NCBI RefSeq assembly: GCF_900170035.1
Contig: NZ_LT828553.1
Coordinates: 54,240 to 118,239 of the forward strand
Length of the DNA: 64,000 bases
Reading direction: 5' to 3'
Source of the DNA: Desulfamplus magnetovallimortis
GTDB taxonomy: Bacteria > Desulfobacterota > Desulfobacteria > Desulfobacterales > Desulfobacteraceae
The notes under the pieces are model-generated. The model did not search any database. It saw only the letters and a program-made list of their open reading frames with translations, and was not told where the DNA came from. Shown piece by piece: positions 1-64,000 of the stretch (position 1 is its first letter; the number at the start of each line of letters is the position of its first letter). The position numbers and the translations under genes were made by a program.

Positions 1-361
1 TGCCGCTTACCCATTCACCTAAAAACATTTCATTTACAAAGTTATTTGTTGTATTGTAACTGTTTAGCTGTTCTATACGCTGCACATAAACATTACGCAA
101 ACATTGCACATCCTTACAATCTGAACGTTTTGTTTTGATCCAGTTGATCTGCTCTTTTTTTAGCACTTTTTGATCTGTATGTTGTTTTGCATTTTTATAT
201 GCTTTTGCCAACTCTTCATCAAGTATTGAAAGTTCTTCATTGCTACAAATTATATGCTCAATAATTGAGCCTGCTTTTTTACAATCAAAACTTGCCGCAT
301 TGACAACTCCCACAATTACAAATCCAGCTATAAAAATTACAATAAGTTTTACTTTTGTCAT
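1..361 (-). CDS. LprI-like (DUF1311) secreted protein, partial
   Basis: The reading frame opens with ATG at 361 and runs off the window at base 1, giving 120 visible residues; the C-terminus is missing. Residues 1-23 form a signal peptide ending N-A-A, so the mature protein would start near SFDCKKAG. The mature part has the features of the LprI / DUF1311 family: an early Cys (C27), a second Cys in IICSNEELSILDEELAKAY, a Q-x-x-W-x-x-x-R-like stretch (QINWIKTKRSDC) and a paired Cys before LRNVYVQRI. Family members are small periplasmic or lipoprotein-type proteins, some of which inhibit lysozyme; whether this one does is not shown. It precedes no visible gene on this strand, but lies just downstream of the OmpA gene (31 bp gap) and may be the last visible member of the envelope locus. 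Confidence 0.75.
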   Translation of the reverse strand, partial: MTKVKLIVIFIAGFVIVGVVNAASFDCKKAGSIIEHIICSNEELSILDEELAKAYKNAKQHTDQKVLKKEQINWIKTKRSDCKDVQCLRNVYVQRIEQLNSYNTTNNFVNEMFLGEWVSG

Positions 362-391
362 TACAAATGTCTTTCTTGAATTTGTTAATAT

Positions 392-1015
392 CTATTGAAT
401 CAATTCAACTTCAACACGCCTGTTCTTCTGCTTGTTTTCCTTACTGGAATTGGGAACAAGCGGACATTGTTCACCAAAACCGGCAACCTTCAGTCTGGAT
501 GGTTCTATGTCATAATTGGAGATCAGGTATTCCTTTACCGATCGTGCCCGCTTAAAGCTTAATTCGATATTTTCAGAAGCATCCCCATCCGAATCTGTGT
601 GACCACTGATCAACACACCCTCATGCTCTATCTGTTTATTGTTCAAAGCTTTGCCAAGTTCAGCTAAAACCTTGTGAGATTGAGGTTTTATGGTATAAGC
701 ATTAACGTCAAATTCAACTTTGATAGCAACACCCTTTGGAGCAGCAAAGTCTTCAAAAATCAGTTTTGTTTTTTTTATATATTCTCCATTCTCAGCTTCT
801 TCATAAAACGTAATCCTGCGAAGTTTTTTTACCCCCGTTTTTTTACCGCTGATGTGAAATTCAAATTTTGATGTACTCTTCGATAGTCCTTTGACGATTT
901 CCTCTGAAGAAACAATCTGTTCCTTTTCTTCTTCTTGACAAAAAACTGGGTCAGCCAAGAAAACTATGATCAAAATGAAAAACAAATTGCTAATAAACAT
1001 ATTTTTAGCTTTCAT
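392..1015 (-). CDS. OmpA-family peptidoglycan-binding protein
   Basis: A 207-residue protein with an N-terminal signal peptide (hydrophobic residues about 7-24, ending VFC-QEEE). The C-terminal half, about 98-205, is an OmpA_C domain: VEFDVNAYTIKPQS at the start, the GHTDSDG loop and the IELSFKRARSV segment that binds diaminopimelate in this family. It would sit in the periplasm and grip peptidoglycan. There is no beta-barrel in front, so it is either free in the periplasm or lipid-anchored through the Cys near residue 26 (not a canonical lipobox). An AGGATAAG ribosome site precedes the ATG. Just before the OmpA domain it carries KKTKLIFED, which loosely resembles the RKTRDLVFEED motif of the DUF4384 protein and the CHAT protease further upstream in the same locus. 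Confidence 0.88.
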   Translation of the reverse strand: MKAKNMFISNLFFILIIVFLADPVFCQEEEKEQIVSSEEIVKGLSKSTSKFEFHISGKKTGVKKLRRITFYEEAENGEYIKKTKLIFEDFAAPKGVAIKVEFDVNAYTIKPQSHKVLAELGKALNNKQIEHEGVLISGHTDSDGDASENIELSFKRARSVKEYLISNYDIEPSRLKVAGFGEQCPLVPNSSKENKQKNRRVEVELIQ

Positions 1016-1086
1016 AACTTATCCTATCTCCCAAATCATTTGCACCCTTGGTTGTGCCAAAATTCTTAAAAAGTGATAGTCGAATG

Positions 1087-2241
1087 TCACTCCAAACCTT
1101 CCTTCATTTGCATGGTAATCTTGCTAAACTCATTCTTCATTTCTTTGTTTTCAAAAATGAGAAGCTTCGGTGTCTGCAACTCAGAAAGATTGTTGAACAT
1201 ACTATTTGCACTTTTCATCAAGCTGATTAGGTCGTGGGCAGTGGATACGGTATTGTAGGTATTTAATGCAGCTTGATATTCAGGTATCAGCTTGGCATGG
1301 GCTTCTTTGACTCTGGCACAATTGTCTTGCAGATACTTTTCATAAAGAGTGGCTGTTTTATGTGTAACTTTTTGAGCCTTAAAGTTAGCTTGGTAAATGG
1401 ACTTGTGCTTTTCATCTGCTTCAGACATAAGATTTTTGGTTTTCTTTCCAAGGTCAATGTTTTTCTCAATAATTCCATCCAGCTTTGGAAGATATTCATT
1501 TTCAACCCTACCAACATAGTGTTCGTGAAGCCTAATAAGTATTTTGAGCAGGATAGTATGCATACCGTAATATCTTTTAGCATTTTCAGGACTTTCACTT
1601 GATTCAACAGTGAGATCTTTCAGCTTTACAGTAAGAATTTTTATATTGTTGAAAACTGATATGAGTTGAATGTCATCGTCGCTCGTAATACTTGCGACCA
1701 GAGTATCGATCTGTTCTTGATCCAGGACTACGCCAATACTTTTGAATTCTTCAATCATTTTTAATTTCAGATGACTGATTTCTTCCTTGTCTGCTTCAAT
1801 TTTGCCTTTGAGATCAATGATATCTTGCTCATAATCGGCAGTATCTTTCTTCCATACCTTCCACGCCGCAACATCCTTTGGAGCGCCAAGAAGTATGGTC
1901 CGCAACTCAGCTATTTTTTTATTTGACTTGGAAATGTTCTGCTGAAGTTCATTTATTTTGTTTTTGATTTCAGTAAATTTAGTCTTGCCCAAGAGATCAA
2001 GGGCATCGTCAACCAGCTCATTGATTTCTTTGTCAATAGATTTTTGATCGCTTTTCCAGGGAACCCAAGAGGATTCCGGAGCATTAGATTTTTCGGTAAT
2101 CAAATCTATTGATTCAGAAAGCTTGTCATGAATTTCATTCCAGGATTCAAAGAGATATGACGATTCACATAATGCATTTTGGGCAATTGATAGAACACTA
2201 AATAAAGACATTAAAATGATAATTTGACGCATTCTACTCAT
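1087..2241 (-). CDS. secreted coiled-coil protein, unknown function
   Basis: I chose ATG at 2241 because AGGAGA sits at normal spacing in front of it; an upstream ATG at 2289 has no such site. The product is 384 residues. Residues about 3-25 are a signal peptide (MRQIIILMSLFSVLSIAQNALC). The rest is charged and helical, with long heptad-like stretches rich in K, E and L, for example around ELQQNISKSNKKIAEL and DLKGKIEADKEEISHLKLKM. No enzymatic motif or known domain is recognised. It sits between the OmpA gene and the small zinc-ribbon gene on the same strand. A structural or scaffolding role in the envelope is a guess from the coiled coil and the neighbours only. Confidence 0.7.
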   Translation of the reverse strand: MSRMRQIIILMSLFSVLSIAQNALCESSYLFESWNEIHDKLSESIDLITEKSNAPESSWVPWKSDQKSIDKEINELVDDALDLLGKTKFTEIKNKINELQQNISKSNKKIAELRTILLGAPKDVAAWKVWKKDTADYEQDIIDLKGKIEADKEEISHLKLKMIEEFKSIGVVLDQEQIDTLVASITSDDDIQLISVFNNIKILTVKLKDLTVESSESPENAKRYYGMHTILLKILIRLHEHYVGRVENEYLPKLDGIIEKNIDLGKKTKNLMSEADEKHKSIYQANFKAQKVTHKTATLYEKYLQDNCARVKEAHAKLIPEYQAALNTYNTVSTAHDLISLMKSANSMFNNLSELQTPKLLIFENKEMKNEFSKITMQMKEGLE

Positions 2242-2396
2242 AAAGGCTCTCCTATAAACTTCTTGAATTATTAAATCTTTTAATTTCAAAAATATTTTTT
2301 ACAAGGCATCGTCTTTTCTTCAATCATGGTAATGAAATTTTATATTTTTTCTAATGTTTTATTTCCAATGAACGGGGATGAAATAACTTGGACATT

Positions 2397-2609
2397 TCAT
2401 TTTGGTCGGTGCATACCGATATTAAATGGAGAAGTTATTTCGTCCTCATTCCTAATTTCATTTAACACTTTTTCTTTACATTTTAAGCAAATGCTGTGAG
2501 TAACACAAGAGCCTTCATTTTTATTAATAGCAACAGGCATATAGTTACTTGCACACTCTTTTGACCCCAAAATTTTTCCGCACCAAGCACATTTTATTTT
2601 ATAAACCAT
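2397..2609 (-). CDS. small zinc-ribbon protein (CxxC...ICxxC)
   Basis: A 70-residue protein. ATG at 2609 is favoured over the one at 2654 because GGAG lies seven bases upstream. It has two cysteine pairs: CAWCG near the N-terminus and ICLKC in the second half, plus an isolated C between them and a His (THSICLKC). This spacing resembles the CxxC...(S/T)HxICPxC zinc-binding module often attached to PAS or response-regulator proteins, here standing alone. It has no signal peptide, so it is probably cytoplasmic, unlike its neighbours. Function unknown; a small regulatory or metal-sensing protein is possible. Confidence 0.6.
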   Translation of the reverse strand: MVYKIKCAWCGKILGSKECASNYMPVAINKNEGSCVTHSICLKCKEKVLNEIRNEDEITSPFNIGMHRPK

Positions 2610-2744
2610 GGTATCTCCGGAAAAGGATATTTCAGTTTTCATGGGAAAAGGCATTAGACATTAACTGCAAGTGTAACCTAAAATAAGTACCCAATAAAAA
2701 AAATCATAAAGAATCGTTTACAACAAAATACTGGATTAATTTGG

Positions 2745-2850
2745 GGTATGCTTCATTTACCATTTTACACTTTACGGATAAAAAATTCTGATCGTCGGGA
2801 ATTTTTCATAAAAAGTGTAAAGTGCTTTTATGAGGATATGAAGCATGTCC
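2745..2850. repeat. palindromic repeat, family A
   Basis: About 106 bp. The ends are inverted (GGTATGCTTCAT... / ...ATGAAGCATGTCC) and an inner pair reads TTTACACTTT / AAAGTGTAAA. The same arrangement recurs near 9146, 10787, 13374, 16926, 28286 and 54927. It has no coding capacity and fills most of the gap between the zinc-ribbon and SPFH genes. Confidence 0.8.
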
Positions 2851-2901
2851 AATTTTATCAAGTTGCCATTTTGAAGATTTTTTATGTTTTTAGATATTAA
2901 T

Positions 2902-3705
2902 TTAATTTGCCAGTTGATCAGACATTAGGGTGCTAATATTGCTCGGAAGAAATACTTTGTTTGCAGGGTTACTTGAAATGCTTTTGTAAGATTCCATGAT
3001 TTTCTCTGCCAATAATATTTTACCTATGATCTCTTCTCCCAATGTCTCTGATAATTTCTTGATGTACTTTGCTTCAGCATCAGCCTTATGGAGTAATGCA
3101 GCAGCCTCTGCTTCTGCCACCTTAATTGTAGCTTCTGCCAAACCTTCAGCCTCAAGAACAGATGCTCTTCTCTTTCTCTCCGCGGCCATCTCTTGACGCA
3201 TAGCTTCTGCAGTCTCATCTGATGTGCTTAGTTCTCTAATTTCAACTCGGTTGATATTTATACCCCATTTCTGGGCAGTGTTAGATAAGTCTATCGTAAC
3301 TTTTTCATTTAATTCTTTTCTTGTTCTAAGAATATCATCAAGAGTTAAAGAGCCTATTTTACTTCGCAAAGTGTTTAAACAGGAATCTATAATTGCTTCA
3401 GGTAAGTGGTCAACTTCAAAAACTGCTTTTCTAACATCTGTGATTCTCCAATAGATTGACGCATCAACGGTCACAGGGACATTATCTTTTGTATGACATT
3501 CATTAGGTTTTGTATTGAAATTTTGTTCGGAAAGTTCGATTTCAAAACCGTTTTTATTGGCAATATCATTCCAATGGTCAACGCGATAAATTTTATGTAT
3601 AAATGGCATCTTGAATCTAAGACCTTCCGTCAACGTCTTAGAATATTTGCCAAAACGAGTGAGAACAACGACATGAGATTGAGGAACAGAAATTAATATA
3701 CCCAT
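2902..3705 (-). CDS. SPFH/Band 7 (stomatin-like) protein without membrane anchor
   Basis: ATG at 3705 is preceded by TTTGGAG; a TTG at 3717 is less likely. The 267-residue product starts directly with the first SPFH strand (SVPQSHVVVLTRFGKY) and continues through the domain to about residue 175, including the NVPVTVDASIYWRI segment and the IGSLTLDDIL...R helix. A helical AEAEA-rich stretch follows (about 175-230), as in stomatins, which uses it for oligomer rings. What is missing is the hydrophobic N-terminal hairpin or transmembrane segment that normally anchors these proteins to the membrane. It is followed on the strand by the zinc-ribbon gene and preceded by the TPR-CHAT gene (130 bp). 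Confidence 0.88.
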   Translation of the reverse strand: MGILISVPQSHVVVLTRFGKYSKTLTEGLRFKMPFIHKIYRVDHWNDIANKNGFEIELSEQNFNTKPNECHTKDNVPVTVDASIYWRITDVRKAVFEVDHLPEAIIDSCLNTLRSKIGSLTLDDILRTRKELNEKVTIDLSNTAQKWGININRVEIRELSTSDETAEAMRQEMAAERKRRASVLEAEGLAEATIKVAEAEAAALLHKADAEAKYIKKLSETLGEEIIGKILLAEKIMESYKSISSNPANKVFLPSNISTLMSDQLAN

Positions 3706-3835
3706 TTTTTTCTCCAAATTTAGAATTAATACGTTATAGATTGTAAATTAACAATCCATCTAATTTAGTGGCAAACATATAAACTGTTAATGTTGCTGAT
3801 GATCCTTTTATCAAAATTTATATAAATTATCTTTT

Positions 3836-6800
3836 TTACTGTCCAAATACTGCACCAACTGCCCAGAAATAGGGGTGCTTAGGAGCTTTGGTATAATCCG
3901 AACCAAAAGGGGGAGCTTTCAAATATGCAATTTGAGCCTGACGCAATGACTCTGAAGGTGAGAATTGATCCAAGCCGTCAAAAAAGCGACTTCCAATAAA
4001 TCCCATTGCAGCATCATCGGCGAACCAAAGCGTACCAAGAACGCTTTGAAAATTACGTTTCATAAAAGTGTCCGTCAAACACACCTGATCAACCCCCGGA
4101 GTCCAACCGGATTTAACTAATTCTTTGTTAATATCTCCTTCCTGAAGTTCTTGTCTGGTTTTTTGATCAATTTTCGGGGAGTAAGTGACGGCAGTGTTGC
4201 AAGCTGAAAGCACAGCGAGTTTGGCATTTTTAAATGAGCTATCAGGTAACTCCATAATTTCCTTTAAAGTTAATACACCGTCATTTTTTTCCTTTCCGGT
4301 ATATGTCATATACAAAAATCCATAAAGGGGTGATTTTGTATTGAATGTTTCTTTGCAAAATCTTACGAAGGGGGAATATTTATCGATCTTTTTCTTATAT
4401 TTATCGATTTTTATCTCATCCTTTTCGTCTCCCATTTTTTTTGACAATTTATCGACATATTTTTCAATCTTTCTGGAGTCTTGAAGGATTTCTGCGAAGG
4501 GGACGCCATGTGTGGCAAAATAATATACAGAGTAGTCTCCTTTACTTATCATTTCTTTCCAATTGTCTTCAGTGGCCGTTTTTCTACTCAGTATGTCAGG
4601 TGCAATTAATTTCTTTGATTCTATTGCCTTTTTAACCCCTTCCACCTCTTTTTCTGTACCAGGCAGCTCTGCCAAAGCAGTTTTCAAGAATTTATGATCA
4701 GGGTTAGCAACACATATTGTTTTTGGATTCTGAAGAACGGATGTTTTCCCTTTATTGCTTTTATAATTATCAAAAAAAGAAAGCCTTAAATAAGATATAT
4801 TTTTGTTATAGACAAGAAATTCAGGTTCGCCATTTTCTGTAACACCTTTTACAAGAGCGGAAAAAGGGACATAGCTTAAGTACTTACTTGGGACGATGAT
4901 CAAATTCTCTTTTCCTGCAATTTCTTTTTCAACAGGATTTATTAATGCTTGATGCAATCGTTGCATCACCTGAATACATTCAGTATAACACTGCTCCTCA
5001 TCATCGCACTCTCCATGACCAAATAGTTCAATTTGCTTATAGGTATAATCATCACGGATAAGTTTTGCTAAATCTTCATAGGTTATATTGACATTTGCGG
5101 CCTTGATCTCTTTATTTGTAACGCAAATAATAGATAACATATCACTAAGTGGAAAATATTGTATTAAAGCCTGATCATCATTAAGACTTTTTTGAATGGT
5201 TTGTAAATCAACTTTAGCAGCGCTTTCAAACATACCTGCATCATTTGGATATTGCTTTTTCCACTTGTCTAAGAGTTTTGTAAATGCGACTTCGAGCTTC
5301 TGTGATTTGGCTGAAAGCCTTTTGAATTCTTCCTCTACCGCCTTCTTCTTTTTAACATATTCCGCTTTTTCTGATTCTGTATTGGGTTCCTTTTTCTTCA
5401 ATATGCCGCTCATAAGCTGGGAACTTGCTTCATCCACTTTCTTTTTTTCGGCCAGAGCTTTCGTTAAAGATGTGAAAATTTCTGCTTTCTCTGGTTCTTG
5501 AAAAAGAGGTTTGGCAGTCATGATGGCATTCTTCATGACCTCATTTTTGTAAATCTCCTGATACTCCATCTGAGAACTCAGGTATTTTTTTTCGTTGGTT
5601 TTCGCATAAAGTATTGAAGCAACCTCAATGGCTTCTGTAAACAGGTCTTCCTTGTCCTTAAGATAATCCCCCATAAGTTCTGAATCGGAATCACTCCCAC
5701 GGATACTGATAACCGTCTCAATTGCGTCATTATAATATTTAAAGGCTTCATTTTCTTTGCCCTGTGTTTTAAGTGCATAACCGATACCTTGTTGCGCACT
5801 CCATATCGCCTCTTTTTTGCCCACTTTTTCCGCAAGTTCCAAGGCTTCGCCGTAAGCCTTGAGTGATGCAGTCTTTGCTTCATCTGGTTCCATGTCAATG
5901 AAGACCGGCCCGTCATCTTCAAAAATCAAATCCCGAGTGGTTCGTTTACGATCAATTCCCTTTTTAAGAACACGCCCAATTTGGTTCAGTGTTTCCGCTT
6001 GATAGGCAATATTGCCAAGCTCCCGATAAATATTCAGAGCTTTTTCATAATATTCATATGCCTTTGGGTAATCGAGACTGTCAACTTCATAAAGCTTACC
6101 TAAGCCTAAGTAACAACTTGCCGTTCCCTCCTTGAATTGCACCCTGGAGTAAATTTCCAATGCACTCTGATAATCATCCATAGCATCGTCATTTTTGCCA
6201 AGTATTCGATTCACAAGAGCGTGATTGCTAAGTGCGATAGCTTCGGATTTCTCATCTTTTATTTCTCTGGCAATCTCAATGGAGGTTTCTATGGAATCAA
6301 GTGCCTTGGGATAATTACCGGCACTCTTGTAAACCAGCCCCTCATTGTTGTAATCAGCGCTCAAGTTGGCTTTTAGCTCTTCTTTCTTCTCCAGATCCTT
6401 GGCTTTTGTGAAGTAATCAAGGGCCTTTGAATATTCTCCGGAATCCCAGTAAACTATGCCGAGATTACTGTAGATTTCCGATATATTTTGTGCTTTTCCA
6501 GTTTTTTCCGCAATTGGCAATGCCTTTTCAAGACTGCCTATCGCTGCATCAAATTCGCCGAGTTTGGCCTGCGAAAGACCCATTGCAGTAAGGACAATGG
6601 CTTCACTTGTTGTGTTCTTTAATTCTTTGTAACATTTTAAGGCTTTTGCGTAGCAATCAATGGCTTTAGAATAAATCTCGTTTCTTCTATATGAGTCAGC
6701 AAGCTCTGCAAGAATATCGGCTTTTGTTTTTAGATCAATTTCTTTGTATTTTTCCAATAAAGATTCCAGAATTGATGCTCTAATAGCGTAGTGCCCCATC

Positions 6801-7150
6801 TTGTAGTGAGCTGATGCCAAAGTCTTATTTAGCTTAATGTCCAATGCTTTGCTCGGTTTTTTATTGAGCGATAAAGCACTTTCCAGCTCCTGGACAGCTT
6901 TTGAAAACTGACCTTCTTGAAAATAAAGAATACCGATGTTCATTTGTACTTGTTGAGCACCTGCCGGATTCTTGCTTTTCTTCAATATATCAACAACCGT
7001 TTCAAATTCCGCAATAGCAGCTGAAGAGTCCCCTTTTTTTAGATGTTGATTCGCGGCATTTAAATGAGTATTGAGATCTGCCCCATTTACATAACAAGCA
7101 AATAGAATTGAAAATATTACGGTGATTCCGAACGATTTAATACTTTTCAT
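3836..7150 (-). CDS. secreted TPR-CHAT protease
   Basis: ATG at 7150 has AAGGAAT in front and begins a clean signal peptide (MKSIKSFGITVIFSILFACYVNGA), so the longer N-terminus starting at 7225 is rejected. The mature protein of about 1080 residues carries ten or more tetratricopeptide repeats over roughly 30-500, a coiled-coil linker (about 550-680, rich in K and E) and a C-terminal CHAT domain, a caspase-like cysteine protease fold. The catalytic pair is present: His881 in YFATHG and Cys984 in LSACNTA, followed by the usual GTLWFADD segment. A lysine-rich insertion of about 50 residues lies between them. The TPRs contain an unusual insert, RKRTTRDLIFEDD (401-413), that matches a motif repeated in the neighbouring DUF4384 protein. 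The signal peptide puts the protease in the periplasm. Substrates are unknown; proteolysis is inferred from the family and intact residues. Confidence 0.9.
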   Translation of the reverse strand: MKSIKSFGITVIFSILFACYVNGADLNTHLNAANQHLKKGDSSAAIAEFETVVDILKKSKNPAGAQQVQMNIGILYFQEGQFSKAVQELESALSLNKKPSKALDIKLNKTLASAHYKMGHYAIRASILESLLEKYKEIDLKTKADILAELADSYRRNEIYSKAIDCYAKALKCYKELKNTTSEAIVLTAMGLSQAKLGEFDAAIGSLEKALPIAEKTGKAQNISEIYSNLGIVYWDSGEYSKALDYFTKAKDLEKKEELKANLSADYNNEGLVYKSAGNYPKALDSIETSIEIAREIKDEKSEAIALSNHALVNRILGKNDDAMDDYQSALEIYSRVQFKEGTASCYLGLGKLYEVDSLDYPKAYEYYEKALNIYRELGNIAYQAETLNQIGRVLKKGIDRKRTTRDLIFEDDGPVFIDMEPDEAKTASLKAYGEALELAEKVGKKEAIWSAQQGIGYALKTQGKENEAFKYYNDAIETVISIRGSDSDSELMGDYLKDKEDLFTEAIEVASILYAKTNEKKYLSSQMEYQEIYKNEVMKNAIMTAKPLFQEPEKAEIFTSLTKALAEKKKVDEASSQLMSGILKKKEPNTESEKAEYVKKKKAVEEEFKRLSAKSQKLEVAFTKLLDKWKKQYPNDAGMFESAAKVDLQTIQKSLNDDQALIQYFPLSDMLSIICVTNKEIKAANVNITYEDLAKLIRDDYTYKQIELFGHGECDDEEQCYTECIQVMQRLHQALINPVEKEIAGKENLIIVPSKYLSYVPFSALVKGVTENGEPEFLVYNKNISYLRLSFFDNYKSNKGKTSVLQNPKTICVANPDHKFLKTALAELPGTEKEVEGVKKAIESKKLIAPDILSRKTATEDNWKEMISKGDYSVYYFATHGVPFAEILQDSRKIEKYVDKLSKKMGDEKDEIKIDKYKKKIDKYSPFVRFCKETFNTKSPLYGFLYMTYTGKEKNDGVLTLKEIMELPDSSFKNAKLAVLSACNTAVTYSPKIDQKTRQELQEGDINKELVKSGWTPGVDQVCLTDTFMKRNFQSVLGTLWFADDAAMGFIGSRFFDGLDQFSPSESLRQAQIAYLKAPPFGSDYTKAPKHPYFWAVGAVFGQ

Positions 7151-7190
7151 GAGCAAGATTCCTTTTTTGCATGTTGAGTGAACCATAAAA

Positions 7191-7280
7191 ACATAGCAAT
7201 CTGCATCCATTGATGATGCATCCATTTTTGAAATAACGGGTGCAGATTGCTATGTACAGGAGAACTTAGCCTCCTGTACA
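7191..7280 (-). promoter_or_regulatory. double hairpin in leader of the CHAT gene
   Basis: Two inverted repeats lie 40-130 bases before the CHAT start. The first pairs 7191-7208 with 7238-7255 (17 of 18 bases match, about 29-base loop). The second pairs TGTACAGGAG (7253-7262) with CTCCTGTACA (7271-7280) around an 8-base loop. Neither is followed by a T-run on the minus strand, so a simple rho-independent terminator is unlikely. A leader structure controlling CHAT expression, or a processing site, is inferred. Confidence 0.5.
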
Positions 7281-7318
7281 TTTGGTACACTTACTAAATC
7301 GAATAAAGGATAATACCT

Positions 7319-8197
7319 TTAGTTTGTGTTACTAAGAGTTTGAGCATCTGACATCAAGTCCTGAGTGTTGGTAAGCATGCTTTTTGAGACAGTTGAAAGG
7401 GTTTGCACCTTTTTAAAAAGAGCAGGCCCAGTTGAAAGCAGGGATTTAGCTGAACCAAAGATACTTGTAATGCCGCCGCTCTTTGCTGAGTTTACCTGAC
7501 TTGCTGCTTCCTGTACTTCATTCATGAGGCCAAAAACTTGTTGAACAAATGCCTGCATAGTTCCAAGCAATTTATTTGTTTGTGGAATAACGTTCGCCTG
7601 AATATCTCTTTTATCCTCTTTGCTTAACTCATCTTTTTCTGCAGCTTCGTTTACATATTCCCGCCTGGCCAATCTTAATTCTTCCTGGGCTGCACTCATT
7701 TCATTCAATTTGTCCTGATCAATCTCACTGACAACTACATCAGCGCTTTTGATTCTTGTGTTTCCAAGATTAGTTGCAAGGTTTGCACGGGTTTTACAGT
7801 TGCATTCACTCCACATGGCCGCATACTGATCCTGAAGCTCTTTGTATGCATTGGCCTGCCCCATTACTTTTTTCTGGGTAGCATCACTCACTTTTCCGGA
7901 GCTGTTCATTTCACTTTTGGCCTTCTCAACCAAGGGTTTGTATTGCTTGTCATTTTCCTCGATCTCATGGCGCAGACTCTTTTCTTTTTGCCAATCACAT
8001 GGTGGAGGTTGTTTTGAGGGCTTTTTCAATGTATCAAGGGTTATCATCTCCAGTTCTGCCGAATTACTACCAGCGTCTTGGGCCATAGCATTACTTTGCC
8101 CTGACAGTTCAGATGCTGCCCATGCAATGGCCGCTACCAGAAGTATTGCTCCTATAATCAGTAGTTTCTTTTTGCGCTTATTTATGTTGTTTTTCAT
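7319..8197 (-). CDS. membrane-anchored helical protein, unknown function
   Basis: ATG at 8197 has GAGGAA upstream; a TTG at 8215 is the alternative. The 292-residue product starts with a basic stretch (KNNINKRKKK) and one hydrophobic segment (about 12-30, LLIIGAILLVAAIAWAA), either a signal anchor or an uncleaved signal. The remainder is hydrophilic and mainly helical, with three Cys (one in PPCDW, two in ECNC) and a Gly/Ser-rich hinge near residue 240 followed by Ser/Thr-rich helices. It resembles no domain I can name. It lies between DUF4384 and CHAT genes on the same strand and is probably part of the same envelope locus, facing the periplasm. Confidence 0.65.
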   Translation of the reverse strand: MKNNINKRKKKLLIIGAILLVAAIAWAASELSGQSNAMAQDAGSNSAELEMITLDTLKKPSKQPPPCDWQKEKSLRHEIEENDKQYKPLVEKAKSEMNSSGKVSDATQKKVMGQANAYKELQDQYAAMWSECNCKTRANLATNLGNTRIKSADVVVSEIDQDKLNEMSAAQEELRLARREYVNEAAEKDELSKEDKRDIQANVIPQTNKLLGTMQAFVQQVFGLMNEVQEAASQVNSAKSGGITSIFGSAKSLLSTGPALFKKVQTLSTVSKSMLTNTQDLMSDAQTLSNTN

Positions 8198-8370
8198 TCT
8201 ATTAGAGTTCCTCAAGTCAATTCGATTCTTTTAAAAAACAAATTTCTATTTATGACTCTGTTGATTAAGTGCTTACATATTTGACTTTGGCACAATATAA
8301 TGATTTTGAAATAATCAAGAAACAATCATATTGTGGTGAATTTTTTAAATGTTGGCTAAATCAACAAGGC

Positions 8371-9075
8371 TTATTTATGAACAAGTTCGTAATAGACAAC
8401 AAAAGGTTCAGCGGCATTCTCATTGCTTTGGCTTTTTGTGGAAATGCCGCTATCTTCATCTTCATCTTCTTCAAATACGAGGTCTCGAGTTTTGCGTTTG
8501 CTCTCCTGCTTTTTTTCTACAGATTGCACAGGGGCTGCGGATGATGATATCTCTCCCTTGCTGGCGGCAGCCTCTCTGGCTGCTTCCTCCAACTCTGGAA
8601 CTTTTTCGGTTGCAAGAACCGCAAGTATTTTTTCGACTCCCTGTGTTTCGTCGAATTTGAAGGAGCCTTTAACAGGGATCGTATAGACCTCATTTTTTTT
8701 AACAAGGTTGTCCATGCTCCTGCCTGCATGAGGAAAAAGCATATAGTATTTCCCGCTGCTACCCTGGGAGAGCCAGTACGCGTAGCAATCAGTATTAATG
8801 GTATAAATGAATTTTACTTTATCCCCTGATTTGAATTCGTGGGTTGGAAGCACCGTGCTTTTTTCCCCATCTCTCAAAAGTTCAATGGTTGTTTTTACGG
8901 CTATGGTTTCCAAAGGGGTACCATCTTCTTTCTTGGCGCTGGAAAGAACTTCCTCATCTTCTTCAAAAACCAAGTCACGGGTTTTTCTTTTTGCATCTGC
9001 GTAATCAACAAAAGTTATCATCGTAAAAGCGAAAAAAAACAAAATAATAGAAGTAAAAAAAGATAAACGCTTCAT
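8371..9075 (-). CDS. secreted DUF4384-like protein with two RKTRDLVFEED motifs
   Basis: A 234-residue protein starting at an ATG with AAGGAG in front. Residues 1-28 are a signal peptide ending A-D-A. The mature N-terminus would begin KRKTRDLVFEEDEE, so the motif is exposed at the very end of the chain; a second copy lies at 194-204. Between them is a DUF4384-like beta domain (about 58-155), recognisable by FKSGDKVKFIYTINTDCYAYWL and YYMLFPHAG, a segment common in proteins that travel with CHAT or caspase-like proteases and TPR proteins. The tail after the second motif is short. The two motif copies differ at the third or synonymous positions of most codons, so the peptide, not the DNA, is conserved. 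The same peptide occurs in the CHAT protease. Confidence 0.82.
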   Translation of the reverse strand: MKRLSFFTSIILFFFAFTMITFVDYADAKRKTRDLVFEEDEEVLSSAKKEDGTPLETIAVKTTIELLRDGEKSTVLPTHEFKSGDKVKFIYTINTDCYAYWLSQGSSGKYYMLFPHAGRSMDNLVKKNEVYTIPVKGSFKFDETQGVEKILAVLATEKVPELEEAAREAAASKGEISSSAAPVQSVEKKQESKRKTRDLVFEEDEDEDSGISTKSQSNENAAEPFVVYYELVHK

Positions 9076-9145
9076 AAAAATCTCCTTTTTTGATTTGGTA
9101 TCGGTGTAGGCCAGTTAAAAACATATTCTTCAAGACTGAACATTT

Positions 9146-9425
9146 GGACATCCTTCATATCAACTTAAAATTAGTTTACACTTTTCGAAAAATTCTGAAC
9201 CATGATTAAAAAAAGGATTTAAGGATCTCAAGAGTTGTAAGTTCTCGTTTGGCATAGCATATATGATATATGCGCCGTTTTAGTTTAATGAAGCACTATA
9301 TGTAGTTATAAAATCGAGAACATATGACTCACGAGTAAGGATTAACACGATTAAAAATCAAGGTAATCCCTTAATCATGAAAATCGTGGTTCAAAAAAAG
9401 TGTAAACCGACAAATGAAAGATGCC
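9146..9425. repeat. family A repeat with family E nested inside
   Basis: Outer arms GGACATCCTTCATAT and AAATGAAAGATGCC with inner TTTACACTTTT / AAAAGTGTAAAC mark a family A element stretched to 280 bp. Inside it is a second inverted repeat starting GAACCATGATTAA and ending TTAATCATGAAAATCGTGGTTC (family E), plus about 110 bp of unrelated sequence. No gene is seen in 9076-9476. Confidence 0.7.
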
Positions 9426-9476
9426 AACATTTGATGATTAAATTGAGATATCACCTCCCTGATTTTACGAAACGAG

Positions 9477-10316
9477 TTATGGAATAGGATTTTTTTCATT
9501 CTGTTTGACTGCCCATTCTTCAATGATTTGAGATTCAAAATCCTGGTTGTATCCTGTAAATGATTTTGTGATACTCTCCTTTTCAGACTCAGAAAGAGCA
9601 CACCATTTGCTGATATAAAAATTCTTGAATAAAACATCATGATCCCATGTGACATGCCATCGTTCGTGGTTAAGATTTTTTTCCAGACTTCGTCTTATGC
9701 CGGGTGCTGCGCCAATGATGTGTGAAACTTTCCCGAAGGCGCGAAACCTCTCAGAGAATCGGATTACAATTTTCTCCTCGATAAGTAAGGATAAAAAACG
9801 TTCAGATCCCGCAAAATGACTCTTTTGCGGAATTCTGGCAAATGAGTTTGCCCATGAAACAACTTGGGAAATTGAATAGTGGAACCCCTGTGCCCCTCTT
9901 TTGAATCGTGAAAGGGAAACAGTTGAATCCAAATCCTTAGTGTGTAGGGCTATGCTGTAAATTGATTCAGCTAAATCTGCTTTTGTCGCAAAAAGCATCT
10001 CATAGGTCTCTTGTCTGTATTTCCAGTTATGAAAAAAAAGAGACTTTGGGGCAGAGTCCCACTGACCTAAGATGGAACCTGGAAATCTTTTATAATCATC
10101 ACAATTAGCGGAACCATCTACAGTGGAGCTACTTATTAATCTGGAATATCTATGAAATAGATTCTCTACATTACTTTTCTTGACATTTTCTTTGTGGCTT
10201 TCAATTTTCTCTTTTGAGAAAATCTCAGTATCCGCAAATGAATGAGATCCCAAAAATAAAATCATTAATGATAATAGCGTTGCTTGATTCAGCATAAGAA
10301 GGTACCTAACAGACAT
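9477..10316 (-). CDS. secreted protein with HExxH motif, candidate metallopeptidase
   Basis: 279 residues from ATG at 10316 (273-nearby alternative ATG at 10295; neither has a strong ribosome site). The first 28 residues are a signal peptide ending H-S-F-A. No family is recognised by sight, but residues around 216-222 read LNHERWHVTWDHD, which contains HERWH, a match to the HExxH zinc-peptidase signature. About 45 residues later IIEEWAVKQNE offers acidic residues that could provide a third ligand, as in gluzincin-type peptidases. These are seen in sequence; metallopeptidase activity is inference. It is the first gene of the minus-strand envelope locus, upstream of DUF4384 and CHAT. Confidence 0.6.
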   Translation of the reverse strand: MSVRYLLMLNQATLLSLMILFLGSHSFADTEIFSKEKIESHKENVKKSNVENLFHRYSRLISSSTVDGSANCDDYKRFPGSILGQWDSAPKSLFFHNWKYRQETYEMLFATKADLAESIYSIALHTKDLDSTVSLSRFKRGAQGFHYSISQVVSWANSFARIPQKSHFAGSERFLSLLIEEKIVIRFSERFRAFGKVSHIIGAAPGIRRSLEKNLNHERWHVTWDHDVLFKNFYISKWCALSESEKESITKSFTGYNQDFESQIIEEWAVKQNEKNPIP

Positions 10317-10467
10317 GGGAGATAACAGTTAAATATCTGATTTTTTGTTGTTTAATTTCAAGGCGTTAGGTTTGCATTTTCAAAAGACCTGAAAAGATCT
10401 CGTTTAAACTTTTTGTGATTATAGATTTGAAATGTCAGATAAATGTAAAATTTTGAAAAATATATTT

Positions 10468-10573
10468 GATGGACTCGTAAAAAGTTCGATTTCAGCATTT
10501 TGTCAGTTATAACATACTGAAATTATTATTAGCGATTTTGGCATGCTTCATTTCCCGCTTTACATTTTTCGGA
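10468..10573. repeat. family F repeat joined to half of family A
   Basis: Begins TGATGGACTCGTAAAAAGT, a start shared with copies at 45652 and 60389 (family F), and runs to 10540. There a family A end (GGCATGCTTCATTT) starts without its partner arm. The following stretch to 10786 has GGAGAGGAGGG-type C/G-rich sequence similar to 18720 and 60610, and no gene. Confidence 0.6.
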
Positions 10574-10786
10574 GAGCATGGAGAGGAGGGTAGGGCAATG
10601 CTGTTGCCTTAAGGAGTTTTTGGTCATCACAAGCCAGCATTGATGGTGCCCCCACGAGCTTAAGTCAACAGCATTGGGGGGTAGGGAGTGAGGTAAGTGG
10701 GCAAGTTATTAAAGGTAGATTCCTAAGCTGGACAAGCCAGAACAAAGGGTTTTTCTGATTCTCATGCCAAAATAACACGAAAATCA

Positions 10787-10891
10787 GGCATCCTTCATAT
10801 CATCCCAAAAGTAGTTTACACTTTTTTGATGGAAATTCCCGATAAATGGGCATGTATCCCAGAAAGTGTAAACCGGTAAATGAAGGATGCC
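10787..10891. repeat. palindromic repeat, family A, well preserved
   Basis: 105 bp. Ends GGCATCCTTCATAT and AAATGAAGGATGCC are inverted over at least 11 bases, and the inner pair is GTTTACACTTTTT / AAAGTGTAAAC. It is one of the least degraded copies and useful as a family consensus. Confidence 0.85.
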
Positions 10892-10973
10892 GAAAATCAG
10901 AAATAAAAATCTAAAACATGGGCAGAAATTTGCAAGATGTTCAGTAGCTTTCAGGTTTTTAAGGGTTCCTTAG

Positions 10974-12227
10974 TCAGGATTTATGCTCCTTTTCAGTGAG
11001 GGTAAGCTTTACACCCACACCGATTTTTTCTGCCAGTTGTTCCGCAGTTTCGTTTATTAGGCGCTCCAGCGATTTTATTTCATCTGAAAAAAGCCTGTCA
11101 TCAATTACAAGTGAAATACCAAGGGATTCAGTTCCTCCATGCCGGAACTTTTCCATTTTGCAGTCCGGCTGATCTGTGCCAAGGGCATCTTTGAGATACT
11201 CTCTTACCTGGTGTTGGGATATCTTGATTCCTGATATGATCATCATGTTGTCACTTCTCTCCGGCAGCCATTCCATTTTCATCAAAGGAGAGCCGCATTC
11301 ACAGGGTGCCTCAATGAACTGTGCCATATCTCCTGTCCTGAAGCGAATCAATGGAAAAGCCCTTGCAGAAAGTGTTGTCAAGACGAGCTCTCCTTTTTGT
11401 CCATATGGAACTGGCTTAAGAGTTTCAGGGTCAATGATTTCAGGCAGTATATGATCATCATTGAGATGCATGCCGCAGCGGGCACTGCACTGAAATGCAA
11501 TTGCAGGTCCTGGAATTTCACTTAATCCATAATTGAGCCAGACATCTACATGGAGTCGCTCTTCAAGGGGTTTTGTCTGAGCAAGTGTTAGTGGTTCACC
11601 AACAAGAACCATTCGTTTAAGATTCAATTCATTTGGGTTGTGTTCATTATCAAACATATGATCCATGAGCTGTTCTGCAAAGGCAGCTGTGGTTACAAGG
11701 GTTGTTGTCTTGTAGTCACGCAGAACCATCAGGTTTTTGGCAAGGGATAAAGGAGAGTTTGGAATAACTCCGGCTCCCATGGTTTCAGCCCCATCCTTGT
11801 AATCTCTGCCCCAATTGGCAAGACCTGGCGGAAGATTGATCTGGAGAATATCCATGGGAGTGACACCTGCTGCCTCAAGGCTTCTTGCCACAAGTTTCTG
11901 CCATATTATAAGGTCTGTTCTGGTATAGCCGCTTATAGAAGGATTTGTGCCGGTACCCGGAGCTGTGTGAATTCTTACAATGTCCCGCAGGGGAACAGCA
12001 AAAAGGCCATATGGATAATTGAGTCCAAGGTGGGTTCTCTCCATGAATGGAAGTTTTTCAAGATCCCTTAAAGATATTATATCTTCGGGCATTACATGTT
12101 TTTCAATCAGGCGGTTGCGGTGAAAAGGGACATTTTTACAGGCACGGTTCAATGTACTCTGGAGTCGTTCCAGTTTTAGCTGGTTTTTCTCCCCAATATT
12201 CAGATTCGGCATTTGGGTATTGCTCAT
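10974..12227 (-). CDS. phenylacetate-CoA ligase-like AMP-forming enzyme
   Basis: ATG at 12227 is preceded by AGGAGGA; the longer form from 12263 lacks a site. The 417-residue protein has the PaaK architecture: N-terminal helices (LERLQSTLNRACKNVPFHRNRL), adenylate-forming core and a short C-terminal lid, ending with the RFRTGD motif (PLIRFRTGDMAQF) and ISGIKISQHQVREYL. The family converts phenylacetate or similar acids to CoA thioesters using ATP. The nucleotide-binding loop is odd: HTAPGTGTNPSISGYT replaces the usual SSGTTGKP, losing the lysine. CECG and an earlier C-R-C pair resemble the metal site seen in PaaK relatives. It is the last gene after a Liv-type importer on the same strand, which suggests it activates the imported acid. 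Substrate unproven. Confidence 0.82.
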   Translation of the reverse strand: MSNTQMPNLNIGEKNQLKLERLQSTLNRACKNVPFHRNRLIEKHVMPEDIISLRDLEKLPFMERTHLGLNYPYGLFAVPLRDIVRIHTAPGTGTNPSISGYTRTDLIIWQKLVARSLEAAGVTPMDILQINLPPGLANWGRDYKDGAETMGAGVIPNSPLSLAKNLMVLRDYKTTTLVTTAAFAEQLMDHMFDNEHNPNELNLKRMVLVGEPLTLAQTKPLEERLHVDVWLNYGLSEIPGPAIAFQCSARCGMHLNDDHILPEIIDPETLKPVPYGQKGELVLTTLSARAFPLIRFRTGDMAQFIEAPCECGSPLMKMEWLPERSDNMMIISGIKISQHQVREYLKDALGTDQPDCKMEKFRHGGTESLGISLVIDDRLFSDEIKSLERLINETAEQLAEKIGVGVKLTLTEKEHKS

Positions 12228-12281
12228 CCCTTGTTTCCTCCTGTCATCACGATTTTTTACCAATGTGTACTTTAGCTAATG

Positions 12282-12457
12282 ACTCAAAATCGACACCCTG
12301 ATAGCTTTTTCAGAAGCTTTGCATTTGTATGAATCAGGATAACCAGGATAAAAAGGATGTTCAGGATAGATAATCCTGCCTTATCCTGTTAATCTTGGGC
12401 ATCCTGATTCAGACATTGTTGACAAGGCTCACAAGATTATAGGTGTCGTGATTGAGT
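12282..12457. repeat. long palindromic repeat, family B
   Basis: About 176 bp. Outer arms ACTCAAAATCGACACC and GGTGTCGTGATTGAGT, inner arms TGAATCAGGATAACCAGGAT and ATCCTGATTCAGACA. Copies recur at 13501, 20433 (half), 26558, 28228, 32578, 45811, 46164 and 52896. It fills the space between the ligase and livF. Confidence 0.85.
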
Positions 12458-12515
12458 AATTATGTTATCTGATACTCCACAAAATCAAGCTGGCAAAGCC
12501 CTTTTGTGCATTTTA

Positions 12516-13256
12516 CTATCTTCCGTCATAAAAATCCCCGTAATCTCTGCCAAGATATGCACGTTTTACATCATCATCAACAAGAAGCTCTTCTGCACTT
12601 CCCTGAAGTACAATTTTACCTGTTTCAAGGACATATCCTCTGTCTGATATCTTTAACGCAGCCCTTGCATTTTGTTCAACCAGAAGAATGGTCACCCCTT
12701 CTTTTCTTAAGTTTTTAATGATCCCGAAAATCATGTCAACAATTTTGGGAGCAAGTCCCATTGACGGCTCATCAAGTACAAGAAGCTGTGGCCTTGCCAT
12801 AAGTGCCCTGCCAATGGCAAGCATCTGCTGTTCACCACCTGAAAGTGTGCCTGCAAGCTGGTTTGCTCTTTCCCTTAAAATGGGAAAAAGTTCCATTATC
12901 ATATCAAGATCATCGGAGACCTCTTTTTTCATTCCCTTCCTGTACATGGTGTAGGCGCCCATCTTGAGATTATCAATAACACTTAAAGGTGAAAAAATCT
13001 GGCGGCCTTCCGGTACCATGCTGATACCTGATTTTACAATTGAAGGTGGTGAAAGGCCCTTAATATTTTTTTCCTTGAATATTATTTCACCTTCCCAGGA
13101 TGTCAAAAGCCCGCATATGGCCAGAAGCAGGGTGCTTTTACCGGAACCATTGGCACCTATTATGGATATAAGTTCTCCGTTGTTGACGGAAAGACTTGCC
13201 CCCTGTACAGCCATGATGTTTCCGTAACTGCATTTAAGATTTTTTATTCTGAGCAA
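12516..13256 (-). CDS. livF: Liv-type ABC transporter ATP-binding protein LivF
   Basis: 246 residues. The start is a TTG at 13256 with GGGGAG six bases upstream; it gives the expected MLRIKNLKCSYGN beginning. Walker A is GANGSGKST, the signature is LSGGEQQMLAIGRAL and Walker B is LLVLDEPSMGL, followed by the H-loop-equivalent VEQNARAAL typical of LivF (Q after E in VEQN). It would be one of two cytoplasmic ATPases driving uptake. It lies downstream of the LivM-LivG fusion on the same strand, separated by two repeat elements. By itself the family does not tell whether the substrate is an amino acid or another organic acid. Confidence 0.93.
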   Translation of the reverse strand: MLRIKNLKCSYGNIMAVQGASLSVNNGELISIIGANGSGKSTLLLAICGLLTSWEGEIIFKEKNIKGLSPPSIVKSGISMVPEGRQIFSPLSVIDNLKMGAYTMYRKGMKKEVSDDLDMIMELFPILRERANQLAGTLSGGEQQMLAIGRALMARPQLLVLDEPSMGLAPKIVDMIFGIIKNLRKEGVTILLVEQNARAALKISDRGYVLETGKIVLQGSAEELLVDDDVKRAYLGRDYGDFYDGR

Positions 13257-13373
13257 TTTGCTCTCCCCTGGCTTTTGTAAGCATTAATAGAAATTTTATA
13301 ATTGTCTTTAGTTAAGTAACTATTTTTACCACAACTACAAAAAGGTTATCACTTTTTTCTTTAAGATCTTTTT

Positions 13374-13479
13374 GGCATTCTTCATATGACCATGAAATTA
13401 GTTTACACTTTTTTGATGACTAATTCTGAAAAATGGGGATTTCACTTGAGAAAGTGTAAAGCGGGAAATGAAACATGCC
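13374..13479. repeat. palindromic repeat, family A
   Basis: 106 bp with arms GGCATTCTTCATATG and GGAAATGAAACATGCC and inner GTTTACACTTTTT / GAAAGTGTAAA. It is followed after 21 bp by a family B copy. Confidence 0.8.
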
Positions 13480-13500
13480 CTCTTTTTTCTTTGGAAATAT

Positions 13501-13674
13501 ACTCAAAAACGACACCTATGACCTTATGAGCCTTGTTAATACTGTCTGAATCAGGATGCCCAGGATAATCAGGATTTACAGGATAAAAATCTTGAGCATC
13601 CTGTAAATCCTGGTTATCCTGATTCAGACAAATGCAATAAATGCCAAAAAAGCCAACAAGATGTCGATTTTGAG
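13501..13674. repeat. long palindromic repeat, family B
   Basis: 174 bp with arms ACTCAAAAACGACACC and GATGTCGATTTTGAG and inner TGAATCAGGATGCCCAGGAT / ATCCTGATTCAGACA. It ends just 15 bp from the stop of the LivM-LivG gene. Confidence 0.85.
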
Positions 13675-13688
13675 AATATATATAATCT

Positions 13689-15527
13689 CTATCCTCTGCC
13701 AAGATATGCATCCATTACATCCTGGTTGTTCTGTATTTCCCGTGGTGAACCCTCTGCAAGTTTTCTACCTCGATCAAGTACAATAACCTTGTCAGAAATT
13801 CCCATTGCAAGACTCATGTCATGTTCAACAAGCATCATTGTGATGCCCTTTTGTCTTACCTTGTTTATGAGATTTCCAAGAGCTTCAGTCTCCACAGCAT
13901 TCAGGCCGGCGGCTGGTTCATCAAGCAGAAGCAAAGATGGTTCAGATGCAAGTGCCCTTGCAATTTCAGCCATTTTCTGGCGGCCAATGGGAAGATCCCC
14001 TGCGGGTCGGTGTGTATATTGGGATAGTCCTGTAAATTCAATTATTTCACATGCTTTTTCCCTTGATCGTTTCTCTTCTCTTATCACCCAGGGCATTCTT
14101 GTAATAGCTCCCCAGAATCCGCTTCTGGTTCTTACATGCATTCCAACAAGTACATTTTCAAGAAGTGTCATGCTGCCAAAAAGCTCCACATGTTGGAACG
14201 TCCTTGCAATACCCTCCCTGACAAGTTGATGCACAGCATATTTTTTTGTGTTTTTCCCCTTGAATAGCACTTCCCCTGCATCAGGGGAATAGATGCCGGT
14301 AATAAGGTTGAACAGGGTTGTCTTACCGGCACCATTTGGGCCTATCAGACCGCACACGATTCCTTTTTCAATGGAAAATGAAATGTTGTCCTGGGCCTTG
14401 ACTCCGCCGAACATTTTAGTAAGAGATGAAACTTTAAGTATCTCTTCAGGAGCAGTTAAAGAACCTTGAACAAAATTTTCCGGCAACTCTTTGCCTGATT
14501 GAGAATTTCCCTGTGATACCTTGATCTGTTGAAGATCTTGAGATGCATTAAGAGGCACAATCACTCTCCCGTGAGTCTTTTTTTCCCTTTTTGATCGTTC
14601 ATATATGTCAATAAGTCCACGGGTCAGACCCTGGGGCATGAAAATCATGACCAGCATCAGGATCAATCCAAAGACAATCATTTCATATTCAGCAAATGCG
14701 TGAAGCACTTCAGGCAGAAGGGTTAGAAGAGATGCTCCGAAAAGAGCCCCCCAGACACTTGCCATTCCTCCTATTACAACCATTGTGACCATTTTTATGG
14801 ATACCATGAATCCAAATGATTCGGGGCTTATGAAGAGAACAAAATGTGCATAGAGAAAGCCTGCAACTGCACCCAGTGCAGCACTGAACATAAATATCTG
14901 AAGTTTAAGAAAATGGGTGTTTACGCCAACAGCCATGGATGCATTTTCACCGTCATGGATGGAGCGAAGGGCTCTTCCCATACGAGATGAAAGGATTCTC
15001 TGGCAGAGAACAATGGCAATAAAAACCACAAACCAGACCAGAAAGAAGTAGTTTTTCCCTGAGACAAAAGATATCGGACCAAGTTCAAGCATGGGGATAC
15101 CCACAAAACCTGATGAGCCTCCTGTGAAGCTGCTCCACTCCCTGAATATGATATTGACAATCATTCCAAATCCAAGGGTTCCCATGCCAAGGTAGTAACC
15201 GGAAAGCTTTAGCGTGGGAAGACCAACAATAAACGCAACAAGTACAGCCCCTACGACAGCACACAAAAGCCCTGCCCATGGAGATATGGCAAATGTCCCT
15301 GAAAGGATGGCTGTTGTGTATGCTCCGATACCGTAAAATGCAGCATGGCCCAATGAGACCTGTCCGGCATATCCCATGAGCATGTTAAGTCCCAGTGCCA
15401 GAAGGGTGTTTATACCTATAAATGTCATTATCTGAAGATAATATGTATTTTGAACAGCAAGCCCACATATCAGCACTGCCATTACAAACAGGGCATTTCC
15501 AATTAACGGTTTTTTTAAATAACTCAC
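13689..15527 (-). CDS. LivM-LivG fusion: ABC permease and ATPase in one chain
   Basis: 612 residues from a GTG start (GGAAA upstream). Residues about 1-310 are a LivM-type permease with around nine membrane segments and the GYAGQVSLGHAAFYGIGAY signature. A linker (about 320-355) rich in Q, S and E leads into a LivG-type ATPase: Walker A GPNGAGKTT, signature around LPIGRQKMAEIARAL, Walker B LLLLDEPAAGL and the H-loop VEHDMSL. In most bacteria these are two genes; here the permease and its ATPase are covalently joined, which fixes a 1:1 stoichiometry. It belongs with livH, livK and livF on the same strand, in the order K-H-MG-F. Confidence 0.92.
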   Translation of the reverse strand: MSYLKKPLIGNALFVMAVLICGLAVQNTYYLQIMTFIGINTLLALGLNMLMGYAGQVSLGHAAFYGIGAYTTAILSGTFAISPWAGLLCAVVGAVLVAFIVGLPTLKLSGYYLGMGTLGFGMIVNIIFREWSSFTGGSSGFVGIPMLELGPISFVSGKNYFFLVWFVVFIAIVLCQRILSSRMGRALRSIHDGENASMAVGVNTHFLKLQIFMFSAALGAVAGFLYAHFVLFISPESFGFMVSIKMVTMVVIGGMASVWGALFGASLLTLLPEVLHAFAEYEMIVFGLILMLVMIFMPQGLTRGLIDIYERSKREKKTHGRVIVPLNASQDLQQIKVSQGNSQSGKELPENFVQGSLTAPEEILKVSSLTKMFGGVKAQDNISFSIEKGIVCGLIGPNGAGKTTLFNLITGIYSPDAGEVLFKGKNTKKYAVHQLVREGIARTFQHVELFGSMTLLENVLVGMHVRTRSGFWGAITRMPWVIREEKRSREKACEIIEFTGLSQYTHRPAGDLPIGRQKMAEIARALASEPSLLLLDEPAAGLNAVETEALGNLINKVRQKGITMMLVEHDMSLAMGISDKVIVLDRGRKLAEGSPREIQNNQDVMDAYLGRG

Positions 15528-15596
15528 AATGTTTCCAGAAATTATGGATTAAAATTATTTTGAAAAAGAGGCACCCTTTACATCTTCCCAAACACT

Positions 15597-15735
15597 CATG
15601 GCCGAGTTTCGGCCACCCCCGATCATGAAAACAGAATGTATTTCATGGTAAAGATACTTTACACTTTCCGGATTGAGTTTTCCTGAAAATTTGGAATGAT
15701 TGTTAGGGAAAGTGTCAGTCGGAAAATTATGGATG
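15597..15735. repeat. family D repeat next to degraded family A
   Basis: The left part contains TTTCGGCCACCCCCGATCAT and continues to ACAGAATGT; the same 33 bases occur inside the copA coding region near 52366. The right part has decayed TTTACACTTTCC / GGAAAGTGT arms. With the surrounding bases it fills the 337-bp gap between livH and livM-livG. Confidence 0.65.
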
Positions 15736-15864
15736 CGGGAAAAGAGTAGAGTGTAGCCTTTTTTGATCACTCGGTAGGCCAAACTTCAGCCCCAGACTAC
15801 ATCTCCATGGCTGGAGAGGGGGAGAATAATGCAAAAAGGGTACACTCAAAAGAGTAACACAAAT

Positions 15865-16740
15865 CTAAAACCTTTTAGCTTCCTTTGCAGAAAAAAGCCC
15901 CCCGGGACGTATGTACAGAATTAAAAGAAGCAGGATAAATGCTATGGCATCCTTTAAAGCCGAAGAGATAAGGCCGGCACCAAGGGCTTCAATAATTCCA
16001 AGAAGAAGGCCTCCTGCAAATGCCCCCCAGAGGCTGCCAAGTCCGCCTATCATGGCGGCACAGAAGCCTTTAAGACCAAGCATGGTTCCCATGTCATAGC
16101 TGCTCATGGTGATTGGTGCAATAAACACCCCAGCAGCAGCTCCTGTTCCGGTGCTTATCATGAAGGCAAGTATTCCCATGGTGGAAGATGGAATTCCGCT
16201 CAGCCAGGCAGCTTTTCTGTTGACGGCACATGCCACCATTGCCTTGCCTGTAAGGGTCTGTTTGAAGAAAAAATGGATACCACCTGCAAGCACAAGGGCT
16301 GCAGCAACAATGAGAATGCTTTGTGGAAGCAGGGCAGCACCTGCAATTTCTATTGAATCATGTGATGAAAAGGCCGGAACACTGAAAGGATCCTTGCCCC
16401 ATGCAATCATTCCAACGCCCCTAAGAAAAATGGATGCTCCAACTGTAATGATCACAAGGGCTATTGGGCCTGTATTTTTTGCTGTTCTTATGGCAAGCCT
16501 TTCAAACAGTAGGCCCATTAGCGAGACAGCCCCGACAGTCAGAAAAAATGCCACATATAGAGGCATCGCCATATGAACCCACAGGGTAACAATACCCATG
16601 GCTCCAAGCATTACAAATTCGCCATGGGAAAAATTTATAAGTTCCGTTGAGCTGTAAAGCATGGAAAGCCCGACTGCAATGACAGCATAAATAGCACCGG
16701 TTGTTATACCTGAAAAAATATATTGAAGGAGCTCCTGCAT
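15865..16740 (-). CDS. livH: Liv-type ABC transporter permease LivH
   Basis: ATG at 16740 has AAGGAAA six bases upstream and gives a normal 291-residue LivH; the in-frame extension to 16812 reads through a repeat and is rejected. The protein starts MQELLQYIFSGITTGAIYAVIAVGLSMLY and has about eight membrane segments with the conserved NFSHGEFVMLGA motif near residue 40 and GGLGSLWGAFAGGLLLG near 230. It would pair with the LivM half of the fusion protein to form the channel of the importer. Confidence 0.93.
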   Translation of the reverse strand: MQELLQYIFSGITTGAIYAVIAVGLSMLYSSTELINFSHGEFVMLGAMGIVTLWVHMAMPLYVAFFLTVGAVSLMGLLFERLAIRTAKNTGPIALVIITVGASIFLRGVGMIAWGKDPFSVPAFSSHDSIEIAGAALLPQSILIVAAALVLAGGIHFFFKQTLTGKAMVACAVNRKAAWLSGIPSSTMGILAFMISTGTGAAAGVFIAPITMSSYDMGTMLGLKGFCAAMIGGLGSLWGAFAGGLLLGIIEALGAGLISSALKDAIAFILLLLILYIRPGGLFSAKEAKRF

Positions 16741-16756
16741 TTTTTTCCTTATCTTA

Positions 16757-17109
16757 CATTTTTTCTGAACCATGATTTTCATGATTAAGGGATTATCCTG
16801 ATTTTTTATCATGATAATCCTTAAATCCTTTAATCATGGTTCAAAAATTTTCCAAAACTGTAAATTACTTTTGGGTTTATTAGAAAGTCTCCATAACATA
16901 CCGCTATATAAAGGCCATGGAAGTCGGCATCTTTCATTTATCGGTTTACAGTTTTTGAGGCTTATCCTTTTGTCTGAATCACGGATTAAACGGATTAAAA
17001 GATTACACTGATTGAAAAAATCTGTGTAATCAGAGTAATCTGTGGCAATCCGTGATTCAGATAATTAAAGAAAAGTGTAAACTACTTTTAAGCTGATATG
17101 AAGGATGCC
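16757..17109. repeat. composite of family E and family A repeats
   Basis: 16764-16850 is a family E inverted repeat (TGAACCATGATTTTCATG ... TTTAATCATGGTTCA). 16926-17109 is a family A copy (GGCATCTTTCATTTATC ... TATGAAGGATGCC) whose middle is occupied by another inverted repeat, TCTGAATCACGGATTAAACG against AATCCGTGATTCAGA. No gene is seen between livK and livH. Confidence 0.7.
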
Positions 17110-17122
17110 TGGTAGTCTTGTT

Positions 17123-18279
17123 TTATTCAATAATTTTCCATGTTCCATCTTTAATTTCAACCATTACAAACGCATCTGATGAAAGACCGTTGTGGTCGGA
17201 ATCTGAAAAATTGAATTCTCCACTGACACCAACATGGTTCTGGATGGATTCAAGGGCTGCTCTTATTTTTCCTTGTCTCCATCGCTGCCCTTAATGGCCT
17301 TTGCAAGCAGGTTTACAGCATCATAGGCATATCCTCCAAATCCAGATACATTGCTGTTATACTTGGCTTTATAGTCAGCTTCATATTTTTCCAGAATAGG
17401 TTTCTGGGCATCATCATCCGGAAGAAGAGCAGTTACAAGAATTTTTCCTGTGGGAAGCATTATGCCCTCTGAAGCATCGCCTGCAAGTTCGATGAATTTT
17501 GGAGATGCAACACCGTGACTTTGATATAAGGGGATATCAATTTTAAGCTGTTTTGCATTTTTTGCAACAACAGCAGGGCCTGGATTTGTTCCCCAGCAGA
17601 CAATGGCATCAGGAGAAGCTGATTTGATTTTTGTAAGCTGGGCAGTGGTGTCTGTATCCTTGGCTCCGAAACTTTCTGCAAGAACAACCTCTATGCCAAA
17701 AGCTGATGCCTGTTCCATAAGCTGGTTTTTGCCGCTTTCTCCAAATGCATTGGCAACGGTTATAATACCAATTTTCTTTATACCTCTGGCCTGCATCTGT
17801 TTATAGACAGCAGCCACAGCAAGAAGGTCGCTCTGGGCAGTTTTAAATACCCAGGGTTTGACAGGAGAAGTAATTGCAACGCCTGCGGCACAGCTTATAA
17901 GGGGAACCTGTGCTCTTTCAACAAAATTGACAATGGCAAGGGTTGTCGGGGTGGTGCTTGGGCCTATGATTGCAAGCACGTTATCCTTGTGCAGAAGTTT
18001 GTTGACAGCACTTACAGCTTTTGCAGGATCTCCCTCGGAATCATAGATTATTGCTTCAAGCATATGCCCGTCAATACCACCTGCTGCATTTATCTGTTCA
18101 ATCATCATCTCCATGGTTTTCTGTTCAGGATCTCCGAGAAATGATGCCCTGCCTGTGGATGAGAATATTCCGCCAATTTTGTAAACAGATTCGGCCATTG
18201 CCCATGATGTGGAAACAAGGCACAATATAATTGTCACAAGAACTGCCTTCATTGAATTTGCTCTGATTTTTCTTTGCAT
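17123..18279 (-). CDS. livK: Liv-type substrate-binding protein LivK, frameshifted near its end
   Basis: ATG at 18279 follows GAGAGG and begins a signal peptide (about 1-33, ending W-A-M-A). The periplasmic-binding fold is clear from YKIGGIFSSTGRASFLGDPE through GFGGYAYDAVNLLAKAIKG. The frame stops at 17263 after SDGDKEK, but the missing family C-terminus continues one frame over to 17123: IRAALESIQNHVGVSGEFNF, then the DHNGLSSDAFVMVEIKDGTW segment. The break lies at a run of five A (T on the plus strand, 17266-17270); six A would give DKEKIRAALES and an intact 385-residue protein. It is the first gene of the importer and should be the specificity component. Either the last 47 residues are lost or the base is missing from the assembly. 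Confidence 0.88.
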
Positions 18280-18831
18280 TTGATACCTCTCTTTAAATAG
18301 TGATTTTGGAAAGAATCCTGAACTTGTTGGCCTGCCTGATTCATCCATAAAAAAATTCGGAATTCATTGCCTGACCTTCAAGACTTTTATATGAAAATAT
18401 TTCTAAAAACAAGTTCTTACAAAGTTATTCATATAAAAAAAGGAAATTTTATGTTCATATTGAATGTTCATATTGACTGATAACAAAGCAGGTGAATAAA
18501 ATAAGTATATATGTTATCTTCATTTGATAAATTTCTGATGCACCTATTAAAAATACGATTTCATTTTTTAATAATACCTAACTCTTTGAAATTATTAATA
18601 GCAATTCTGGTTTTTTAGACTTTTCAAAAGACATAAAGAATTAAAATTGCTATCTTTTGCCCATAAAAATGATAAACAACTTCTTAATTAATAGGTTTTG
18701 ATAAACTTACCCAAACTCCCCCTCTACATTACTGGAGAGGAGGCTGGGGTGAAGTGAAAAAACAAGTTCTTAAAAAACAATTAATAAGGATATGGAGTAT
18801 ATCTTTAAACCAATAAAAACAGGAACAAATC
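18280..18831. other. intergenic region between livK and the efflux operon
   Basis: A 550-bp divergent gap that must hold both promoters. It is very AT-rich. I see a partial family F match around 18575-18615 (GAAATTATTAATAGCAAT) and a G/C-rich hairpin-like patch at 18716-18757 (CTCCCCCTC / GAGGCTGGGG type) also found near 60610. No gene and no convincing operator was found. Confidence 0.5.
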
Positions 18832-20421
18832 ATGATGAAAAAATCTTTTTTTAAACCTTTGGGAGCTATTTTCTTTAAAACTAAAAATATTTTGGGAGTT
18901 TCATCTATTGCAATAGTTGATTTTGTCAGTTTTTGCATTGCAGTTATAACTGTGTTGACGATCTTCTTCTCTCCTGGAATTTCAGATACTTCAACTGCTT
19001 TAGCTGATGAAACATCTTCACTTGCTTTAAAACTTGATCTTGAAACTGTAATGAAGGATGCCATTGAAAACAATCTTGCACTGAAGGTATCCCGTATGAC
19101 TCCGCAAAAGGAGAAAGAGAATATTCAGGTGGCGGAATCCATTTTTGATCCTGTAGTCACAGCCGGAGTAAATGCAGATGACCAGGAGACATGGAATGAG
19201 CCCATTGACAGTGATGCCATTAAGGTTTCAGGTGAGGCTTCTGTATCAAAATTCATGCCTTCCGGTACAACTGTTTCATTGAGTCTTAAGGCTTTAGACA
19301 GCACAGCAGAGACAGAAGGTGTTGGTGACACAGGCGGCAGTTACGTTCAAGGAGCCCTTGCAGTGAGTCACCCTCTTATGAAAAACAGGGGAGAGGATGT
19401 CAACAGGCGAAATATAAAACTTGCTGAAAATCAGTATCAGAAATCGGAAATGGAGTTGAAGCAGGCTGTAATTGATACTCTTTCAACTGCCCAGACACTC
19501 TACTGGAGTTACTACAACACCCTTGACTCTCTCAAGGTGTATGAACAGTCCCTTGAACTTGCCCGCCGTTTTATTAAGGAAGTTGAAGAGAAGGTAAAAA
19601 TGGGCAGTGCTGCCCGTCTTGATATTCTCCAGGCACGATCAGAAGTTGCATCAAGGGAGACTGAAGTCATAACAGCCGGCAATAATGTGCTGAACAGCAG
19701 AGAGACACTGCTCACTTATATTTATGGAGAGGCAGACCCCAATGTGGCTGTGGAGTGCATAACCCCTCCATCCATACCATCAATGGCAATTGAGGGGTTT
19801 GACGAAGCACGGCTGATTGACATGGCGCTTGAACTTAGAACCGACTATCTGTCAACCGTAGTTGACCTTGATTCTGCGGATGTCAATCTTGTCTATTATA
19901 AAAATCAGATGCAGCCCCAGCTTGATATTGGCGCCTCTTTTGTAGTTAATGATGCACAGGCAGACAACGAGGCTTATGACTCAGGTGAATATAAAAATTA
20001 TTACTATGGCGGTGTTGGGGTGACCCTTGCGTTTCCCTGGGGACTTAAAGGCGAAAAGGCGAGCTTTGCCTCTGCAAAGCTTGGCAAAAAACAGCTTCAA
20101 ATCAGCAGAGATGCAGTTAAATCAGCTATTATCCTTGATGTCAGGACAGCTCTCAGGGATCTTACAGCGTCTGTAAAACGCTACGAGACAGCCCGCCTTG
20201 CAAGCCGATATTCAAGCGAGTCCTTAGATGCAGAGCAGGTTAAATTCAGAAACGGTCTCTCCACAAGTTACAATGTTTTACTTTATCAGCGAGATCTTAC
20301 AAATGCAAGGGTTAAAGAGGTGGAAGCTGAAATTGCCTGTCAGATAGCCCTGATAACCCTTTATCAGGCTGTTGGAAACACTCTTGAAGAGAATAATATT
20401 TCCCTTGAAGATTCAATATGA
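18832..20421 (+). CDS. TolC-family outer-membrane efflux protein
   Basis: 529 residues, ATG with CAGGAA upstream. A long N-terminal hydrophobic region (to about residue 60, ending ADETSS) serves as signal. The rest has the TolC layout: two similar halves, each a long helical hairpin with beta-barrel strands. Recognisable segments are LETVMKDAIENNLALKVSRM at the start, GSAARLDILQARSEVASRE in the first half and GLSTSYNVLLYQRDL in the second, the paired positions of the family. It forms the outer-membrane tunnel for the adaptor and RND pump encoded downstream on the same strand. A 365-bp repeat-filled spacer separates it from the adaptor gene, which is unusual within one operon. Confidence 0.9.
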   Translation: MMKKSFFKPLGAIFFKTKNILGVSSIAIVDFVSFCIAVITVLTIFFSPGISDTSTALADETSSLALKLDLETVMKDAIENNLALKVSRMTPQKEKENIQVAESIFDPVVTAGVNADDQETWNEPIDSDAIKVSGEASVSKFMPSGTTVSLSLKALDSTAETEGVGDTGGSYVQGALAVSHPLMKNRGEDVNRRNIKLAENQYQKSEMELKQAVIDTLSTAQTLYWSYYNTLDSLKVYEQSLELARRFIKEVEEKVKMGSAARLDILQARSEVASRETEVITAGNNVLNSRETLLTYIYGEADPNVAVECITPPSIPSMAIEGFDEARLIDMALELRTDYLSTVVDLDSADVNLVYYKNQMQPQLDIGASFVVNDAQADNEAYDSGEYKNYYYGGVGVTLAFPWGLKGEKASFASAKLGKKQLQISRDAVKSAIILDVRTALRDLTASVKRYETARLASRYSSESLDAEQVKFRNGLSTSYNVLLYQRDLTNARVKEVEAEIACQIALITLYQAVGNTLEENNISLEDSI

Positions 20422-20432
20422 CATATCTGAAT

Positions 20433-20500
20433 GACTCAAAATCGACACATATTGTCTTTTAAAACTTGTTGATACTGTCTAAATCAGGATGCCCAGGATC
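20433..20500. repeat. half of a family B repeat
   Basis: Starts ACTCAAAATCGACACA and runs to AAATCAGGATGCCCAGGAT, where family C sequence abruptly begins. The right half of the B element is absent, which suggests that family C inserted into it or that the two recombined. Confidence 0.65.
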
Positions 20501-20785
20501 CTTCGATTGTGGCGGGCATCCGCCATGTACGTTTTTATAAGAAAGTCCCCGTCTTTTAAGGTTCTAAGGACTTTCATGCTTCGTTGTGGCAGGTGTGTCT
20601 GCCATGGCCGTTTATATGAAAGTCTCAATAAATAGCTGTTTTTAAAACGACTTTCATTTCTTCGATTGTGGCGGACATCCGCCATGTACGTTATATGAAA
20701 GTCTCCGTAATAGGCTGTTTTAAAAACGACTTTCATCCCTTCGATTGTGGCGGTAATCCGCCATGTTGGTTATATGGAGAATTTT
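20500..20785. repeat. tandem family C repeats, four copies
   Basis: Four copies of a unit of about 80 bp. Each starts CTTCGATTGTGGCGG, has a short GGCGGnnATCCGCC-type palindrome, then CATGTACG, and ends with TATGAAAGTCTC and AACGACTTTCAT as an inverted pair. Starts are near 20500, 20579, 20660 and 20738. The last copy ends two bases before the adaptor start codon and supplies part of its leader. A single copy lies at 36160. Confidence 0.8.
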
Positions 20786-20786
20786 T

Positions 20787-22349
20787 ATGAAAACAGCAAA
20801 AAAACTACTTATTGTTATCCCGATTGTCTGCGGCATCATGGTCTTCATGTACATGAAAAAGAACAGAACTGTTCCGGTCAGGCTTGATGCAAAGGAGAGG
20901 ATAAGAACTGTGCGGGTGATATCCCTTGAGAAGATGGATGTCATCCCCCGTGCAACAGGCTATGGGTATGTGGAACCTGCCCAGTCATGGGATGCAATAT
21001 CCGAGGTCAGCGGCAAGGTTATTGAGGTTCATCCATATCTTAAAAAAGGTTTTTTTATCAATAAGGGAGAGCGACTTCTTAGAATAGATACTGCAACCTA
21101 TGGCCTTGCTGAATCCAGGGGCAAGGCAGAGGTTATGAATGTTGATGCTCAACTAAAGGAACTTGAACAATCCCGCGAGAATACCCGCCGACTTCTTGAA
21201 ATTGAAAAACGATCTTTAAACATATCAGCCCAGGAGCTGGAGAGGAAAAGAGGGCTTTTCAAAAAGGGCTACATATCTGAGTCAGAGATGGAAAATGAAG
21301 AGAAGCGTTTTCTTGCCCAGCAGACAACCGTAAATAACCTTCAGAACTCCCTTGACCTTTTTCCAGCCCAGAGAAAGGCTCTTCTTGCACGAAAGGATTC
21401 TGGAGAACTTACCCTTACAGAGCGCCAGCTTGACGTTGCAAAAACAGAAATCATAGCACCTTTTGACTGCCGTCTTTCACTTGTAAATGTTGAACTTAAT
21501 CAGTATGCAGCACCAGGTTCCCTTCTTTTAAGAGCAGAAAGCATCCACAGCGTTGAAATACCTGTCCAGATTACACCACAGACATTTATGACACTTTTAC
21601 CCAAGATAGATAAATCCTTTATGCCAGGAGAGCTTTCCATTGAAACCATAAGAAAAGCAATAGGTATTTCAGCATTGGTGCGTCTTCCTATACAGGGGAA
21701 GGAAATTACATGGCAGGGGCTTTTTTCGCGTACAAGCGAATCAATGGATTTGACCACAGGGGCATTAACTATATTTGTCACAGTGGATGAACCCTATGGC
21801 AATGTAATACCTGGCAAACGCCCTCCATTGATTACCAATATGTATGTTGAGGTTGAACTTCGCGGCAAAAGCGTGCCGGAACGTTATGTTGTTCCATCTT
21901 CTGCGGTTCATGAAGGAGTTGAAACCGGCAATATATCCAATGAAGAGGATATGAAAGTAGCTGATGAAGGAAGCAAGAATATTTCAAGGAAAGTAGGAGA
22001 AGTTGGCAGCTCCTCTGTAATATATATTGCAGACAGCAAAAATAGACTTAAAACAAGAAAAGTTAATGTTGCCTACAGGATTAAGGATATGGCTGTTCTT
22101 GAACAGGATTTCATGGGTTTGGAGCAAGGCGAATTCCTTGTGACAAGCGATCTTGTTCCTGCAATAGAGGGAATGCTTTTAAATCCTGTTCGGGATATAA
22201 CTACTGAAAATAAAATAAAATCAGAGGCGTCAGGAAAAACATCAGAGGCAACAGAAATAACACCAAATGCCTCAGGAATAACATCAACGGCATCGGGAAT
22301 AACATCAAAGATCTCAGAAACAGCATCAGAGGCAGATAAAAAAGAATAA
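20787..22349 (+). CDS. RND efflux periplasmic adaptor (HlyD/AcrA family)
   Basis: ATG at 20787 has GGAGA upstream, so 520 residues. One N-terminal membrane segment or signal (about 6-22), then a biotinyl-lipoyl-like domain (SEVSGKVIEVHPYLKKGFFINKGERLLRID), a coiled-coil hairpin (about 105-200), the second half of the lipoyl domain (KTEIIAPFDCRL) and beta-barrel domains. It would bridge the RND pump and TolC. The last 45 residues are an added Ser/Thr/Ala-rich tail made of imperfect units of about seven residues (ASGITST, ASGITSK, ...), another instance of the tandem peptide repeats in this window. Confidence 0.9.
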   Translation: MKTAKKLLIVIPIVCGIMVFMYMKKNRTVPVRLDAKERIRTVRVISLEKMDVIPRATGYGYVEPAQSWDAISEVSGKVIEVHPYLKKGFFINKGERLLRIDTATYGLAESRGKAEVMNVDAQLKELEQSRENTRRLLEIEKRSLNISAQELERKRGLFKKGYISESEMENEEKRFLAQQTTVNNLQNSLDLFPAQRKALLARKDSGELTLTERQLDVAKTEIIAPFDCRLSLVNVELNQYAAPGSLLLRAESIHSVEIPVQITPQTFMTLLPKIDKSFMPGELSIETIRKAIGISALVRLPIQGKEITWQGLFSRTSESMDLTTGALTIFVTVDEPYGNVIPGKRPPLITNMYVEVELRGKSVPERYVVPSSAVHEGVETGNISNEEDMKVADEGSKNISRKVGEVGSSSVIYIADSKNRLKTRKVNVAYRIKDMAVLEQDFMGLEQGEFLVTSDLVPAIEGMLLNPVRDITTENKIKSEASGKTSEATEITPNASGITSTASGITSKISETASEADKKE

Positions 22350-22382
22350 AAAAATTTGCTGCAACAGGGAAGGAGAGTTGAT

Positions 22383-25300
22383 ATGAAGGCCATTAAAAAC
22401 GGCATCGACTTTCTGTGTGCCCATCCAACTGCATCAAACCTTCTTATGATGCTCTTTATTGCCCTTGGTCTTATCACAATTAAAGATCTTCGGCGTGAGA
22501 CCTTTCCTGACTTTTCCACCGATGCTGTGGAGATAACTGCAATATATCCTGGTGCCACTGCCGAGGATCTTGAATCTTCGGTGTGTCGGCGCATAGAGGA
22601 TGCCATAGAGCAGGTAAGCAATATTGACAGAATTGAAAGTACGGCACGGGAGAACTCGGCAAGCGTTGTTGTTGAGATGAAAGAAGATGGTGATGTCATT
22701 GAGTTTTTTAATGATATTAAGACAGATGTGGAAGCCATAAGTGATTTTCCTGATGAAGTTGAAGAGCTTGTGATCAAGAGAATTAACCGCACAGATCAAG
22801 TGGTATCCGTTGCTGTTACAGGTCCTATGAGTGATCTTCACCTTAAGCTTTACTGTGAATCGCTAAAGGACAGAATAAAGCAGCTTGACCTTGTATCACA
22901 AGTGACCCTGCTTGGTTTTTCTGATCACGAATTTTTAATAGAGATTCCCTTCTATCAAATGATGCGCCTGGGGCTTTCTGTCTCTGATATCAGGGAAACT
23001 GTTGCTGCACAGAGTATTGATCTTCCAGCCGGAAGCCTTGAGACCGATGAAAATGATATTTTGATAAGATTTACAGAGGAGCGAAGAAGCATACCTGAAC
23101 TGGCGGAACTTGTTATTGTCTCAACTTCAAACGGAGCTGAAATAAAACTTGGAGAGATAGCCCGTATCACTGATCAATATACCAATGATGAAAACAAAAT
23201 TATTTTCAATGGAAGACGTGCAGGACTTCTTCAGATAAACAAGACAAAATCGGAAGATTCTCTGAGGATTATGGATGAGGTCAAAGCTTTTATTGATAAA
23301 GAAAAACTTATGGCACCTCCCGAAGTATCCTTTGTTATAACTCAAAATGTCTCAAAAGTTGTACGGGATCGTCTTCAGATGCTTGTAAAGAATGGCATTC
23401 AGGGGTTGACTCTTGTCTTTATTGCAATGCTCTGCTTTTTTCCGTTCAGATTCTCTTTCTGGGTTACAATGGGATTACCTGTCTCTTTTTTTATGACATT
23501 CTTTTTCATGAAGCATATAAACTTTTCAATAAATATGCTTTCCATGGTCGGTCTTTTAATAGGGCTTGGACTTCTGATGGATGATGCAATTGTCATTGCT
23601 GAAAATATTGCAGCTCATCTGGAAAAGGGTAAAAAGGCTTTTAATGCTGTTGTTGACGGTATAAGTGAGGTTGCAGCAGGGGTTTTTTCTTCATATCTTA
23701 CCACCCTTTTCATATTTGGCTCACTTGCCTTAAGCATGAGCGGAGATATCGGAAAGGTACTTTATGCCATACCGGTTGTCTTGATTTTAACCCTTTCCGT
23801 GAGCCTTGTGGAGGCTTTTTGTATTTTGCCGAATCATCTGTTCCATTCATTGAGGCATGCTGATTCCGGTATGCCCAAAAATTTTTTTAGCAAAAAGATG
23901 GATATCTTGATTGACTGGCTGCGGGAAAAAATTTTGGGAAATATCGTGGATGTTGTGGTCTCATGGCGATATCTTTTTGTTGGTATTGTCATTTGTGTGT
24001 TTATTCTCTCCATCTCAATGATTGTTGGCGGGCATCTTAAAATCAGGGCATTTCCTGATATTGACGGCGATGTTCTCCAGGCAAGAGTACTTCTTCCACA
24101 GGGAACTCCCCTTAAAAGGACAGAAGCTGTTGTGCAAAAGCTTGTTTCAGCAGCAGAGCAGGTGAACAGTGAATTTAAGCCATCCCAGCCAGGAGGTGTT
24201 GATCTTGTTGAAAACATATCAGCTATTTTCAGCACAAATGCAGATGCCGGAGAAAACGGTCCACATGTGGCAACAATATCCCTTGACATGTTGAGTGCTG
24301 AAAAGAGAACCACATCAATGGATGACATAACAGCAAGGTGGCGTGAAATAACAGGTGATGTTCCAGATTGTATAAATATTGCCTACAAGGAGCCAAGCAT
24401 CGGCCCTGGTGGTCTTGCCATTGAAATTCGCCTTCAGGGTGAAAATTTTGATGACTTGAAACTTGCATCAACCAAGCTTATCAACTGGTTGTATGCCTAT
24501 GAAGGAGTTCAAGATTTAGATGATGATCTAAGACCCGGAAAACCTGAGATCCAGATTCGCCTTAAACCAGGAGCCAGGGTAAGAGGATTTGATGCAAAGA
24601 GCATTGCCGCTCAGTTGAGAAGCGCCTTTTATGGTTCCACAGCCAATGAAATTCTTGTTGGAGATGAATCCTATGAGGTAAATGTCCGTATTGCAGAGAG
24701 TGACAGAGATAATATCCCTGCTCTTCAAAACTTTTATGTAATTGGTAGAAATGGTGAAAAAGTTCCGCTTGTATCTGTGGCAACAATTGAACAGACCAGA
24801 GGATATGCAGGGATAAGGCGCATAAATTCCATGAGAACAGTTACAGTTACAGGGGATGTGGATACCAGATTTGCCAATGCATCACAGGTTATCAATGACA
24901 CCCGTCAAAGATTTATTCCCAAGCTTCAAAAGGAATTTCCAGATATAAAAGTAATTACTGAAGGGCAAGAAAAAGAGACCAAGGAGTCCATGGGCGGGAT
25001 GATAAAGGCTCTGCTTATTGGTATTTTTGGAATATTTTGCATTTTGAGTTTTCAATTCAAATCATATATTGAGCCTATGGTGGTGATGGTTACCATTCCA
25101 TTTGCTTTTATTGGTGTGGTGTGGGGGCATATATTGATGGGCATTGACCTTTGCATGCCAAGTATCATGGGTTTTGTCTCCCTTGCAGGTATTGTTGTCA
25201 ATGATTCAATTCTGCTGGTAACATTCATTAAGAGCAACATGGAAAACGGGGAGAGGGCAGCCATTGCAGCAAGGATTGCAAGCAGGGAGAGATTCAGGGC

Positions 25301-25484
25301 TGTATTGTTGACTTCCGTCACCACAATTGCAGGGCTTTTACCACTTCTTGCAGAGCGCAGCATGCAGGCACAGATTTTGATTCCCCTTGCATGCTCCATT
25401 GTCTTTGGACTTCTGGCATCAACAGTTCTTGTGTTGCTTGTGGTGCCTTCGCTCTATTCAATTCTTGGGGATTTTAGAGAATAG
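22383..25484 (+). CDS. RND-family efflux pump permease (AcrB-like)
   Basis: ATG at 22383 has AGGAGA upstream; the in-frame TTG at 22356 is rejected. The 1033-residue protein has the AcrB layout: 12 predicted membrane segments in two halves with two large periplasmic loops. The proton-relay region in TM4 reads GLLIGLGLLMDDAIVIAENI, retaining the Asp-Asp pair. The matching TM10 stretch is SLAGIVVNDSILLVTFIKSN. It starts 33 bp after the adaptor and would pump its substrate from periplasm or inner membrane through TolC. The substrate (drug, metal or lipid) cannot be told from sequence; there are no metal-binding Met clusters that would mark a CusA-type pump. Confidence 0.93.
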   Translation: MKAIKNGIDFLCAHPTASNLLMMLFIALGLITIKDLRRETFPDFSTDAVEITAIYPGATAEDLESSVCRRIEDAIEQVSNIDRIESTARENSASVVVEMKEDGDVIEFFNDIKTDVEAISDFPDEVEELVIKRINRTDQVVSVAVTGPMSDLHLKLYCESLKDRIKQLDLVSQVTLLGFSDHEFLIEIPFYQMMRLGLSVSDIRETVAAQSIDLPAGSLETDENDILIRFTEERRSIPELAELVIVSTSNGAEIKLGEIARITDQYTNDENKIIFNGRRAGLLQINKTKSEDSLRIMDEVKAFIDKEKLMAPPEVSFVITQNVSKVVRDRLQMLVKNGIQGLTLVFIAMLCFFPFRFSFWVTMGLPVSFFMTFFFMKHINFSINMLSMVGLLIGLGLLMDDAIVIAENIAAHLEKGKKAFNAVVDGISEVAAGVFSSYLTTLFIFGSLALSMSGDIGKVLYAIPVVLILTLSVSLVEAFCILPNHLFHSLRHADSGMPKNFFSKKMDILIDWLREKILGNIVDVVVSWRYLFVGIVICVFILSISMIVGGHLKIRAFPDIDGDVLQARVLLPQGTPLKRTEAVVQKLVSAAEQVNSEFKPSQPGGVDLVENISAIFSTNADAGENGPHVATISLDMLSAEKRTTSMDDITARWREITGDVPDCINIAYKEPSIGPGGLAIEIRLQGENFDDLKLASTKLINWLYAYEGVQDLDDDLRPGKPEIQIRLKPGARVRGFDAKSIAAQLRSAFYGSTANEILVGDESYEVNVRIAESDRDNIPALQNFYVIGRNGEKVPLVSVATIEQTRGYAGIRRINSMRTVTVTGDVDTRFANASQVINDTRQRFIPKLQKEFPDIKVITEGQEKETKESMGGMIKALLIGIFGIFCILSFQFKSYIEPMVVMVTIPFAFIGVVWGHILMGIDLCMPSIMGFVSLAGIVVNDSILLVTFIKSNMENGERAAIAARIASRERFRAVLLTSVTTIAGLLPLLAERSMQAQILIPLACSIVFGLLASTVLVLLVVPSLYSILGDFRE

Positions 25485-25500
25485 GATATTGGGGAAATAT

Positions 25501-25729
25501 TGAACCATGATTAAACGGGCATGATTGCGTATCAATCACCCCCAAATATAAAAATGATAGTCATTTTCACGGTAAAGGATTTAAGGATTAACATGATTTA
25601 AAAATTAACATGATTTAATAATCAGGTTAATCCCTTAATCATGAAAATCATGGTTCAGAAAAAGTGTAACCGATAAATGAAACATGCCAAAAAAGGCAAG
25701 GTAACTTTTGGGATAATATGAGGGATGCC
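25501..25729. repeat. family E repeat with family D inserted, plus family A remnant
   Basis: Family E arms TGAACCATGATTAA and TTAATCATGAAAATCATGG bracket 25501-25657. A family D element (AACGGGCATG ... CACGGTAAA, 25514-25576) sits just inside the left arm. A family A half (AAGTGTAACCGATAAATGAA) and a further decayed one end at 25729. This covers the whole gap between the RND pump and the isomerase-like gene. Confidence 0.7.
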
Positions 25730-25773
25730 CATGAAAGCACAGCTTTAGTGCCCGCCAAATTAAGGAGAGCTCA

Positions 25774-26547
25774 ATGAAAACAGGAATAATGAACAATCCG
25801 TCAAAATCAGTCTATGATGAGGCTGTTTTTTGTGGCAAAGCCGGTTTCGACTTTTTAGATTTAACCATCGAAGGACCTGAAGCCACAAACGTTGATGTTG
25901 CTCAATTGAAACCCATCCTTGAGTCCAGCGGTTTATTTGTCATAGGCCATACAGACCCCTGCCTTCCATATGCGTATCCTGTACAGGGAGTAAGGAATGC
26001 TTGTCTTGATGAACTGGAGAGATGTGCCAAGATATTTGCCACACTGGGGGCAAAGGTCATGAATATTCACCCCTGCTATTTTTGTCCGCCAGCCATGAGA
26101 AAGGATTTGGTCTTATTCAATATAGAGGCATTGCAACCTGTTGTTGAAATGGCTGCATCATATGGGCTTACGTTGGTACTTGAAAACTATAAAGCCCCAT
26201 TTGACAGGGTTTCTACCTTTAAAAAGATGTTGACAAAAGTGCCTGGTTTAAAACTGCATCTCGATTTCGGACATTTAAATTTTGGCAACGATAATTATGA
26301 TGTTTTTTGTCGGGAGCTGGGAGAAGAGATTTTACATGTCCACTTTTCTGACAACCGGGCAAGAGCCGATGACCATATGCCTCTTGGTGTAGGAAATGTG
26401 AATTGGCAAAAAGCAGTTGAGTCATTAAAGGCAACCGGTTACGATGGTACGATTACCCTGGAAATATTCTGCAATGATGCGAATATGCAGCACAAATATC
26501 TGGATTTGAGCCGAGATCTGATTCAGGAACTCTGGAAGGTAGTTTAA
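25774..26547 (+). CDS. sugar-phosphate isomerase/epimerase-like TIM-barrel protein
   Basis: 257 residues from an ATG preceded by AAGGAGAG. The sequence follows the xylose-isomerase-like / AP-endonuclease-2 barrel: AGFDFLDLTIEGPEA, LGAKVMNIHPCYFCPP, LVLENYKAPFDRVSTF (a metal-binding Glu), LKLHLDFGHLNFG (Asp and His), ILHVHFSDNRARADDHMPLG and ITLEIFCND near the end (final Glu). The metal-coordinating E, D, H, H and E residues are all present, so it is likely an active divalent-metal enzyme. It stands alone between repeat blocks, so no pathway can be assigned. Confidence 0.82.
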   Translation: MKTGIMNNPSKSVYDEAVFCGKAGFDFLDLTIEGPEATNVDVAQLKPILESSGLFVIGHTDPCLPYAYPVQGVRNACLDELERCAKIFATLGAKVMNIHPCYFCPPAMRKDLVLFNIEALQPVVEMAASYGLTLVLENYKAPFDRVSTFKKMLTKVPGLKLHLDFGHLNFGNDNYDVFCRELGEEILHVHFSDNRARADDHMPLGVGNVNWQKAVESLKATGYDGTITLEIFCNDANMQHKYLDLSRDLIQELWKVV

Positions 26548-26557
26548 CTCTTTTCCT

Positions 26558-26933
26558 AACTCGACATCTTATTGCTTTTTCAGAAGTTCTTGAATTTGTC
26601 TGAATCAGGATAACCAGGATAACCAGGATAACCAGGATAACCAGGATAACCAGGATAACCAGGATAACCAGGATAACCAGGATAACCAGGATAACCAGGA
26701 TAACCAGGATAACCAGGATAACCAGGATAACCAGGATAACCAGGATAACCAGGATAACCAGGATAACCAGGATAACCAGGATAACCAAGATAATCAGGAT
26801 AACCAAGATGGATAGGATGGATAGGATGTTCAGGATAGATATAATCCTGCCTTATCTTTGTTAATCTTGGGTATCCTGCCTGATTCAGACGGGATTGAGA
26901 AAACCCAAAAAATCATAGGTGGCTACTTTGAGT
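26558..26933. repeat. expanded family B repeat
   Basis: A family B element (left arm AACTCGACATCTTATTGC, right arm ATAGGTGGCTACTTTGAGT) swollen to 376 bp because its inner GGATAACCA unit has been amplified; see the tandem array entry. The opposite arm still has ATCCTGCCTGATTCAGAC. Confidence 0.85.
26608..26805. repeat. 9-bp tandem array GGATAACCA, 20 perfect copies
   Basis: From 26608 to 26787 the unit GGATAACCA repeats 20 times without a mismatch, followed by two decayed units to 26805. Other family B copies carry one to four units (for example around 46221), so this is a local expansion. The apparent open frame of Val-Ile-Leu on the minus strand is a by-product. Confidence 0.97.
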
Positions 26934-26949
26934 AGAGAGCAGAAAACAA

Positions 26950-28140
26950 CTATCTGCCACCTGCCAGATCTCCAAGGCTTCCAAGTATTGATCCTTCTCC
27001 CTGTCGTCTTGAGCCAGCAGAAGGCGAACATGCAAGCATTCTTCCGGCAAGTCTTGAAAAAGGCAGGCTTTGGAGCCAGACTTTGCCAGGACCTGTTATT
27101 TTGGCAAAAAAGAGCCCCTCTCCTCCAAACAGCATGGTTTTGATGCCACCGGCCTGCATGATATCAAAATCAACCGTGGAGGACATGGCCGCAAGGCATC
27201 CTGTATCTACATGTAGAACCTCACCATGGCCAAGGTTTATCTCTTTTACAGCACCGCCAACATGCATAAAGACCCATCCATCACCTTCTATCTTCTGCAT
27301 TATAAAGCCTTCACCTCCAAAAAGACCCGTCAATATCTTTTTCTGGAAAAAAATACCTATCCTGACCCCTTTTGTACCGGCAAGAAAGCTGTCTTTCTGG
27401 CATATTATCTTGTTATGGTGCTCCGAGAGATTTACAGGAATAATGGTACCCGGAAACGGAGCTGCAAAAGCAACCCTTCCCTTACCATGTTTGTTCTGGG
27501 TAAAGACCGTTATGAAAAGGCTTTCTCCGGTAAGAAGACGCTGTCCCGCACCTAAAAGACGGCTCATGAAACCAGATTGCTGGGTGGATGTGGCATCTCC
27601 GAAAACAGTTTCCATGTCAATGGTTTCGCTTTTGTACATCAATGCTCCAGCTTCGGCAATGGCGCTTTCACCTGGGTCAAGCTCAACCTCCACGTACTGC
27701 ATTTCATGGCCGTAAATTTGAAAATCTATTCCTTCTGTTACATCATTGGTGCCAAATCCACTGGAGCGATTCTGGCTGGCCGGCCGGCTGTTATCTGTAA
27801 AATCTTTATTATTTTTCAGTGAAGGAGTGTTGTCGCTTTTAGAGATATTTTGAGTGGAATAGCCATCATGTGTTTGTCCAGGATTAGCACCGCCTGTCTG
27901 CCCGGAGGTAACCGGTATCTGAACAGGTTTTTTTGACATCATCTGAGGGGGCGGGGCAGGAAAAGGTGTGCCATTTTTTTTTAATGGCCAAATCTCAGGG
28001 ACTGCGTGGGCAGGTCTCCAGTCACTGAAAGAGGGTTGCCAGCAGTAAGCTCCGTGGTTTTCGCGAACAAAAGCTTGAGCCTGATCTGTTGGCAAGTCCG
28101 ACTTAATATGCTCATCTGTGGATATGTGCCATTTTGTCAT
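26950..28140 (-). CDS. GYF_2-like plus AIM24/TIGR00266 domain protein
   Basis: 396 residues; ATG with GATGAGGCG upstream. The N-terminus (about 1-50, KWHISTDEHIKSDLPTDQAQ ... YCWQPSFSDWRPA) resembles the GYF_2 / DUF4339 type, a small peptide-binding domain. A Pro/Ser/Asn-rich linker (about 55-135) follows, then an AIM24 domain (about 140-370): FQIYGHEMQYVEVELDPGES, EAGALMYKSETIDMET, the GGEGFIMQKIEGDGWVFMHV and GGEGLFFAKITGPGKVWLQS repeats. The C-terminal tail is Gly-rich. AIM24-type proteins form trimeric beta-prisms and often neighbour TerD-type genes; here the Ter locus starts next. Function is not established. Confidence 0.85.
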   Translation of the reverse strand: MTKWHISTDEHIKSDLPTDQAQAFVRENHGAYCWQPSFSDWRPAHAVPEIWPLKKNGTPFPAPPPQMMSKKPVQIPVTSGQTGGANPGQTHDGYSTQNISKSDNTPSLKNNKDFTDNSRPASQNRSSGFGTNDVTEGIDFQIYGHEMQYVEVELDPGESAIAEAGALMYKSETIDMETVFGDATSTQQSGFMSRLLGAGQRLLTGESLFITVFTQNKHGKGRVAFAAPFPGTIIPVNLSEHHNKIICQKDSFLAGTKGVRIGIFFQKKILTGLFGGEGFIMQKIEGDGWVFMHVGGAVKEINLGHGEVLHVDTGCLAAMSSTVDFDIMQAGGIKTMLFGGEGLFFAKITGPGKVWLQSLPFSRLAGRMLACSPSAGSRRQGEGSILGSLGDLAGGR

Positions 28141-28227
28141 AATCGCCTCATCAATAAAATTGAATATTCCTGGATTGTTTTGGAAATATTATGTTGGGTG
28201 TTCACCGAGAAAATCTATGATTGATTC

Positions 28228-28515
28228 CTCAAATTCGACACCTATGATCTTTTGACCCTTGTCAATACTTTTTGAATCAGGATATGGCAAGCTTCATTTC
28301 CCAGTTTACACTTTCCAGATAGAAAACTCTGAGTTGCGGGAATTTCTCACAAAAAGTGTAAAGTACTTTTGAGGTCAAATGAAGGATGCCCAGGATATCC
28401 AGCATTAACAAAGATAAGGCAGGATTGTATATCCTGAACATCCTATCCATCCTGGTTATCCTGATTCAGACAAATGCAATAACTGCTGAAAAATAAATAA
28501 GATGTCGATTTTGAG
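28228..28515. repeat. family B repeat split by a family A insertion
   Basis: Left part 28228-28285 (CTCAAATTCGACACCTATGA ... TTTGAATCAGGATA) and right part 28391-28515 (CAGGATATCCAGC ... AAGATGTCGATTTTGAG) form one family B element. The interruption, 28286-28390, is a complete family A element. Confidence 0.85.
28286..28390. repeat. family A repeat inserted into family B
   Basis: 105 bp with arms GGCAAGCTTCATTTCCC and AAATGAAGGATGCC and inner GTTTACACTTTCC / AAAAGTGTAAA. It lies inside a family B copy, which shows it moved there after B was already in place. Confidence 0.85.
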
Positions 28516-28549
28516 CGTTAGAATCTTTTTGTTACAGATTCATTAATTC

Positions 28550-29005
28550 TTAAAGATCAAAATCTGATGGGTCAATATCAAGTGACTGGCAGATTTCACG
28601 AACAACTTTTTTCTCTTCAGCATCAAAATTGCCATCGGCATTTCCAATGATAATGCCGACTTGTATGGCGGCACGAGCCTGCGGAGGTGTTTTTTTAAGT
28701 TTTGAAATCACCTGCAGAAGATCAATTTTGCCAAAATCAAAATCCTTTGTCAGTTTATCACAAAAAGAGTTGAATGTACTCTGAAGTTGGCTTACATCAA
28801 ATACTGCAAGTGTGTCATTTGAACTTATGAAACTTGCAGTTTTTCTCCTCTCGTCTGGATCAATAGTGCCGTCGGCAGCAGCAACCAGGGCACATACAGC
28901 CATTGTACCGTCTGCAAAATTTTTGTTTTTGAACTGCTTTACCTGGGAAGATAACTGGCTTTGCAGCTCCATAGCACCTTCTTTCAGTTTACTTAGAAAT
29001 CCCAT
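28550..29005 (-). CDS. terB: TerB-family tellurite/stress resistance protein
   Basis: ATG at 29005 follows AAGGAGGCG and gives 151 residues, the usual TerB length; the extension upstream is repeat-derived. The all-helical fold is marked by two acidic repeats, VAAADGTIDPDERRKTASF and GNADGNFDAEEKKVVREIC, whose D and E residues form the metal-binding face in TerB. Cytoplasmic; known to associate with TerC at the membrane in other organisms, but no terC is in this window. It opens the Ter locus at its downstream end: HAD phosphatase and PRTase genes lie upstream on the same strand. Confidence 0.92.
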   Translation of the reverse strand: MGFLSKLKEGAMELQSQLSSQVKQFKNKNFADGTMAVCALVAAADGTIDPDERRKTASFISSNDTLAVFDVSQLQSTFNSFCDKLTKDFDFGKIDLLQVISKLKKTPPQARAAIQVGIIIGNADGNFDAEEKKVVREICQSLDIDPSDFDL

Positions 29006-29022
29006 TGACGCCTCCTTTTCAT

Positions 29023-29151
29023 TAAACGGGCATGGCTGAGGTGCAGCCACCCCTAAAGGTGGAAATTTAATATCCATTTCCACGGTAAACGGTCATGACT
29101 GCCATCCAGCCACCCCCGAATATGGAAATTTGTATCCATTTCCACGGTAAA
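29023..29151. repeat. two tandem family D repeats
   Basis: Two copies of the AAACGG..CATG ... CCACCCC ... CCATTTCCACGGTAAA unit, the first ending near 29089 and the second at 29151. They lie directly upstream of the terB ribosome site and would be part of its leader. Confidence 0.75.
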
Positions 29152-29184
29152 AAATAATTTTTATTGCATGGGAAAAAATGGGTT

Positions 29185-29927
29185 TTATTTCATTTCTCCC
29201 ATGCCTTGATCAACAAGGGTTTTATATGCAAAATGAAGCATTTCAAAGGCAGCTTCATGCGAGCTCTTCATGGAACAGAAACCATTTTTGTATTTGACAA
29301 TGCGCTTTAACTTATCAACTCCGGAACAGGATGTAACAGGAAAAGTGCTGGCCTGTAGCATTTGAATGTCATTTATTTCATCACCCATGGCAATGTAAGG
29401 ATGAACACCAAGAATGGCAAGACCTCTCATTTTATCCATATCACCGGGATATATAAAAATTTTCTTTTTTTCCCTGATTACAAGATCATTGTAACCCTTT
29501 TTTTTAAAAGGGTCTTTGCCATCTTTTCCGCACTCTCCCTTTCAGGCAAAGGGGGGATGAACCCCGCACAGTTTTCATAAAAAGCAAGGCGTTCCCACTC
29601 TGGAAAAAGTGCTGCTATCCTTTCCCATTTTCTATTGTAGTGGGTTGATTCATTGATATTGCGTTTTACTACAAATCCGTTTTCAAATACAAAGCCTTTA
29701 AAAAGAACATCAGGCAATTGCCTTACAAGTCTTCTTGTACCAACGGCATTTCTGCCAGTTGCAATGACAACAGGGCATATTTGGCTAATTTTTACAAGAA
29801 GCTTTGCAGCTTCCTTTCCAAGATAACTTACGCCTGATCTGCCTGCAACAGGAATAGCCTCTTTTTGTGGATAAAGCAGGGTTCCATCAAGGTCACATAC
29901 AACAGCATTAATTAAGTAGTTGGGCAT
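29185..29927 (-). CDS. Ter-associated HAD phosphatase, frameshifted at an A8 run
   Basis: The first frame (ATG 29927, stop 29478) contains the HAD nucleophile motif VVCDLDGTLL, the ATGRN motif II and a cap region. It ends abruptly with KTLLKKRVTMIL. The continuation in the next frame, to 29185, carries the missing motif IV (YIAMGDEINDIQMLQAS). The junction is a run of eight A (29509-29516 region on the minus strand). One more A gives KTLLKKKGYNDLV and a complete protein of 247 residues. The codons are xxA AAA AAA AGG, a site also suited to -1 ribosomal slippage. A HAD phosphatase is part of the predicted nucleoside-like metabolite module of Ter systems, as here next to two PRTases. Confidence 0.85.
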
Positions 29928-30074
29928 AAATTTTTTCCTGTTATTTCTTGAGGCTTAACTGGAAGAAATATTTGTATATGCACTTAATTGCACATCAATC
30001 ATCACCAGGGAAATTAACGTATTTCATCATTACAAGGGACGGCGGGGTTGTAAAAAAATATTTCTGGATTTCTT

Positions 30075-31121
30075 TCAGGCAGTTGTTATAAGAGAGCAGG
30101 CAACCCTTGTTTTTATTTTTACCAGTGATTGCACTTTAAACTCTGCTGGCACAGATCTTTGATCAGCAAGTTTTAGAAGAAGATGAAATCTTTCTTGGAC
30201 AACACTTTTTTCTTCTCTGAAATATAGCATTTCTGGTGATGCATTTATCAATGCCCTGCACACTTCATTGCTGTGAATGCGAAGAGGTGTTTCTGCAAAA
30301 AAGCGATGAATATTTTTTGTTTCAGGTGATACATGTGTCTGGGGTGAGCAGCTTTGCCATTTTTTTATCATGCTCTGTTGTGCAAATATATCAGAAAAAC
30401 GGTAGGCAGAGAAAAAATTGCTGTTGTCCACAAAAAAAGTTCTTGAAAATCCAAGGGTTGCAAGGCCTGTAAAACAGGCAGATGGGCAGAAAATATCTTC
30501 CTGGATGCCGGAAAAATCAGCCCATCCCCATGGATCAATCAGCACTGCAAGTGGCCCTGAATTAAGGGATGCAACTGCTTTTGCCACACCCCCTCGACCT
30601 GTCCAGCCGTCAACAAAAATAATGGAACGATGGGGAAAATCTTTTCGTATTTGCTTCAATGCTACACTATCTATGCCAAGCCCCACAAAAAGTGATATGG
30701 CAACGCCCTTTGAACCAGGAAGAAGTCTGCAAAGCCAATCTGTAACAGGAACGCCTGCCCTTAAAATTGAAACAAACAATATTTTTTCAGGATCAGGATA
30801 TTTTTCATTTATTGCACCTGCCAGAGCCTGGGCTGCCTCTTTTAATGTATTGTCGTTGACAAAGGCATTTTCGACATCACACCAGAAGGTGTTATTAAGG
30901 TCAGGTTCAGGGGATGGGGTTGACCAGAAGGTATTATTACCAGTGTAGGCTTTAGTTAAGGGACGGAATCTCTCTTTATCATTGAATGGATGCACCTCTT
31001 CCTCAAGGTTAAGATAGAAAGTCTGTTTCCATGGAAGGCCGTTTATGGGCTGGAATCCCTGGTTTTTTCGGGTATTAAGAATAATGATCTCCTCATTTTT
31101 TATGTTACTTAAAATCGACAT
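30075..31121 (-). CDS. StiP-type phosphoribosyltransferase of the Ter module
   Basis: 348 residues. The fold is recognisable from FVSILRAGVPVTDWLCRLL, IIFVDGWTGRGGVAKAV (the PRPP-loop equivalent, with Asp, Thr and Gly-rich turn) and LIDPWGWADFSGIQEDIF...SACFTGL. This matches the StiP family, once called a cysteine protease and reinterpreted as a PRTase in Ter operons. The C-terminal 110 residues after FFVDNSNFF are less clear; relatives carry an RNA-binding-like segment there. The start codon has no visible ribosome site, and ATGTCGATTTTAAGT is almost the family B arm sequence, so the true start is uncertain. It lies 147 bp upstream of the HAD gene. Confidence 0.8.
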   Translation of the reverse strand: MSILSNIKNEEIIILNTRKNQGFQPINGLPWKQTFYLNLEEEVHPFNDKERFRPLTKAYTGNNTFWSTPSPEPDLNNTFWCDVENAFVNDNTLKEAAQALAGAINEKYPDPEKILFVSILRAGVPVTDWLCRLLPGSKGVAISLFVGLGIDSVALKQIRKDFPHRSIIFVDGWTGRGGVAKAVASLNSGPLAVLIDPWGWADFSGIQEDIFCPSACFTGLATLGFSRTFFVDNSNFFSAYRFSDIFAQQSMIKKWQSCSPQTHVSPETKNIHRFFAETPLRIHSNEVCRALINASPEMLYFREEKSVVQERFHLLLKLADQRSVPAEFKVQSLVKIKTRVACSLITTA

Positions 31122-31312
31122 CTTGAAGGCGTTTATGGTAGTTATTGCTTTTGTCTGAGTGTTCTTTCAAGGTTTGATTGTCGGGTAGAGTTAATTTAAT
31201 AGTATAGGAATTTCCATTTTTATCCTGCAAAAGCAAGTGGTTATGGAAAAGCCCGCCCGAAGGGCGCTAAGTTCATTATCTGGAATACTATATGTGTCAT
31301 ATTTGATTATTA

Positions 31313-32529
31313 TTAAACGTTTATTGGTAAAAACGGTTCTACATGGATATCATTAATTTTAAGTTTTTCAATGACCTCTTTTTCGATCTTTTTATCAATG
31401 GGATCACAGAGGATGAAAAGCGGCTCTGCAAGATTTTCATGGTTATAGAGATAGTATCTATCATCAAAGGTTATTCTGCTGAAAATTGATTTTTGATCTA
31501 CCTTCCATGGGCTTAACGATATTTGCTGAAACGAGATTTTTTCGTTTGCCAGTGCTATACAGGCTGCAATATCAACGGATTCACCAACAGCAAGCAGGGT
31601 TCCTGTTGAGTACTCTTCAGGAAGAGTCCACATTGATGCATCAGCGAAATTGCCGGATTTGACCCCAAGGGCAGGTCTTTTAGTTTGTAAATGCCAGTTT
31701 TCTGCACTCTCTCCAATATCTTTCTCTTCGGGGAGTTTCTCAAGCTCTCCTGTAATGCTTTGAGGTTTTCTGGTCTGGCCTTCAAGTCTTACTGTTTCTT
31801 CTTCATCTTCAATTTTTACTGTTTCTTTTCCATCTTCAATTTTTACTGTTTTTTTTCCATCTTCAATTTTTGCTGTTTTTTTTCCATCTTCAACTTTTGT
31901 TGTTTCATCTCCATTTTCAAACTCTGATGTTTCGCTTCCACCTTCGGGTTCTGTTTTTGTTTTCTGAATAGAGCAGGGGTGTGAACAGTACAGCATATAT
32001 TGATTTTTTCAGCGTATGATATGAGATGCTGGGACTGTTGACTGCTTCTGAAATCAGCAAATGCAAATATCCTGACACGTTCAATTTCAAGATATTCATT
32101 GAGTTTATTGATTAAATCAAGAACTGTATTGCCACTTGTGATTTCATCCTCAACTATCCAGATCTCTTTAAAGCAGCAGTCTGTAAGTGGAAGGATATGA
32201 TCAGGGCCATGGGAGTGGCGTTCGTTAAAGGCAATTCCTGGTATGGGTCTTCGGGTGGAATAGACAAGGTGTGGATTCAGATCCCTTCTGTTAGCCTCAA
32301 GATACATAAGAAAGGCTGGTATAATGCCTGATTCCGTTAAACCAACAATCAAAATTCGGTCTTCAAGATGATGCTCAAGCAGGCTTTTGTCCAGTAAACT
32401 TGCCAGGAGATCTCCACACCTGTTAAAATCTGAAGATGAGGCAGGAAAAAGTTTGCCAAGACATGAAAGCGTAAAGGCATCCTCTCTAAGGGGGTTGTTA
32501 TCTCTTTTAAGATGATAAAAATCTTTCAC
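31313..32529 (-). CDS. PRTase_2-TRSP protein, frameshifted in its repeat linker
   Basis: From a GTG start at 32529 the first frame gives the phosphoribosyltransferase domain (LIVGLTESGIIPAFLMYLEA; PRPP loop IVEDEITSGNTVLDLI). It then drifts into a Lys-rich tail and stops at 31843. The other frame holds the C-terminal TRSP domain (GVKSGNFADASMWTLPEEY ... LFILCDPIDKK) down to 31313. Together, with one base added, they make 405 residues, the usual PRTase_2-TRSP fusion. Between the domains lies an added tract of about 45 residues of 8-9-residue units (KIEDGKKTV, KIEDGKETV), A-rich in DNA. The exact point of the shift is unclear but falls in 31920-31990. It sits between the CaCA exchanger and the StiP-type gene. 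Confidence 0.8.
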
Positions 32530-32577
32530 TTTCTGTTTTTTCCCTATCGGATGAAAGAATTTTCAGATTACCTGTAT

Positions 32578-32744
32578 CCTCAAAGCCGACAGCTATGATT
32601 TTTTGAGCCTTGTCAACAATTTCTGAATCAGGATACCCAAGATTAACAGGATAAGGCAGAATTATTTATCCTGAGCATCCTTTTCATCCTGGTTCAGACA
32701 AATTCAATAACTGGTCAAAAAGCAATAAGATGTCGATTTTGAGT
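32578..32744. repeat. long palindromic repeat, family B
   Basis: 167 bp with arms CCTCAAAGCCGACAGCTATG and AAGATGTCGATTTTGAGT, inner TGAATCAGGATACCCAAGAT / ATCCTGGTTCAGACA. Confidence 0.8.
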
Positions 32745-32794
32745 GTATCTCTCTATAGACTTCCAGAAAAATATCTTTCCATCTCAATTTTAAA

Positions 32795-32816
32795 GGTCAA
32801 CCACATATGGTTGACC
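32795..32816. repeat. 22-bp palindrome GGTCAACC-GGTTGACC
   Basis: GGTCAACC and GGTTGACC flank ACATAT, a perfect inverted repeat. It has the look of a small dispersed palindrome. There is no T-run on the minus strand, so I do not call it a terminator for the exchanger gene, which ends toward it. Confidence 0.6.
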
Positions 32817-32914
32817 CTACATTGTGCTTGCCAAATTAATTATCTGGAAAACTATAAATTATGATTCCTTTTACCAAATATGGAAAAGGAATCAATGTTC
32901 AGAAGTGAATGATT

Positions 32915-34072
32915 TTATTGAATTACACCTTGAATAAAATGAAGCATATCTGCAACACTGTTGGCGATACCCACTTCTCCTGCTCTTCCAGCCACATATA
33001 GCACAAACAGGGAGTACATAAAAAGAAGAAGATATGCCATACCTTTTGTCATCTTTTTAAAACTTAAGAATGCAATAAAGGTTGCTATGGTCAACAGCAG
33101 CAGCAGAATACGAAGCTCTACAATATGATTTATCATTTCCGGAGGCATGACAATTGGCCCAAAAATCACAGTGTAAAGGAAAAGAGGGGCTCCAAGTGCA
33201 AAGCATATGTCAAAAATATTGCTTCCAAGCGCATTTGACACAGCATCGTCATAGTTTCCTTTGCGGGCATCTTTTATGGAGAGGATGGTATCAGGGACGC
33301 TGCTTGCAGCAGCAGCAAGAATAACTGCAACAAAATATCCATGAATTCCCAGGGATATGCCGATGTGTTCACAGGCATAAACCAGAATCCAGCATGCAGT
33401 AGCAATATAGGCTGTTGAAACAGCAAGAAGAATAGTTGCATTTGATGTTTTTATCTCGTCATTGCCAAGTACTGCATGGGTAAGGTTAACTGTTAGAAAT
33501 GCTTTGAGTTTTGAACCTGAAAATTCTTCCTCATCATCTTCATCGTTCTCTTCCTCCCCTGTTTCATCATGAGCTTGAGCATTACCGTTTCTGTTAATTC
33601 TGTGGCGGATAATGATGTAGATAGCATAGGCAACATAGATCATCATGAACATGAATCCATGATACCAGTAGAGAGTGTCTCCAAGTGTTACAATGAGGAT
33701 TAATTCAGCAAAAATAAGTGTTAATCCATCCCTTAGAACAACCTTTTTTGAAACCTGAATTACGGTGTCACTGGATTTAATCAATACTGCAAGAATTACA
33801 AGTGAAGGTATGACCATTGAGTTAAAAACAGCACTTCCGGCAGTGGTTCCGATTCCACCTGAAAATCCTGTTGTATCTCTGAAAAGAAAGAGATATATAA
33901 AAGTAACCCACAATTCAGGCATTGAGCTTCCAACAGCATTGATAGTAGCTCCTTTTGTGCCTTCTGTCATGTTTCTGCCAAGATAATCGGCAGCATCTTC
34001 AAATCCGTCACACGATTTTGCGATTAGCCAGCTTGAAAATGCTGCCAGTGCTATAAAAACGATTGTCGTCAT
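32915..34072 (-). CDS. CaCA-family Na+/Ca2+-type exchanger
   Basis: 385 residues, ATG with TGGAG upstream. About ten membrane segments in two halves, each with an alpha repeat. Alpha-1 is GATINAVGSSMPELWVT (family GxxxxxxGTSxPEL), alpha-2 is AAAASSVPDTILSIKDA followed by NALGSNIFDICFALG. The loop between the halves (about 165-190) is very acidic (EEENDEDDEEEFSG) and may sense or bind cations. It moves a divalent cation against Na+ or H+ across the inner membrane. Placement inside the Ter locus fits a calcium-linked role, since TerD domains bind Ca2+. Which cation is not shown. Confidence 0.9.
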   Translation of the reverse strand: MTTIVFIALAAFSSWLIAKSCDGFEDAADYLGRNMTEGTKGATINAVGSSMPELWVTFIYLFLFRDTTGFSGGIGTTAGSAVFNSMVIPSLVILAVLIKSSDTVIQVSKKVVLRDGLTLIFAELILIVTLGDTLYWYHGFMFMMIYVAYAIYIIIRHRINRNGNAQAHDETGEEENDEDDEEEFSGSKLKAFLTVNLTHAVLGNDEIKTSNATILLAVSTAYIATACWILVYACEHIGISLGIHGYFVAVILAAAASSVPDTILSIKDARKGNYDDAVSNALGSNIFDICFALGAPLFLYTVIFGPIVMPPEMINHIVELRILLLLLTIATFIAFLSFKKMTKGMAYLLLFMYSLFVLYVAGRAGEVGIANSVADMLHFIQGVIQ

Positions 34073-34107
34073 CTTTTAGTCTCCATTTTGATGAACCTGT
34101 AAAAATT

Positions 34108-35418
34108 TTATTTTGATCCTTTTACCCAGTCAAATCCAAATCCAAAATGTCTGTCTGCCTCACGGTGGGACGAAAAATATAGCTCTTCCTTGGTAAGGTC
34201 AAGGCCTGAACCGGTATTTTTAAAACTGCATGCTGCACAAAAGGCATATCGTGGGTCAGGGGCATCAAGTTTAATATAGACTTCATTTCCCTCCTGATCT
34301 GTAACAGTTACCCTGCCGTTTACTGTGGTAAAATTCTTTGCGCCTTTATAAATCATGGCAAATATCATTATAAAATCAAGGTTTTCAGGTTTGTATATCC
34401 TCAGGTTCTCCCCTTGGACACAGCTTCCGCTTCTGTCGTCTCTATCCAGCAGAATGTGGGGTGGAAAATCCTTGTTTCCAAAATAGTTGCCAAGGGGCTG
34501 AATTACGCCCTTTTCTCCGTTTTTCAGTCTGAACATACAGCCAAGATCAAGATCAGGTGCGCTGTTTCCAAAAAATGAGAACTTTTTTGATTCAGGTGCA
34601 TCCCAGTTCAGATTTATATGGATAATATTTTTTGTGGCCTTTTTAAGACTGATTGTCTTTTTATCACCCTTTTTTTCAAGGGTTATCTTGCTCAGGCTTA
34701 TTTTAGAAGCAGCATTGTCAGAAGATGTCGATGGTGGGGAGTCAACTCTCTTTTGTGCAGAAGGTGCTTCAGGAGAAGAGGATGCCGTACCCGATGAAGA
34801 TGGAGGAGTTGCAGGAGAAGCCACTGATGACGAAGCAGAAGATTGTTTTGATCTGGGTGTGGGTGGATCGTTTGCCCCTGATGAGGTTTCTTCAGCTTCC
34901 TGGCCGCCAAAGTGCTTTAGCAATGCTCCCAGTCCCTCGTTAAACCCCTGGGCAATTGCAGCAAATCTCCATTCACCTTTAAGATAAATTTCCGCTATGA
35001 TTAACGCTTTCTCCTGGTTCAGGTTGCCTTTATCAAATTTGAACTCTGCTGCAACTCCTCTGCTGTCAACGATATTTATTTCTCCTGCTTCCAAATCCTT
35101 CATGGTTCCAGTGTCATCAATGGTTGCAGTAAACACAAGTTTCTGTATTCTGTCAGGCAGACTTTTAAGGTCAACCTGAAAAGTATGACTGTTTTGTGTC
35201 TTATCGTTGACAATACTTAAAGCACCGCAAGGAGATTGTTTCTGGTTATAAAAAATCATGTAGCGGTCGTCAGAGAGCTGATTTTGGGCATCAACACCAA
35301 AACAGCTTATATCAACGATGATTGACTGTGTAAAAGAAAGATTGACCCCGACCTTAATAAGATGGTCAGAAGTTACATCAACAAGTTTTATTCTCTGGCC
35401 ATGAATAATAGTTTTCAT
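34108..35418 (-). CDS. double-TerD-domain protein with Ser/Pro-rich linker
   Basis: 436 residues, ATG with AAAGGA upstream. The N-terminal TerD-like domain (about 1-172) shows LIKVGVNLSF and the closing EIYLKGEWRFAAIAQGF. A low-complexity linker follows (about 178-240, Ser, Pro and Ala repeats). A divergent second domain begins at KISLSKITLEKKGDKKTISL and contains NLNWDAPE, DLDLGCMF and DDRSGSCVQGE. Both domains have lost some of the DLDAS-type calcium ligands, most clearly in the first. The protein probably uses one domain for Ca2+ binding and the other for partner contact. It is upstream of the CaCA exchanger (35 bp) and likely cotranscribed with it. Confidence 0.82.
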   Translation of the reverse strand: MKTIIHGQRIKLVDVTSDHLIKVGVNLSFTQSIIVDISCFGVDAQNQLSDDRYMIFYNQKQSPCGALSIVNDKTQNSHTFQVDLKSLPDRIQKLVFTATIDDTGTMKDLEAGEINIVDSRGVAAEFKFDKGNLNQEKALIIAEIYLKGEWRFAAIAQGFNEGLGALLKHFGGQEAEETSSGANDPPTPRSKQSSASSSVASPATPPSSSGTASSSPEAPSAQKRVDSPPSTSSDNAASKISLSKITLEKKGDKKTISLKKATKNIIHINLNWDAPESKKFSFFGNSAPDLDLGCMFRLKNGEKGVIQPLGNYFGNKDFPPHILLDRDDRSGSCVQGENLRIYKPENLDFIMIFAMIYKGAKNFTTVNGRVTVTDQEGNEVYIKLDAPDPRYAFCAACSFKNTGSGLDLTKEELYFSSHREADRHFGFGFDWVKGSK

Positions 35419-35509
35419 CCATTAAATCCTTTTATTGTCATATTGAGTGAAACAGAAAAGTCTCAAAAAATAATCAATGATGTCGATTTTGAAAAATTAA
35501 GAAACAGAG

Positions 35510-36070
35510 CTAAATAAACTGAAAATAATCAAGTAGTGCAAGACATAACGCAGCATATCCTGCTGAAATCACATCATCAAAAATGATTCCTGTGGAGCCC
35601 GGCACATTTTTATCCACATAGCTTGCCGGAAAAATTTTTATAACATCAAGCACTCTGAAAAGAATAAATCCCCAAAGGGCAGTTGTTGCAAAATCGTGGG
35701 TACCATAGAAAAGCGGCACGCAAAGAAAACCTATAATTTCATCAAGTATGAACTGGGATGGATCCTTTGATTTCCAGTATTTTGTAGCCCAGGGGGTAAG
35801 ATAATAATTGAGCAAAGCAATGAGAAAAACCGATACAAACAGCCCCATCCATAGAAATTCAGGGGGCAAAAACTTCCAGAGAATATAGTAAAGCAAAATC
35901 CCAGGAAGGGCGCCAAAGGTTCCCGGCATTAAAGGCAGGTATCCAAGATAACAGGCGGAGCCTGCTATAATTTTTACTCTTTCCTTGAAATGAAGATGTG
36001 GTTTTTCATTACAATTCTCATTTCCATTCTTATGATTCGAGGTTGTTGATATCCATGATGTTTTGCTCAT
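35510..36070 (-). CDS. pgpA: phosphatidylglycerophosphatase A
   Basis: 186 residues from ATG 36070 (AAGGAAT upstream). Several membrane segments follow a hydrophilic start. The family blocks are present: LGYLPLMPGTFGALPG, FILDEIIGFLCVPLF with its metal-binding Asp-Glu, and FRVLDVIKIFPASYVDKNVP followed by GIIFDDVISAGYAAL. It dephosphorylates phosphatidylglycerophosphate at the inner membrane in phospholipid synthesis. It is a housekeeping gene with no clear relation to the Ter genes on both sides. Confidence 0.9.
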   Translation of the reverse strand: MSKTSWISTTSNHKNGNENCNEKPHLHFKERVKIIAGSACYLGYLPLMPGTFGALPGILLYYILWKFLPPEFLWMGLFVSVFLIALLNYYLTPWATKYWKSKDPSQFILDEIIGFLCVPLFYGTHDFATTALWGFILFRVLDVIKIFPASYVDKNVPGSTGIIFDDVISAGYAALCLALLDYFQFI

Positions 36071-36159
36071 AACCAATTATTCCTTTTAGATAAAAGCCTC
36101 GACAAAAGACTGTTTTTTAAAGGCTTTACTTTTGCTTTTCAATGTTAATTGTGCCCGCA

Positions 36160-36256
36160 GGATTTGACAGTTTATATGAAAGTCTCGGTAACAGCCTGTT
36201 TTTAAAACGACTTTCATCTCTTCGATTGTGGCGTGAATCCGCCATGTACGTTATAT
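36160..36256. repeat. single family C repeat
   Basis: Contains TATATGAAAGTCTC, AACGACTTTCAT, CTTCGATTGTGGCG and ATCCGCCATGTACG in the same order as in the 20.5-kb array. It overlaps the last codons of the DUF2442 gene by six bases. Confidence 0.75.
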
Positions 36257-36496
36257 TGGCGTACCATTCTTCCATATTTCATATTCACTTATGTCAATAT
36301 CTTCATTCCATATCAGGGCATATCCTCCCTGATCAATCTTCACATTTTTGAAAAATGCAGGATTGCTTAATTCAGAAAACATTTTTTTGTTCAATAAGGG
36401 AGTTACATCATATTTTCTACTCTCTCTATTAGAAAACTCCACAATAAGTAAATTGTCATCAATAATATGAACCGATTTTATTGTAGGATATTTCAT
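36251..36496 (-). CDS. DUF2442-family small protein
   Basis: 81 residues. ATG at 36496 with AGGTG upstream fits the family start (MKYPTIKSVHIIDDNLLIVEF). Characteristic pieces are SRKYDVTPLL, the F-F-K-N-V block and GGYALIWNEDIDISEYEIW. DUF2442 proteins often sit next to a DUF4160 toxin-like partner, and none is seen here. Its stop lies within a family C repeat. Function unknown. Confidence 0.8.
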   Translation of the reverse strand: MKYPTIKSVHIIDDNLLIVEFSNRESRKYDVTPLLNKKMFSELSNPAFFKNVKIDQGGYALIWNEDIDISEYEIWKNGTPI

Positions 36497-36504
36497 GTTG
36501 TCAC

Positions 36505-36610
36505 CTATTTCAAAGGAGGAAGTTTCCGAAATTCTTGAGTATTCCACATTTCTATAAGATCAGACTCATAAGTCATTGCCCATCCACCATCTGTACAAAC
36601 GCCAGGCGTC
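36505..36610 (-). pseudogene. possible fragment of a second DUF2442-like gene
   Basis: Reading the third frame just upstream of the DUF2442 gene gives GTPGVCTDGGWAMTYESDLI then EMWNTQEFRKLPPLK and a stop at 36505. The DGGWAMTYESDLIEMW part aligns by eye with QGGYALIWNEDIDISEYEIW of the intact gene. It has no start codon of its own and overlaps the last 38 bases of the kinase gene. This may be a decayed paralogue or chance. Confidence 0.3.
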
Positions 36611-38078
36611 CCCCTTCTTCTCTGGAAAAAAGAAGCTGTGCCCCTTCTTCAAGAAGAGCTGTTTTTCCCAAAGGTATGGCTTGTTTTTTTACAGCATCAT
36701 AAAGATCCGGAATATTTTCATTTACAAGAAGCCAGTTTCCATCATGAAAAATAAAATAGCCGACCCGTTTTTTATCTTCCAGGCTCAACCTTTCATTGGG
36801 GACAACTTTCCGGTTTATGTGCCATTTAAAAAGAGACTGCTCTGTATATACCATAAGCCTGTGGTTATCTGGCTGAAATTTTCCCTTTAAATGACATGAA
36901 TAGAGGTTTAATATCGGCAACTTTCCATTGTATGGTGTTTTACAAAAAGGACACACAGGCTTTCGGGTATTATCAAACAGATACCATTTCTGTTCACAGT
37001 CAGGATTTTTGCATGGCTGTATAAGATCAACAGTTTTGATAAGTGCCTGCTCCCACTCATCAGCGGTTGGCCTTTTTTCCGGTTGATGCAGACCATCAAT
37101 GAAAGCCTGTTCAAAAAGAGCGGAAAGATAAGGGCCTGTGATACCATATGGCAGAGCTTGTGTATCTTTCCATGGCAGTTCAGAAGGTTTCAGGTACTCT
37201 TTTTTGATGCGGTTTGAGTGATCATGGGGGTGCTCCACAAAAAGAGCGTTTTTACCCATGGAAAGCTCTTCATCCTTCTGGGGGTCATCAATATCATGAA
37301 CCTTGTCCCCTCTCAAAGGATGGCGCAGCAGAAGATACATGTAGATCAGTACAGCAAGTGCATGTCGGTCAGTATATATGGATGGCAGCTTACGTAATGG
37401 GTCATCTCTTTCAAGGTGAGCTGTCTGAATAACTTCAGGTGCAATAAAGTCGGGTGTTCCAACAACATCCGGCGGATACTTTCCGGGTACAACAAGGCCG
37501 TCAATGTCAATGATACAGGCATTGCCTTTTACAGGATCAATGAGCACATTTTTATATGAGAGATCTGAATGGGCAAGACCTGCTGCATGAAGACGCCTTA
37601 CTGTCCGGCTCAGGGCAATGGAAATTTTTATGTAGCTTGACCAGTCACCCCTCTCTTCAATGGCAAGGTATTTGTTTCTGTTGGTGGGGGATGCAAACCA
37701 TTTCCCCTCTTTTTCTTTTCCTTTAATATTTAGAAAATCACCGTTTACAGAACCATGGGAAAAGAAGAAGTGATCTTGATAGACCGGCACCAGAATTCCC
37801 ACTTTATTATCTTGCCTGACAACAATTTGTATTGGCCACCTGAAAAAGTTTTCCCAGAATTTGCCACCCTCCTTCTCAAAGATATTTTCCCTGTAACGAC
37901 CTGTGATCATCTCAAGGCGTTCAAGTGACTGTCGGTTCTGATCTTCGCGGAAAAAAGCCACAACATGTTGTCTGTCAGGTGTGAAGAAAACATCTTTCAT
38001 GCCACCGGAAGCGATCAAGTTATCCACATACTCAATTTCAGTTCCGTCCATTGTCCTGGCAATGGCAATATTGTTCAT
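36573..38078 (-). CDS. protein kinase with zinc-ribbon, Ter-locus type
   Basis: ATG at 38078 is eight bases after GGAGGT; an earlier GTG at 38105 has no site. The 501-residue product has a eukaryotic-like kinase domain (about 5-345): glycine-loop equivalent SGGMKDVFF, catalytic loop HSDLSYKNVLID (Asp and Asn present), metal-binding IIDIDGLVVPG in place of DFG and VGTPDFIAPEV as the activation-segment end. A zinc ribbon with two CxxC-like pairs follows (CKNPDCEQKW ... PVCPFCKTPY). The C-terminal 100 residues are beta-rich and may be a phosphopeptide-binding, FHA-like module. With the PP2C phosphatase and vWA proteins directly upstream it forms the kinase-phosphatase-TerY triad known in Ter systems. 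Confidence 0.88.
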   Translation of the reverse strand: MNNIAIARTMDGTEIEYVDNLIASGGMKDVFFTPDRQHVVAFFREDQNRQSLERLEMITGRYRENIFEKEGGKFWENFFRWPIQIVVRQDNKVGILVPVYQDHFFFSHGSVNGDFLNIKGKEKEGKWFASPTNRNKYLAIEERGDWSSYIKISIALSRTVRRLHAAGLAHSDLSYKNVLIDPVKGNACIIDIDGLVVPGKYPPDVVGTPDFIAPEVIQTAHLERDDPLRKLPSIYTDRHALAVLIYMYLLLRHPLRGDKVHDIDDPQKDEELSMGKNALFVEHPHDHSNRIKKEYLKPSELPWKDTQALPYGITGPYLSALFEQAFIDGLHQPEKRPTADEWEQALIKTVDLIQPCKNPDCEQKWYLFDNTRKPVCPFCKTPYNGKLPILNLYSCHLKGKFQPDNHRLMVYTEQSLFKWHINRKVVPNERLSLEDKKRVGYFIFHDGNWLLVNENIPDLYDAVKKQAIPLGKTALLEEGAQLLFSREEGGRLAFVQMVDGQ

Positions 38079-38101
38079 CTCAATTGACCTCCGCTTTTTT
38101 G

Positions 38102-40375
38102 TCACTCTGATTTTTTGAAAAGCATTGCCACTGTTCTGTCATCGTGATTACCCTGTGACCAGAAATCAAGCCAGTTAAGAATGTTTTGGGCAGTTTCTCC
38201 TTTTATACCTGAAATTTGGGGTTTTAACTGGTTTTTCCAGAGATCATCCCAAAAATCAATCTGATTAAGATTGTGGTCGGTTTCAAAAAAAGGATCTGTG
38301 ATGCCATCTGTCATCAAAATCAATGCGGTTATGGACTCTTTGAAGTCAAATTGGATGCGTTTATAAATATCTTCGCTGGTAACTGCACTGTTATCAAGAA
38401 AACGTGTTTGTCCTGCAAACTCTCCGCTGTCTCCTTCTCCAAGAATTGTTATTGATTTACCCTCGCAGTAAACAGCAACAGCACCATCTCCTATCCAATA
38501 GGATGCAATAAAATGTTTTCCTTCAATCTCTTTATGAGCTGCAAGAAGAAGTGTTGTATGAAAATCCCGAAATTTTATATTTTCTGGCTCAATTTCATGA
38601 GAGGGGTTTCCATAGGTAGTTTTTCCATTCGCAGTTTTTCCATACGCAGTTTTTCCATTCGCAGTTTTTTCATACGCAGTTTTTCCATACGCAGTTTTTC
38701 CATTCGTAGTTTTTCCATTCGTAGTTTTTCCATTCGCAGTTTTTTCATACGTAGTTTTCTCATACGTAGTTTTCTCATGCAGAGACTTTTGTTTTTTCAG
38801 GTTTTCCACTGTGTCATGGATCACTTTGACAGGTTCATAAACAGCACGGCTGAATACATTGTATAGAATGTTTTTCAGCTTTTTTTCCTGGTTTTTTGCA
38901 GAATCGTCCTCTTTTTTAAAACCTTTATCTTTTTCGGAGTTCTTAGTTTGTCCGGAGTTCTGAGCTTCTTCTGACCCTTGAGCTTTTTGGAAATCATTAT
39001 CACCTAACCCTAAAAGAAGATTTATAATTTCAGTATCATACTCCTTTAGTTTTTCTTTAAGGATACGACTTGACTCCATCACTGCTGTTTTGGCTCCTTC
39101 CCTGGATAAAGATGCGCTTCCGGCTCCGTCTGCGACGGCCAGTATATCCCATTCTGTTGAACTGTCGGTTGATATGAAAAAATGATCATCCCTTGTTTTG
39201 CCTTCATGGGCGTGGGAGCGCCCCCTTTTGCTTGCTCCGGTGATGCTCCATCCTTTTGCTGTGACAATCTCCTCTTTGTACTCATCTTCCTTCCAGAAAA
39301 GTACCGATTTATCAGAGGGTTTGTTTTGCCATAATGATCTTGGGTCTGGATTTACGATAAAAATTGATTCTGTTGTACAGGTTTTTTCTGACTCTGATGA
39401 AGAGAGTTCAAAAGTTATTTCAAGTTTGATTTCGCCGCTTGCAGATGGTGTTCCACTGATAAGCTGCTCTTTTGCATTGTAAGAAAGACCTGCTGCTTCC
39501 AGTCCTTTTATTGAAAGGATTTTAATATGATCTTCTGAAGAATCGGATGATTTTCCAAAAGCTTTTTCATGGTCGCTTTGCCTGCTTACCTCAACTTTCT
39601 CACTATAAGGTTTTCCACATGTGGCATTTGGAAATTTTAAGGCAGGCATAAGCAAACGATTTGAAGAGGTTTTATCATCCTCAGTTGCAGAGGAAGATAT
39701 TTTATAATCCTCAATTACAGAGGAAGAACTTTTATCATAATCGGTTGCAGGGGATGAGTTTTTATAATCCTCAATTGCAGCGGAAGAACTTTTGTCATCG
39801 TCGGTTGCAGTGGATGAGTCTTTATCATCCTCAATTGAAGAGGAAGAACTTTTATCATTCTCGGTTGCAGGGAAAGATGTTGTATTATGATCTGCTTTAG
39901 GAGTATCCAATGATGTCTCCTTATCCGTCTTTTTATTACAGGGGGCTGAAAAGCCAGGTTGAATAACGCCTTTTGAAGTGTCTTTAACATTGGGATTTTC
40001 TTTTATGCTCTCAATCTCTCTGACAGCTTTGCTCTTGTCACGCTTTTTGTTATTCTGTGATTCGTAAGATTTTTTTCTATTTTTTGTATCAAGAGCATCC
40101 TTAAACTCCAGAGCGGATTCTGATTTTCTGTAATTGTCAAATGTTTTCTGCCAGCTTTCCCAAAGCTCAATGAAATGCTGGGCCATATTCTTAAAAAAGG
40201 CAGTTGCTGAAGGCTCCTGTATAAAGCTCTTTATCTCGGAAATATCAGTTTCTTCAAGGTCATGAAGGTTTAAAAGTTCATGGCACAGGGATTGATATTT
40301 GTGGTATCTCTCAAGGTTGTTATGGGTAGATGAATCAGATTTTATATTGTCTGCTGAGGTCTCATTTTTTTTCAT
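38102..40375 (-). CDS. PP2C-family phosphatase with expanded repeat linkers
   Basis: 757 residues from ATG 40375, which lies 4 bp after the stop of the vWA gene. The N-terminal 110 residues are helical. A linker follows with seven to eight units of the SSSAAIEDYKN / SSSATEDDKT type (about 39655-39880), then an immunoglobulin-like segment (about 260-355, GLEAAGLSYNAKEQLISGTP). The catalytic domain starts at SITGASKRGRSHAHEGKTRD and has RDDHFF, the metal-binding AVADGAGSASLSREGA, IGDGAVAVY, MTDGITDPFF and HDDRTVAML. In its middle lies a second expanded tract of about 14 units of KTTYE / KTANG (38590-38780). The catalytic Asp residues are intact, so it should reverse the work of the kinase encoded next. 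Confidence 0.87.
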   Translation of the reverse strand: MKKNETSADNIKSDSSTHNNLERYHKYQSLCHELLNLHDLEETDISEIKSFIQEPSATAFFKNMAQHFIELWESWQKTFDNYRKSESALEFKDALDTKNRKKSYESQNNKKRDKSKAVREIESIKENPNVKDTSKGVIQPGFSAPCNKKTDKETSLDTPKADHNTTSFPATENDKSSSSSIEDDKDSSTATDDDKSSSAAIEDYKNSSPATDYDKSSSSVIEDYKISSSATEDDKTSSNRLLMPALKFPNATCGKPYSEKVEVSRQSDHEKAFGKSSDSSEDHIKILSIKGLEAAGLSYNAKEQLISGTPSASGEIKLEITFELSSSESEKTCTTESIFIVNPDPRSLWQNKPSDKSVLFWKEDEYKEEIVTAKGWSITGASKRGRSHAHEGKTRDDHFFISTDSSTEWDILAVADGAGSASLSREGAKTAVMESSRILKEKLKEYDTEIINLLLGLGDNDFQKAQGSEEAQNSGQTKNSEKDKGFKKEDDSAKNQEKKLKNILYNVFSRAVYEPVKVIHDTVENLKKQKSLHEKTTYEKTTYEKTANGKTTNGKTTNGKTAYGKTAYEKTANGKTAYGKTANGKTTYGNPSHEIEPENIKFRDFHTTLLLAAHKEIEGKHFIASYWIGDGAVAVYCEGKSITILGEGDSGEFAGQTRFLDNSAVTSEDIYKRIQFDFKESITALILMTDGITDPFFETDHNLNQIDFWDDLWKNQLKPQISGIKGETAQNILNWLDFWSQGNHDDRTVAMLFKKSE

Positions 40376-40379
40376 TTTT

Positions 40380-41447
40380 TTATCCCCGTGACCTTGCAAT
40401 TTCAAGATCTGCCCCATCCTCCATTACCTCCATAATAGCTTCCCTGCCGCACCACGGGCAAAGTGCAGGGCCTGTTCCTGAAATACAGAACATTTTGCCG
40501 CATCCGCAAAAACCATTGGCAATGGGGTTTCCGCAACATGGGCAACTTGCGCTTCCATAAAGTGAGGAGATTGAAACCTTGGGGTCAATATCTGCACAGG
40601 AACCTGACCATTCAAAGTAACTTTCATCCACAGGAAAACAGCCTGAAATGATATATGTTATTGCTGAATGTTCAGATGGATAAAGCTGGTTTCTGCGGAA
40701 TGGAGGGGGATAATTCATTCTGTCAAATTTGATCAGATAAGGAGTGTGTCTGGTTTGGCATCTGCCCACAAGAATCACATGGTCATCATCTGGAGATGGC
40801 CTGAATTTGGCAAGCTCAATGACATTGCCGGCTTTTTCAAGGGATACTTTGAAACTATCTTCATTTGAAGAGTCCATAACCTTGATACTCTGGGATCTCA
40901 CTGACATTGTCATCCACTCAATAAAACGGGCAAAATCAGTTTCATTCTCTCCGTTATAGCTCAGGACATGGTCTGCAAATTTCAGGAAAGTCTCTGTTGA
41001 GGCATGTGGCCCAAGGCCAATGGCTATCAAATTTACTCTTACGGAGTAATGGCGTTTCCATTTTTCAATTGCGGAATCGCATTTGTCCGTTGGCTTTCCA
41101 TCTGTCATGAGATAGACAAGGGGTTTCCAGTCACCTTTGCGGTCACGGGTTGTCTTGACAACATTTTTGTCAATTTCCTTCATAAGGTGTTCAATCGCCA
41201 GCCCAAGAGCTGTTCCTGCCCCAACCTGAAGGCGTGGCGGGTAAAAAGATGGCAAATCCATAAGGGGAACAAGGGTTTTAACCTTTCCGGCAAACGCAAT
41301 TATGGAAAGAAAAACTGTTTCAATTGCATTGGGATCCTGTCTCAATTTTGAAATAAGGGTATCCAGACCTTTTTCAAGATATTGAAGGGGCTCTCCAATC
41401 ATGGAATCTGATACATCCAGTAATAAAAAAACAGGTAAGCGTCTCAT
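40380..41447 (-). CDS. TerY-type vWA protein with C-terminal zinc-binding domain
   Basis: 355 residues. The von Willebrand A domain (about 1-210) starts MRRLPVFLLLDVSDSMIGEP; the MIDAS motif DxSxS reads DVSDS, and LMTDGKPTDK supplies the later metal-site Asp. A middle segment of about 90 residues follows. The C-terminus holds six to eight Cys in CPCCGNPIANGFCGCGKMFC and CPWCGRE, a double zinc ribbon typical of TerY-C. The protein probably presents a metal-dependent adhesion site to the kinase and phosphatase encoded immediately downstream. Cytoplasmic, no signal. Confidence 0.88.
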   Translation of the reverse strand: MRRLPVFLLLDVSDSMIGEPLQYLEKGLDTLISKLRQDPNAIETVFLSIIAFAGKVKTLVPLMDLPSFYPPRLQVGAGTALGLAIEHLMKEIDKNVVKTTRDRKGDWKPLVYLMTDGKPTDKCDSAIEKWKRHYSVRVNLIAIGLGPHASTETFLKFADHVLSYNGENETDFARFIEWMTMSVRSQSIKVMDSSNEDSFKVSLEKAGNVIELAKFRPSPDDDHVILVGRCQTRHTPYLIKFDRMNYPPPFRRNQLYPSEHSAITYIISGCFPVDESYFEWSGSCADIDPKVSISSLYGSASCPCCGNPIANGFCGCGKMFCISGTGPALCPWCGREAIMEVMEDGADLEIARSRG

Positions 41448-41505
41448 TTTGCCTCGCTTATTACACCATTTTGCTTGATTTAAAAGTTATTGATGTAAAA
41501 ACTTT

Positions 41506-41570
41506 TTACCGTGGAAATGGATACAATTTTCAATATTCGGGGGTGGCTGGATGGCAGCCATGCCCGTTTA
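41506..41570. repeat. family D repeat
   Basis: TTACCGTGGAAATGGATAC on the left and CAGCCATGCCCGTTTACC on the right, in reverse orientation to the terB upstream copies. It lies between two vWA genes; the remaining 160 bp hold no gene. Confidence 0.7.
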
Positions 41571-41671
41571 CCGTAAAAATATTCCTCATGGTTTTCATGA
41601 ACGGAGGGATGATCGTTGGTTTTTACCATGAATGTTTTACCTTGATATAGCAAACTGGTAATTGTTTGAGT

Positions 41672-42310
41672 TCATATTACAATCTGGATTTCATCAGGCG
41701 GTGGGGGCAGCTCATTGCTGGTGCCGGCACCGATACTTGCGCTTCTCATCTCCACACTTGCTGAGACCCATTTAAAGAAACTTGCAAAGGCTGTACTGTC
41801 TGTTGTGTCAAGGCTTACCACCGTATCTGTTATCTGTCTCATGTATTCTTTTTTTGCCTTTGGGCCAGCAGCACATGCGATAATTTTTGCAAAGTGGCAC
41901 TCTTTAAGCTTAGGAATAATTTCATTGAATCGCGCAATGTCGGAAGGTGAGCCATCTGTCATAAGAAAGAGCATGGGACGCCAATCACCTTTTCTGTCAC
42001 TGGTGCTCAGCACAATGTCTTTTTTTACTCTGTCAACAACAAGGGCAAGGGCCTCTCCTATGTATGTCGGGCCTGATCTTGGGCACTTGATTTCCGGAAT
42101 CTGGACATCTTCAAGTGGAGTAAGGGGAAAAAGTTCCTTTACATTGATATCAAAGGTAATTATAGAGAGAGCTACTGAATCCAGAGCATGGGGATCCTGA
42201 CGCAATGCACTTGCCATTGCCTGAAGCCCCACATTGACAGACTGTATAGGTTCCCCATACATTGACCCTGATGTATCTATGGCAATGTAAACAGGTAATC
42301 TTCGTGACAT
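41672..42310 (-). CDS. TerY-type vWA protein
   Basis: 212 residues with AGGAGATG before the ATG. A single vWA domain: MIDAS IDTSGSMYGEP, Thr-bearing GPTYIGEALALV and LMTDGSPSDI. The C-terminal tail NELPPPPDEIQIVI is Pro-rich and resembles that of the next gene (ELPPPPPEVNIVT), so the two are a tandem pair. It has no zinc ribbon, unlike the 355-residue TerY downstream. Confidence 0.9.
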   Translation of the reverse strand: MSRRLPVYIAIDTSGSMYGEPIQSVNVGLQAMASALRQDPHALDSVALSIITFDINVKELFPLTPLEDVQIPEIKCPRSGPTYIGEALALVVDRVKKDIVLSTSDRKGDWRPMLFLMTDGSPSDIARFNEIIPKLKECHFAKIIACAAGPKAKKEYMRQITDTVVSLDTTDSTAFASFFKWVSASVEMRSASIGAGTSNELPPPPDEIQIVI

Positions 42311-42322
42311 AACATCTCCTGA

Positions 42323-42961
42323 TTATGTAACTATATTCACTTCGGGTGGGGGTGGAGGCAGTTCATCCAGTTTTGTAATCTCTTTTTTGGTAAGATCAAC
42401 TTTCTGGCTTGTGGTGCATATACTGGCAGAAATCCATTTGAAAAATTGCTGAATTGTCTCTGATGTGGCAGTGTCAAGGCTTACAACTATTTCAGATATC
42501 TGTTTTAAAACATCAATTTTAGCCCCTTCTCCTGCGGCACAGGAGATAATCATGCCGGTTTTAATCTGTTTCAGCTCTTCAAGGCCAGATTTCCAGTCAT
42601 CTGTGGGGGCACCATCTGTCATGATAAATACAAGGGGCTTCCAGTCACCTTTTTTTTCAGGAGTTGTCTTTGCCACTTCATTTTTGATTTTCTGACTCAA
42701 AAGTTTCAGTGCTGCTCCAAGTGATGTGATGCCAGATGCGTTGATTTCCGGAGGTTGAAAGGTGATAAGATCTGTAAGCGGTACAACTTGCTCGGCCTCG
42801 GTGTTAAATGTAATTACGCTTACAAAAACGGTCTCAAGGGCATATGGATCCTGCCTTAAAGTTGAAGCCAGTAACTGAACACCGTTTTTTAATGCATTGA
42901 CAGGCTCTCCAGACATTGAGCCGGAGGTGTCAAGCAGAAGATACACAGGAAGTCTTCTCAT
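42323..42961 (-). CDS. TerY-type vWA protein
   Basis: 212 residues, 12 bp upstream of the previous vWA gene and clearly its duplicate. MIDAS LDTSGSMSGEP, threonine at SGITSLGAALKLL and IMTDGAPTDD complete the metal site. Same proline-rich end. Three vWA proteins in a row, two short and one with zinc ribbon, feed into the PP2C and kinase genes. Confidence 0.9.
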   Translation of the reverse strand: MRRLPVYLLLDTSGSMSGEPVNALKNGVQLLASTLRQDPYALETVFVSVITFNTEAEQVVPLTDLITFQPPEINASGITSLGAALKLLSQKIKNEVAKTTPEKKGDWKPLVFIMTDGAPTDDWKSGLEELKQIKTGMIISCAAGEGAKIDVLKQISEIVVSLDTATSETIQQFFKWISASICTTSQKVDLTKKEITKLDELPPPPPEVNIVT

Positions 42962-43035
42962 TTTTTTATCCCCGAATGTTATGGTAATTTGCTGGCATTA
43001 TTCTGCTTTGGTATGATTTGAAGATTGCCTGCTTT

Positions 43036-43060
43036 GGGGACAAATTTCAAATTTGTCCCC
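43036..43060. terminator. perfect palindrome downstream of terD
   Basis: GGGGACAAATTT and AAATTTGTCCCC pair over 12 bases around one C. A T6 run follows on the plus strand only (43063-43068), so it would terminate plus-strand transcripts; for the minus-strand terD gene that ends at 43067 it is merely a strong hairpin. It may instead be a dispersed palindrome. Confidence 0.45.
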
Positions 43061-43066
43061 GCTTTT

Positions 43067-43651
43067 TTAAATATTGACTCCAAACTGCTTGCAGGCTGCT
43101 GCAAGTCCACCGGCATAGCCCTGACCCACTGCTGTAAATCGCCATTCACCGCCTTTAAAATAGACTTCGCCAAAAATCATGGCAGTCTCCATGGAGTAAT
43201 CTTCGGTGAGATCAAAACGGACAATCTCTTTGTTGTCATCCTGGTTTACAATCCTGATAAAAGCGTTATTAACCTGCCCGAAGTTTTGCTTACGAGCTTC
43301 TGCTTCATGGATTGTTACAACAACAGATATTTTTACAACATCCGGAGCCTCGTTTTCCATTTGTTTTAAATTGATTTTAACAACTTCATCATCTCCATCA
43401 CCGCCGCCGGTGAGGTTATCTCCCATGTGCTCAACTGCGCCGTTAATGGCTTTCAGGTTGTTGTAAAAGACAAAATCGGTGTCACTTCTAACTTTTCCTG
43501 CTTCATTCAGCAGAAAGACAGAAGCATCCAGATCATATTCTGAACCGTCTGTTGCCCTTTCATCCCATCCCAGTCCAATCTGAATTTTAGATAATCCAGG
43601 AGCCTCTTTTGATAATGATAGACGTCCCCCTTTGCTTAAAGATACAGCCAT
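43067..43651 (-). CDS. terD: TerD-family calcium-binding stress protein
   Basis: 194 residues, AAAGGAG before the ATG, exactly the usual TerD/TerE length. Start [20 protein letters not shown], then [39 protein letters not shown] and the closing [19 protein letters not shown]. The D-x-D-L-D and G-D-N-L-T-G...D-D-E groups are the two Ca2+ sites. Cytoplasmic. It is about 100 bp upstream of the vWA genes and probably their cargo or effector; closely similar to the next terD. Confidence 0.95.
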
Positions 43652-44074
43652 TTAAAATCTCCTTTGCTTTTATTTCAGGAAATTCCTGATTCTAATTTGT
43701 TTTGTGGTTTAGTCAAAAACGAGGCATAATCGCCCAAAACTCTACCAATTCCTCTCCAATTCACAAGTTAAATGGGTTTGTTATCATTAAAATCAATTAC
43801 ATAATTTGCTAATTTCAGCTTACATGTCGGGATGTAGTACCTGACCACAAAAAAAATTAGAATCAGGGAAATTCCGGCATACTTTATTTTCCGGTTTATA
43901 CCTTCCGGCTAACTTTTAATTTATAGCCTCATAGGTCATAAGTTCTTCAGTGCCACCACCTAAAGTGTTTTTGATGCAAATCAAAACACAATATATGGTG
44001 GCATGTTTGAGAAGTTACGACTTTGAGTAATATCTAATGATGCCAAAATTTCCTGTTTTCATTTGCAGAAAAAA
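43652..44074. other. gap between two terD genes
   Basis: 423 bp with no credible frame. Apart from AT-rich sequence I see AATTCCTGATTCTAATTTG at 43681 mirrored by AATTAGAATCAGGGAAATT at 43856, a wide inverted pair enclosing about 160 bp. It may be another decayed repeat element. Confidence 0.45.
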
Positions 44075-44659
44075 TTAAACATTAATACCAAATTGCCTGC
44101 ATGCGGCAGTAAGGCCGCCTTCATAGCCCTGGCCAACTGCCGTAAAACGCCATTCACCGCCTTTAAAATAGATTTCACCAAAAATCATGGCAGTTTCCAT
44201 TGAATAATCTTCGGTTAGATCATAACGGACAATCTCCTTGTTGTCATCCTGATTGAGAATACGTATAAATGCATTGTTAACCTGACCGAAGTTCTGTTTT
44301 CTGGTTTCTGCTTCGTGGATGGTTACCACAAATGATATTTTAACAAGACCAGGATCTTCTGTTTCAAGCTGCTTGAGGTTGATCTTTATTACCTCATCAT
44401 CTCCCTCTCCCTCGCCTGTTAAATTGTCTCCCATATGCTCAATGGCACCATTGACAGCCTTTAGATTGTTGTAATATACAAAATCACTGTCACTTCTTAC
44501 CTTGCCTGCTTCGTCGAGCAGGAAAACAGATGCATCAAGGTCAAAATCCGAACCATCTGTTGCCCTTTGATCCCATCCAAGCCCGATATGAATTTTAGAT
44601 AATCCAGGTGCTTCCTTGGATAATGAGACTCTTCCGCCTTTGCTTAAAGAGACTGCCAT
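44075..44659 (-). CDS. terD: TerD-family calcium-binding stress protein
   Basis: 194 residues, AAAGGAG before ATG. It parallels the previous terD over its whole length (for example [71 protein letters not shown]). All calcium ligands are kept. A tandem duplicate; the two differ mainly at conservative positions. Confidence 0.95.
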
Positions 44660-44882
44660 GGTATTTCTCCTTTATTAAATAATTTGTTATAAATGTCTTT
44701 TCCACCCAAATTTCAGAAGAGACATGTTGTTGCCGTGATTTATTGATACGCCGTATGTTCTTAATATTCTTTCAAGGTTTGATTGTCTTGTAGAAAATCC
44801 CTTTAACCTTTGATTTCTGTCGCAAATCACCCGACAGTTTAAACTTGAAGAAGCACTGAGGGAGTTCGCTAATATTTTGTTT

Positions 44883-45463
44883 TTACAGGCAAGGGAGAAT
44901 GACAGGCATCAGCTTGTCAAATGTTCTGCCCTGTCCCCATTCTCCAAGGGCTTTAAATTTCCATTCATTATTGTGTCTGTAAAGCTTTGCAATTACAAGG
45001 CCTGTGTGTCCTCCTCCTTCAACAGAGAGGTTATATCTTGCAATTTCTTCTCTGCTACCAGGGTTTGTCAATACGCAAAATGCATTTGGTATTCCATCAA
45101 ATGTTTCAGAAGAGAAGCTGTTAACCACAAGGGCCAGTGATTTTATCTGCTCAGGAACTGTTTTCAGGTTGACCCTGATCTCTTCATTAGGTGTACCAGC
45201 CTTACCCCCTCCTGTAAGGTCATCTCCTGTGTGTACAACAGAGCCATCCTTGCTTTTGAGTTGCCTGAACCAGACAGCATCAACAAGGTTTTTGTTTTCG
45301 TCAAATAGCAGGCAAGATGCATCAAGGTCAACACTGACCTTTTTTTTTCCGAAAAATCCTTTTTTTCAATCTGGTCCCACCCAAGACCAAGCGCAATACT
45401 TGTAAGACCAGGTGCCACTTTTTCCAAAGAGATGTTTCCACCTTTGGTTAATGAAATAGCCAT
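44883..45463 (-). CDS. third TerD-family protein, frameshifted at an A9 run
   Basis: GGAGG precedes ATG 45463. The first frame reads MAISLTKGGNISLEKVAPGL through LGWDQIEKKDFSEKK and then loses the family, stopping at 45164. In the other frame the family resumes: KVSVDLDASCLLFDENK, VHTGDDLTGGGKAGTPNEEI and, in 45128-44883, SVEGGGHTGLVIAKLYRHNN. The break is a run of nine A (45351-45359). Ten A gives SEKKKVSVDLD and a 193-residue protein with both calcium sites. Codons at the site are xxA AAA AAA AGG, the same as in the HAD gene. It is more distant from the two other TerD proteins than they are from each other. Confidence 0.87.
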
Positions 45464-45651
45464 TTGTTTCCTCCGTTTTTTTGTTTTCTGCGGGAATATG
45501 AAATGCCTTGAATTGACGGATGATCATGCAGCCGTGGTATAATTAAATAACAGGATTACTTTAATTGTCACAGCATGTCAAGAGCAAAACATTATAGATT
45601 CATTAGTTTCAAAAGTTATTGAATCTAAAAATTATTTGGAGAACTTAATTT

Positions 45652-45754
45652 TGATGGTCTCGTAAAAAGCCAGATTTCAGCATTTTTTGAGTTGTAACAT
45701 GCTGAAATTATTAATAGCAAGTTTACTATTTCTGACTTTTTACAGGTTCATCAA
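45652..45754. repeat. family F repeat
   Basis: TGATGGTCTCGTAAAAAG at the left and CTGACTTTTTACAGGTTCAT at the right are inverted; inner AGCATTTTTTGAGTTGTAAC and GCTGAAATTATTAATAGC match copies at 10468 and 60389. Confidence 0.8.
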
Positions 45755-45810
45755 TTTTCGGTCAAGATTTTATGAGGTTTAAATCGCGAACTGACATGTG
45801 TGTATGATAT

Positions 45811-45984
45811 ACTCAAAATCGAGATCTTATTGGCTTTCTTGGCATTTATTGCATTTATCTGAATCAGGATAACCAGGATTTACAGGATGTCCAGGATTTT
45901 TATCCTGTAAATCATTATCATCCTGGGTATCCTGATTCAGACAGCAGTGACAAGGCTCAACAGAGCATAGGTGTCGGCTTTGAA
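45811..45984. repeat. long palindromic repeat, family B
   Basis: 174 bp, arms ACTCAAAATCGAGATCTTAT and ATAGGTGTCGGCTTTGA, inner TGAATCAGGATAACCAGGAT / ATCCTGATTCAGACA. Confidence 0.85.
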
Positions 45985-46163
45985 GATATATCAAATATAT
46001 TGAGAAGGTATTAAAATGAAGAGTGACACCCTTAAAAAAAACAGATAAAGCCATCAGGTGATGCCACTCTTCATGGGGTGGGCAGGATTATCATGAAAAT
46101 CCATTGTCTGATTTTCATGAATAGGGTGGGGGGTTAAGAGCCAAAACAACACTAAAATGGCAA

Positions 46164-46360
46164 CTTAGTCAAAATAGACATTTATTGGCTTTCTTGGCAT
46201 TTATTGCATTTGTCTGAATCAGGATAACCAGGATAACCAGGATAACCAGGATAAAAAAGATGTTCAGGATAGATAATCCTGCCTTATCTTTATTAATCTT
46301 GGGAATCCTGATTCAGACAGTATTGAGAATGCTCAAGATTTTATAGGTATCGATTTTGAG
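46164..46360. repeat. long palindromic repeat, family B, with three GGATAACCA units
   Basis: 197 bp, arms TAGTCAAAATAGACATTTAT and ATAGGTATCGATTTTGAG. The inner arm has three GGATAACCA units and a partial fourth, an intermediate stage of the expansion seen at 26608. The space from 45464 to 46390 holds repeats only. Confidence 0.85.
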
Positions 46361-46390
46361 AACTTAACAGAAGTATAACTAAGGACTTAT

Positions 46391-47821
46391 TTATTGTTTA
46401 AGTTCTTTTTTCCGGTTCTCTACAAATTCTGTGAGCTGACGCTCAATTTCCGGATCAATTGCAGGTTTTTCATAGGTTGCAAGGCGCTGGCTGACCTTGT
46501 CGTATGCTACCTGGTCAAGGCGTTTTTTGCCTGATGCGCTCCATGAGTCATGATTCATGCGATTCATTATTGTTGGCATGAAAAATTCGGTTCTGCACAG
46601 CTTGAATGTTTTGGGCTGGGTGAGATATTGTCCGCCAATACCCACATTTTTAATCATTTCAATATCAATTGCATCATCGGTTACCTGTATGGGTTTAAAC
46701 ATGTTCTTGATCAACCCGCAAAGCTCCTCATCAATGATGAACTTCTCATAGCTCATTCCTATATATGAACCAAGTATGCCGCATGAATGAAGAATGAAAT
46801 TAACCCCGTTTCTTGCCGCAGTATAAAGGGCAAGGGCAGACTCAATGCCTGCCTGGGCATCTGCTGTCAATGCATCTGTCAAGGAGCCTCCGGAACGGCA
46901 GGGAAGTTTGTAATATCTGGCCATCTGGGTGACAAAGGAAATGTTTTTTGAAAGCTCAGGGGCACCTATTGTGAGACCGCCTGATTTCATGTCCATTGCA
47001 GATGATGTTGATCCATAAATAACCGGGGCGCCTGGTCTTACAAGCTGGGAAAGGGCAACACCAGCAAGTATTTCCGCGTTTTGAAGGGCAAGAACCCCAT
47101 CAAGGGTCACAGGCCCTGATGCACCTGCCATGATAAGAGATGCAATAACACATGCCTGTCCATGACGTGCAAGTTCAATAAGTGATGCTGCCATCTCATC
47201 GGAAAACTGCAAAGGAGAGAGGGAGTTGATAAGAGAAACAGTTACCACCTTGTCCATGATATTCTCTTTGCCACCCCATGCAATGGCTGCCATTTCAATT
47301 CCGTCCAGGGCTCCCTGCCTTGAAACAGGGCTTCCCATGAAAGGTTTGTCACAAAGCAGCAGATTGGAAAGGTTAAGGTCAAGGTGGACTGTCTCATGTG
47401 GCATGTCAGATGGCTCAACCATCATCCAGCCATTCATGTTTATATGTTTTGATGTCTGGATAAGTTTGCAGAAATTGTCATAATCCTCCATGGTGGCTTC
47501 CCGTTTTTCGCCATCAAGATCAATGACAAACGGCGCACCATAACCAGGAGCAAATACAAAATCATCCTGGCCGACCTCTACATTGTTTTCGGGATTTCTT
47601 GCATGTACAGTAAATCTTTCAGGCACTGTCTCAAGTGCTTTTTGGATATCAGATTCCTCAAAAAAAACTGTTGTACCTTCCACACGCTGACCATTTTTCT
47701 TGAAAAACTCCAGAGCTTCGTCGTCATTAAATGCAATTCCTGTGGTTTTCAGAAGATCCATTGAAGCTGCATGGATTTTTTCTATCTGCTCTTTTGTTAA
47801 CTCCTGCATTCTGTCGTACAT
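46391..47821 (-). CDS. MttB-superfamily methyltransferase, non-pyrrolysine type
   Basis: 476 residues, AAAGGAG before ATG. The chain follows the trimethylamine methyltransferase fold: EQIEKIHAASMDLLKTTGIA, APGYGAPFVIDLDGEKREAT, NSLSPLQFSDEMAASLIELA and the barrel end GVNFILHSCGILGSYIGMSYEKF. The frame runs uninterrupted with no in-frame amber codon, so it lacks pyrrolysine, like the MtgB-type members that demethylate glycine betaine or related quaternary amines and pass the methyl to a corrinoid protein. No corrinoid protein or reactivase gene is in the window. Only 23 bp separate it from the BCCT transporter upstream, so the pair forms one operon: import and demethylation. Confidence 0.88.
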   Translation of the reverse strand: MYDRMQELTKEQIEKIHAASMDLLKTTGIAFNDDEALEFFKKNGQRVEGTTVFFEESDIQKALETVPERFTVHARNPENNVEVGQDDFVFAPGYGAPFVIDLDGEKREATMEDYDNFCKLIQTSKHINMNGWMMVEPSDMPHETVHLDLNLSNLLLCDKPFMGSPVSRQGALDGIEMAAIAWGGKENIMDKVVTVSLINSLSPLQFSDEMAASLIELARHGQACVIASLIMAGASGPVTLDGVLALQNAEILAGVALSQLVRPGAPVIYGSTSSAMDMKSGGLTIGAPELSKNISFVTQMARYYKLPCRSGGSLTDALTADAQAGIESALALYTAARNGVNFILHSCGILGSYIGMSYEKFIIDEELCGLIKNMFKPIQVTDDAIDIEMIKNVGIGGQYLTQPKTFKLCRTEFFMPTIMNRMNHDSWSASGKKRLDQVAYDKVSQRLATYEKPAIDPEIERQLTEFVENRKKELKQ

Positions 47822-47844
47822 GTTTGTTCTCCTTTAAGGAATTT

Positions 47845-49347
47845 TTAAAGATTATTTTCATTTTTATAGCGATTAAGCCCTTTGAATATGCCGTACAGGG
47901 CAAAAAGCAGCAGAAACATCAATGGAAAAGCAGTTGCAATGGATGCTGTCTGGATAACTTTAAGGCTTCCTGTGCCTGCAAGTACAGCAGCAACAGCTCC
48001 CAGTGCAATACCCCAGAAAGCTCTTAGGTTTCTGCCTGGATTCTCATGGCCTGATACAAACATTGCAAGGGATATGGCTGCGGAATTGGCACTTGTCAGA
48101 AAAAATGTACCGATGAGAAAAATCAGGGCAATGGAAAGAATTCCGGACATTGGCAGGTGCTGGGCAATGGCAAATATGGCACTTTCCACGCCATGCTCTT
48201 TTAAAATTCCTGTGACATCATATTTGATACCGACACCACCGATAACTCCATACCATAAGAAATTGCCAATACTTGGAAGAATAAGTGTTGCAGCAACAGT
48301 TTCACGAATTGTTCTTCCCCTTGATATCCTTGCAATAAATACTGCGACAAAAGGTGCCCAGCTCATCCACCATGCCCAGTAAAAGACAGTCCAGCTTCCG
48401 ATCCAGTTACCTTCATAACCAGGACCTGTAAAAAGGCTCATGGGGATAAAATGGATAAGGTACTGACCAATTGCGTTGGTGGTCAAGTTGATAAGAAAGA
48501 TGGTTGGCCCGAAGATAAGTATGAAAAACCACACAGCCACAAATACCCACATATTGATGTCGCCGATGATTTTAACTCCCTTTTCAAGACCTGTATATAC
48601 TGAAAATGTAAAGATTGCTGTCAGCACACCTATTATAATGTATGTGCTTCCGGGGCCAAGCTGCATACCATATTGATATTTCAGCCCGCTTGAGAGCTGA
48701 AGGGCGACAAGTCCCGTTGTTGTGGCAAGTCCTCCAAGGGTAGCAAACACAGCAAAAATATCAAGGACTTTTCCCCATGTGCCATGAATCTTATCGCCAA
48801 TTACATAATAAAAGGCGCTGGAAAATTTTAAGGGGAGTTTGCGTGTAAAACATGCGTGTCCCAGGGCAACTGTCAGCATGGCATAGATTGCCCAGGCACT
48901 TAGCCCCCAGTGAAAGAATGAGTATGTCATTGCATTTGCACCGGTTTGCGGTGTGTTTGGCTCGCCGCCAAAATAGGGAGGAGGGCTCATGTAGTGATAT
49001 GCGGGTTCAGCAGGTCCCCAGAAAACAATGCCTGCGGCTATGGCTGAACCAAAAAGCATTGCAAACCATGAAAAATTGGAGAACTCTGGTTTTTCATGTG
49101 GCAGCCCAAGTTTGAGATTGCCGTAACTTTTTCCCATCAGAACAAAGCACCCGATTACAAGGGCAAAAGCAGTAAGAAGATAGAGCCATCCCCAGTAAGT
49201 GGTTGTCCAGCTAAAAACAGCGTTGACTGCAGCACTCATGTTGTCCGGCATAAGAATAGACCAGAGAACAAAAATAATTGTCAGCGTGGCTGACACCCAG
49301 AATACCATGGGATCAAATGGTTTTGTTTTTTCGATTGAATTTGACAC
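47845..49347 (-). CDS. BCCT-family betaine/choline/carnitine transporter
   Basis: I place the start at GTG 49347 because CAGGAG lies six bases before it; upstream codons to 49431 have no site. The 500-residue protein has about 12 membrane segments and the family signature WTVFYWAWWMSWAPFVAVFI with ISRGRTIRE right after. The aromatic box is represented by W-T-V-F-Y-W-A-W-W, consistent with a quaternary ammonium substrate. The N-terminus is short and hydrophilic. It is first in the two-gene operon with the MttB-like enzyme and probably imports that enzyme's substrate using Na+ or H+. Confidence 0.93.
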   Translation of the reverse strand: MSNSIEKTKPFDPMVFWVSATLTIIFVLWSILMPDNMSAAVNAVFSWTTTYWGWLYLLTAFALVIGCFVLMGKSYGNLKLGLPHEKPEFSNFSWFAMLFGSAIAAGIVFWGPAEPAYHYMSPPPYFGGEPNTPQTGANAMTYSFFHWGLSAWAIYAMLTVALGHACFTRKLPLKFSSAFYYVIGDKIHGTWGKVLDIFAVFATLGGLATTTGLVALQLSSGLKYQYGMQLGPGSTYIIIGVLTAIFTFSVYTGLEKGVKIIGDINMWVFVAVWFFILIFGPTIFLINLTTNAIGQYLIHFIPMSLFTGPGYEGNWIGSWTVFYWAWWMSWAPFVAVFIARISRGRTIRETVAATLILPSIGNFLWYGVIGGVGIKYDVTGILKEHGVESAIFAIAQHLPMSGILSIALIFLIGTFFLTSANSAAISLAMFVSGHENPGRNLRAFWGIALGAVAAVLAGTGSLKVIQTASIATAFPLMFLLLFALYGIFKGLNRYKNENNL

Positions 49348-49869
49348 GTTAAACTCCTGTAAAACAAGGTTATAAAATATATGTTGTACCCTCATCCCTT
49401 CAGGGGATTCTTCAAGGGATGAGTTACACACTGTTTTTTTTTACAGATTCAGCAATCTTTAACTGCCTTTGACATGCCATTGCTAAAATGCATATGACAT
49501 GCCATTCTTATCCGTTGATTTGAGAAAAAGCTTTTAATATCTGTTTAAAAAAAGTGATAAAAGCCCAATAATTAAGGGGTTTGAAGTAAAAAAGTCATTG
49601 AAAATAAAATTCTGCTGATACTTTTTACGATACGATTAAGCTTGTTATTGAGGGGGACTTAGCTTTTAAAAGAAAAAAAATTTTCGCCTTTAAGAACTCC
49701 ATGGTGTCGTGATTTTTTTCATATGAAAAAAAATATGACAAAACTTTTATTGTGCGTAGAGTGCCTTGAAAAACACAGCTTTGTAGTTAACCTTTTATCG
49801 TGCAAATGTGATTTTGCATTGTAGTTCTGTGTCAAAGCTAAAAACTGATTCATATAAAGGCAGGTGAAT
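49348..49869. other. divergent intergenic region before copA
   Basis: 522 bp between the BCCT gene (minus) and copA (plus). No gene is credible. It contains GACATGCCATTGCTAAAATG and a similar GACATGCCATTCTTATCCG at 49472 and 49497, a direct pair 25 bp apart. I see no copper-box-like palindrome in front of copA. Confidence 0.4.
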
Positions 49870-52850
49870 ATGATACTTAATACTATAAAAAAACAGAGTA
49901 TTATCCTTCCTGTAACAGGAATGCACTGTGTAAATTGTGCTGCAAATATTGAGAAGAATGTTGGTAAACTTACTGGCATTACAAATATAAATGTTAATTT
50001 TCCGGCAGAGCAGATAAATCTGACGTTCTCTCCGGAAGAGATTGAATTGTCTGACATTGTTAAGAGAATTGAGGAGCTTGGATTCAGGATACCCTGTGAA
50101 AAAGAGATTTTCCCCATAACAGGCATGAGTTGCGCTAACTGTGCATCCGGTGTTGAGCGAACCTTTAATAAAAAATTCAGGGTGTGATAAAAGCATCTGT
50201 AAATCTTGCATCGGAACAGGTGACAGTTGAATATCTCCCTTCTGTTGTTACACCGGATGAGATGGCGGAAGAGATCAGAAAGAGTGGTTTTAATCTTGTG
50301 TTGCCGGATAAAACCTTTGATGATTCACTCTCCGAAATTGATGGAGAGCTTTCTGAAAAGGATATGCAGGAGATTTCCGACCCTGAATCAATGGCAAGGC
50401 GTGCTGAAATAGCTGCCCAGACCCGTAAATTCGTAGTTGGAGCGCTGTTTGCCTTTCCCCTTTTTACACTCAGCATGATGAGGGATTTTGGCATAACAGG
50501 AGAGTGGAGTCATGCAGCGTGGGTGAACCTTCTCTTTTTTATCCTGGCAACACCGGTGCAGTTTTATACCGGAAGCGATTATTATGTTGGAGCTTGGAAG
50601 AGTCTTTACAATCGAAGTCCTAACATGGACCTTCTTGTTGCTTCAGGCTCTTCTGTGGCATATTTTTATTCTGTGGCTGTTATCTGTTTTCCATCATCTG
50701 GGCTTCATGTCTATTTTGAGACATCTGCTGTGATCATAACTCTTATAAAACTTGGAAAACTCCTTGAGGCACGAACCAGAGGTAAAACAGGAGCTGCCAT
50801 CAAAAAACTCATGGGGCTGCAACCTGTAACATCTACAATTGAAAAAAACGGTGTTGAAAAAAAGGTTCCTGTGAAAATGCTGCAAATCGGAGATGTTGTT
50901 GTTATACGCCCAGGGGAGAGAATTCCAGTGGATGGTGTTGTAATTGAAGGTAACTCCACCGTTGATGAGTCCATGCTTACAGGCGAGCATCTTCCAGTTG
51001 AAAAAAAGAGAGGAGATAAAATTACAGGCGGCACAGTCAATGGGGAAGGGTACATTAAATTCAAGGCTACGCATATTGGAAAAGATACTGTACTTGCAGG
51101 AATCATAAGGCTTGTACAGGAAGCTCAGGGGAGCAAAGCCCCAATCCAGGCACTGGCGGACAGGGTTGCATCAATTTTTGTTCCTGCTGTTATGGTCATT
51201 GCGTTTATAACTTTTGCCATATGGTGGGGCGTGACAGGAGAGTTTGTACCGGCTATGATACGTATGGTTGCAGTTCTTGTCATTGCCTGCCCCTGTGCCC
51301 TTGGGCTTGCAACCCCTACGGCAATAATGGCCGGCACCGGTAAGGGTGCAGAAAACGGAGTTTTGTTCAAAAGAAGCGATGCTCTGGAAAAGGCTGCCGA
51401 ACTTGATATTATTGTTCTTGATAAAACCGGAACCATGACAATGGGAAACTTGCAGGTAAATGATCTCATACCCATAAATCAGATTGAACAAGCTGGCTTC
51501 TCAATTAAAGGGCCTTCTGAAAATGATTTTTTTGCAACAGACACAGAATCTACAAAAAAAACAGGTCAAAAGAATGCTTTAAGCAATACTCTAAACAACA
51601 CTCTAAAAAATGCTCTAAGCACCACCCCAGGTAACACTCTAAGCAATACTCTTATTCAAACATCTGCCATTGATCCTGAGTCTGAGCTTCTAATTTATGC
51701 TGCTTCCATTGAAAAAGCTTCGGAGCATCCTATTGGAAAGGCCATTGTAAAATTTGCAGAGGAAAAAAAATTGGATCTTTACCCTGTCAGGGATTTTAAA
51801 GTCCGCAGTGGAGAAGGGGTTGAAGCCACTGTAAACAACAGAAGATTTCTTTTTGGCAAGCCACAACTGTTTTTTGTTGATGGTGATGATAATAAGCCAT
51901 CTGAAATCCAAAGAAAGGTTTTTGAACTGCAGAAAAAAGGCAGAACAGTAATGCTTCTTGGAGAACAATCTTCGATAAAAAAATCAGGTCATTTGTATTT
52001 TGCAAAAGATATGGATCATCTTTCTTTAGCAAAAGATACAGATCGTCTTTCTTTTATAAAAAATATAGACCATCTAACTTTTAAAAAAGATATAGATGAT
52101 TCACCTCTTAAGGAAAATATTATTGGAATAATATCAGTTTCAGATACTCTCAAGCCAGAAACCAAAGAAGCTGTTGAAGCACTTCATAAAAAGTCACTGA
52201 AGGTAGTCATGCTGACAGGGGATAATATTGAAACAGCAAAAGCTGTGGCAAAAGAGGCCGGAATCCATGAAGAAAATATTGAGGCAGAGGTACGTCCTGA
52301 AGAAAAGGCAGACAAAATCAAGGCTTTGCAGTCATCCACCATGCTAAAAACTCATGACCAAATGAGATTTCGGCCACCCCCGATCATGAAAACAGAATGT
52401 GTTTTCACGGTAAAAGATGAGGATGGAACTGTAGCTACAAATCTCAATCATTCCATTGAAAGCAGAAAATCCCGCCCCTTTCTGGTGGGAATGGTTGGCG
52501 ATGGGATTAACGATGCACCTGCCCTTGCCTGTGCTGATGTTGGTTTTGCCATTGGCACAGGGACAGATATTGCAATAGAGACAGGCGATATTATACTCTC
52601 CAGTGGTTCTCTTTCAGGAATTCCAAAAGCCATTGAGATAAGCCGTAAGACCCTGCAAACAATAAGGCAGAACCTGTTTCTGGCTTTTTTCTACAATATT
52701 ATCCTGATTCCGGTTGCTGCCGGAGTTCTTGCTCCATTTGAAGTTTTTCCGGATTTTCTGCGTCAACTGCATCCAATCCTGGCTGCCCTTGCCATGGCTT
52801 TGTCAAGTATTTCCGTGGTGAGCAACAGCTTGAGGCTTTATCGCAAATGA
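49870..52850 (+). CDS. copA: CopA copper-translocating P-type ATPase, frameshifted in HMA2
   Basis: ATG at 49870 follows AGGTGAAT. Two metal-binding domains: [12 protein letters not shown] (about residue 20) and [12 protein letters not shown] (about 85). In HMA2 the frame breaks at an A6 run (50171-50176): the first frame stops at 50187, and the rest of HMA2 resumes at [20 protein letters not shown]. Seven A would give [11 protein letters not shown] and a 993-residue protein. The core is intact: [14 protein letters not shown] in TM6, phosphorylation site [17 protein letters not shown] and [10 protein letters not shown]. It is unusually long for CopA because of three inserted tracts: [13 protein letters not shown]-type units (51573-51655), AKDMDHLSL / AKDTDRLSF units (51990-52110) and a dispersed family D repeat near 52360. 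All lie in the cytoplasmic catalytic domain. Confidence 0.88.
52358..52414. repeat. family D repeat embedded in frame in copA
   Basis: The stretch containing TTTCGGCCACCCCCGATCAT and on to ACAGAATGT is identical over 33 bases to non-coding DNA at 15607-15640, and ends with the family's TTTTCACGGTAAA. In copA it is translated as [19 protein letters not shown], just before the GDGIND motif. Confidence 0.85.
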
Positions 52851-52895
52851 GTTGCGGTACACAATTTGCAATAACCCCTCTCTAAAACCTGTTAT

Positions 52896-53070
52896 ACTCA
52901 AAATCGACATCTTATTGCTTTTGCATAAGTTATTGCAGTTGTCTGAACCAGGATAACCAGGATGGATAGGATGCTCAGGATAGATAATCCTGCCTTATCC
53001 TGTTAATCTTGGGAATCCTGATTCAGACACTATTGACAAGGCTCAAAAGGTTGTAGCTGTCGATTTTGAG
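52896..53070. repeat. long palindromic repeat, family B
   Basis: 175 bp, arms TACTCAAAATCGACATC and AGCTGTCGATTTTGAG, inner TGAACCAGGATAACCAGGAT / ATCCTGATTCAGACA. Confidence 0.85.
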
Positions 53071-53182
53071 GTTATAACAATGCTCCATATGGGTTTTGTG
53101 CAGGAACGCTCAGTTTTTTGTAAACAAGGTATGCATATCCGTATATTGAGTTGTCGTTTCGTGTTATTCCCAAAATAGGCTA

Positions 53183-53284
53183 TTGCACTGTCAAGACTTA
53201 ATTTTAGGGTTATATGCAACGTAGAGGCAAGGCATGCCTGTCTCTACAATTAAACGAACCCTAATTTTTAGCTTTGACAATGCA
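53183..53284. repeat. terminal-inverted-repeat element enclosing a GTAGAGGCA palindrome
   Basis: ATTGCACTGTCAAGACTTAA and AGCTTTGACAATGCAC, with GTTATATGCAAC/ACGAACCC inside, form approximate inverted ends over about 27 bases. In the centre (53221-53247) GTAGAGGCAAGGC and GCCTGTCTCTAC pair. It ends just before the beta-helix gene and a false in-frame start at 53274 lies inside it. Confidence 0.65.
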
Positions 53285-53312
53285 CTATATTTTAATTCAC
53301 GGGGAGGGGAAA

Positions 53313-54902
53313 ATGAAAGGTAAATATTATATTTGTATTTTTACAGCCTTTGCTCAACTGTTTATTGCAGCCTCACTTTTTGCATCATCATGGAATGTAA
53401 ACGATTTTGACTATATCTATGAAGTCGGCCCTGGTTATGAATTTGAAACACCAACTGATATCCCATGGAATACACTTCTTCCCTCAACCATAGTAAGAAT
53501 TCACTGGAGAGCGGAACCCTATAAGAGCAAATGGGTTATTACAACAACTGCAACATCTGACAGACCTGTAGTGGTTACAGGTGTCTCAGAAGATGGTAAG
53601 TTGCCTGTAATATCAGGTGATGATGCTGTGACTCCTTCTGGTCTTTATTATCTAAATGAAGACCGCTCCATTGTAAAAGTTGGAAATTATACCGGTTCAT
53701 CAGACACTGACATACCAGCCCATATTTTTATTGAAAATCTTGATATACGAACAGCCAGACCCGGCTATCAGTTTATCAACAGATACGGGGATGTAACAGG
53801 TTACAGAAACAATGCTGCTGCCGTGCATATTGAGGAGGGCGATTCAATAACCCTTAAAGGATGCATACTCCATGATTGTGGAAACGGACTTTTCACCTCC
53901 CATCTGACGAGACAGATTGTTATAAGCGGCAATTATATTTATGATAACGGTATTGAGGGAAGGTACTATGAACATAATACATATACAGAAAGCCTTGGAA
54001 TTACATATGAATACAACCATTTTGGGCAACTTAGGGATGGTTGTGGAGGTAACAATTTAAAAGACAGGTCAGCCGGTACAGTTATTCGATACAACTGGAT
54101 TGAAGGGGGAAACAGGCAGCTTGACCTTGTGGATACGGATTATGAATCCTTTTTTAACGATCCATCCTACAGTGAAACTTTTGTCTATGGCAACATTCTT
54201 ATAGAACCTAATGACGCCGGAAACAGCCAGATCATTCACTATGGTGGTGACAGTGGGGATACCAGCCTCTACAGAAGAGGGACTCTCTACTTCTATCACA
54301 ATACAGTTATCTCAAGAAGGACAGGCAATACAACACTTATAAGACTTTCCACAAGCGATGTGACAGCAGATATCCGCAACAACATCATTTATACTGAAGC
54401 ATCTCCAGGGCGTCTTGCACTCACCAATGGTCTGGGGCAACTGAATCTTGTTCATAACTGGATCACCGAGGATTACCGCAACTCATTTGAGTCAACTTCC
54501 GCAGATATATTGTGGTCAACAGGCAACATTACCGGCATAGATCCTGGTTTTATTGATATTTGGGCAGATGACTTTGGATTGAGTTCAGATTCAGATTGCG
54601 TGGACAATGCATATGAAAATGCAGATGCTGCCTTAGAGCATCCTGTTATCTACAGCTACAGGAAAGATCAGTTGTATGATGATCGTCATATTTCAGGCAG
54701 CGGTGCGGATATCGGAGCATATGAATATGCTGAGTCAACAAATATTTATGATCTTAACGGTGATGGAAATGTTGATATTCTGGATGTGATTGAGTGCGTT
54801 AACAGCGTGCTTGGCCAAAATCCCCTCAATCACGATCTAAATGGTGACGGAAATGTTGATATTCTGGATGTGGTAATGATTGTCAATGTTATTGTTTCAT
54901 GA
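53313..54902 (+). CDS. secreted parallel-beta-helix protein with dockerin domain
   Basis: ATG at 53313 is right after GGGGAGGGG. 529 residues. Residues 1-26 are a signal peptide (MKGKYYICIFTAFAQLFIAA ... ASS). The body shows right-handed beta-helix turns with N-rich ladders: SITLKGCILHDCGNGLFTSH, QIVISGNYIYDNGI, TVIRYNWIEGGNRQLDL, DIRNNIIYTEASPG, a layout used by polysaccharide lyases and related carbohydrate-active proteins. The last 60 residues are a dockerin I module with two identical calcium loops, DLNGDGNVDILDV, occurring twice. No cohesin or scaffoldin is in the window. Extracellular; substrate unknown. Confidence 0.85.
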   Translation: MKGKYYICIFTAFAQLFIAASLFASSWNVNDFDYIYEVGPGYEFETPTDIPWNTLLPSTIVRIHWRAEPYKSKWVITTTATSDRPVVVTGVSEDGKLPVISGDDAVTPSGLYYLNEDRSIVKVGNYTGSSDTDIPAHIFIENLDIRTARPGYQFINRYGDVTGYRNNAAAVHIEEGDSITLKGCILHDCGNGLFTSHLTRQIVISGNYIYDNGIEGRYYEHNTYTESLGITYEYNHFGQLRDGCGGNNLKDRSAGTVIRYNWIEGGNRQLDLVDTDYESFFNDPSYSETFVYGNILIEPNDAGNSQIIHYGGDSGDTSLYRRGTLYFYHNTVISRRTGNTTLIRLSTSDVTADIRNNIIYTEASPGRLALTNGLGQLNLVHNWITEDYRNSFESTSADILWSTGNITGIDPGFIDIWADDFGLSSDSDCVDNAYENADAALEHPVIYSYRKDQLYDDRHISGSGADIGAYEYAESTNIYDLNGDGNVDILDVIECVNSVLGQNPLNHDLNGDGNVDILDVVMIVNVIVS

Positions 54903-54926
54903 ACTCCAGATTTTCATCATTGTTAT

Positions 54927-55032
54927 GGCATCCTTCATATCATGCAGAAAGTACTTTACACTTTCCGGAACAGGCCACCAGAAAAACCGGAGTTGTGTTC
55001 AGGTAAATGTAAACTGGCAAATGAAAGATGCC
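54927..55032. repeat. palindromic repeat, family A
   Basis: 106 bp, arms GGCATCCTTCATATCA and AAATGAAAGATGCC, inner TTTACACTTTCC / AAATGTAAAC. It lies between two convergent genes and may act as a hairpin for both, though the T-runs are short. Confidence 0.85.
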
Positions 55033-55036
55033 ATTG

Positions 55037-56731
55037 TTATGACTCAAAAAGACTTTTTGAAAGCTTTTTTTCGCCATATCGCATTGGAAGAAAAGTAACC
55101 AGAATACATATAACAAGAGCTGCCCCAAATGAAAAGATCATCCAGGTAATGTCAAAGGTGCTGTATGCACGGGATTTGAACTGGGAACGGAGAATATGAT
55201 AAACAGGCCCTGCCTGTAGCACAATAACAGCTCCAATAAATGCAGCACTTAAAATCATGAATATCATTCCTCCATAGCTTGTTATGGTCTGTGCCGGATT
55301 CTCTGATTTAAAGCTTGGGAAAGCAGCACCAAAGCCAATTCCCAGAGCCACAACCCCCGGAACCATAAGAAGGGTATTAATGCATGACAGCGCCATCATG
55401 AAAGGTACCACATCAAGAAGCAGATTTGTTCCGATAATAAGCACCAGTGTCATTATAAGCAGAGGAAAAAGGTAGATCATATATTTAATCCACAAAAAAG
55501 ATCTAAGGGAGACAGGGCCTGACCGGATAATCCAGATGGATTCACCCTCCATATTCACAGCCGGAAAGGCAAACCGGCCTGTTATGGCTGTTAGAACAAA
55601 AAATGCAAGTCCCATGTTGAGAAATGAGAGCATATTCTGGAGATAGAGGGTTCGTATGGGGGCTTTGTCAAGGGGAAGAACCTTGAAATTGTAGATATAG
55701 ATGCCTATAAGAGCTGCAATGAGGAAAAGCTGTGACCATTGGGTCTGATCCCGGAAAAATGTTTTTATCTCTTTGTCCACAAGTGCTCTGACAGGGCCCG
55801 AAAGCCTTTTTATAAGGGGAAGATCAAGCCTTCTTGCCGAAAAAAGCCTAGCTGCTGATGTCTGTGCCCTTGATACTCCATTAAAATAGAGAATATCCGC
55901 CACCGCCATAAGCACAAATCCCATGAAAACCGAAAAGCTCAAGGCCAGAAGCATATGAAAGCAGGCAACACCGGAAAATCCTTCGATGGCTGCCATAAGA
56001 GCATCATAACACCATGTACTGGGCAGAAACGGAGATGATGGGGTTGACATGGATTTTATATAAAAAAGCGTGACTGAAAATACTTCGGGGTCAACCATCC
56101 TTTCAGGCCTTAATATTCTCAAAGCAATGTAGAGCATTATAAACAGAGAAAGTCCAAGAAAAACAAATATGGTGCGAATCCGGCTGGCAGGAACAAGCAC
56201 AACAGCAATCATTACAACAATGGCACCAATGGAAGAGGCTGCAAGTGCAAGCAAAACAAGGGAGAGAAGCATAACAGGGTAAAAAGATATGCCAGTGGTA
56301 TGAATCCAGCCATAGGCAACAAAAACAGGCAAAGTATAAAGAATAACCATCCAGGAGCTGTCAAGTGTGGTCTCAATCCATCTGGCCATAAAGATTTTAT
56401 AGCTTGAAACAGGCATGGCATGTACTAGCTTAAGATCCTTTGCAAGATATAGCTTTGACAGCGAATTTAAAATACTGCTGAAAATAAGAAGGGAAAAAAT
56501 GGTGATTATCACCATGGAGAGAAGTTTCCAGGCAAGAATGTTCCCAAGATCCTCAATATTGCTGAAGTATCTCAGAACCCGCAATGAGATGTAAAGGGCA
56601 CCTCCCCAGAAAATGATACCCAGAAGAGTTATAAAGAGATATTTGTATTTGCCGATGCCTCCCGAGGAGATGCGTCCCTGGTTATAAACAGACTGGAAAC
56701 GGGGTTTTAAAAGTGTGAGAATATCCTGCAT
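55037..56731 (-). CDS. ABC-2-type permease, multi-span membrane protein
   Basis: 564 residues, GGAGG before ATG. About twelve to thirteen hydrophobic segments in two groups divided by a soluble stretch (FSARRLDLPLIKRLSGPVRA ... DKEIKTFFRDQTQW) that resembles the coupling region of large ABC-2 permeases (KDIKVFFRD-type). HAMPVSSYKIFMARWIE and EGESIWIIRSGPVSLRSFLW are the other recognisable blocks of this family. Such proteins usually work with an ATPase encoded next door; none is seen on either side, so its partner must be elsewhere. The gene ends 5 bp from a family A repeat. Substrate unknown. Confidence 0.78.
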   Translation of the reverse strand: MQDILTLLKPRFQSVYNQGRISSGGIGKYKYLFITLLGIIFWGGALYISLRVLRYFSNIEDLGNILAWKLLSMVIITIFSLLIFSSILNSLSKLYLAKDLKLVHAMPVSSYKIFMARWIETTLDSSWMVILYTLPVFVAYGWIHTTGISFYPVMLLSLVLLALAASSIGAIVVMIAVVLVPASRIRTIFVFLGLSLFIMLYIALRILRPERMVDPEVFSVTLFYIKSMSTPSSPFLPSTWCYDALMAAIEGFSGVACFHMLLALSFSVFMGFVLMAVADILYFNGVSRAQTSAARLFSARRLDLPLIKRLSGPVRALVDKEIKTFFRDQTQWSQLFLIAALIGIYIYNFKVLPLDKAPIRTLYLQNMLSFLNMGLAFFVLTAITGRFAFPAVNMEGESIWIIRSGPVSLRSFLWIKYMIYLFPLLIMTLVLIIGTNLLLDVVPFMMALSCINTLLMVPGVVALGIGFGAAFPSFKSENPAQTITSYGGMIFMILSAAFIGAVIVLQAGPVYHILRSQFKSRAYSTFDITWMIFSFGAALVICILVTFLPMRYGEKKLSKSLFES

Positions 56732-56755
56732 GATAATGTGCCTCCTGCAAAGTTA

Positions 56756-56785
56756 CCTGATATGATGTTACGTCATCATATCAGG
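56756..56785 (-). promoter_or_regulatory. 12-bp stem palindrome before the ABC-2 permease gene
   Basis: CCTGATATGATG and CATCATATCAGG pair perfectly around TTACGT, 25 bp upstream of the permease start codon. No T-run follows on the minus strand. It could be an operator or a leader hairpin, or end the gcd transcript with help from Rho. Confidence 0.45.
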
Positions 56786-56815
56786 TATCGGACATTATTC
56801 AATGATATTATCACC

Positions 56816-56903
56816 CTTGTTGCTGTTGGATAAAATTTTTGTTGTTGTTGGATAAAACTCTTGTTGCTGTTGGATAAAATTCTTGTTGTTGCCGGATAAA
56901 ATT
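56816..56903. repeat. 22-bp tandem repeat, four copies
   Basis: Four units of CTTGTTGCTGTTGGATAAAA plus TT, with one or two changes each, lie between the gcdB stop and the permease gene. The unit is unrelated to the 9-bp array and was not seen elsewhere in the window. Confidence 0.9.
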
Positions 56904-56959
56904 ATGAATTCCATTAGCATCACCTCGACAGCGTTAAAATGGTACACCCCATTTGCATA

Positions 56960-58078
56960 TTATCCCAGCAGCGTTAGAAAGATACCAGCAGCAATGACAG
57001 TGCCGATAACCCCTGCCACATTAGGCCCCATGGCATACATTAAAAGATAGTTCTTCTTGTCAGCCTCAATGCCAACCTTGTGGACAACCCTTGCTGCCAT
57101 GGGAACAGCAGATACTCCGGCTGCACCAAGCAGTGGATTGATTTTTGTCTTTGAAAAAAGATTGATAAGCTTTGCCAGAAGCACACCTGTCATTGTGCTG
57201 ATGATAAATGCAAAAAGCCCAAGCACAAAGATAAAAATAACCTTGGGTTGCAGAAAATTTTCGGCATTCATTGTGGCTCCAACAGGTACTCCAAGGAAAA
57301 TTGTTACAATGTTCATAAGCTCATTCTGGGCAGCATTGTTAAGACGCTCCACAACACCTGACTCCCTGAAGAGATTCCCCAGCATAAACATGGAAATCAG
57401 CGGTGCAGAAGCAGGCACCAGAAGTATAATCACAAAGGTGGATATCAATGGAAATAGGATTTTTTCAAGTTTTTTAACCTTACGGCTTTTTTTCATGCGA
57501 ATTTTTCGTTCTGCCTCTGTTGTCATAAGCTTCATCACCGGAGGCTGAATAATTGGAACCAGAGCCATGTATGAGTAGGCAGCAACAGCGCAGACCCCAA
57601 GAAGCTGCGGAGCCATTTTGGATGCCAGAAATATGGTGGTGGGGCCGTCTGCTCCTCCAATTATTCCTATGGTTGCGGCCTCACGTATATCAAAGCCCAT
57701 GGCATTTGCCACAAAAAATGTGATATAGACTCCGGCCTGGGCACCTGCTCCAAGAAAAATGAGTCTCGGGTTGGCAATAAGAGGGCCAAAATCAGTCAAT
57801 GCACCAAGACCCAGAAAAATTACAGGCGGAATAATCTCCCAGTGAATACCATATTGGTAAAACTTCCACAAAAGCCCCTCTTCCGGGGTCATAAGGCCAG
57901 CAAAGGGAAGATTGACAAGGATAATGCCAAATCCAATGGGCAGAAGAAGAAGGGGCTCATACTCTTTTTTAACAGCAAGATATATCAGGGTCAGTCCAAT
58001 GAGCCACATTATAACCATGCCTGGTGTAAGGTGAAAGAGTCCTGTGGTTTGAAACAGCCTTGTAAAAAGCTCCATCAT
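56960..58078 (-). CDS. gcdB: glutaconyl-CoA decarboxylase beta subunit (Na+ pump)
   Basis: 372 residues starting MMELFTRLF; the start overlaps the stop of the delta gene (ATGA). About ten membrane segments. The conserved Na+-channel block reads GIIGGADGPTTIFLASKMAP, with the key Asp, and the closing LLGAAGVSAVPMAARVVHKVG is also typical. This is the decarboxylation-coupled sodium pump subunit shared by oxaloacetate, methylmalonyl-CoA and glutaconyl-CoA decarboxylases; the partner alpha subunit identifies it as the glutaconyl-CoA version. It couples removal of carboxybiotin CO2 to Na+ export across the inner membrane. Confidence 0.93.
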   Translation of the reverse strand: MMELFTRLFQTTGLFHLTPGMVIMWLIGLTLIYLAVKKEYEPLLLLPIGFGIILVNLPFAGLMTPEEGLLWKFYQYGIHWEIIPPVIFLGLGALTDFGPLIANPRLIFLGAGAQAGVYITFFVANAMGFDIREAATIGIIGGADGPTTIFLASKMAPQLLGVCAVAAYSYMALVPIIQPPVMKLMTTEAERKIRMKKSRKVKKLEKILFPLISTFVIILLVPASAPLISMFMLGNLFRESGVVERLNNAAQNELMNIVTIFLGVPVGATMNAENFLQPKVIFIFVLGLFAFIISTMTGVLLAKLINLFSKTKINPLLGAAGVSAVPMAARVVHKVGIEADKKNYLLMYAMGPNVAGVIGTVIAAGIFLTLLG

Positions 58079-58212
58079 GATTGTTTCTCCTCTTTGCCTT
58101 TTTCAAGCCGGTCAATCACCAAGGCCGTGGTTTTCATGGATATATATAGAAAAGCCATGCCGAAAAAGACTCCGACAATGCCTGAGATAAAAACGGTAAT
58201 TGAATTTGACAT
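58075..58212 (-). CDS. gcdD: OadG/GcdD-like small membrane subunit
   Basis: 45 residues, found by translating the gap between gcdA and gcdB: ATG at 58212 with AAGGAGC upstream. One membrane helix (VFISGIVGVFFGMAFLYISM) followed by a charged tail (DRLEKGKEEKQS). Its stop overlaps the gcdB start. Size, topology and place are those of the small gamma/delta subunits that tie the soluble carboxyltransferase to the membrane pump. It is too short to assign from sequence alone; context decides. Confidence 0.8.
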   Translation of the reverse strand: MSNSITVFISGIVGVFFGMAFLYISMKTTALVIDRLEKGKEEKQS

Positions 58213-58229
58213 TTAAACCTGCTCCTTGT

Positions 58230-59963
58230 TTACCCTTTAATTATTCTTGGGAGAATCATCTGATGCTGGGGACAGATGGATTTGGGATTCTGATATGCAC
58301 TTCCTGCAAAGGCTTCCATGTACTTTCTCAGATCAGCAAGTTTGACAATTTCATCCACAAGACCTGTTTTAGCGCAGAATAGTGGCCTTGATGTATCATG
58401 ATATTTCTGTGCAAGTTCGTTCATCTTGTCCACAACAGGCTGAAGGTCGTTTCCTGCCTCTTTCTCCTTTACAAGACGACGGGCATATGTTGCAACGGCT
58501 GCTGTCTCTCCATGCATAACATATATCTCCGTTGCTGCTGTACCAATGGTAAAGGCGTTGTGGCGATTTGCCTGGGGGCCGCCCATGACATAGTGTGCAG
58601 CAGCAGAACCTTTTCTCAAAATTGCAAGCATCATGGGAATATCTGTCTGCTGTATTGAGTAGATAAGGGATTGTCCAAGGCCGAGAAGCTCTGCCTTTTC
58701 AGCAATATCTCCCACATCAATTCCTGAAGTGTCCTGGAACCATATTACAGGGATTCTGTCCCTGCCGCAAAGGGTTACAAACTCATTCATCTTAATGAGT
58801 CCCTGGCGATATAGCTTGCTTCCAATGCCTGGATAGTCCGCATATTCAGGGTATCCCTTGCCAAGATAGCCCTGGCGGTTACCAATGCATGCCACAAGAA
58901 ATCCATCCACCTTACAAAGCCCTGTATATACTTCCGGCCCATAACCTGGACGGAACTCAGAATGCTCTCCGCCATCCACAAGTCTGGCCAGAATTTCATC
59001 AAAGTCATATACTTTTTTAGGCTCCATTGGAAGCAGCCTCATTATGTCTTCCTGTGGGAATGCAGGGGCTTTGGGTTCTGCCACCCTGAAAAATTTTGGA
59101 TTATAGGCAGGCATATCCTTCATGTAATCTTTAAGGCCGTCCAGAACACCTTGTTCCTCTTCATAGACATACCTGAAAAAACCTGTGGCATCATAGTGGG
59201 TTTTCACCGAGCCCGGAGGTTTTGCACGATTCTCCTTTGCCTTTACAACAAGATCTTCTGCCATCTGGGTTGTAAAGCCTCCCTGGGGAGCCATGCCGCT
59301 TACAATTCCTGCACCACCTACAGCTATATTGCATTTTTCATGGGCAAACAAAATTGTGGGACTTATGCTCTGGTATCCGCCACCTGCGGGGTTAGTGCCA
59401 TAAATGGCTGCAAGTATGGGGATTCCGGCCTGTTCAAGCTCTGCATGTCTGAAAAACGGCGCTCCTGCACCTCTTCTGTTTGCATAGAAGGTCTCCTGTT
59501 CAGGCAGTTTTGCGCCACTGCAGTTTACCAGCCACACAAGGGGAAGATTCAACCGTTTTGCAAGATCGGTCACTCTCAGGATATTGTCAGACTGGCCTGC
59601 AAGCCATGCTCCTGCCATAACCTTGTTGTCAAAGCCGATTATCACAGCCCATTTTCCGGATATCTTTCCAAGGCCGTCAATTACATTTGTGGTGCCTTCA
59701 ACGTTATCTGCCGGATTATAAAGGGTGTGAAGAGGTCTCCATGTCCCTTCATCCACAAGATATTCAAGGCGCTGCCACACGGTCATCTGGCCTCTGGCAT
59801 TGATTTTTTCCGTGGAAAAACCTGCATTTTTTACCTTGTCAACAGCGGCATCAATCTCTTTTTCAGCTTCAATAAATGCCTGGACATTCTCCTCTGTTCT
59901 TTTGATGGCTCCTTTTTTCAACTCTTTTCCAAAAGAAGTCATCTTTTCAAAATAGGGTCTCAT
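58230..59963 (-). CDS. gcdA: glutaconyl-CoA decarboxylase alpha subunit (carboxyltransferase)
   Basis: 577 residues, GGAGGA before ATG. The full length follows GcdA of glutamate-fermenting clostridia: RPYFEKMTSFGKELKKGA, GAWLAGQSDNILRVTD, LVWLVNCSGAKLPEQE, IYGTNPAGGGYQSISPT, VGGAGIVSGMAPQGG, IWFQDTSGIDVGDIAEKAEL and the C-terminal SICPQHQMILPR. It moves CO2 from glutaconyl-CoA to the biotin of the carrier protein, producing crotonyl-CoA. It is upstream of the small membrane subunit and pump (17 bp gap) and downstream of the biotin carrier and acyl-CoA dehydrogenase. The set is complete: transferase, carrier, small subunit, pump. Confidence 0.95.
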   Translation of the reverse strand: MRPYFEKMTSFGKELKKGAIKRTEENVQAFIEAEKEIDAAVDKVKNAGFSTEKINARGQMTVWQRLEYLVDEGTWRPLHTLYNPADNVEGTTNVIDGLGKISGKWAVIIGFDNKVMAGAWLAGQSDNILRVTDLAKRLNLPLVWLVNCSGAKLPEQETFYANRRGAGAPFFRHAELEQAGIPILAAIYGTNPAGGGYQSISPTILFAHEKCNIAVGGAGIVSGMAPQGGFTTQMAEDLVVKAKENRAKPPGSVKTHYDATGFFRYVYEEEQGVLDGLKDYMKDMPAYNPKFFRVAEPKAPAFPQEDIMRLLPMEPKKVYDFDEILARLVDGGEHSEFRPGYGPEVYTGLCKVDGFLVACIGNRQGYLGKGYPEYADYPGIGSKLYRQGLIKMNEFVTLCGRDRIPVIWFQDTSGIDVGDIAEKAELLGLGQSLIYSIQQTDIPMMLAILRKGSAAAHYVMGGPQANRHNAFTIGTAATEIYVMHGETAAVATYARRLVKEKEAGNDLQPVVDKMNELAQKYHDTSRPLFCAKTGLVDEIVKLADLRKYMEAFAGSAYQNPKSICPQHQMILPRIIKG

Positions 59964-60154
59964 GGAAATCCTCCGGGGATATCACTTTACAATTTACATG
60001 ATTTATGTACTCAAGAGTCCTAACTTCTCAACTCCACCACCACATATTGTACTTTCAATTCTCTTAAAAATACTATCTGTGTCTCCATTTAGAGAACTTA
60101 TGACTGACGAGATGTAGATCTTGACTGGTTATGACTTTAAAAATGGATAAAACG

Positions 60155-60370
60155 CTATTCAATCACAGCTATAACATCATCCTCTTCCACGGAATCACCA
60201 ACCTTTACTTTTATCTCTTTTACGGTGCCGTCGCAGGGAACATATATCGGAGTTTCCATTTTCATGGCCTCTATTATTACAGCCTCATCATCTTCTTCCA
60301 CTGATGCGCCAATCTCCATGTTGATAGCAACAATTTTTCCTGACAATGGTGCAAGTATCTCTTCTGACAT
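60155..60370 (-). CDS. gcdC: biotin carrier protein of glutaconyl-CoA decarboxylase
   Basis: 71 residues, AAAGGAG before ATG. A single biotinyl domain with the biotinylation motif EAMKMET (Lys in the middle) in IIEAMKMETPIYVPCDGTVK, and no Ala/Pro linker or transferase domain. Acidic patches (SVEEDD) occur twice. It shuttles carboxybiotin between GcdA and GcdB. The free-standing form without the long linker found in clostridial GcdC is notable but known elsewhere. Confidence 0.92.
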   Translation of the reverse strand: MSEEILAPLSGKIVAINMEIGASVEEDDEAVIIEAMKMETPIYVPCDGTVKEIKVKVGDSVEEDDVIAVIE

Positions 60371-60388
60371 GATCTTCTCCTTTTAGTT

Positions 60389-60656
60389 TGATGAACCCAT
60401 AAAAAGTCTTATTTCTAGAGTTTTTCAGTCATAGCCCACTGAAATTATTAACAACTAATTTGGCAATTCCGACTTTTTACGAGACCATATAGTTTACCGT
60501 GAAAATGATTATCATTTTTATATTTGGGGGCGATTGATACGCAATCAATCATGCCCGTTTAATTACTTAGGAACAGGGTCTAAATAACTTGCCCATTAAC
60601 CTCACCCCCCAGCCCCCTCTCCATGAATGGAGAAGGGGAGTTCGGGTAAGTTAATT
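60389..60656. repeat. families F, D and G in series
   Basis: 60389-60488 is family F (TGATGAACCCATAAAAAGTC ... GACTTTTTACGAGACCAT). 60492-60560 is family D in reverse orientation (TTTACCGTGAAAATG ... CATGCCCGTTT). 60586-60656 is a G/C-rich hairpin element, AACTTGCCCATTAACC and CCCCTCTCC / GGAGAAGGGGAG, also seen in part at 18716 and 10570. The gap between the dehydrogenase and the biotin carrier holds nothing else. Confidence 0.75.
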
Positions 60657-60672
60657 AAACCCTATTACTTAA

Positions 60673-61836
60673 CTATCTATTGGCTTTACGAATACCAAGC
60701 TGATCCAGGGCAATGATCCATTTGCAGATATTGCTTGAACCTTCAACCATGGAGTATGTAGGAGCATCCCGATAGTATCTTGCAACAGGATATTCTGTGG
60801 AATATCCATATGCACCCATGATTCTCATGGCATAGTTGGCACATTTTGTCACTGTTTCACCAACAAAATATTTGGCCTTCGCAACATCAAGGCCATTGTT
60901 AAGCTGACCCTGATCCTTTGCCCATGCTGCTTTATAGACCAGAAGACGGGCAGCGTCAATGTCAGTTGCCATCTGGGCAATGAGATCCTGATTCATTTGA
61001 AACTCGCCGATCTTTTTTCCAAACTGCTTTCTCTCATTACAATATTTAAGGGCAACATCAAGACATGCCTGTGCAAGGCCAACTCCACCGGCAGCAGCAG
61101 AAAGGCGTGTCTGGTTAAGTGAGCTGAAGACAATCTTTGAACCATCACCTGGCTTGCCCAGGATATTTTCCTTGGGAACCTTTACATTATCAAGAAAAAC
61201 CTCTCCTGTGGGAGAAGAGTGGGAACCCATTTTATCAAGTGCAGAGGTTTTTACCCCGTCAAAATTTTTAGGTTCTATAACAAATGCGGAAAGTCCTTTG
61301 CTTCCGGCAGCCTTGTCTGTGTAGGCATAATAGATAAGAACATCCGCAAAGCTTGCATTTGATATCCATGTTTTTGAGCCATTAAGAAGCCAGTGGTCAC
61401 CCTTGTCCTCGGCGGTTGAGGCCATTGCCATGACATCAGAGCCTGCGTCAGGTTCGGTTATGCCAAAGCCTCCGACATATTCAGCGGTACAAAGTTTTTC
61501 TACATATTTCTTTTTTGCCTCTTCTGTTCCATATTTAAAAATAGTATATCCACATCCCAGTACCTGCATATTGACCTGAACCCTGAGAGATGACGATGCC
61601 CTTGCAATCTCCTCTGTTACGATCATTGCGGCCATCCACCCCATATCCTCTCCGCCATACTCTTCAGGAATAACTGTACCGAAAAAACCAAGCTCTCCCA
61701 TTGGTTTCATGACCTCTTCATAAGGGAAGTAGTGATCCTGATCCCACTGGTCTGCATTGGGAGCTATTTTTTTTCTTGCAAATTCACTAACGGCTTTTTT
61801 GAGCATCTCAAGCTCTTTTGAGAGTTTAAAATCCAT
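60673..61836 (-). CDS. acyl-CoA dehydrogenase, probably non-decarboxylating glutaryl-CoA dehydrogenase
   Basis: 387 residues, AAGGAG before ATG. FAD/acyl-CoA dehydrogenase fold with GGFGITEPDAGSDVMAMAST, KTWISNASFADVLI, the catalytic base in YSMVEGSSNI (Glu near 368) and RIMGAYGYSTEYPVAR. Sequence alone gives an acyl-CoA dehydrogenase. Its place directly upstream of the glutaconyl-CoA decarboxylase genes points to glutaryl-CoA as substrate and glutaconyl-CoA as product, as in aromatic-degrading sulfate reducers, where the dehydrogenase stops before decarboxylation and the Na+-pumping enzyme does it. No electron-transfer flavoprotein gene is in the window. Confidence 0.88.
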   Translation of the reverse strand: MDFKLSKELEMLKKAVSEFARKKIAPNADQWDQDHYFPYEEVMKPMGELGFFGTVIPEEYGGEDMGWMAAMIVTEEIARASSSLRVQVNMQVLGCGYTIFKYGTEEAKKKYVEKLCTAEYVGGFGITEPDAGSDVMAMASTAEDKGDHWLLNGSKTWISNASFADVLIYYAYTDKAAGSKGLSAFVIEPKNFDGVKTSALDKMGSHSSPTGEVFLDNVKVPKENILGKPGDGSKIVFSSLNQTRLSAAAGGVGLAQACLDVALKYCNERKQFGKKIGEFQMNQDLIAQMATDIDAARLLVYKAAWAKDQGQLNNGLDVAKAKYFVGETVTKCANYAMRIMGAYGYSTEYPVARYYRDAPTYSMVEGSSNICKWIIALDQLGIRKANR

Positions 61837-61937
61837 GATATCTCCTTATATTGTATTCCAGATAATGAAATTATCCTGATATGTATGTAAAGCTACGGCA
61901 AACAGTGTTCCGGCAAAAAACGCATTTATCTGGAAGG

Positions 61938-63233
61938 CTATATTTCAATTGCCTTTTTAATGGTTTCCATGGCACTTTCATAAACCACAGGTTTAAATAT
62001 TGCTTTCAGGGCATAGGTTAACATCTCAAGTGTAATTCCTATGTTTTTTGATGCAATGACACCAAGAGCTGCAAGTGCCCAGTCAGGTTTCTTTATTTTC
62101 ATCTCTCTGAAATCAACTTCAAACACACTTGCTCTGGTTTCGGGGATGGCTACGCTTTTCTCTTTAAGAAGAAAGGTATCAGGGCCAAGTTTTGCAAACA
62201 TCTTTTTGCGGCGGTCAACCCCTTCGTCACTCAATGCCAGAACAATGGAAGGAGACTCCAATCCTGCATACCCTATCTTTTCAGGAGAGAGAATAAGTTC
62301 ACTTACAGACTGTCCCCGAAGAACCGTGATATTGTAATCATTTTTCATGGATGCATTGAATCCTGCTGCCATGCCTGCATGACATACTATGTCACCTGCT
62401 GTTACAATTCTCATTCCTGCACTGCCCAAAATTACAATCTCCTGGCGTTGGGGATTTTCCATGTCAAAGTTTTTTTCCACTTTTAACGCTTCAGGAAATT
62501 TTGTCTTTTCAGCCGCAAGTTTCCGGTATTGCTCTCCATACTCAGGTCGTTGATTTTTCTCAACAATGCCCCCTTCAGCAGGAAGATTTTCAATCATCTC
62601 GTCAATGGCTTTGGGTGTCAGGCGGTTTCTTTTGGTGTATCTACCGGTACACATACCAAGGGTTTCAACAAGGGCAAATCCTTTGTGAGTTATGGCGTTG
62701 CAGATCTGTTCCGTTAATGAAGCATCATGGCCTGAACAGCGGCTGACCCAGGTGGCTCCGGCACTTTTTGCAATTTCACATATATCAATTGGGATTTCAG
62801 CCTGGTTAAGAAATTCCGAACCCACAACGGCATCCTGTGGGGTGGTGACAGAATATTGGCCGCCTGTCATGCCAAAATTAAAGTTGTTAAGCACAAGAAG
62901 TGTGATATCAAGATTTTTTCTGCATGATGAGAGAACATGCGCCCCGCCAATACCAAGGCCTCCGTCTCCCATTGTTACAATTACATTTAACTCAGGGTCA
63001 GCAAGTTTAAGTCCCGATGCATAGGTAAGCGCCCTGCCATGCAGTCCGTGAAGGGCATGTACATTAAAAAAAGTATCAAAAAGACCGGAGCAGCCTATAT
63101 CAGTTACAATAACAGTCTTTTCTGCAGGAATGCCAAGGGATACAAGTGCAGAATCCAAAGATTTTGTGATTCGTTCATGGGTACAGCCGGGGCAGAATAC
63201 TGGCGGGCGGGCTGTATTGAGAAAGCTGTTCAT
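61938..63233 (-). CDS. 2-oxoacid:ferredoxin oxidoreductase, fused beta and gamma subunits
   Basis: 431 residues, GAGGAGG before ATG. Residues about 1-245 are the thiamine-diphosphate-binding beta subunit: FCPGCTHERI (Fe-S cysteines), TDIGCSG, GDGGLGIGG with the following NNFNFGMTGGQYS that binds Mg-TPP, and CTGRYTKRN. Residues about 255-431 are a gamma-type domain (VILGSAGMRIVTAGDIVCHA). It oxidises a 2-oxoacid to its acyl-CoA and reduces ferredoxin. The alpha subunit gene lies just upstream (64 bp). The exact 2-oxoacid is unknown; next to glutaryl-CoA dehydrogenase, 2-oxoadipate is a reasonable guess. Confidence 0.88.
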   Translation of the reverse strand: MNSFLNTARPPVFCPGCTHERITKSLDSALVSLGIPAEKTVIVTDIGCSGLFDTFFNVHALHGLHGRALTYASGLKLADPELNVIVTMGDGGLGIGGAHVLSSCRKNLDITLLVLNNFNFGMTGGQYSVTTPQDAVVGSEFLNQAEIPIDICEIAKSAGATWVSRCSGHDASLTEQICNAITHKGFALVETLGMCTGRYTKRNRLTPKAIDEMIENLPAEGGIVEKNQRPEYGEQYRKLAAEKTKFPEALKVEKNFDMENPQRQEIVILGSAGMRIVTAGDIVCHAGMAAGFNASMKNDYNITVLRGQSVSELILSPEKIGYAGLESPSIVLALSDEGVDRRKKMFAKLGPDTFLLKEKSVAIPETRASVFEVDFREMKIKKPDWALAALGVIASKNIGITLEMLTYALKAIFKPVVYESAMETIKKAIEI

Positions 63234-63297
63234 TTTTAATATCCTCCTCGGTTTTCTGCATGTATATTCAGCACACTTTTAAATAATATGTTCATTT

Positions 63298-64000
63298 TCA
63301 ATTACCTCCACGGTTTCGGCAGGGATATTGAGTACACTTTTCATCTTCAATTACCTCCATTATTTTTCCTGGAGTGATGAGAACACCATTCATCTGGCCA
63401 TAAAACTGGATCTTTTTGTCCAGCAGAATTCTTTCAATATTGTCAATATACTGACCAAGGTTCATCTCCAGGACAACAATGCGGCTATATTTTTCAGCTT
63501 TTGTGCGGATGAGTTTTTCAGGAACAGGCCACAGGGTCTGAAGGCTCAATGTGGAAACAGATTTTCCCTTTTTTTCCAGCATGGAACAGGCATCTTCAGC
63601 AGCCCTTGATGTCACCCCGTAACTAATGACAAGGGTATCGGCATCTTCCCTTTCATGTTCATCATAAATTGTCAAATCCTCTTCAGCATTGAGTATCTTA
63701 TCCCTTAAACGATCCTGTGCTGCGGCAATGGTATCAGGATCAATTGTAATATAACCATCTGGCCCATGTGTTGATGAAGTCTGCCTGACAAGAGTTTTTC
63801 CACCGATGGGAAGAAAATCCGGCACTCCTCCAGGCTCTGCCTTAAATGGGATAAATTTATCATTTGCACAGTTGTTTTTGTCTTCATTGTCCTGATTAAC
63901 AGAAGAAGTAACTGGATTTTCAGAAGAGGAGGTCTTATTCCCACAGGATTTAAACAATTTTCTTTCAACAAGATCCGGAAGTTCCACAAGATCAAGATCT
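63298..64000 (-). CDS. 2-oxoacid:ferredoxin oxidoreductase alpha subunit, partial
   Basis: The frame is open to the window end (DLDLVELPDLVERKLFKSCG at its visible start), so the N-terminal part is outside. The visible 233 residues include a variable Ser/Asn-rich insert (NKTSSSENPVTSSVNQDNED), KFIPFKAEPGGVPDFLPIGG, VSYGVTSRAAEDACSMLEKK-like ISYGVTSRAAEDACSML and the C-terminal LQTLWPVPEKLI ... VVLEMNLGQYIDNIERIL that closes KorA/VorA subunits. It pairs with the downstream fused beta/gamma subunit. Confidence 0.88.
   Translation of the reverse strand, partial: DLDLVELPDLVERKLFKSCGNKTSSSENPVTSSVNQDNEDKNNCANDKFIPFKAEPGGVPDFLPIGGKTLVRQTSSTHGPDGYITIDPDTIAAAQDRLRDKILNAEEDLTIYDEHEREDADTLVISYGVTSRAAEDACSMLEKKGKSVSTLSLQTLWPVPEKLIRTKAEKYSRIVVLEMNLGQYIDNIERILLDKKIQFYGQMNGVLITPGKIMEVIEDEKCTQYPCRNRGGN

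Follow-up and report, generated by a model that had tools for sequence, protein, structure and literature searches.

A peptide shared by a TPR-CHAT protease and a DUF4384 protein points to a possible docking or cleavage tag specific to an undescribed cell-envelope system

The window analysed here, a 64,000-nucleotide stretch of Desulfamplus magnetovallimortis DNA, encodes a TPR-CHAT protease and a DUF4384 protein that carry the same short peptide. We favour the reading that RDL[VIL][FY][ED] is a short docking motif joining the secreted protease to its DUF4384 partners in the periplasm, to which we assign a probability of roughly 45%, over the reading that it is a site cut by the CHAT domain. 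The data point to a tag, for docking or else for cutting, by which a protease system of the cell envelope not described before would keep its own members together. Both CHAT and DUF4384 proteins occur commonly in bacteria; for most of them, to our knowledge, no substrate or partner is known. When a CHAT protease and the DUF4384 protein next to it share six fixed residues, the tag offers direct access to the partners that are bound or cut, and matching tag variants offer a way to find the partners of other DUF4384 systems. The two proteins and their motif copies are as follows.

3836..7225, reverse strand: TPR-CHAT protease, 1129 aa (1104 from M26 at 7150); Pfam CHAT (PF12770) and several TPR families
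3857..4966, reverse strand: CHAT domain with H881 and C984 (numbered from M26); Pfam and alignment of nine CHATs
5912..5944, reverse strand: CHAT motif copy, RTTRDLIFEDD, in a loop that separates two TPR helices
8371..9075, reverse strand: DUF4384 protein, 234 aa; Pfam PF14326, E=3.1e-13, 50 bits against a cut-off of 27
8464..8496, reverse strand: DUF4384 motif copy 2, RKTRDLVFEED, aa 194-204, ahead of the final predicted strand
8956..8988, reverse strand: DUF4384 motif copy 1, RKTRDLVFEED, aa 30-40, from translation

The CHAT domain matches its Pfam profile at E=1.6e-35 (123 bits; cut-off 24), and the catalytic His and Cys are conserved in every row of the nine-CHAT alignment. By eye, the residues that follow M26 resemble a signal peptide, and we infer that the protease is secreted. 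The DUF4384 protein also has a start that reads like a signal peptide, with motif copy 1 right after it. Translation places the peptide twice in DUF4384 and once in CHAT, as the first-pass annotation had proposed; counted from the first ATG the CHAT copy spans residues 428-438, and counted from M26 (MKSIKS...) it spans residues 403-413. Comparison of the copies also bears out that they are written in different codons. Across the whole 6.68 Mb genome the exact pattern matches three times, twice in the DUF4384 gene and once in the CHAT gene, against 0.02 matches expected under uniform base composition, and the reversed pattern gave no match in the same search. With up to two mismatches allowed, the window contains three matches compared with 0.17 +/- 0.45 in shuffles.

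The motif recurs in the orthologues: it was present in all 34 DUF4384 and CHAT regions examined in 16 genomes, 55 copies in total and usually two per DUF4384 protein and one per CHAT. This census used the expression RDL[VILM][FY][ED], which fixes those letters by construction; invariance proper rests on alignments of 15 DUF4384 proteins and nine CHATs made without it. TRDLVF of copy 1 (R33 included) and RDLVF of copy 2 (R197 included) are invariant in 15/15 DUF4384 proteins, and T405, R406, D407, L408 and F410, numbered from M26, are invariant in 9/9 CHATs. Identity of these CHATs to the one in the window is 59 percent for the closest and 35-38 percent for the others, and the flanks of the loop vary around a constant motif. 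In 14 motif-bearing genomes, 43 of 44 genome-wide matches fall in a DUF4384 or CHAT protein, upholding the earlier proposal that the peptide specifically ties the two together. Two observations had been named beforehand as able to refute this link, and neither was made: outside these loci the frequency of the motif is close to chance (10 stretches against 11 expected), and the orthologues of the two proteins retain it. Most of the loci were located via the motif itself; a profile of P298, a neighbouring protein that lacks the motif, led to one further genome, likewise motif-bearing. The pair was seen in Desulfovibrio and related bacteria.

Other CHAT proteins lack the tag within the sequence surveyed. 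RDL-x-[FY]-[ED] was found in none of 28 other TPR-CHAT loci, each covering about 1.5 kb either side of the match and with some proteins cut. A weaker expression gave one near match among the matches listed, up to 8 per protein, VRDLNFS in locus L012, and discriminates little, since it also fits the TPR consensus (e.g. EKALAIY). When three CHAT candidates were scored in each of 194 genomes of the order, the best matches outside the window's own genome were 26-36 percent identical, many to TPR regions only. Motif-bearing genome G068 gave no CHAT match, its contig ending after DUF4384. A second arrangement occurs in genome G399, where the motif stands at the N-terminus of a CHAT that is not an orthologue, rather than in a TPR loop; the tag was found in none of 29 relatives of this CHAT within the sequence stretches covered. 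Such variation in site is what a motif recognised in trans would show, and its presence elsewhere in a non-orthologous CHAT makes it likely, judging from sequence, that the RDLVFE-type motif is a transplantable short linear motif. G399 showed no P298 or P279 at E<=0.001 (one draft genome, in which a gap is possible), which reduces the shared minimum to DUF4384 plus CHAT.

Copy 1 was compared with the donor strands of chaperone-usher systems, N-terminal extensions that complete an Ig-like domain in a partner. Within the DUF4384 family, it lies at the N-terminus of short proteins and just before the domain in long ones, and the window copy is modelled as coil. Copy 2 aligns with [RK][DGSAN][ILV] in 16 of 20 other DUF4384 tails, several of them closely related to each other, and four lack the element. 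This alignment omitted 14 of 34 attempted proteins (frame not found, tail length outside limits or domain check failed), and two (L154, L173) were trimmed to the part after the first domain. Copy 2 seems to descend from a more general C-terminal element of DUF4384 proteins, and the remaining copies may imitate a strand that belongs to the DUF4384 fold itself. Under the favoured docking reading, the DUF4384 beta-sandwich would most likely be the reader of the motif. A weaker version of the element appears to sit just before the last strand in many DUF4384 proteins, and extra copies would be presented by the mature DUF4384 N-terminus and by a loop, probably disordered, in the TPR solenoid of CHAT. 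Each copy could insert in trans as a swapped strand, and such strands would link DUF4384 subunits together and tether CHAT to DUF4384. In the AF2 model of CHAT (pLDDT 79.7, pTM 0.68) residues 403-412 have pLDDT below 50, and the loop is predicted to be disordered. The DUF4384 model, for which Foldseek found no PDB match at E<=0.001, places TRDLV outside strands at both copies; copy 1 is modelled as coil and copy 2 is partly ordered, with a strand at F201-D206 in a block of pLDDT 60-71. That TRDLV is not modelled as a strand and that the general element is weak both count against the favoured docking reading.

The principal alternative is that CHAT cuts after the arginine (TR/DLVFE), twice in DUF4384 and once in its own TPR loop as autoprocessing, which we judge somewhat unlikely. 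The invariance of this arginine at both DUF4384 copies (15/15) and in all nine CHATs would be equally expected of a cleavage site, the catalytic dyad is invariant, and the motif sites are coil or of low confidence in the models. The best Foldseek matches of the CHAT model include human separase, and all eight CHATs that reach the region have an Asp four residues past the Trp of the LW stretch, which we take to match the S1 Asp of separase. Against this, the presumed S1 Asp is common in CHAT domains and does not single out the CHAT-DUF4384 system. The primed side, D-L-[VIL]-F, is as fixed as the arginine, more than a protease usually needs, and a cut at copy 1 would remove only a few residues from mature DUF4384. 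Precedents point both ways. Orthocaspases cut after positively charged residues (excerpt of PMC6426788), which we count for cleavage; in the available portion of PMC10028731, alanine scanning gave no essential residue in Csx30, the substrate of Csx29, and deletion of M427 in the cleaved loop stopped cleavage, and the lack of an essential residue counts against it.

Returning to docking, some other DUF4384 proteins repeat their own variants of the element at similar places: SKDIQV, AKDIQV and TKDIEV in one protein of locus L181, and SRDLSV and AKDLSV in locus L190 (at least 25 loci were listed). A broader proposal is that the exchangeable DUF4384 strand serves as an address tag with system-specific variants (RDLVF here; KDIQV and RDLSV elsewhere), and that two unrelated CHATs independently acquired a mimic of the strand to form a periplasmic protease-DUF4384 assembly. 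We consider this extension speculative and on balance doubtful.

Decidedly unlikely, in our estimate, is a form of docking in which the internal copy blocks the TPR groove of CHAT, inhibiting it until DUF4384 copies displace it. Designed TPR proteins head the list of closest PDB sequences, and below them the TPR domains of kinesin light chain and LGN/Pins, which lack a protease, feature prominently. Position 12, presumed to face the groove, is consistently Trp, Lys and Arg/Lys in TPR6, 7 and 8, respectively. Kinesin light chain has an internal LFP motif that competes with, and is displaced by, cargo motifs (excerpt of PMC6224480), a precedent that favours groove docking; likewise, the internal CHAT motif lies in a loop predicted to be flexible and matches the motif of its partner. 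Conservation at the presumed concave positions does not, however, significantly exceed that at the remaining helix-A positions (p=0.20), the low pLDDT of the internal motif in the monomer model speaks against a copy held in the groove, and the related element in DUF4384 proteins away from the gene set is left unexplained.

The pair recurs with further genes, and the core set comprises DUF4384, CHAT, P298 and P279 in an order that varies between loci. Loci in G393, G403 and G405 reach a contig end, where the absence of a gene says little. The neighbours in the window are given below.

392..1015, reverse strand: OmpA-domain protein; Pfam
2902..3717, reverse strand: SPFH/Band 7 protein; Pfam
7319..8215, reverse strand: P298, helical, with an N-terminal hydrophobic stretch (by reading); profile, no Pfam family
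9477..10316, reverse strand: P279, with HERxH (HExxH, a zincin-like signature); alignment, no Pfam family
9654..9668, reverse strand: HERWH motif of P279; alignment

P298, which has no Pfam match better than E=0.06, was found in nine genomes, every one with the motif gene set. In P279, H217, E218, R219 and H221 are invariant in 10/10 aligned proteins, as are E266 and E267 downstream; Pfam gave no match for the window protein and no peptidase family, and single members among its relatives matched at E 0.006 or worse. The description of this locus as an undescribed system holds in so far as the envelope gene set recurs and our literature search found no account of it or of a CHAT-DUF4384 pair. 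Another envelope protein, whether P298, P279, OmpA or a housekeeping component, might read the motif on both proteins, since the genes recur together and two copies in DUF4384 with one in CHAT would suit a scaffold. The motif-bearing pair of G399, with its caveat of a possible gap in one draft genome, argues against P298 and P279 in this role and would leave room for a housekeeping reader; overall we hold a third partner highly improbable. Chance or recent duplication, for which the shortness of the motif and a codon identity slightly above expectation could be cited (202/377 codon pairs between copies of one genome against 170 expected from pooled usage, so that codons do not prove ancient divergence of the copies), is already contradicted by counts far above chance, conservation among CHATs 35-38 percent identical and the differing codons.

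OmpA had been put forward as a third carrier of the motif. The window protein does contain KKTKLIFED at aa 81-89, without R-D-L, and a similar OmpA protein beside a caspase-like gene in L183, from another genome, has KKTILIFQD at the equivalent site. OmpA-domain genes also follow P279 in L110, L112 and L123, and none of these three operon-linked proteins has such a string; the string stands and OmpA was rejected as a carrier. A divergent SPFH protein (27 percent) is also present in L048.

Several known systems resemble parts of this one. Separase has the same broad class of protease behind a helical-repeat region (Foldseek E 9e-12, TM-score about 0.2); it is eukaryotic, unlike the window CHAT, and we know of no DUF4384 partner for it. 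The best Foldseek match of the CHAT model is DdvA (PDB 8rot and 8rw5; E 2e-12 and 8e-12), with poor overall superposition (rmsd about 27, TM-scores 0.22-0.28). By its title DdvA is a transmembrane anti-sigma factor, which Pfam does not recognise in the window CHAT, and our literature search found no paper on it. In Craspase, Csx29 likewise combines a TPR solenoid and a CHAT protease with a dedicated partner, Csx30 (excerpt of PMC10028731); Craspase is CRISPR-guided, whereas the window CHAT has a signal-peptide-like start and shares a peptide motif with its partner. Two further papers listed for Craspase are PMC9729208 and PMC11089037. Between 1 and 16 kb of the window there is no ORF of Cas7-11 size, the longest being CHAT and the next 612 aa. 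A PADLOC scan of seven proteins returned only TPR and MotB-like matches and no Csx family, and NCBIfam gave no match above its cut-offs. Orthocaspases likewise link DUF4384 to a caspase-type protease (excerpts of PMC6426788 and PMC7475262), with a caspase p20 domain where the window protease has CHAT, and the DUF4384-caspase copies examined carry no RDLVF tag. Contig 6 of the window's genome also encodes proteins that read as fusions of DUF4384 with a caspase-like domain.

The first-pass annotation had placed an RDLVFE-type peptide twice in a DUF4384 protein and once in the secreted TPR-CHAT protease encoded nearby, and all three copies were recovered at those positions:

8371-9075, minus strand: DUF4384 protein with RKTRDLVFEED at aa 30-40 (copy 1, N-terminal) and aa 194-204 (copy 2, C-terminal)
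3836-7225, minus strand: TPR-CHAT protein with RTTRDLIFEDD at aa 428-438 (403-413 when numbered from the alternative start M26)

All of the genes concerned lie on the minus strand of the window, and copy 1 directly follows a signal-peptide-like N-terminus. Searched in degenerate DNA form, the motif has three matches in the window, where shuffles gave 0.17 on average. The 6.68 Mb genome likewise holds three matches, all at the window locus, where 0.02 are expected by chance (assuming uniform base composition) and the reversed control gave none. Elsewhere this genome has another four hits to the CHAT domain and another six DUF4384 domains, all of them free of the pattern. The string TRDLVF was not found in the literature searched (without preprints and most subscription journals), in which five papers mention DUF4384.

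Outside these loci the motif occurs at about the rate of chance. A wider scan of genome contigs returned 26 stretches with a match, of which 16, on 14 contigs labelled Desulfovibrio, Deltaproteobacteria, Ca. Desulfatibia, Ca. Adiutrix or Mailhella, carry it inside DUF4384 and/or CHAT genes (GC-rich frames misled ORF picking at some loci, and genes there were recognised by tblastn). The remaining 10 come from other taxa with one match each, about the number expected by chance (11); five have the motif in frame in an ORF of at least 60 aa. By Pfam one of these five is a TonB-dependent receptor, one a CdaR-type regulator and one a weak match to an outer-membrane barrel; two have no family, and none is CHAT or DUF4384. 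Across the entire genomes behind the 14 contigs a shorter pattern gave 44 matches, against one for the reversed control, and 43 of these fall in DUF4384 or CHAT genes. The remaining match (G404 contig 64, 75016-75035) has no ORF of at least 110 aa over it. A looser pattern matched seven times in four of 389 genomes of the class: one pair each in G000, G357 and G068, spaced 483-495 bases apart and all in DUF4384 relatives, and a single match in G175, out of frame within a helicase-like ORF. The reversed control gave five single matches in five of the 389 genomes.

A census with RDL[VILM][FY][ED] found 55 copies across 16 genomes. Of these, 15 short DUF4384 proteins account for 31, six long ones for 11, 12 TPR-CHAT orthologues for 12 and a different CHAT for one. 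All 34 DUF4384/CHAT regions examined have at least one copy, and DUF4384 proteins with fewer than two occur only at contig ends; one (L106:4358-5170) has three, two of them close together towards the C-terminus. Within that regex, the 54 full rows have V 51, I 2 and L 1 at position 4, F 53 and Y 1 at position 5, and T 48, A 4 and S 2 before the Arg. When aligned without the regex, all 15 DUF4384 proteins share TRDLVF at copy 1 and RDLVF at copy 2, and all nine CHATs share TRDL.F.

As a motif-independent test we used a profile of P298 (A1), a helical neighbour without the motif. It matched 3/395 genomes of the phylum, two of them G401 and G396 as judged by contig coordinates, and 6/348 genomes of the class of G392. 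The motif is present in both proteins in all nine, of which only G397, G400 and G1013 are absent from the profile itself. The one newly found genome, G1013, has the order P164-DUF4384-CHAT-P298-P279-OmpA, with both copies in DUF4384 and RAARDLVFDDEE in CHAT.

The recurrent set is DUF4384, CHAT, P298 and P279, a neighbour whose HERxH is invariant (10/10); in CHAT, H881 and C984 are conserved. The window and L048 have the genes in the order P279, DUF4384, P298, CHAT, and L106, L110, L111, L112 and L123 in the order P164, DUF4384, CHAT, P298, P279; L104 follows the latter order without a recognised P164, and in L100 P164 and DUF4384 come after the rest of the set. P164, found in 11/16 loci, is small, secreted-looking and adjoins DUF4384 (e.g. 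L101:9513-10007); one member tested has no Pfam or NCBIfam family, and no counterpart was recognised beside the window DUF4384. OmpA follows the core set in L110, L112 and L123. A second, long DUF4384 follows it in L104 and L106 and lies upstream in L101 and L102. A relative of LGT (prolipoprotein diacylglyceryl transferase) and a membrane protein follow in L100-L102, the former adjoining P279 in all three (e.g. L100:4386-5174). From position 3 onward in L049 and L100, a cut CHAT frame at the contig start opens with TVTGVQTCALPI, probably a translated sequencing-adapter artefact of the kind found at contig ends.

The motif shifts position and CHAT lineage with the DUF4384 partner constant. This mobility is seen in G399 (Ca. 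Adiutrix), where a 968 aa CHAT bears PGTRDLVYEEDE at aa 35-46, directly after a signal-peptide-like start, beside a long DUF4384 protein that itself holds the motif twice. The G399 CHAT is akin to many generic TPR-CHATs and did not match the window CHAT at E<=1e-4; neither P298 nor P279 was found in G399 at E<=0.001, and the motif is absent from the stretches examined of 29 related CHATs.

Other DUF4384 proteins carry [RK][DGSAN][ILV] shortly ahead of the last strand in 16/20 aligned tails; the 20, which include several close relatives, are what remained of 34 attempted after 14 had been left out. One protein at L181 has its own variants also ahead of the domain (SKDIQV, AKDIQV, TKDIEV), and a variant is likewise repeated there at L190 (SRDLSV, AKDLSV). 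From these sequence patterns, copy 2 appears to be an older DUF4384 element that has become fixed, and the copies at the N-terminus and in CHAT appear to mimic it.

The motif probably serves docking in some form. Mainly because of the older element in other DUF4384 tails, we prefer DUF4384 itself as candidate reader (probability roughly 0.45), which would bind through strand exchange; docking of this kind accounts for the older element and both motif places in DUF4384. The DUF4384 model (pLDDT 75.8, pTM 0.70; 13 sequences) does not show it: copy 1 is modelled as coil, and copy 2 leaves the end of a helix and passes by way of coil to strand F201-D206, at moderate confidence. In the CHAT model (pLDDT 79.7, pTM 0.68; eight aligned sequences) the motif, residues 403-412, has pLDDT <50 and lies between helices 381-399 and 422-443, in a loop of which it is the invariant part; the top Foldseek matches were DdvA, separase, TONSOKU and LGN, with overall TM-scores all low. 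The second of three surviving readings, that CHAT cuts after the fixed Arg, is less likely. It would suit the protease class by analogy with orthocaspases, which cut after positive residues (PMC6426788), and with Csx29, which cleaves Csx30 between residues 427 and 429 (PMC10028731), but it leaves the equally fixed primed side unexplained. The third, docking in the TPR groove with self-inhibition, is less probable still. It has a precedent in kinesin light chain (PMC6224480), with similar TPR sequences, but the groove conservation test was not significant.

Several other arrangements were seen. In G394 (L047:540-4712), the genes immediately upstream of P279 and DUF4384 encode a protein of 205 aa and a Tubulin_2 protein whose C-terminal match to TerB falls short of the TerB cut-off. 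Window 1-361 encodes a secreted-looking protein downstream of OmpA, presumably of the LprI family; its continuation in L113 has masked bases. L181 (G000 contig 6, 4909-10471) encodes five consecutive DUF4384 proteins, some with KDIQV, KDINV or KDVVV and two also having, by reading, a caspase-like domain. A separate locus, L183 (G395 contig 107, 3981-16694), encodes a DUF4384 protein and a protein related to the window OmpA. It also encodes a protein read as caspase-like, in which RRGIRV follows the signal peptide, and two more large proteins that hold KRGINV and TRGISV; these strings may represent a different variant of the tag.
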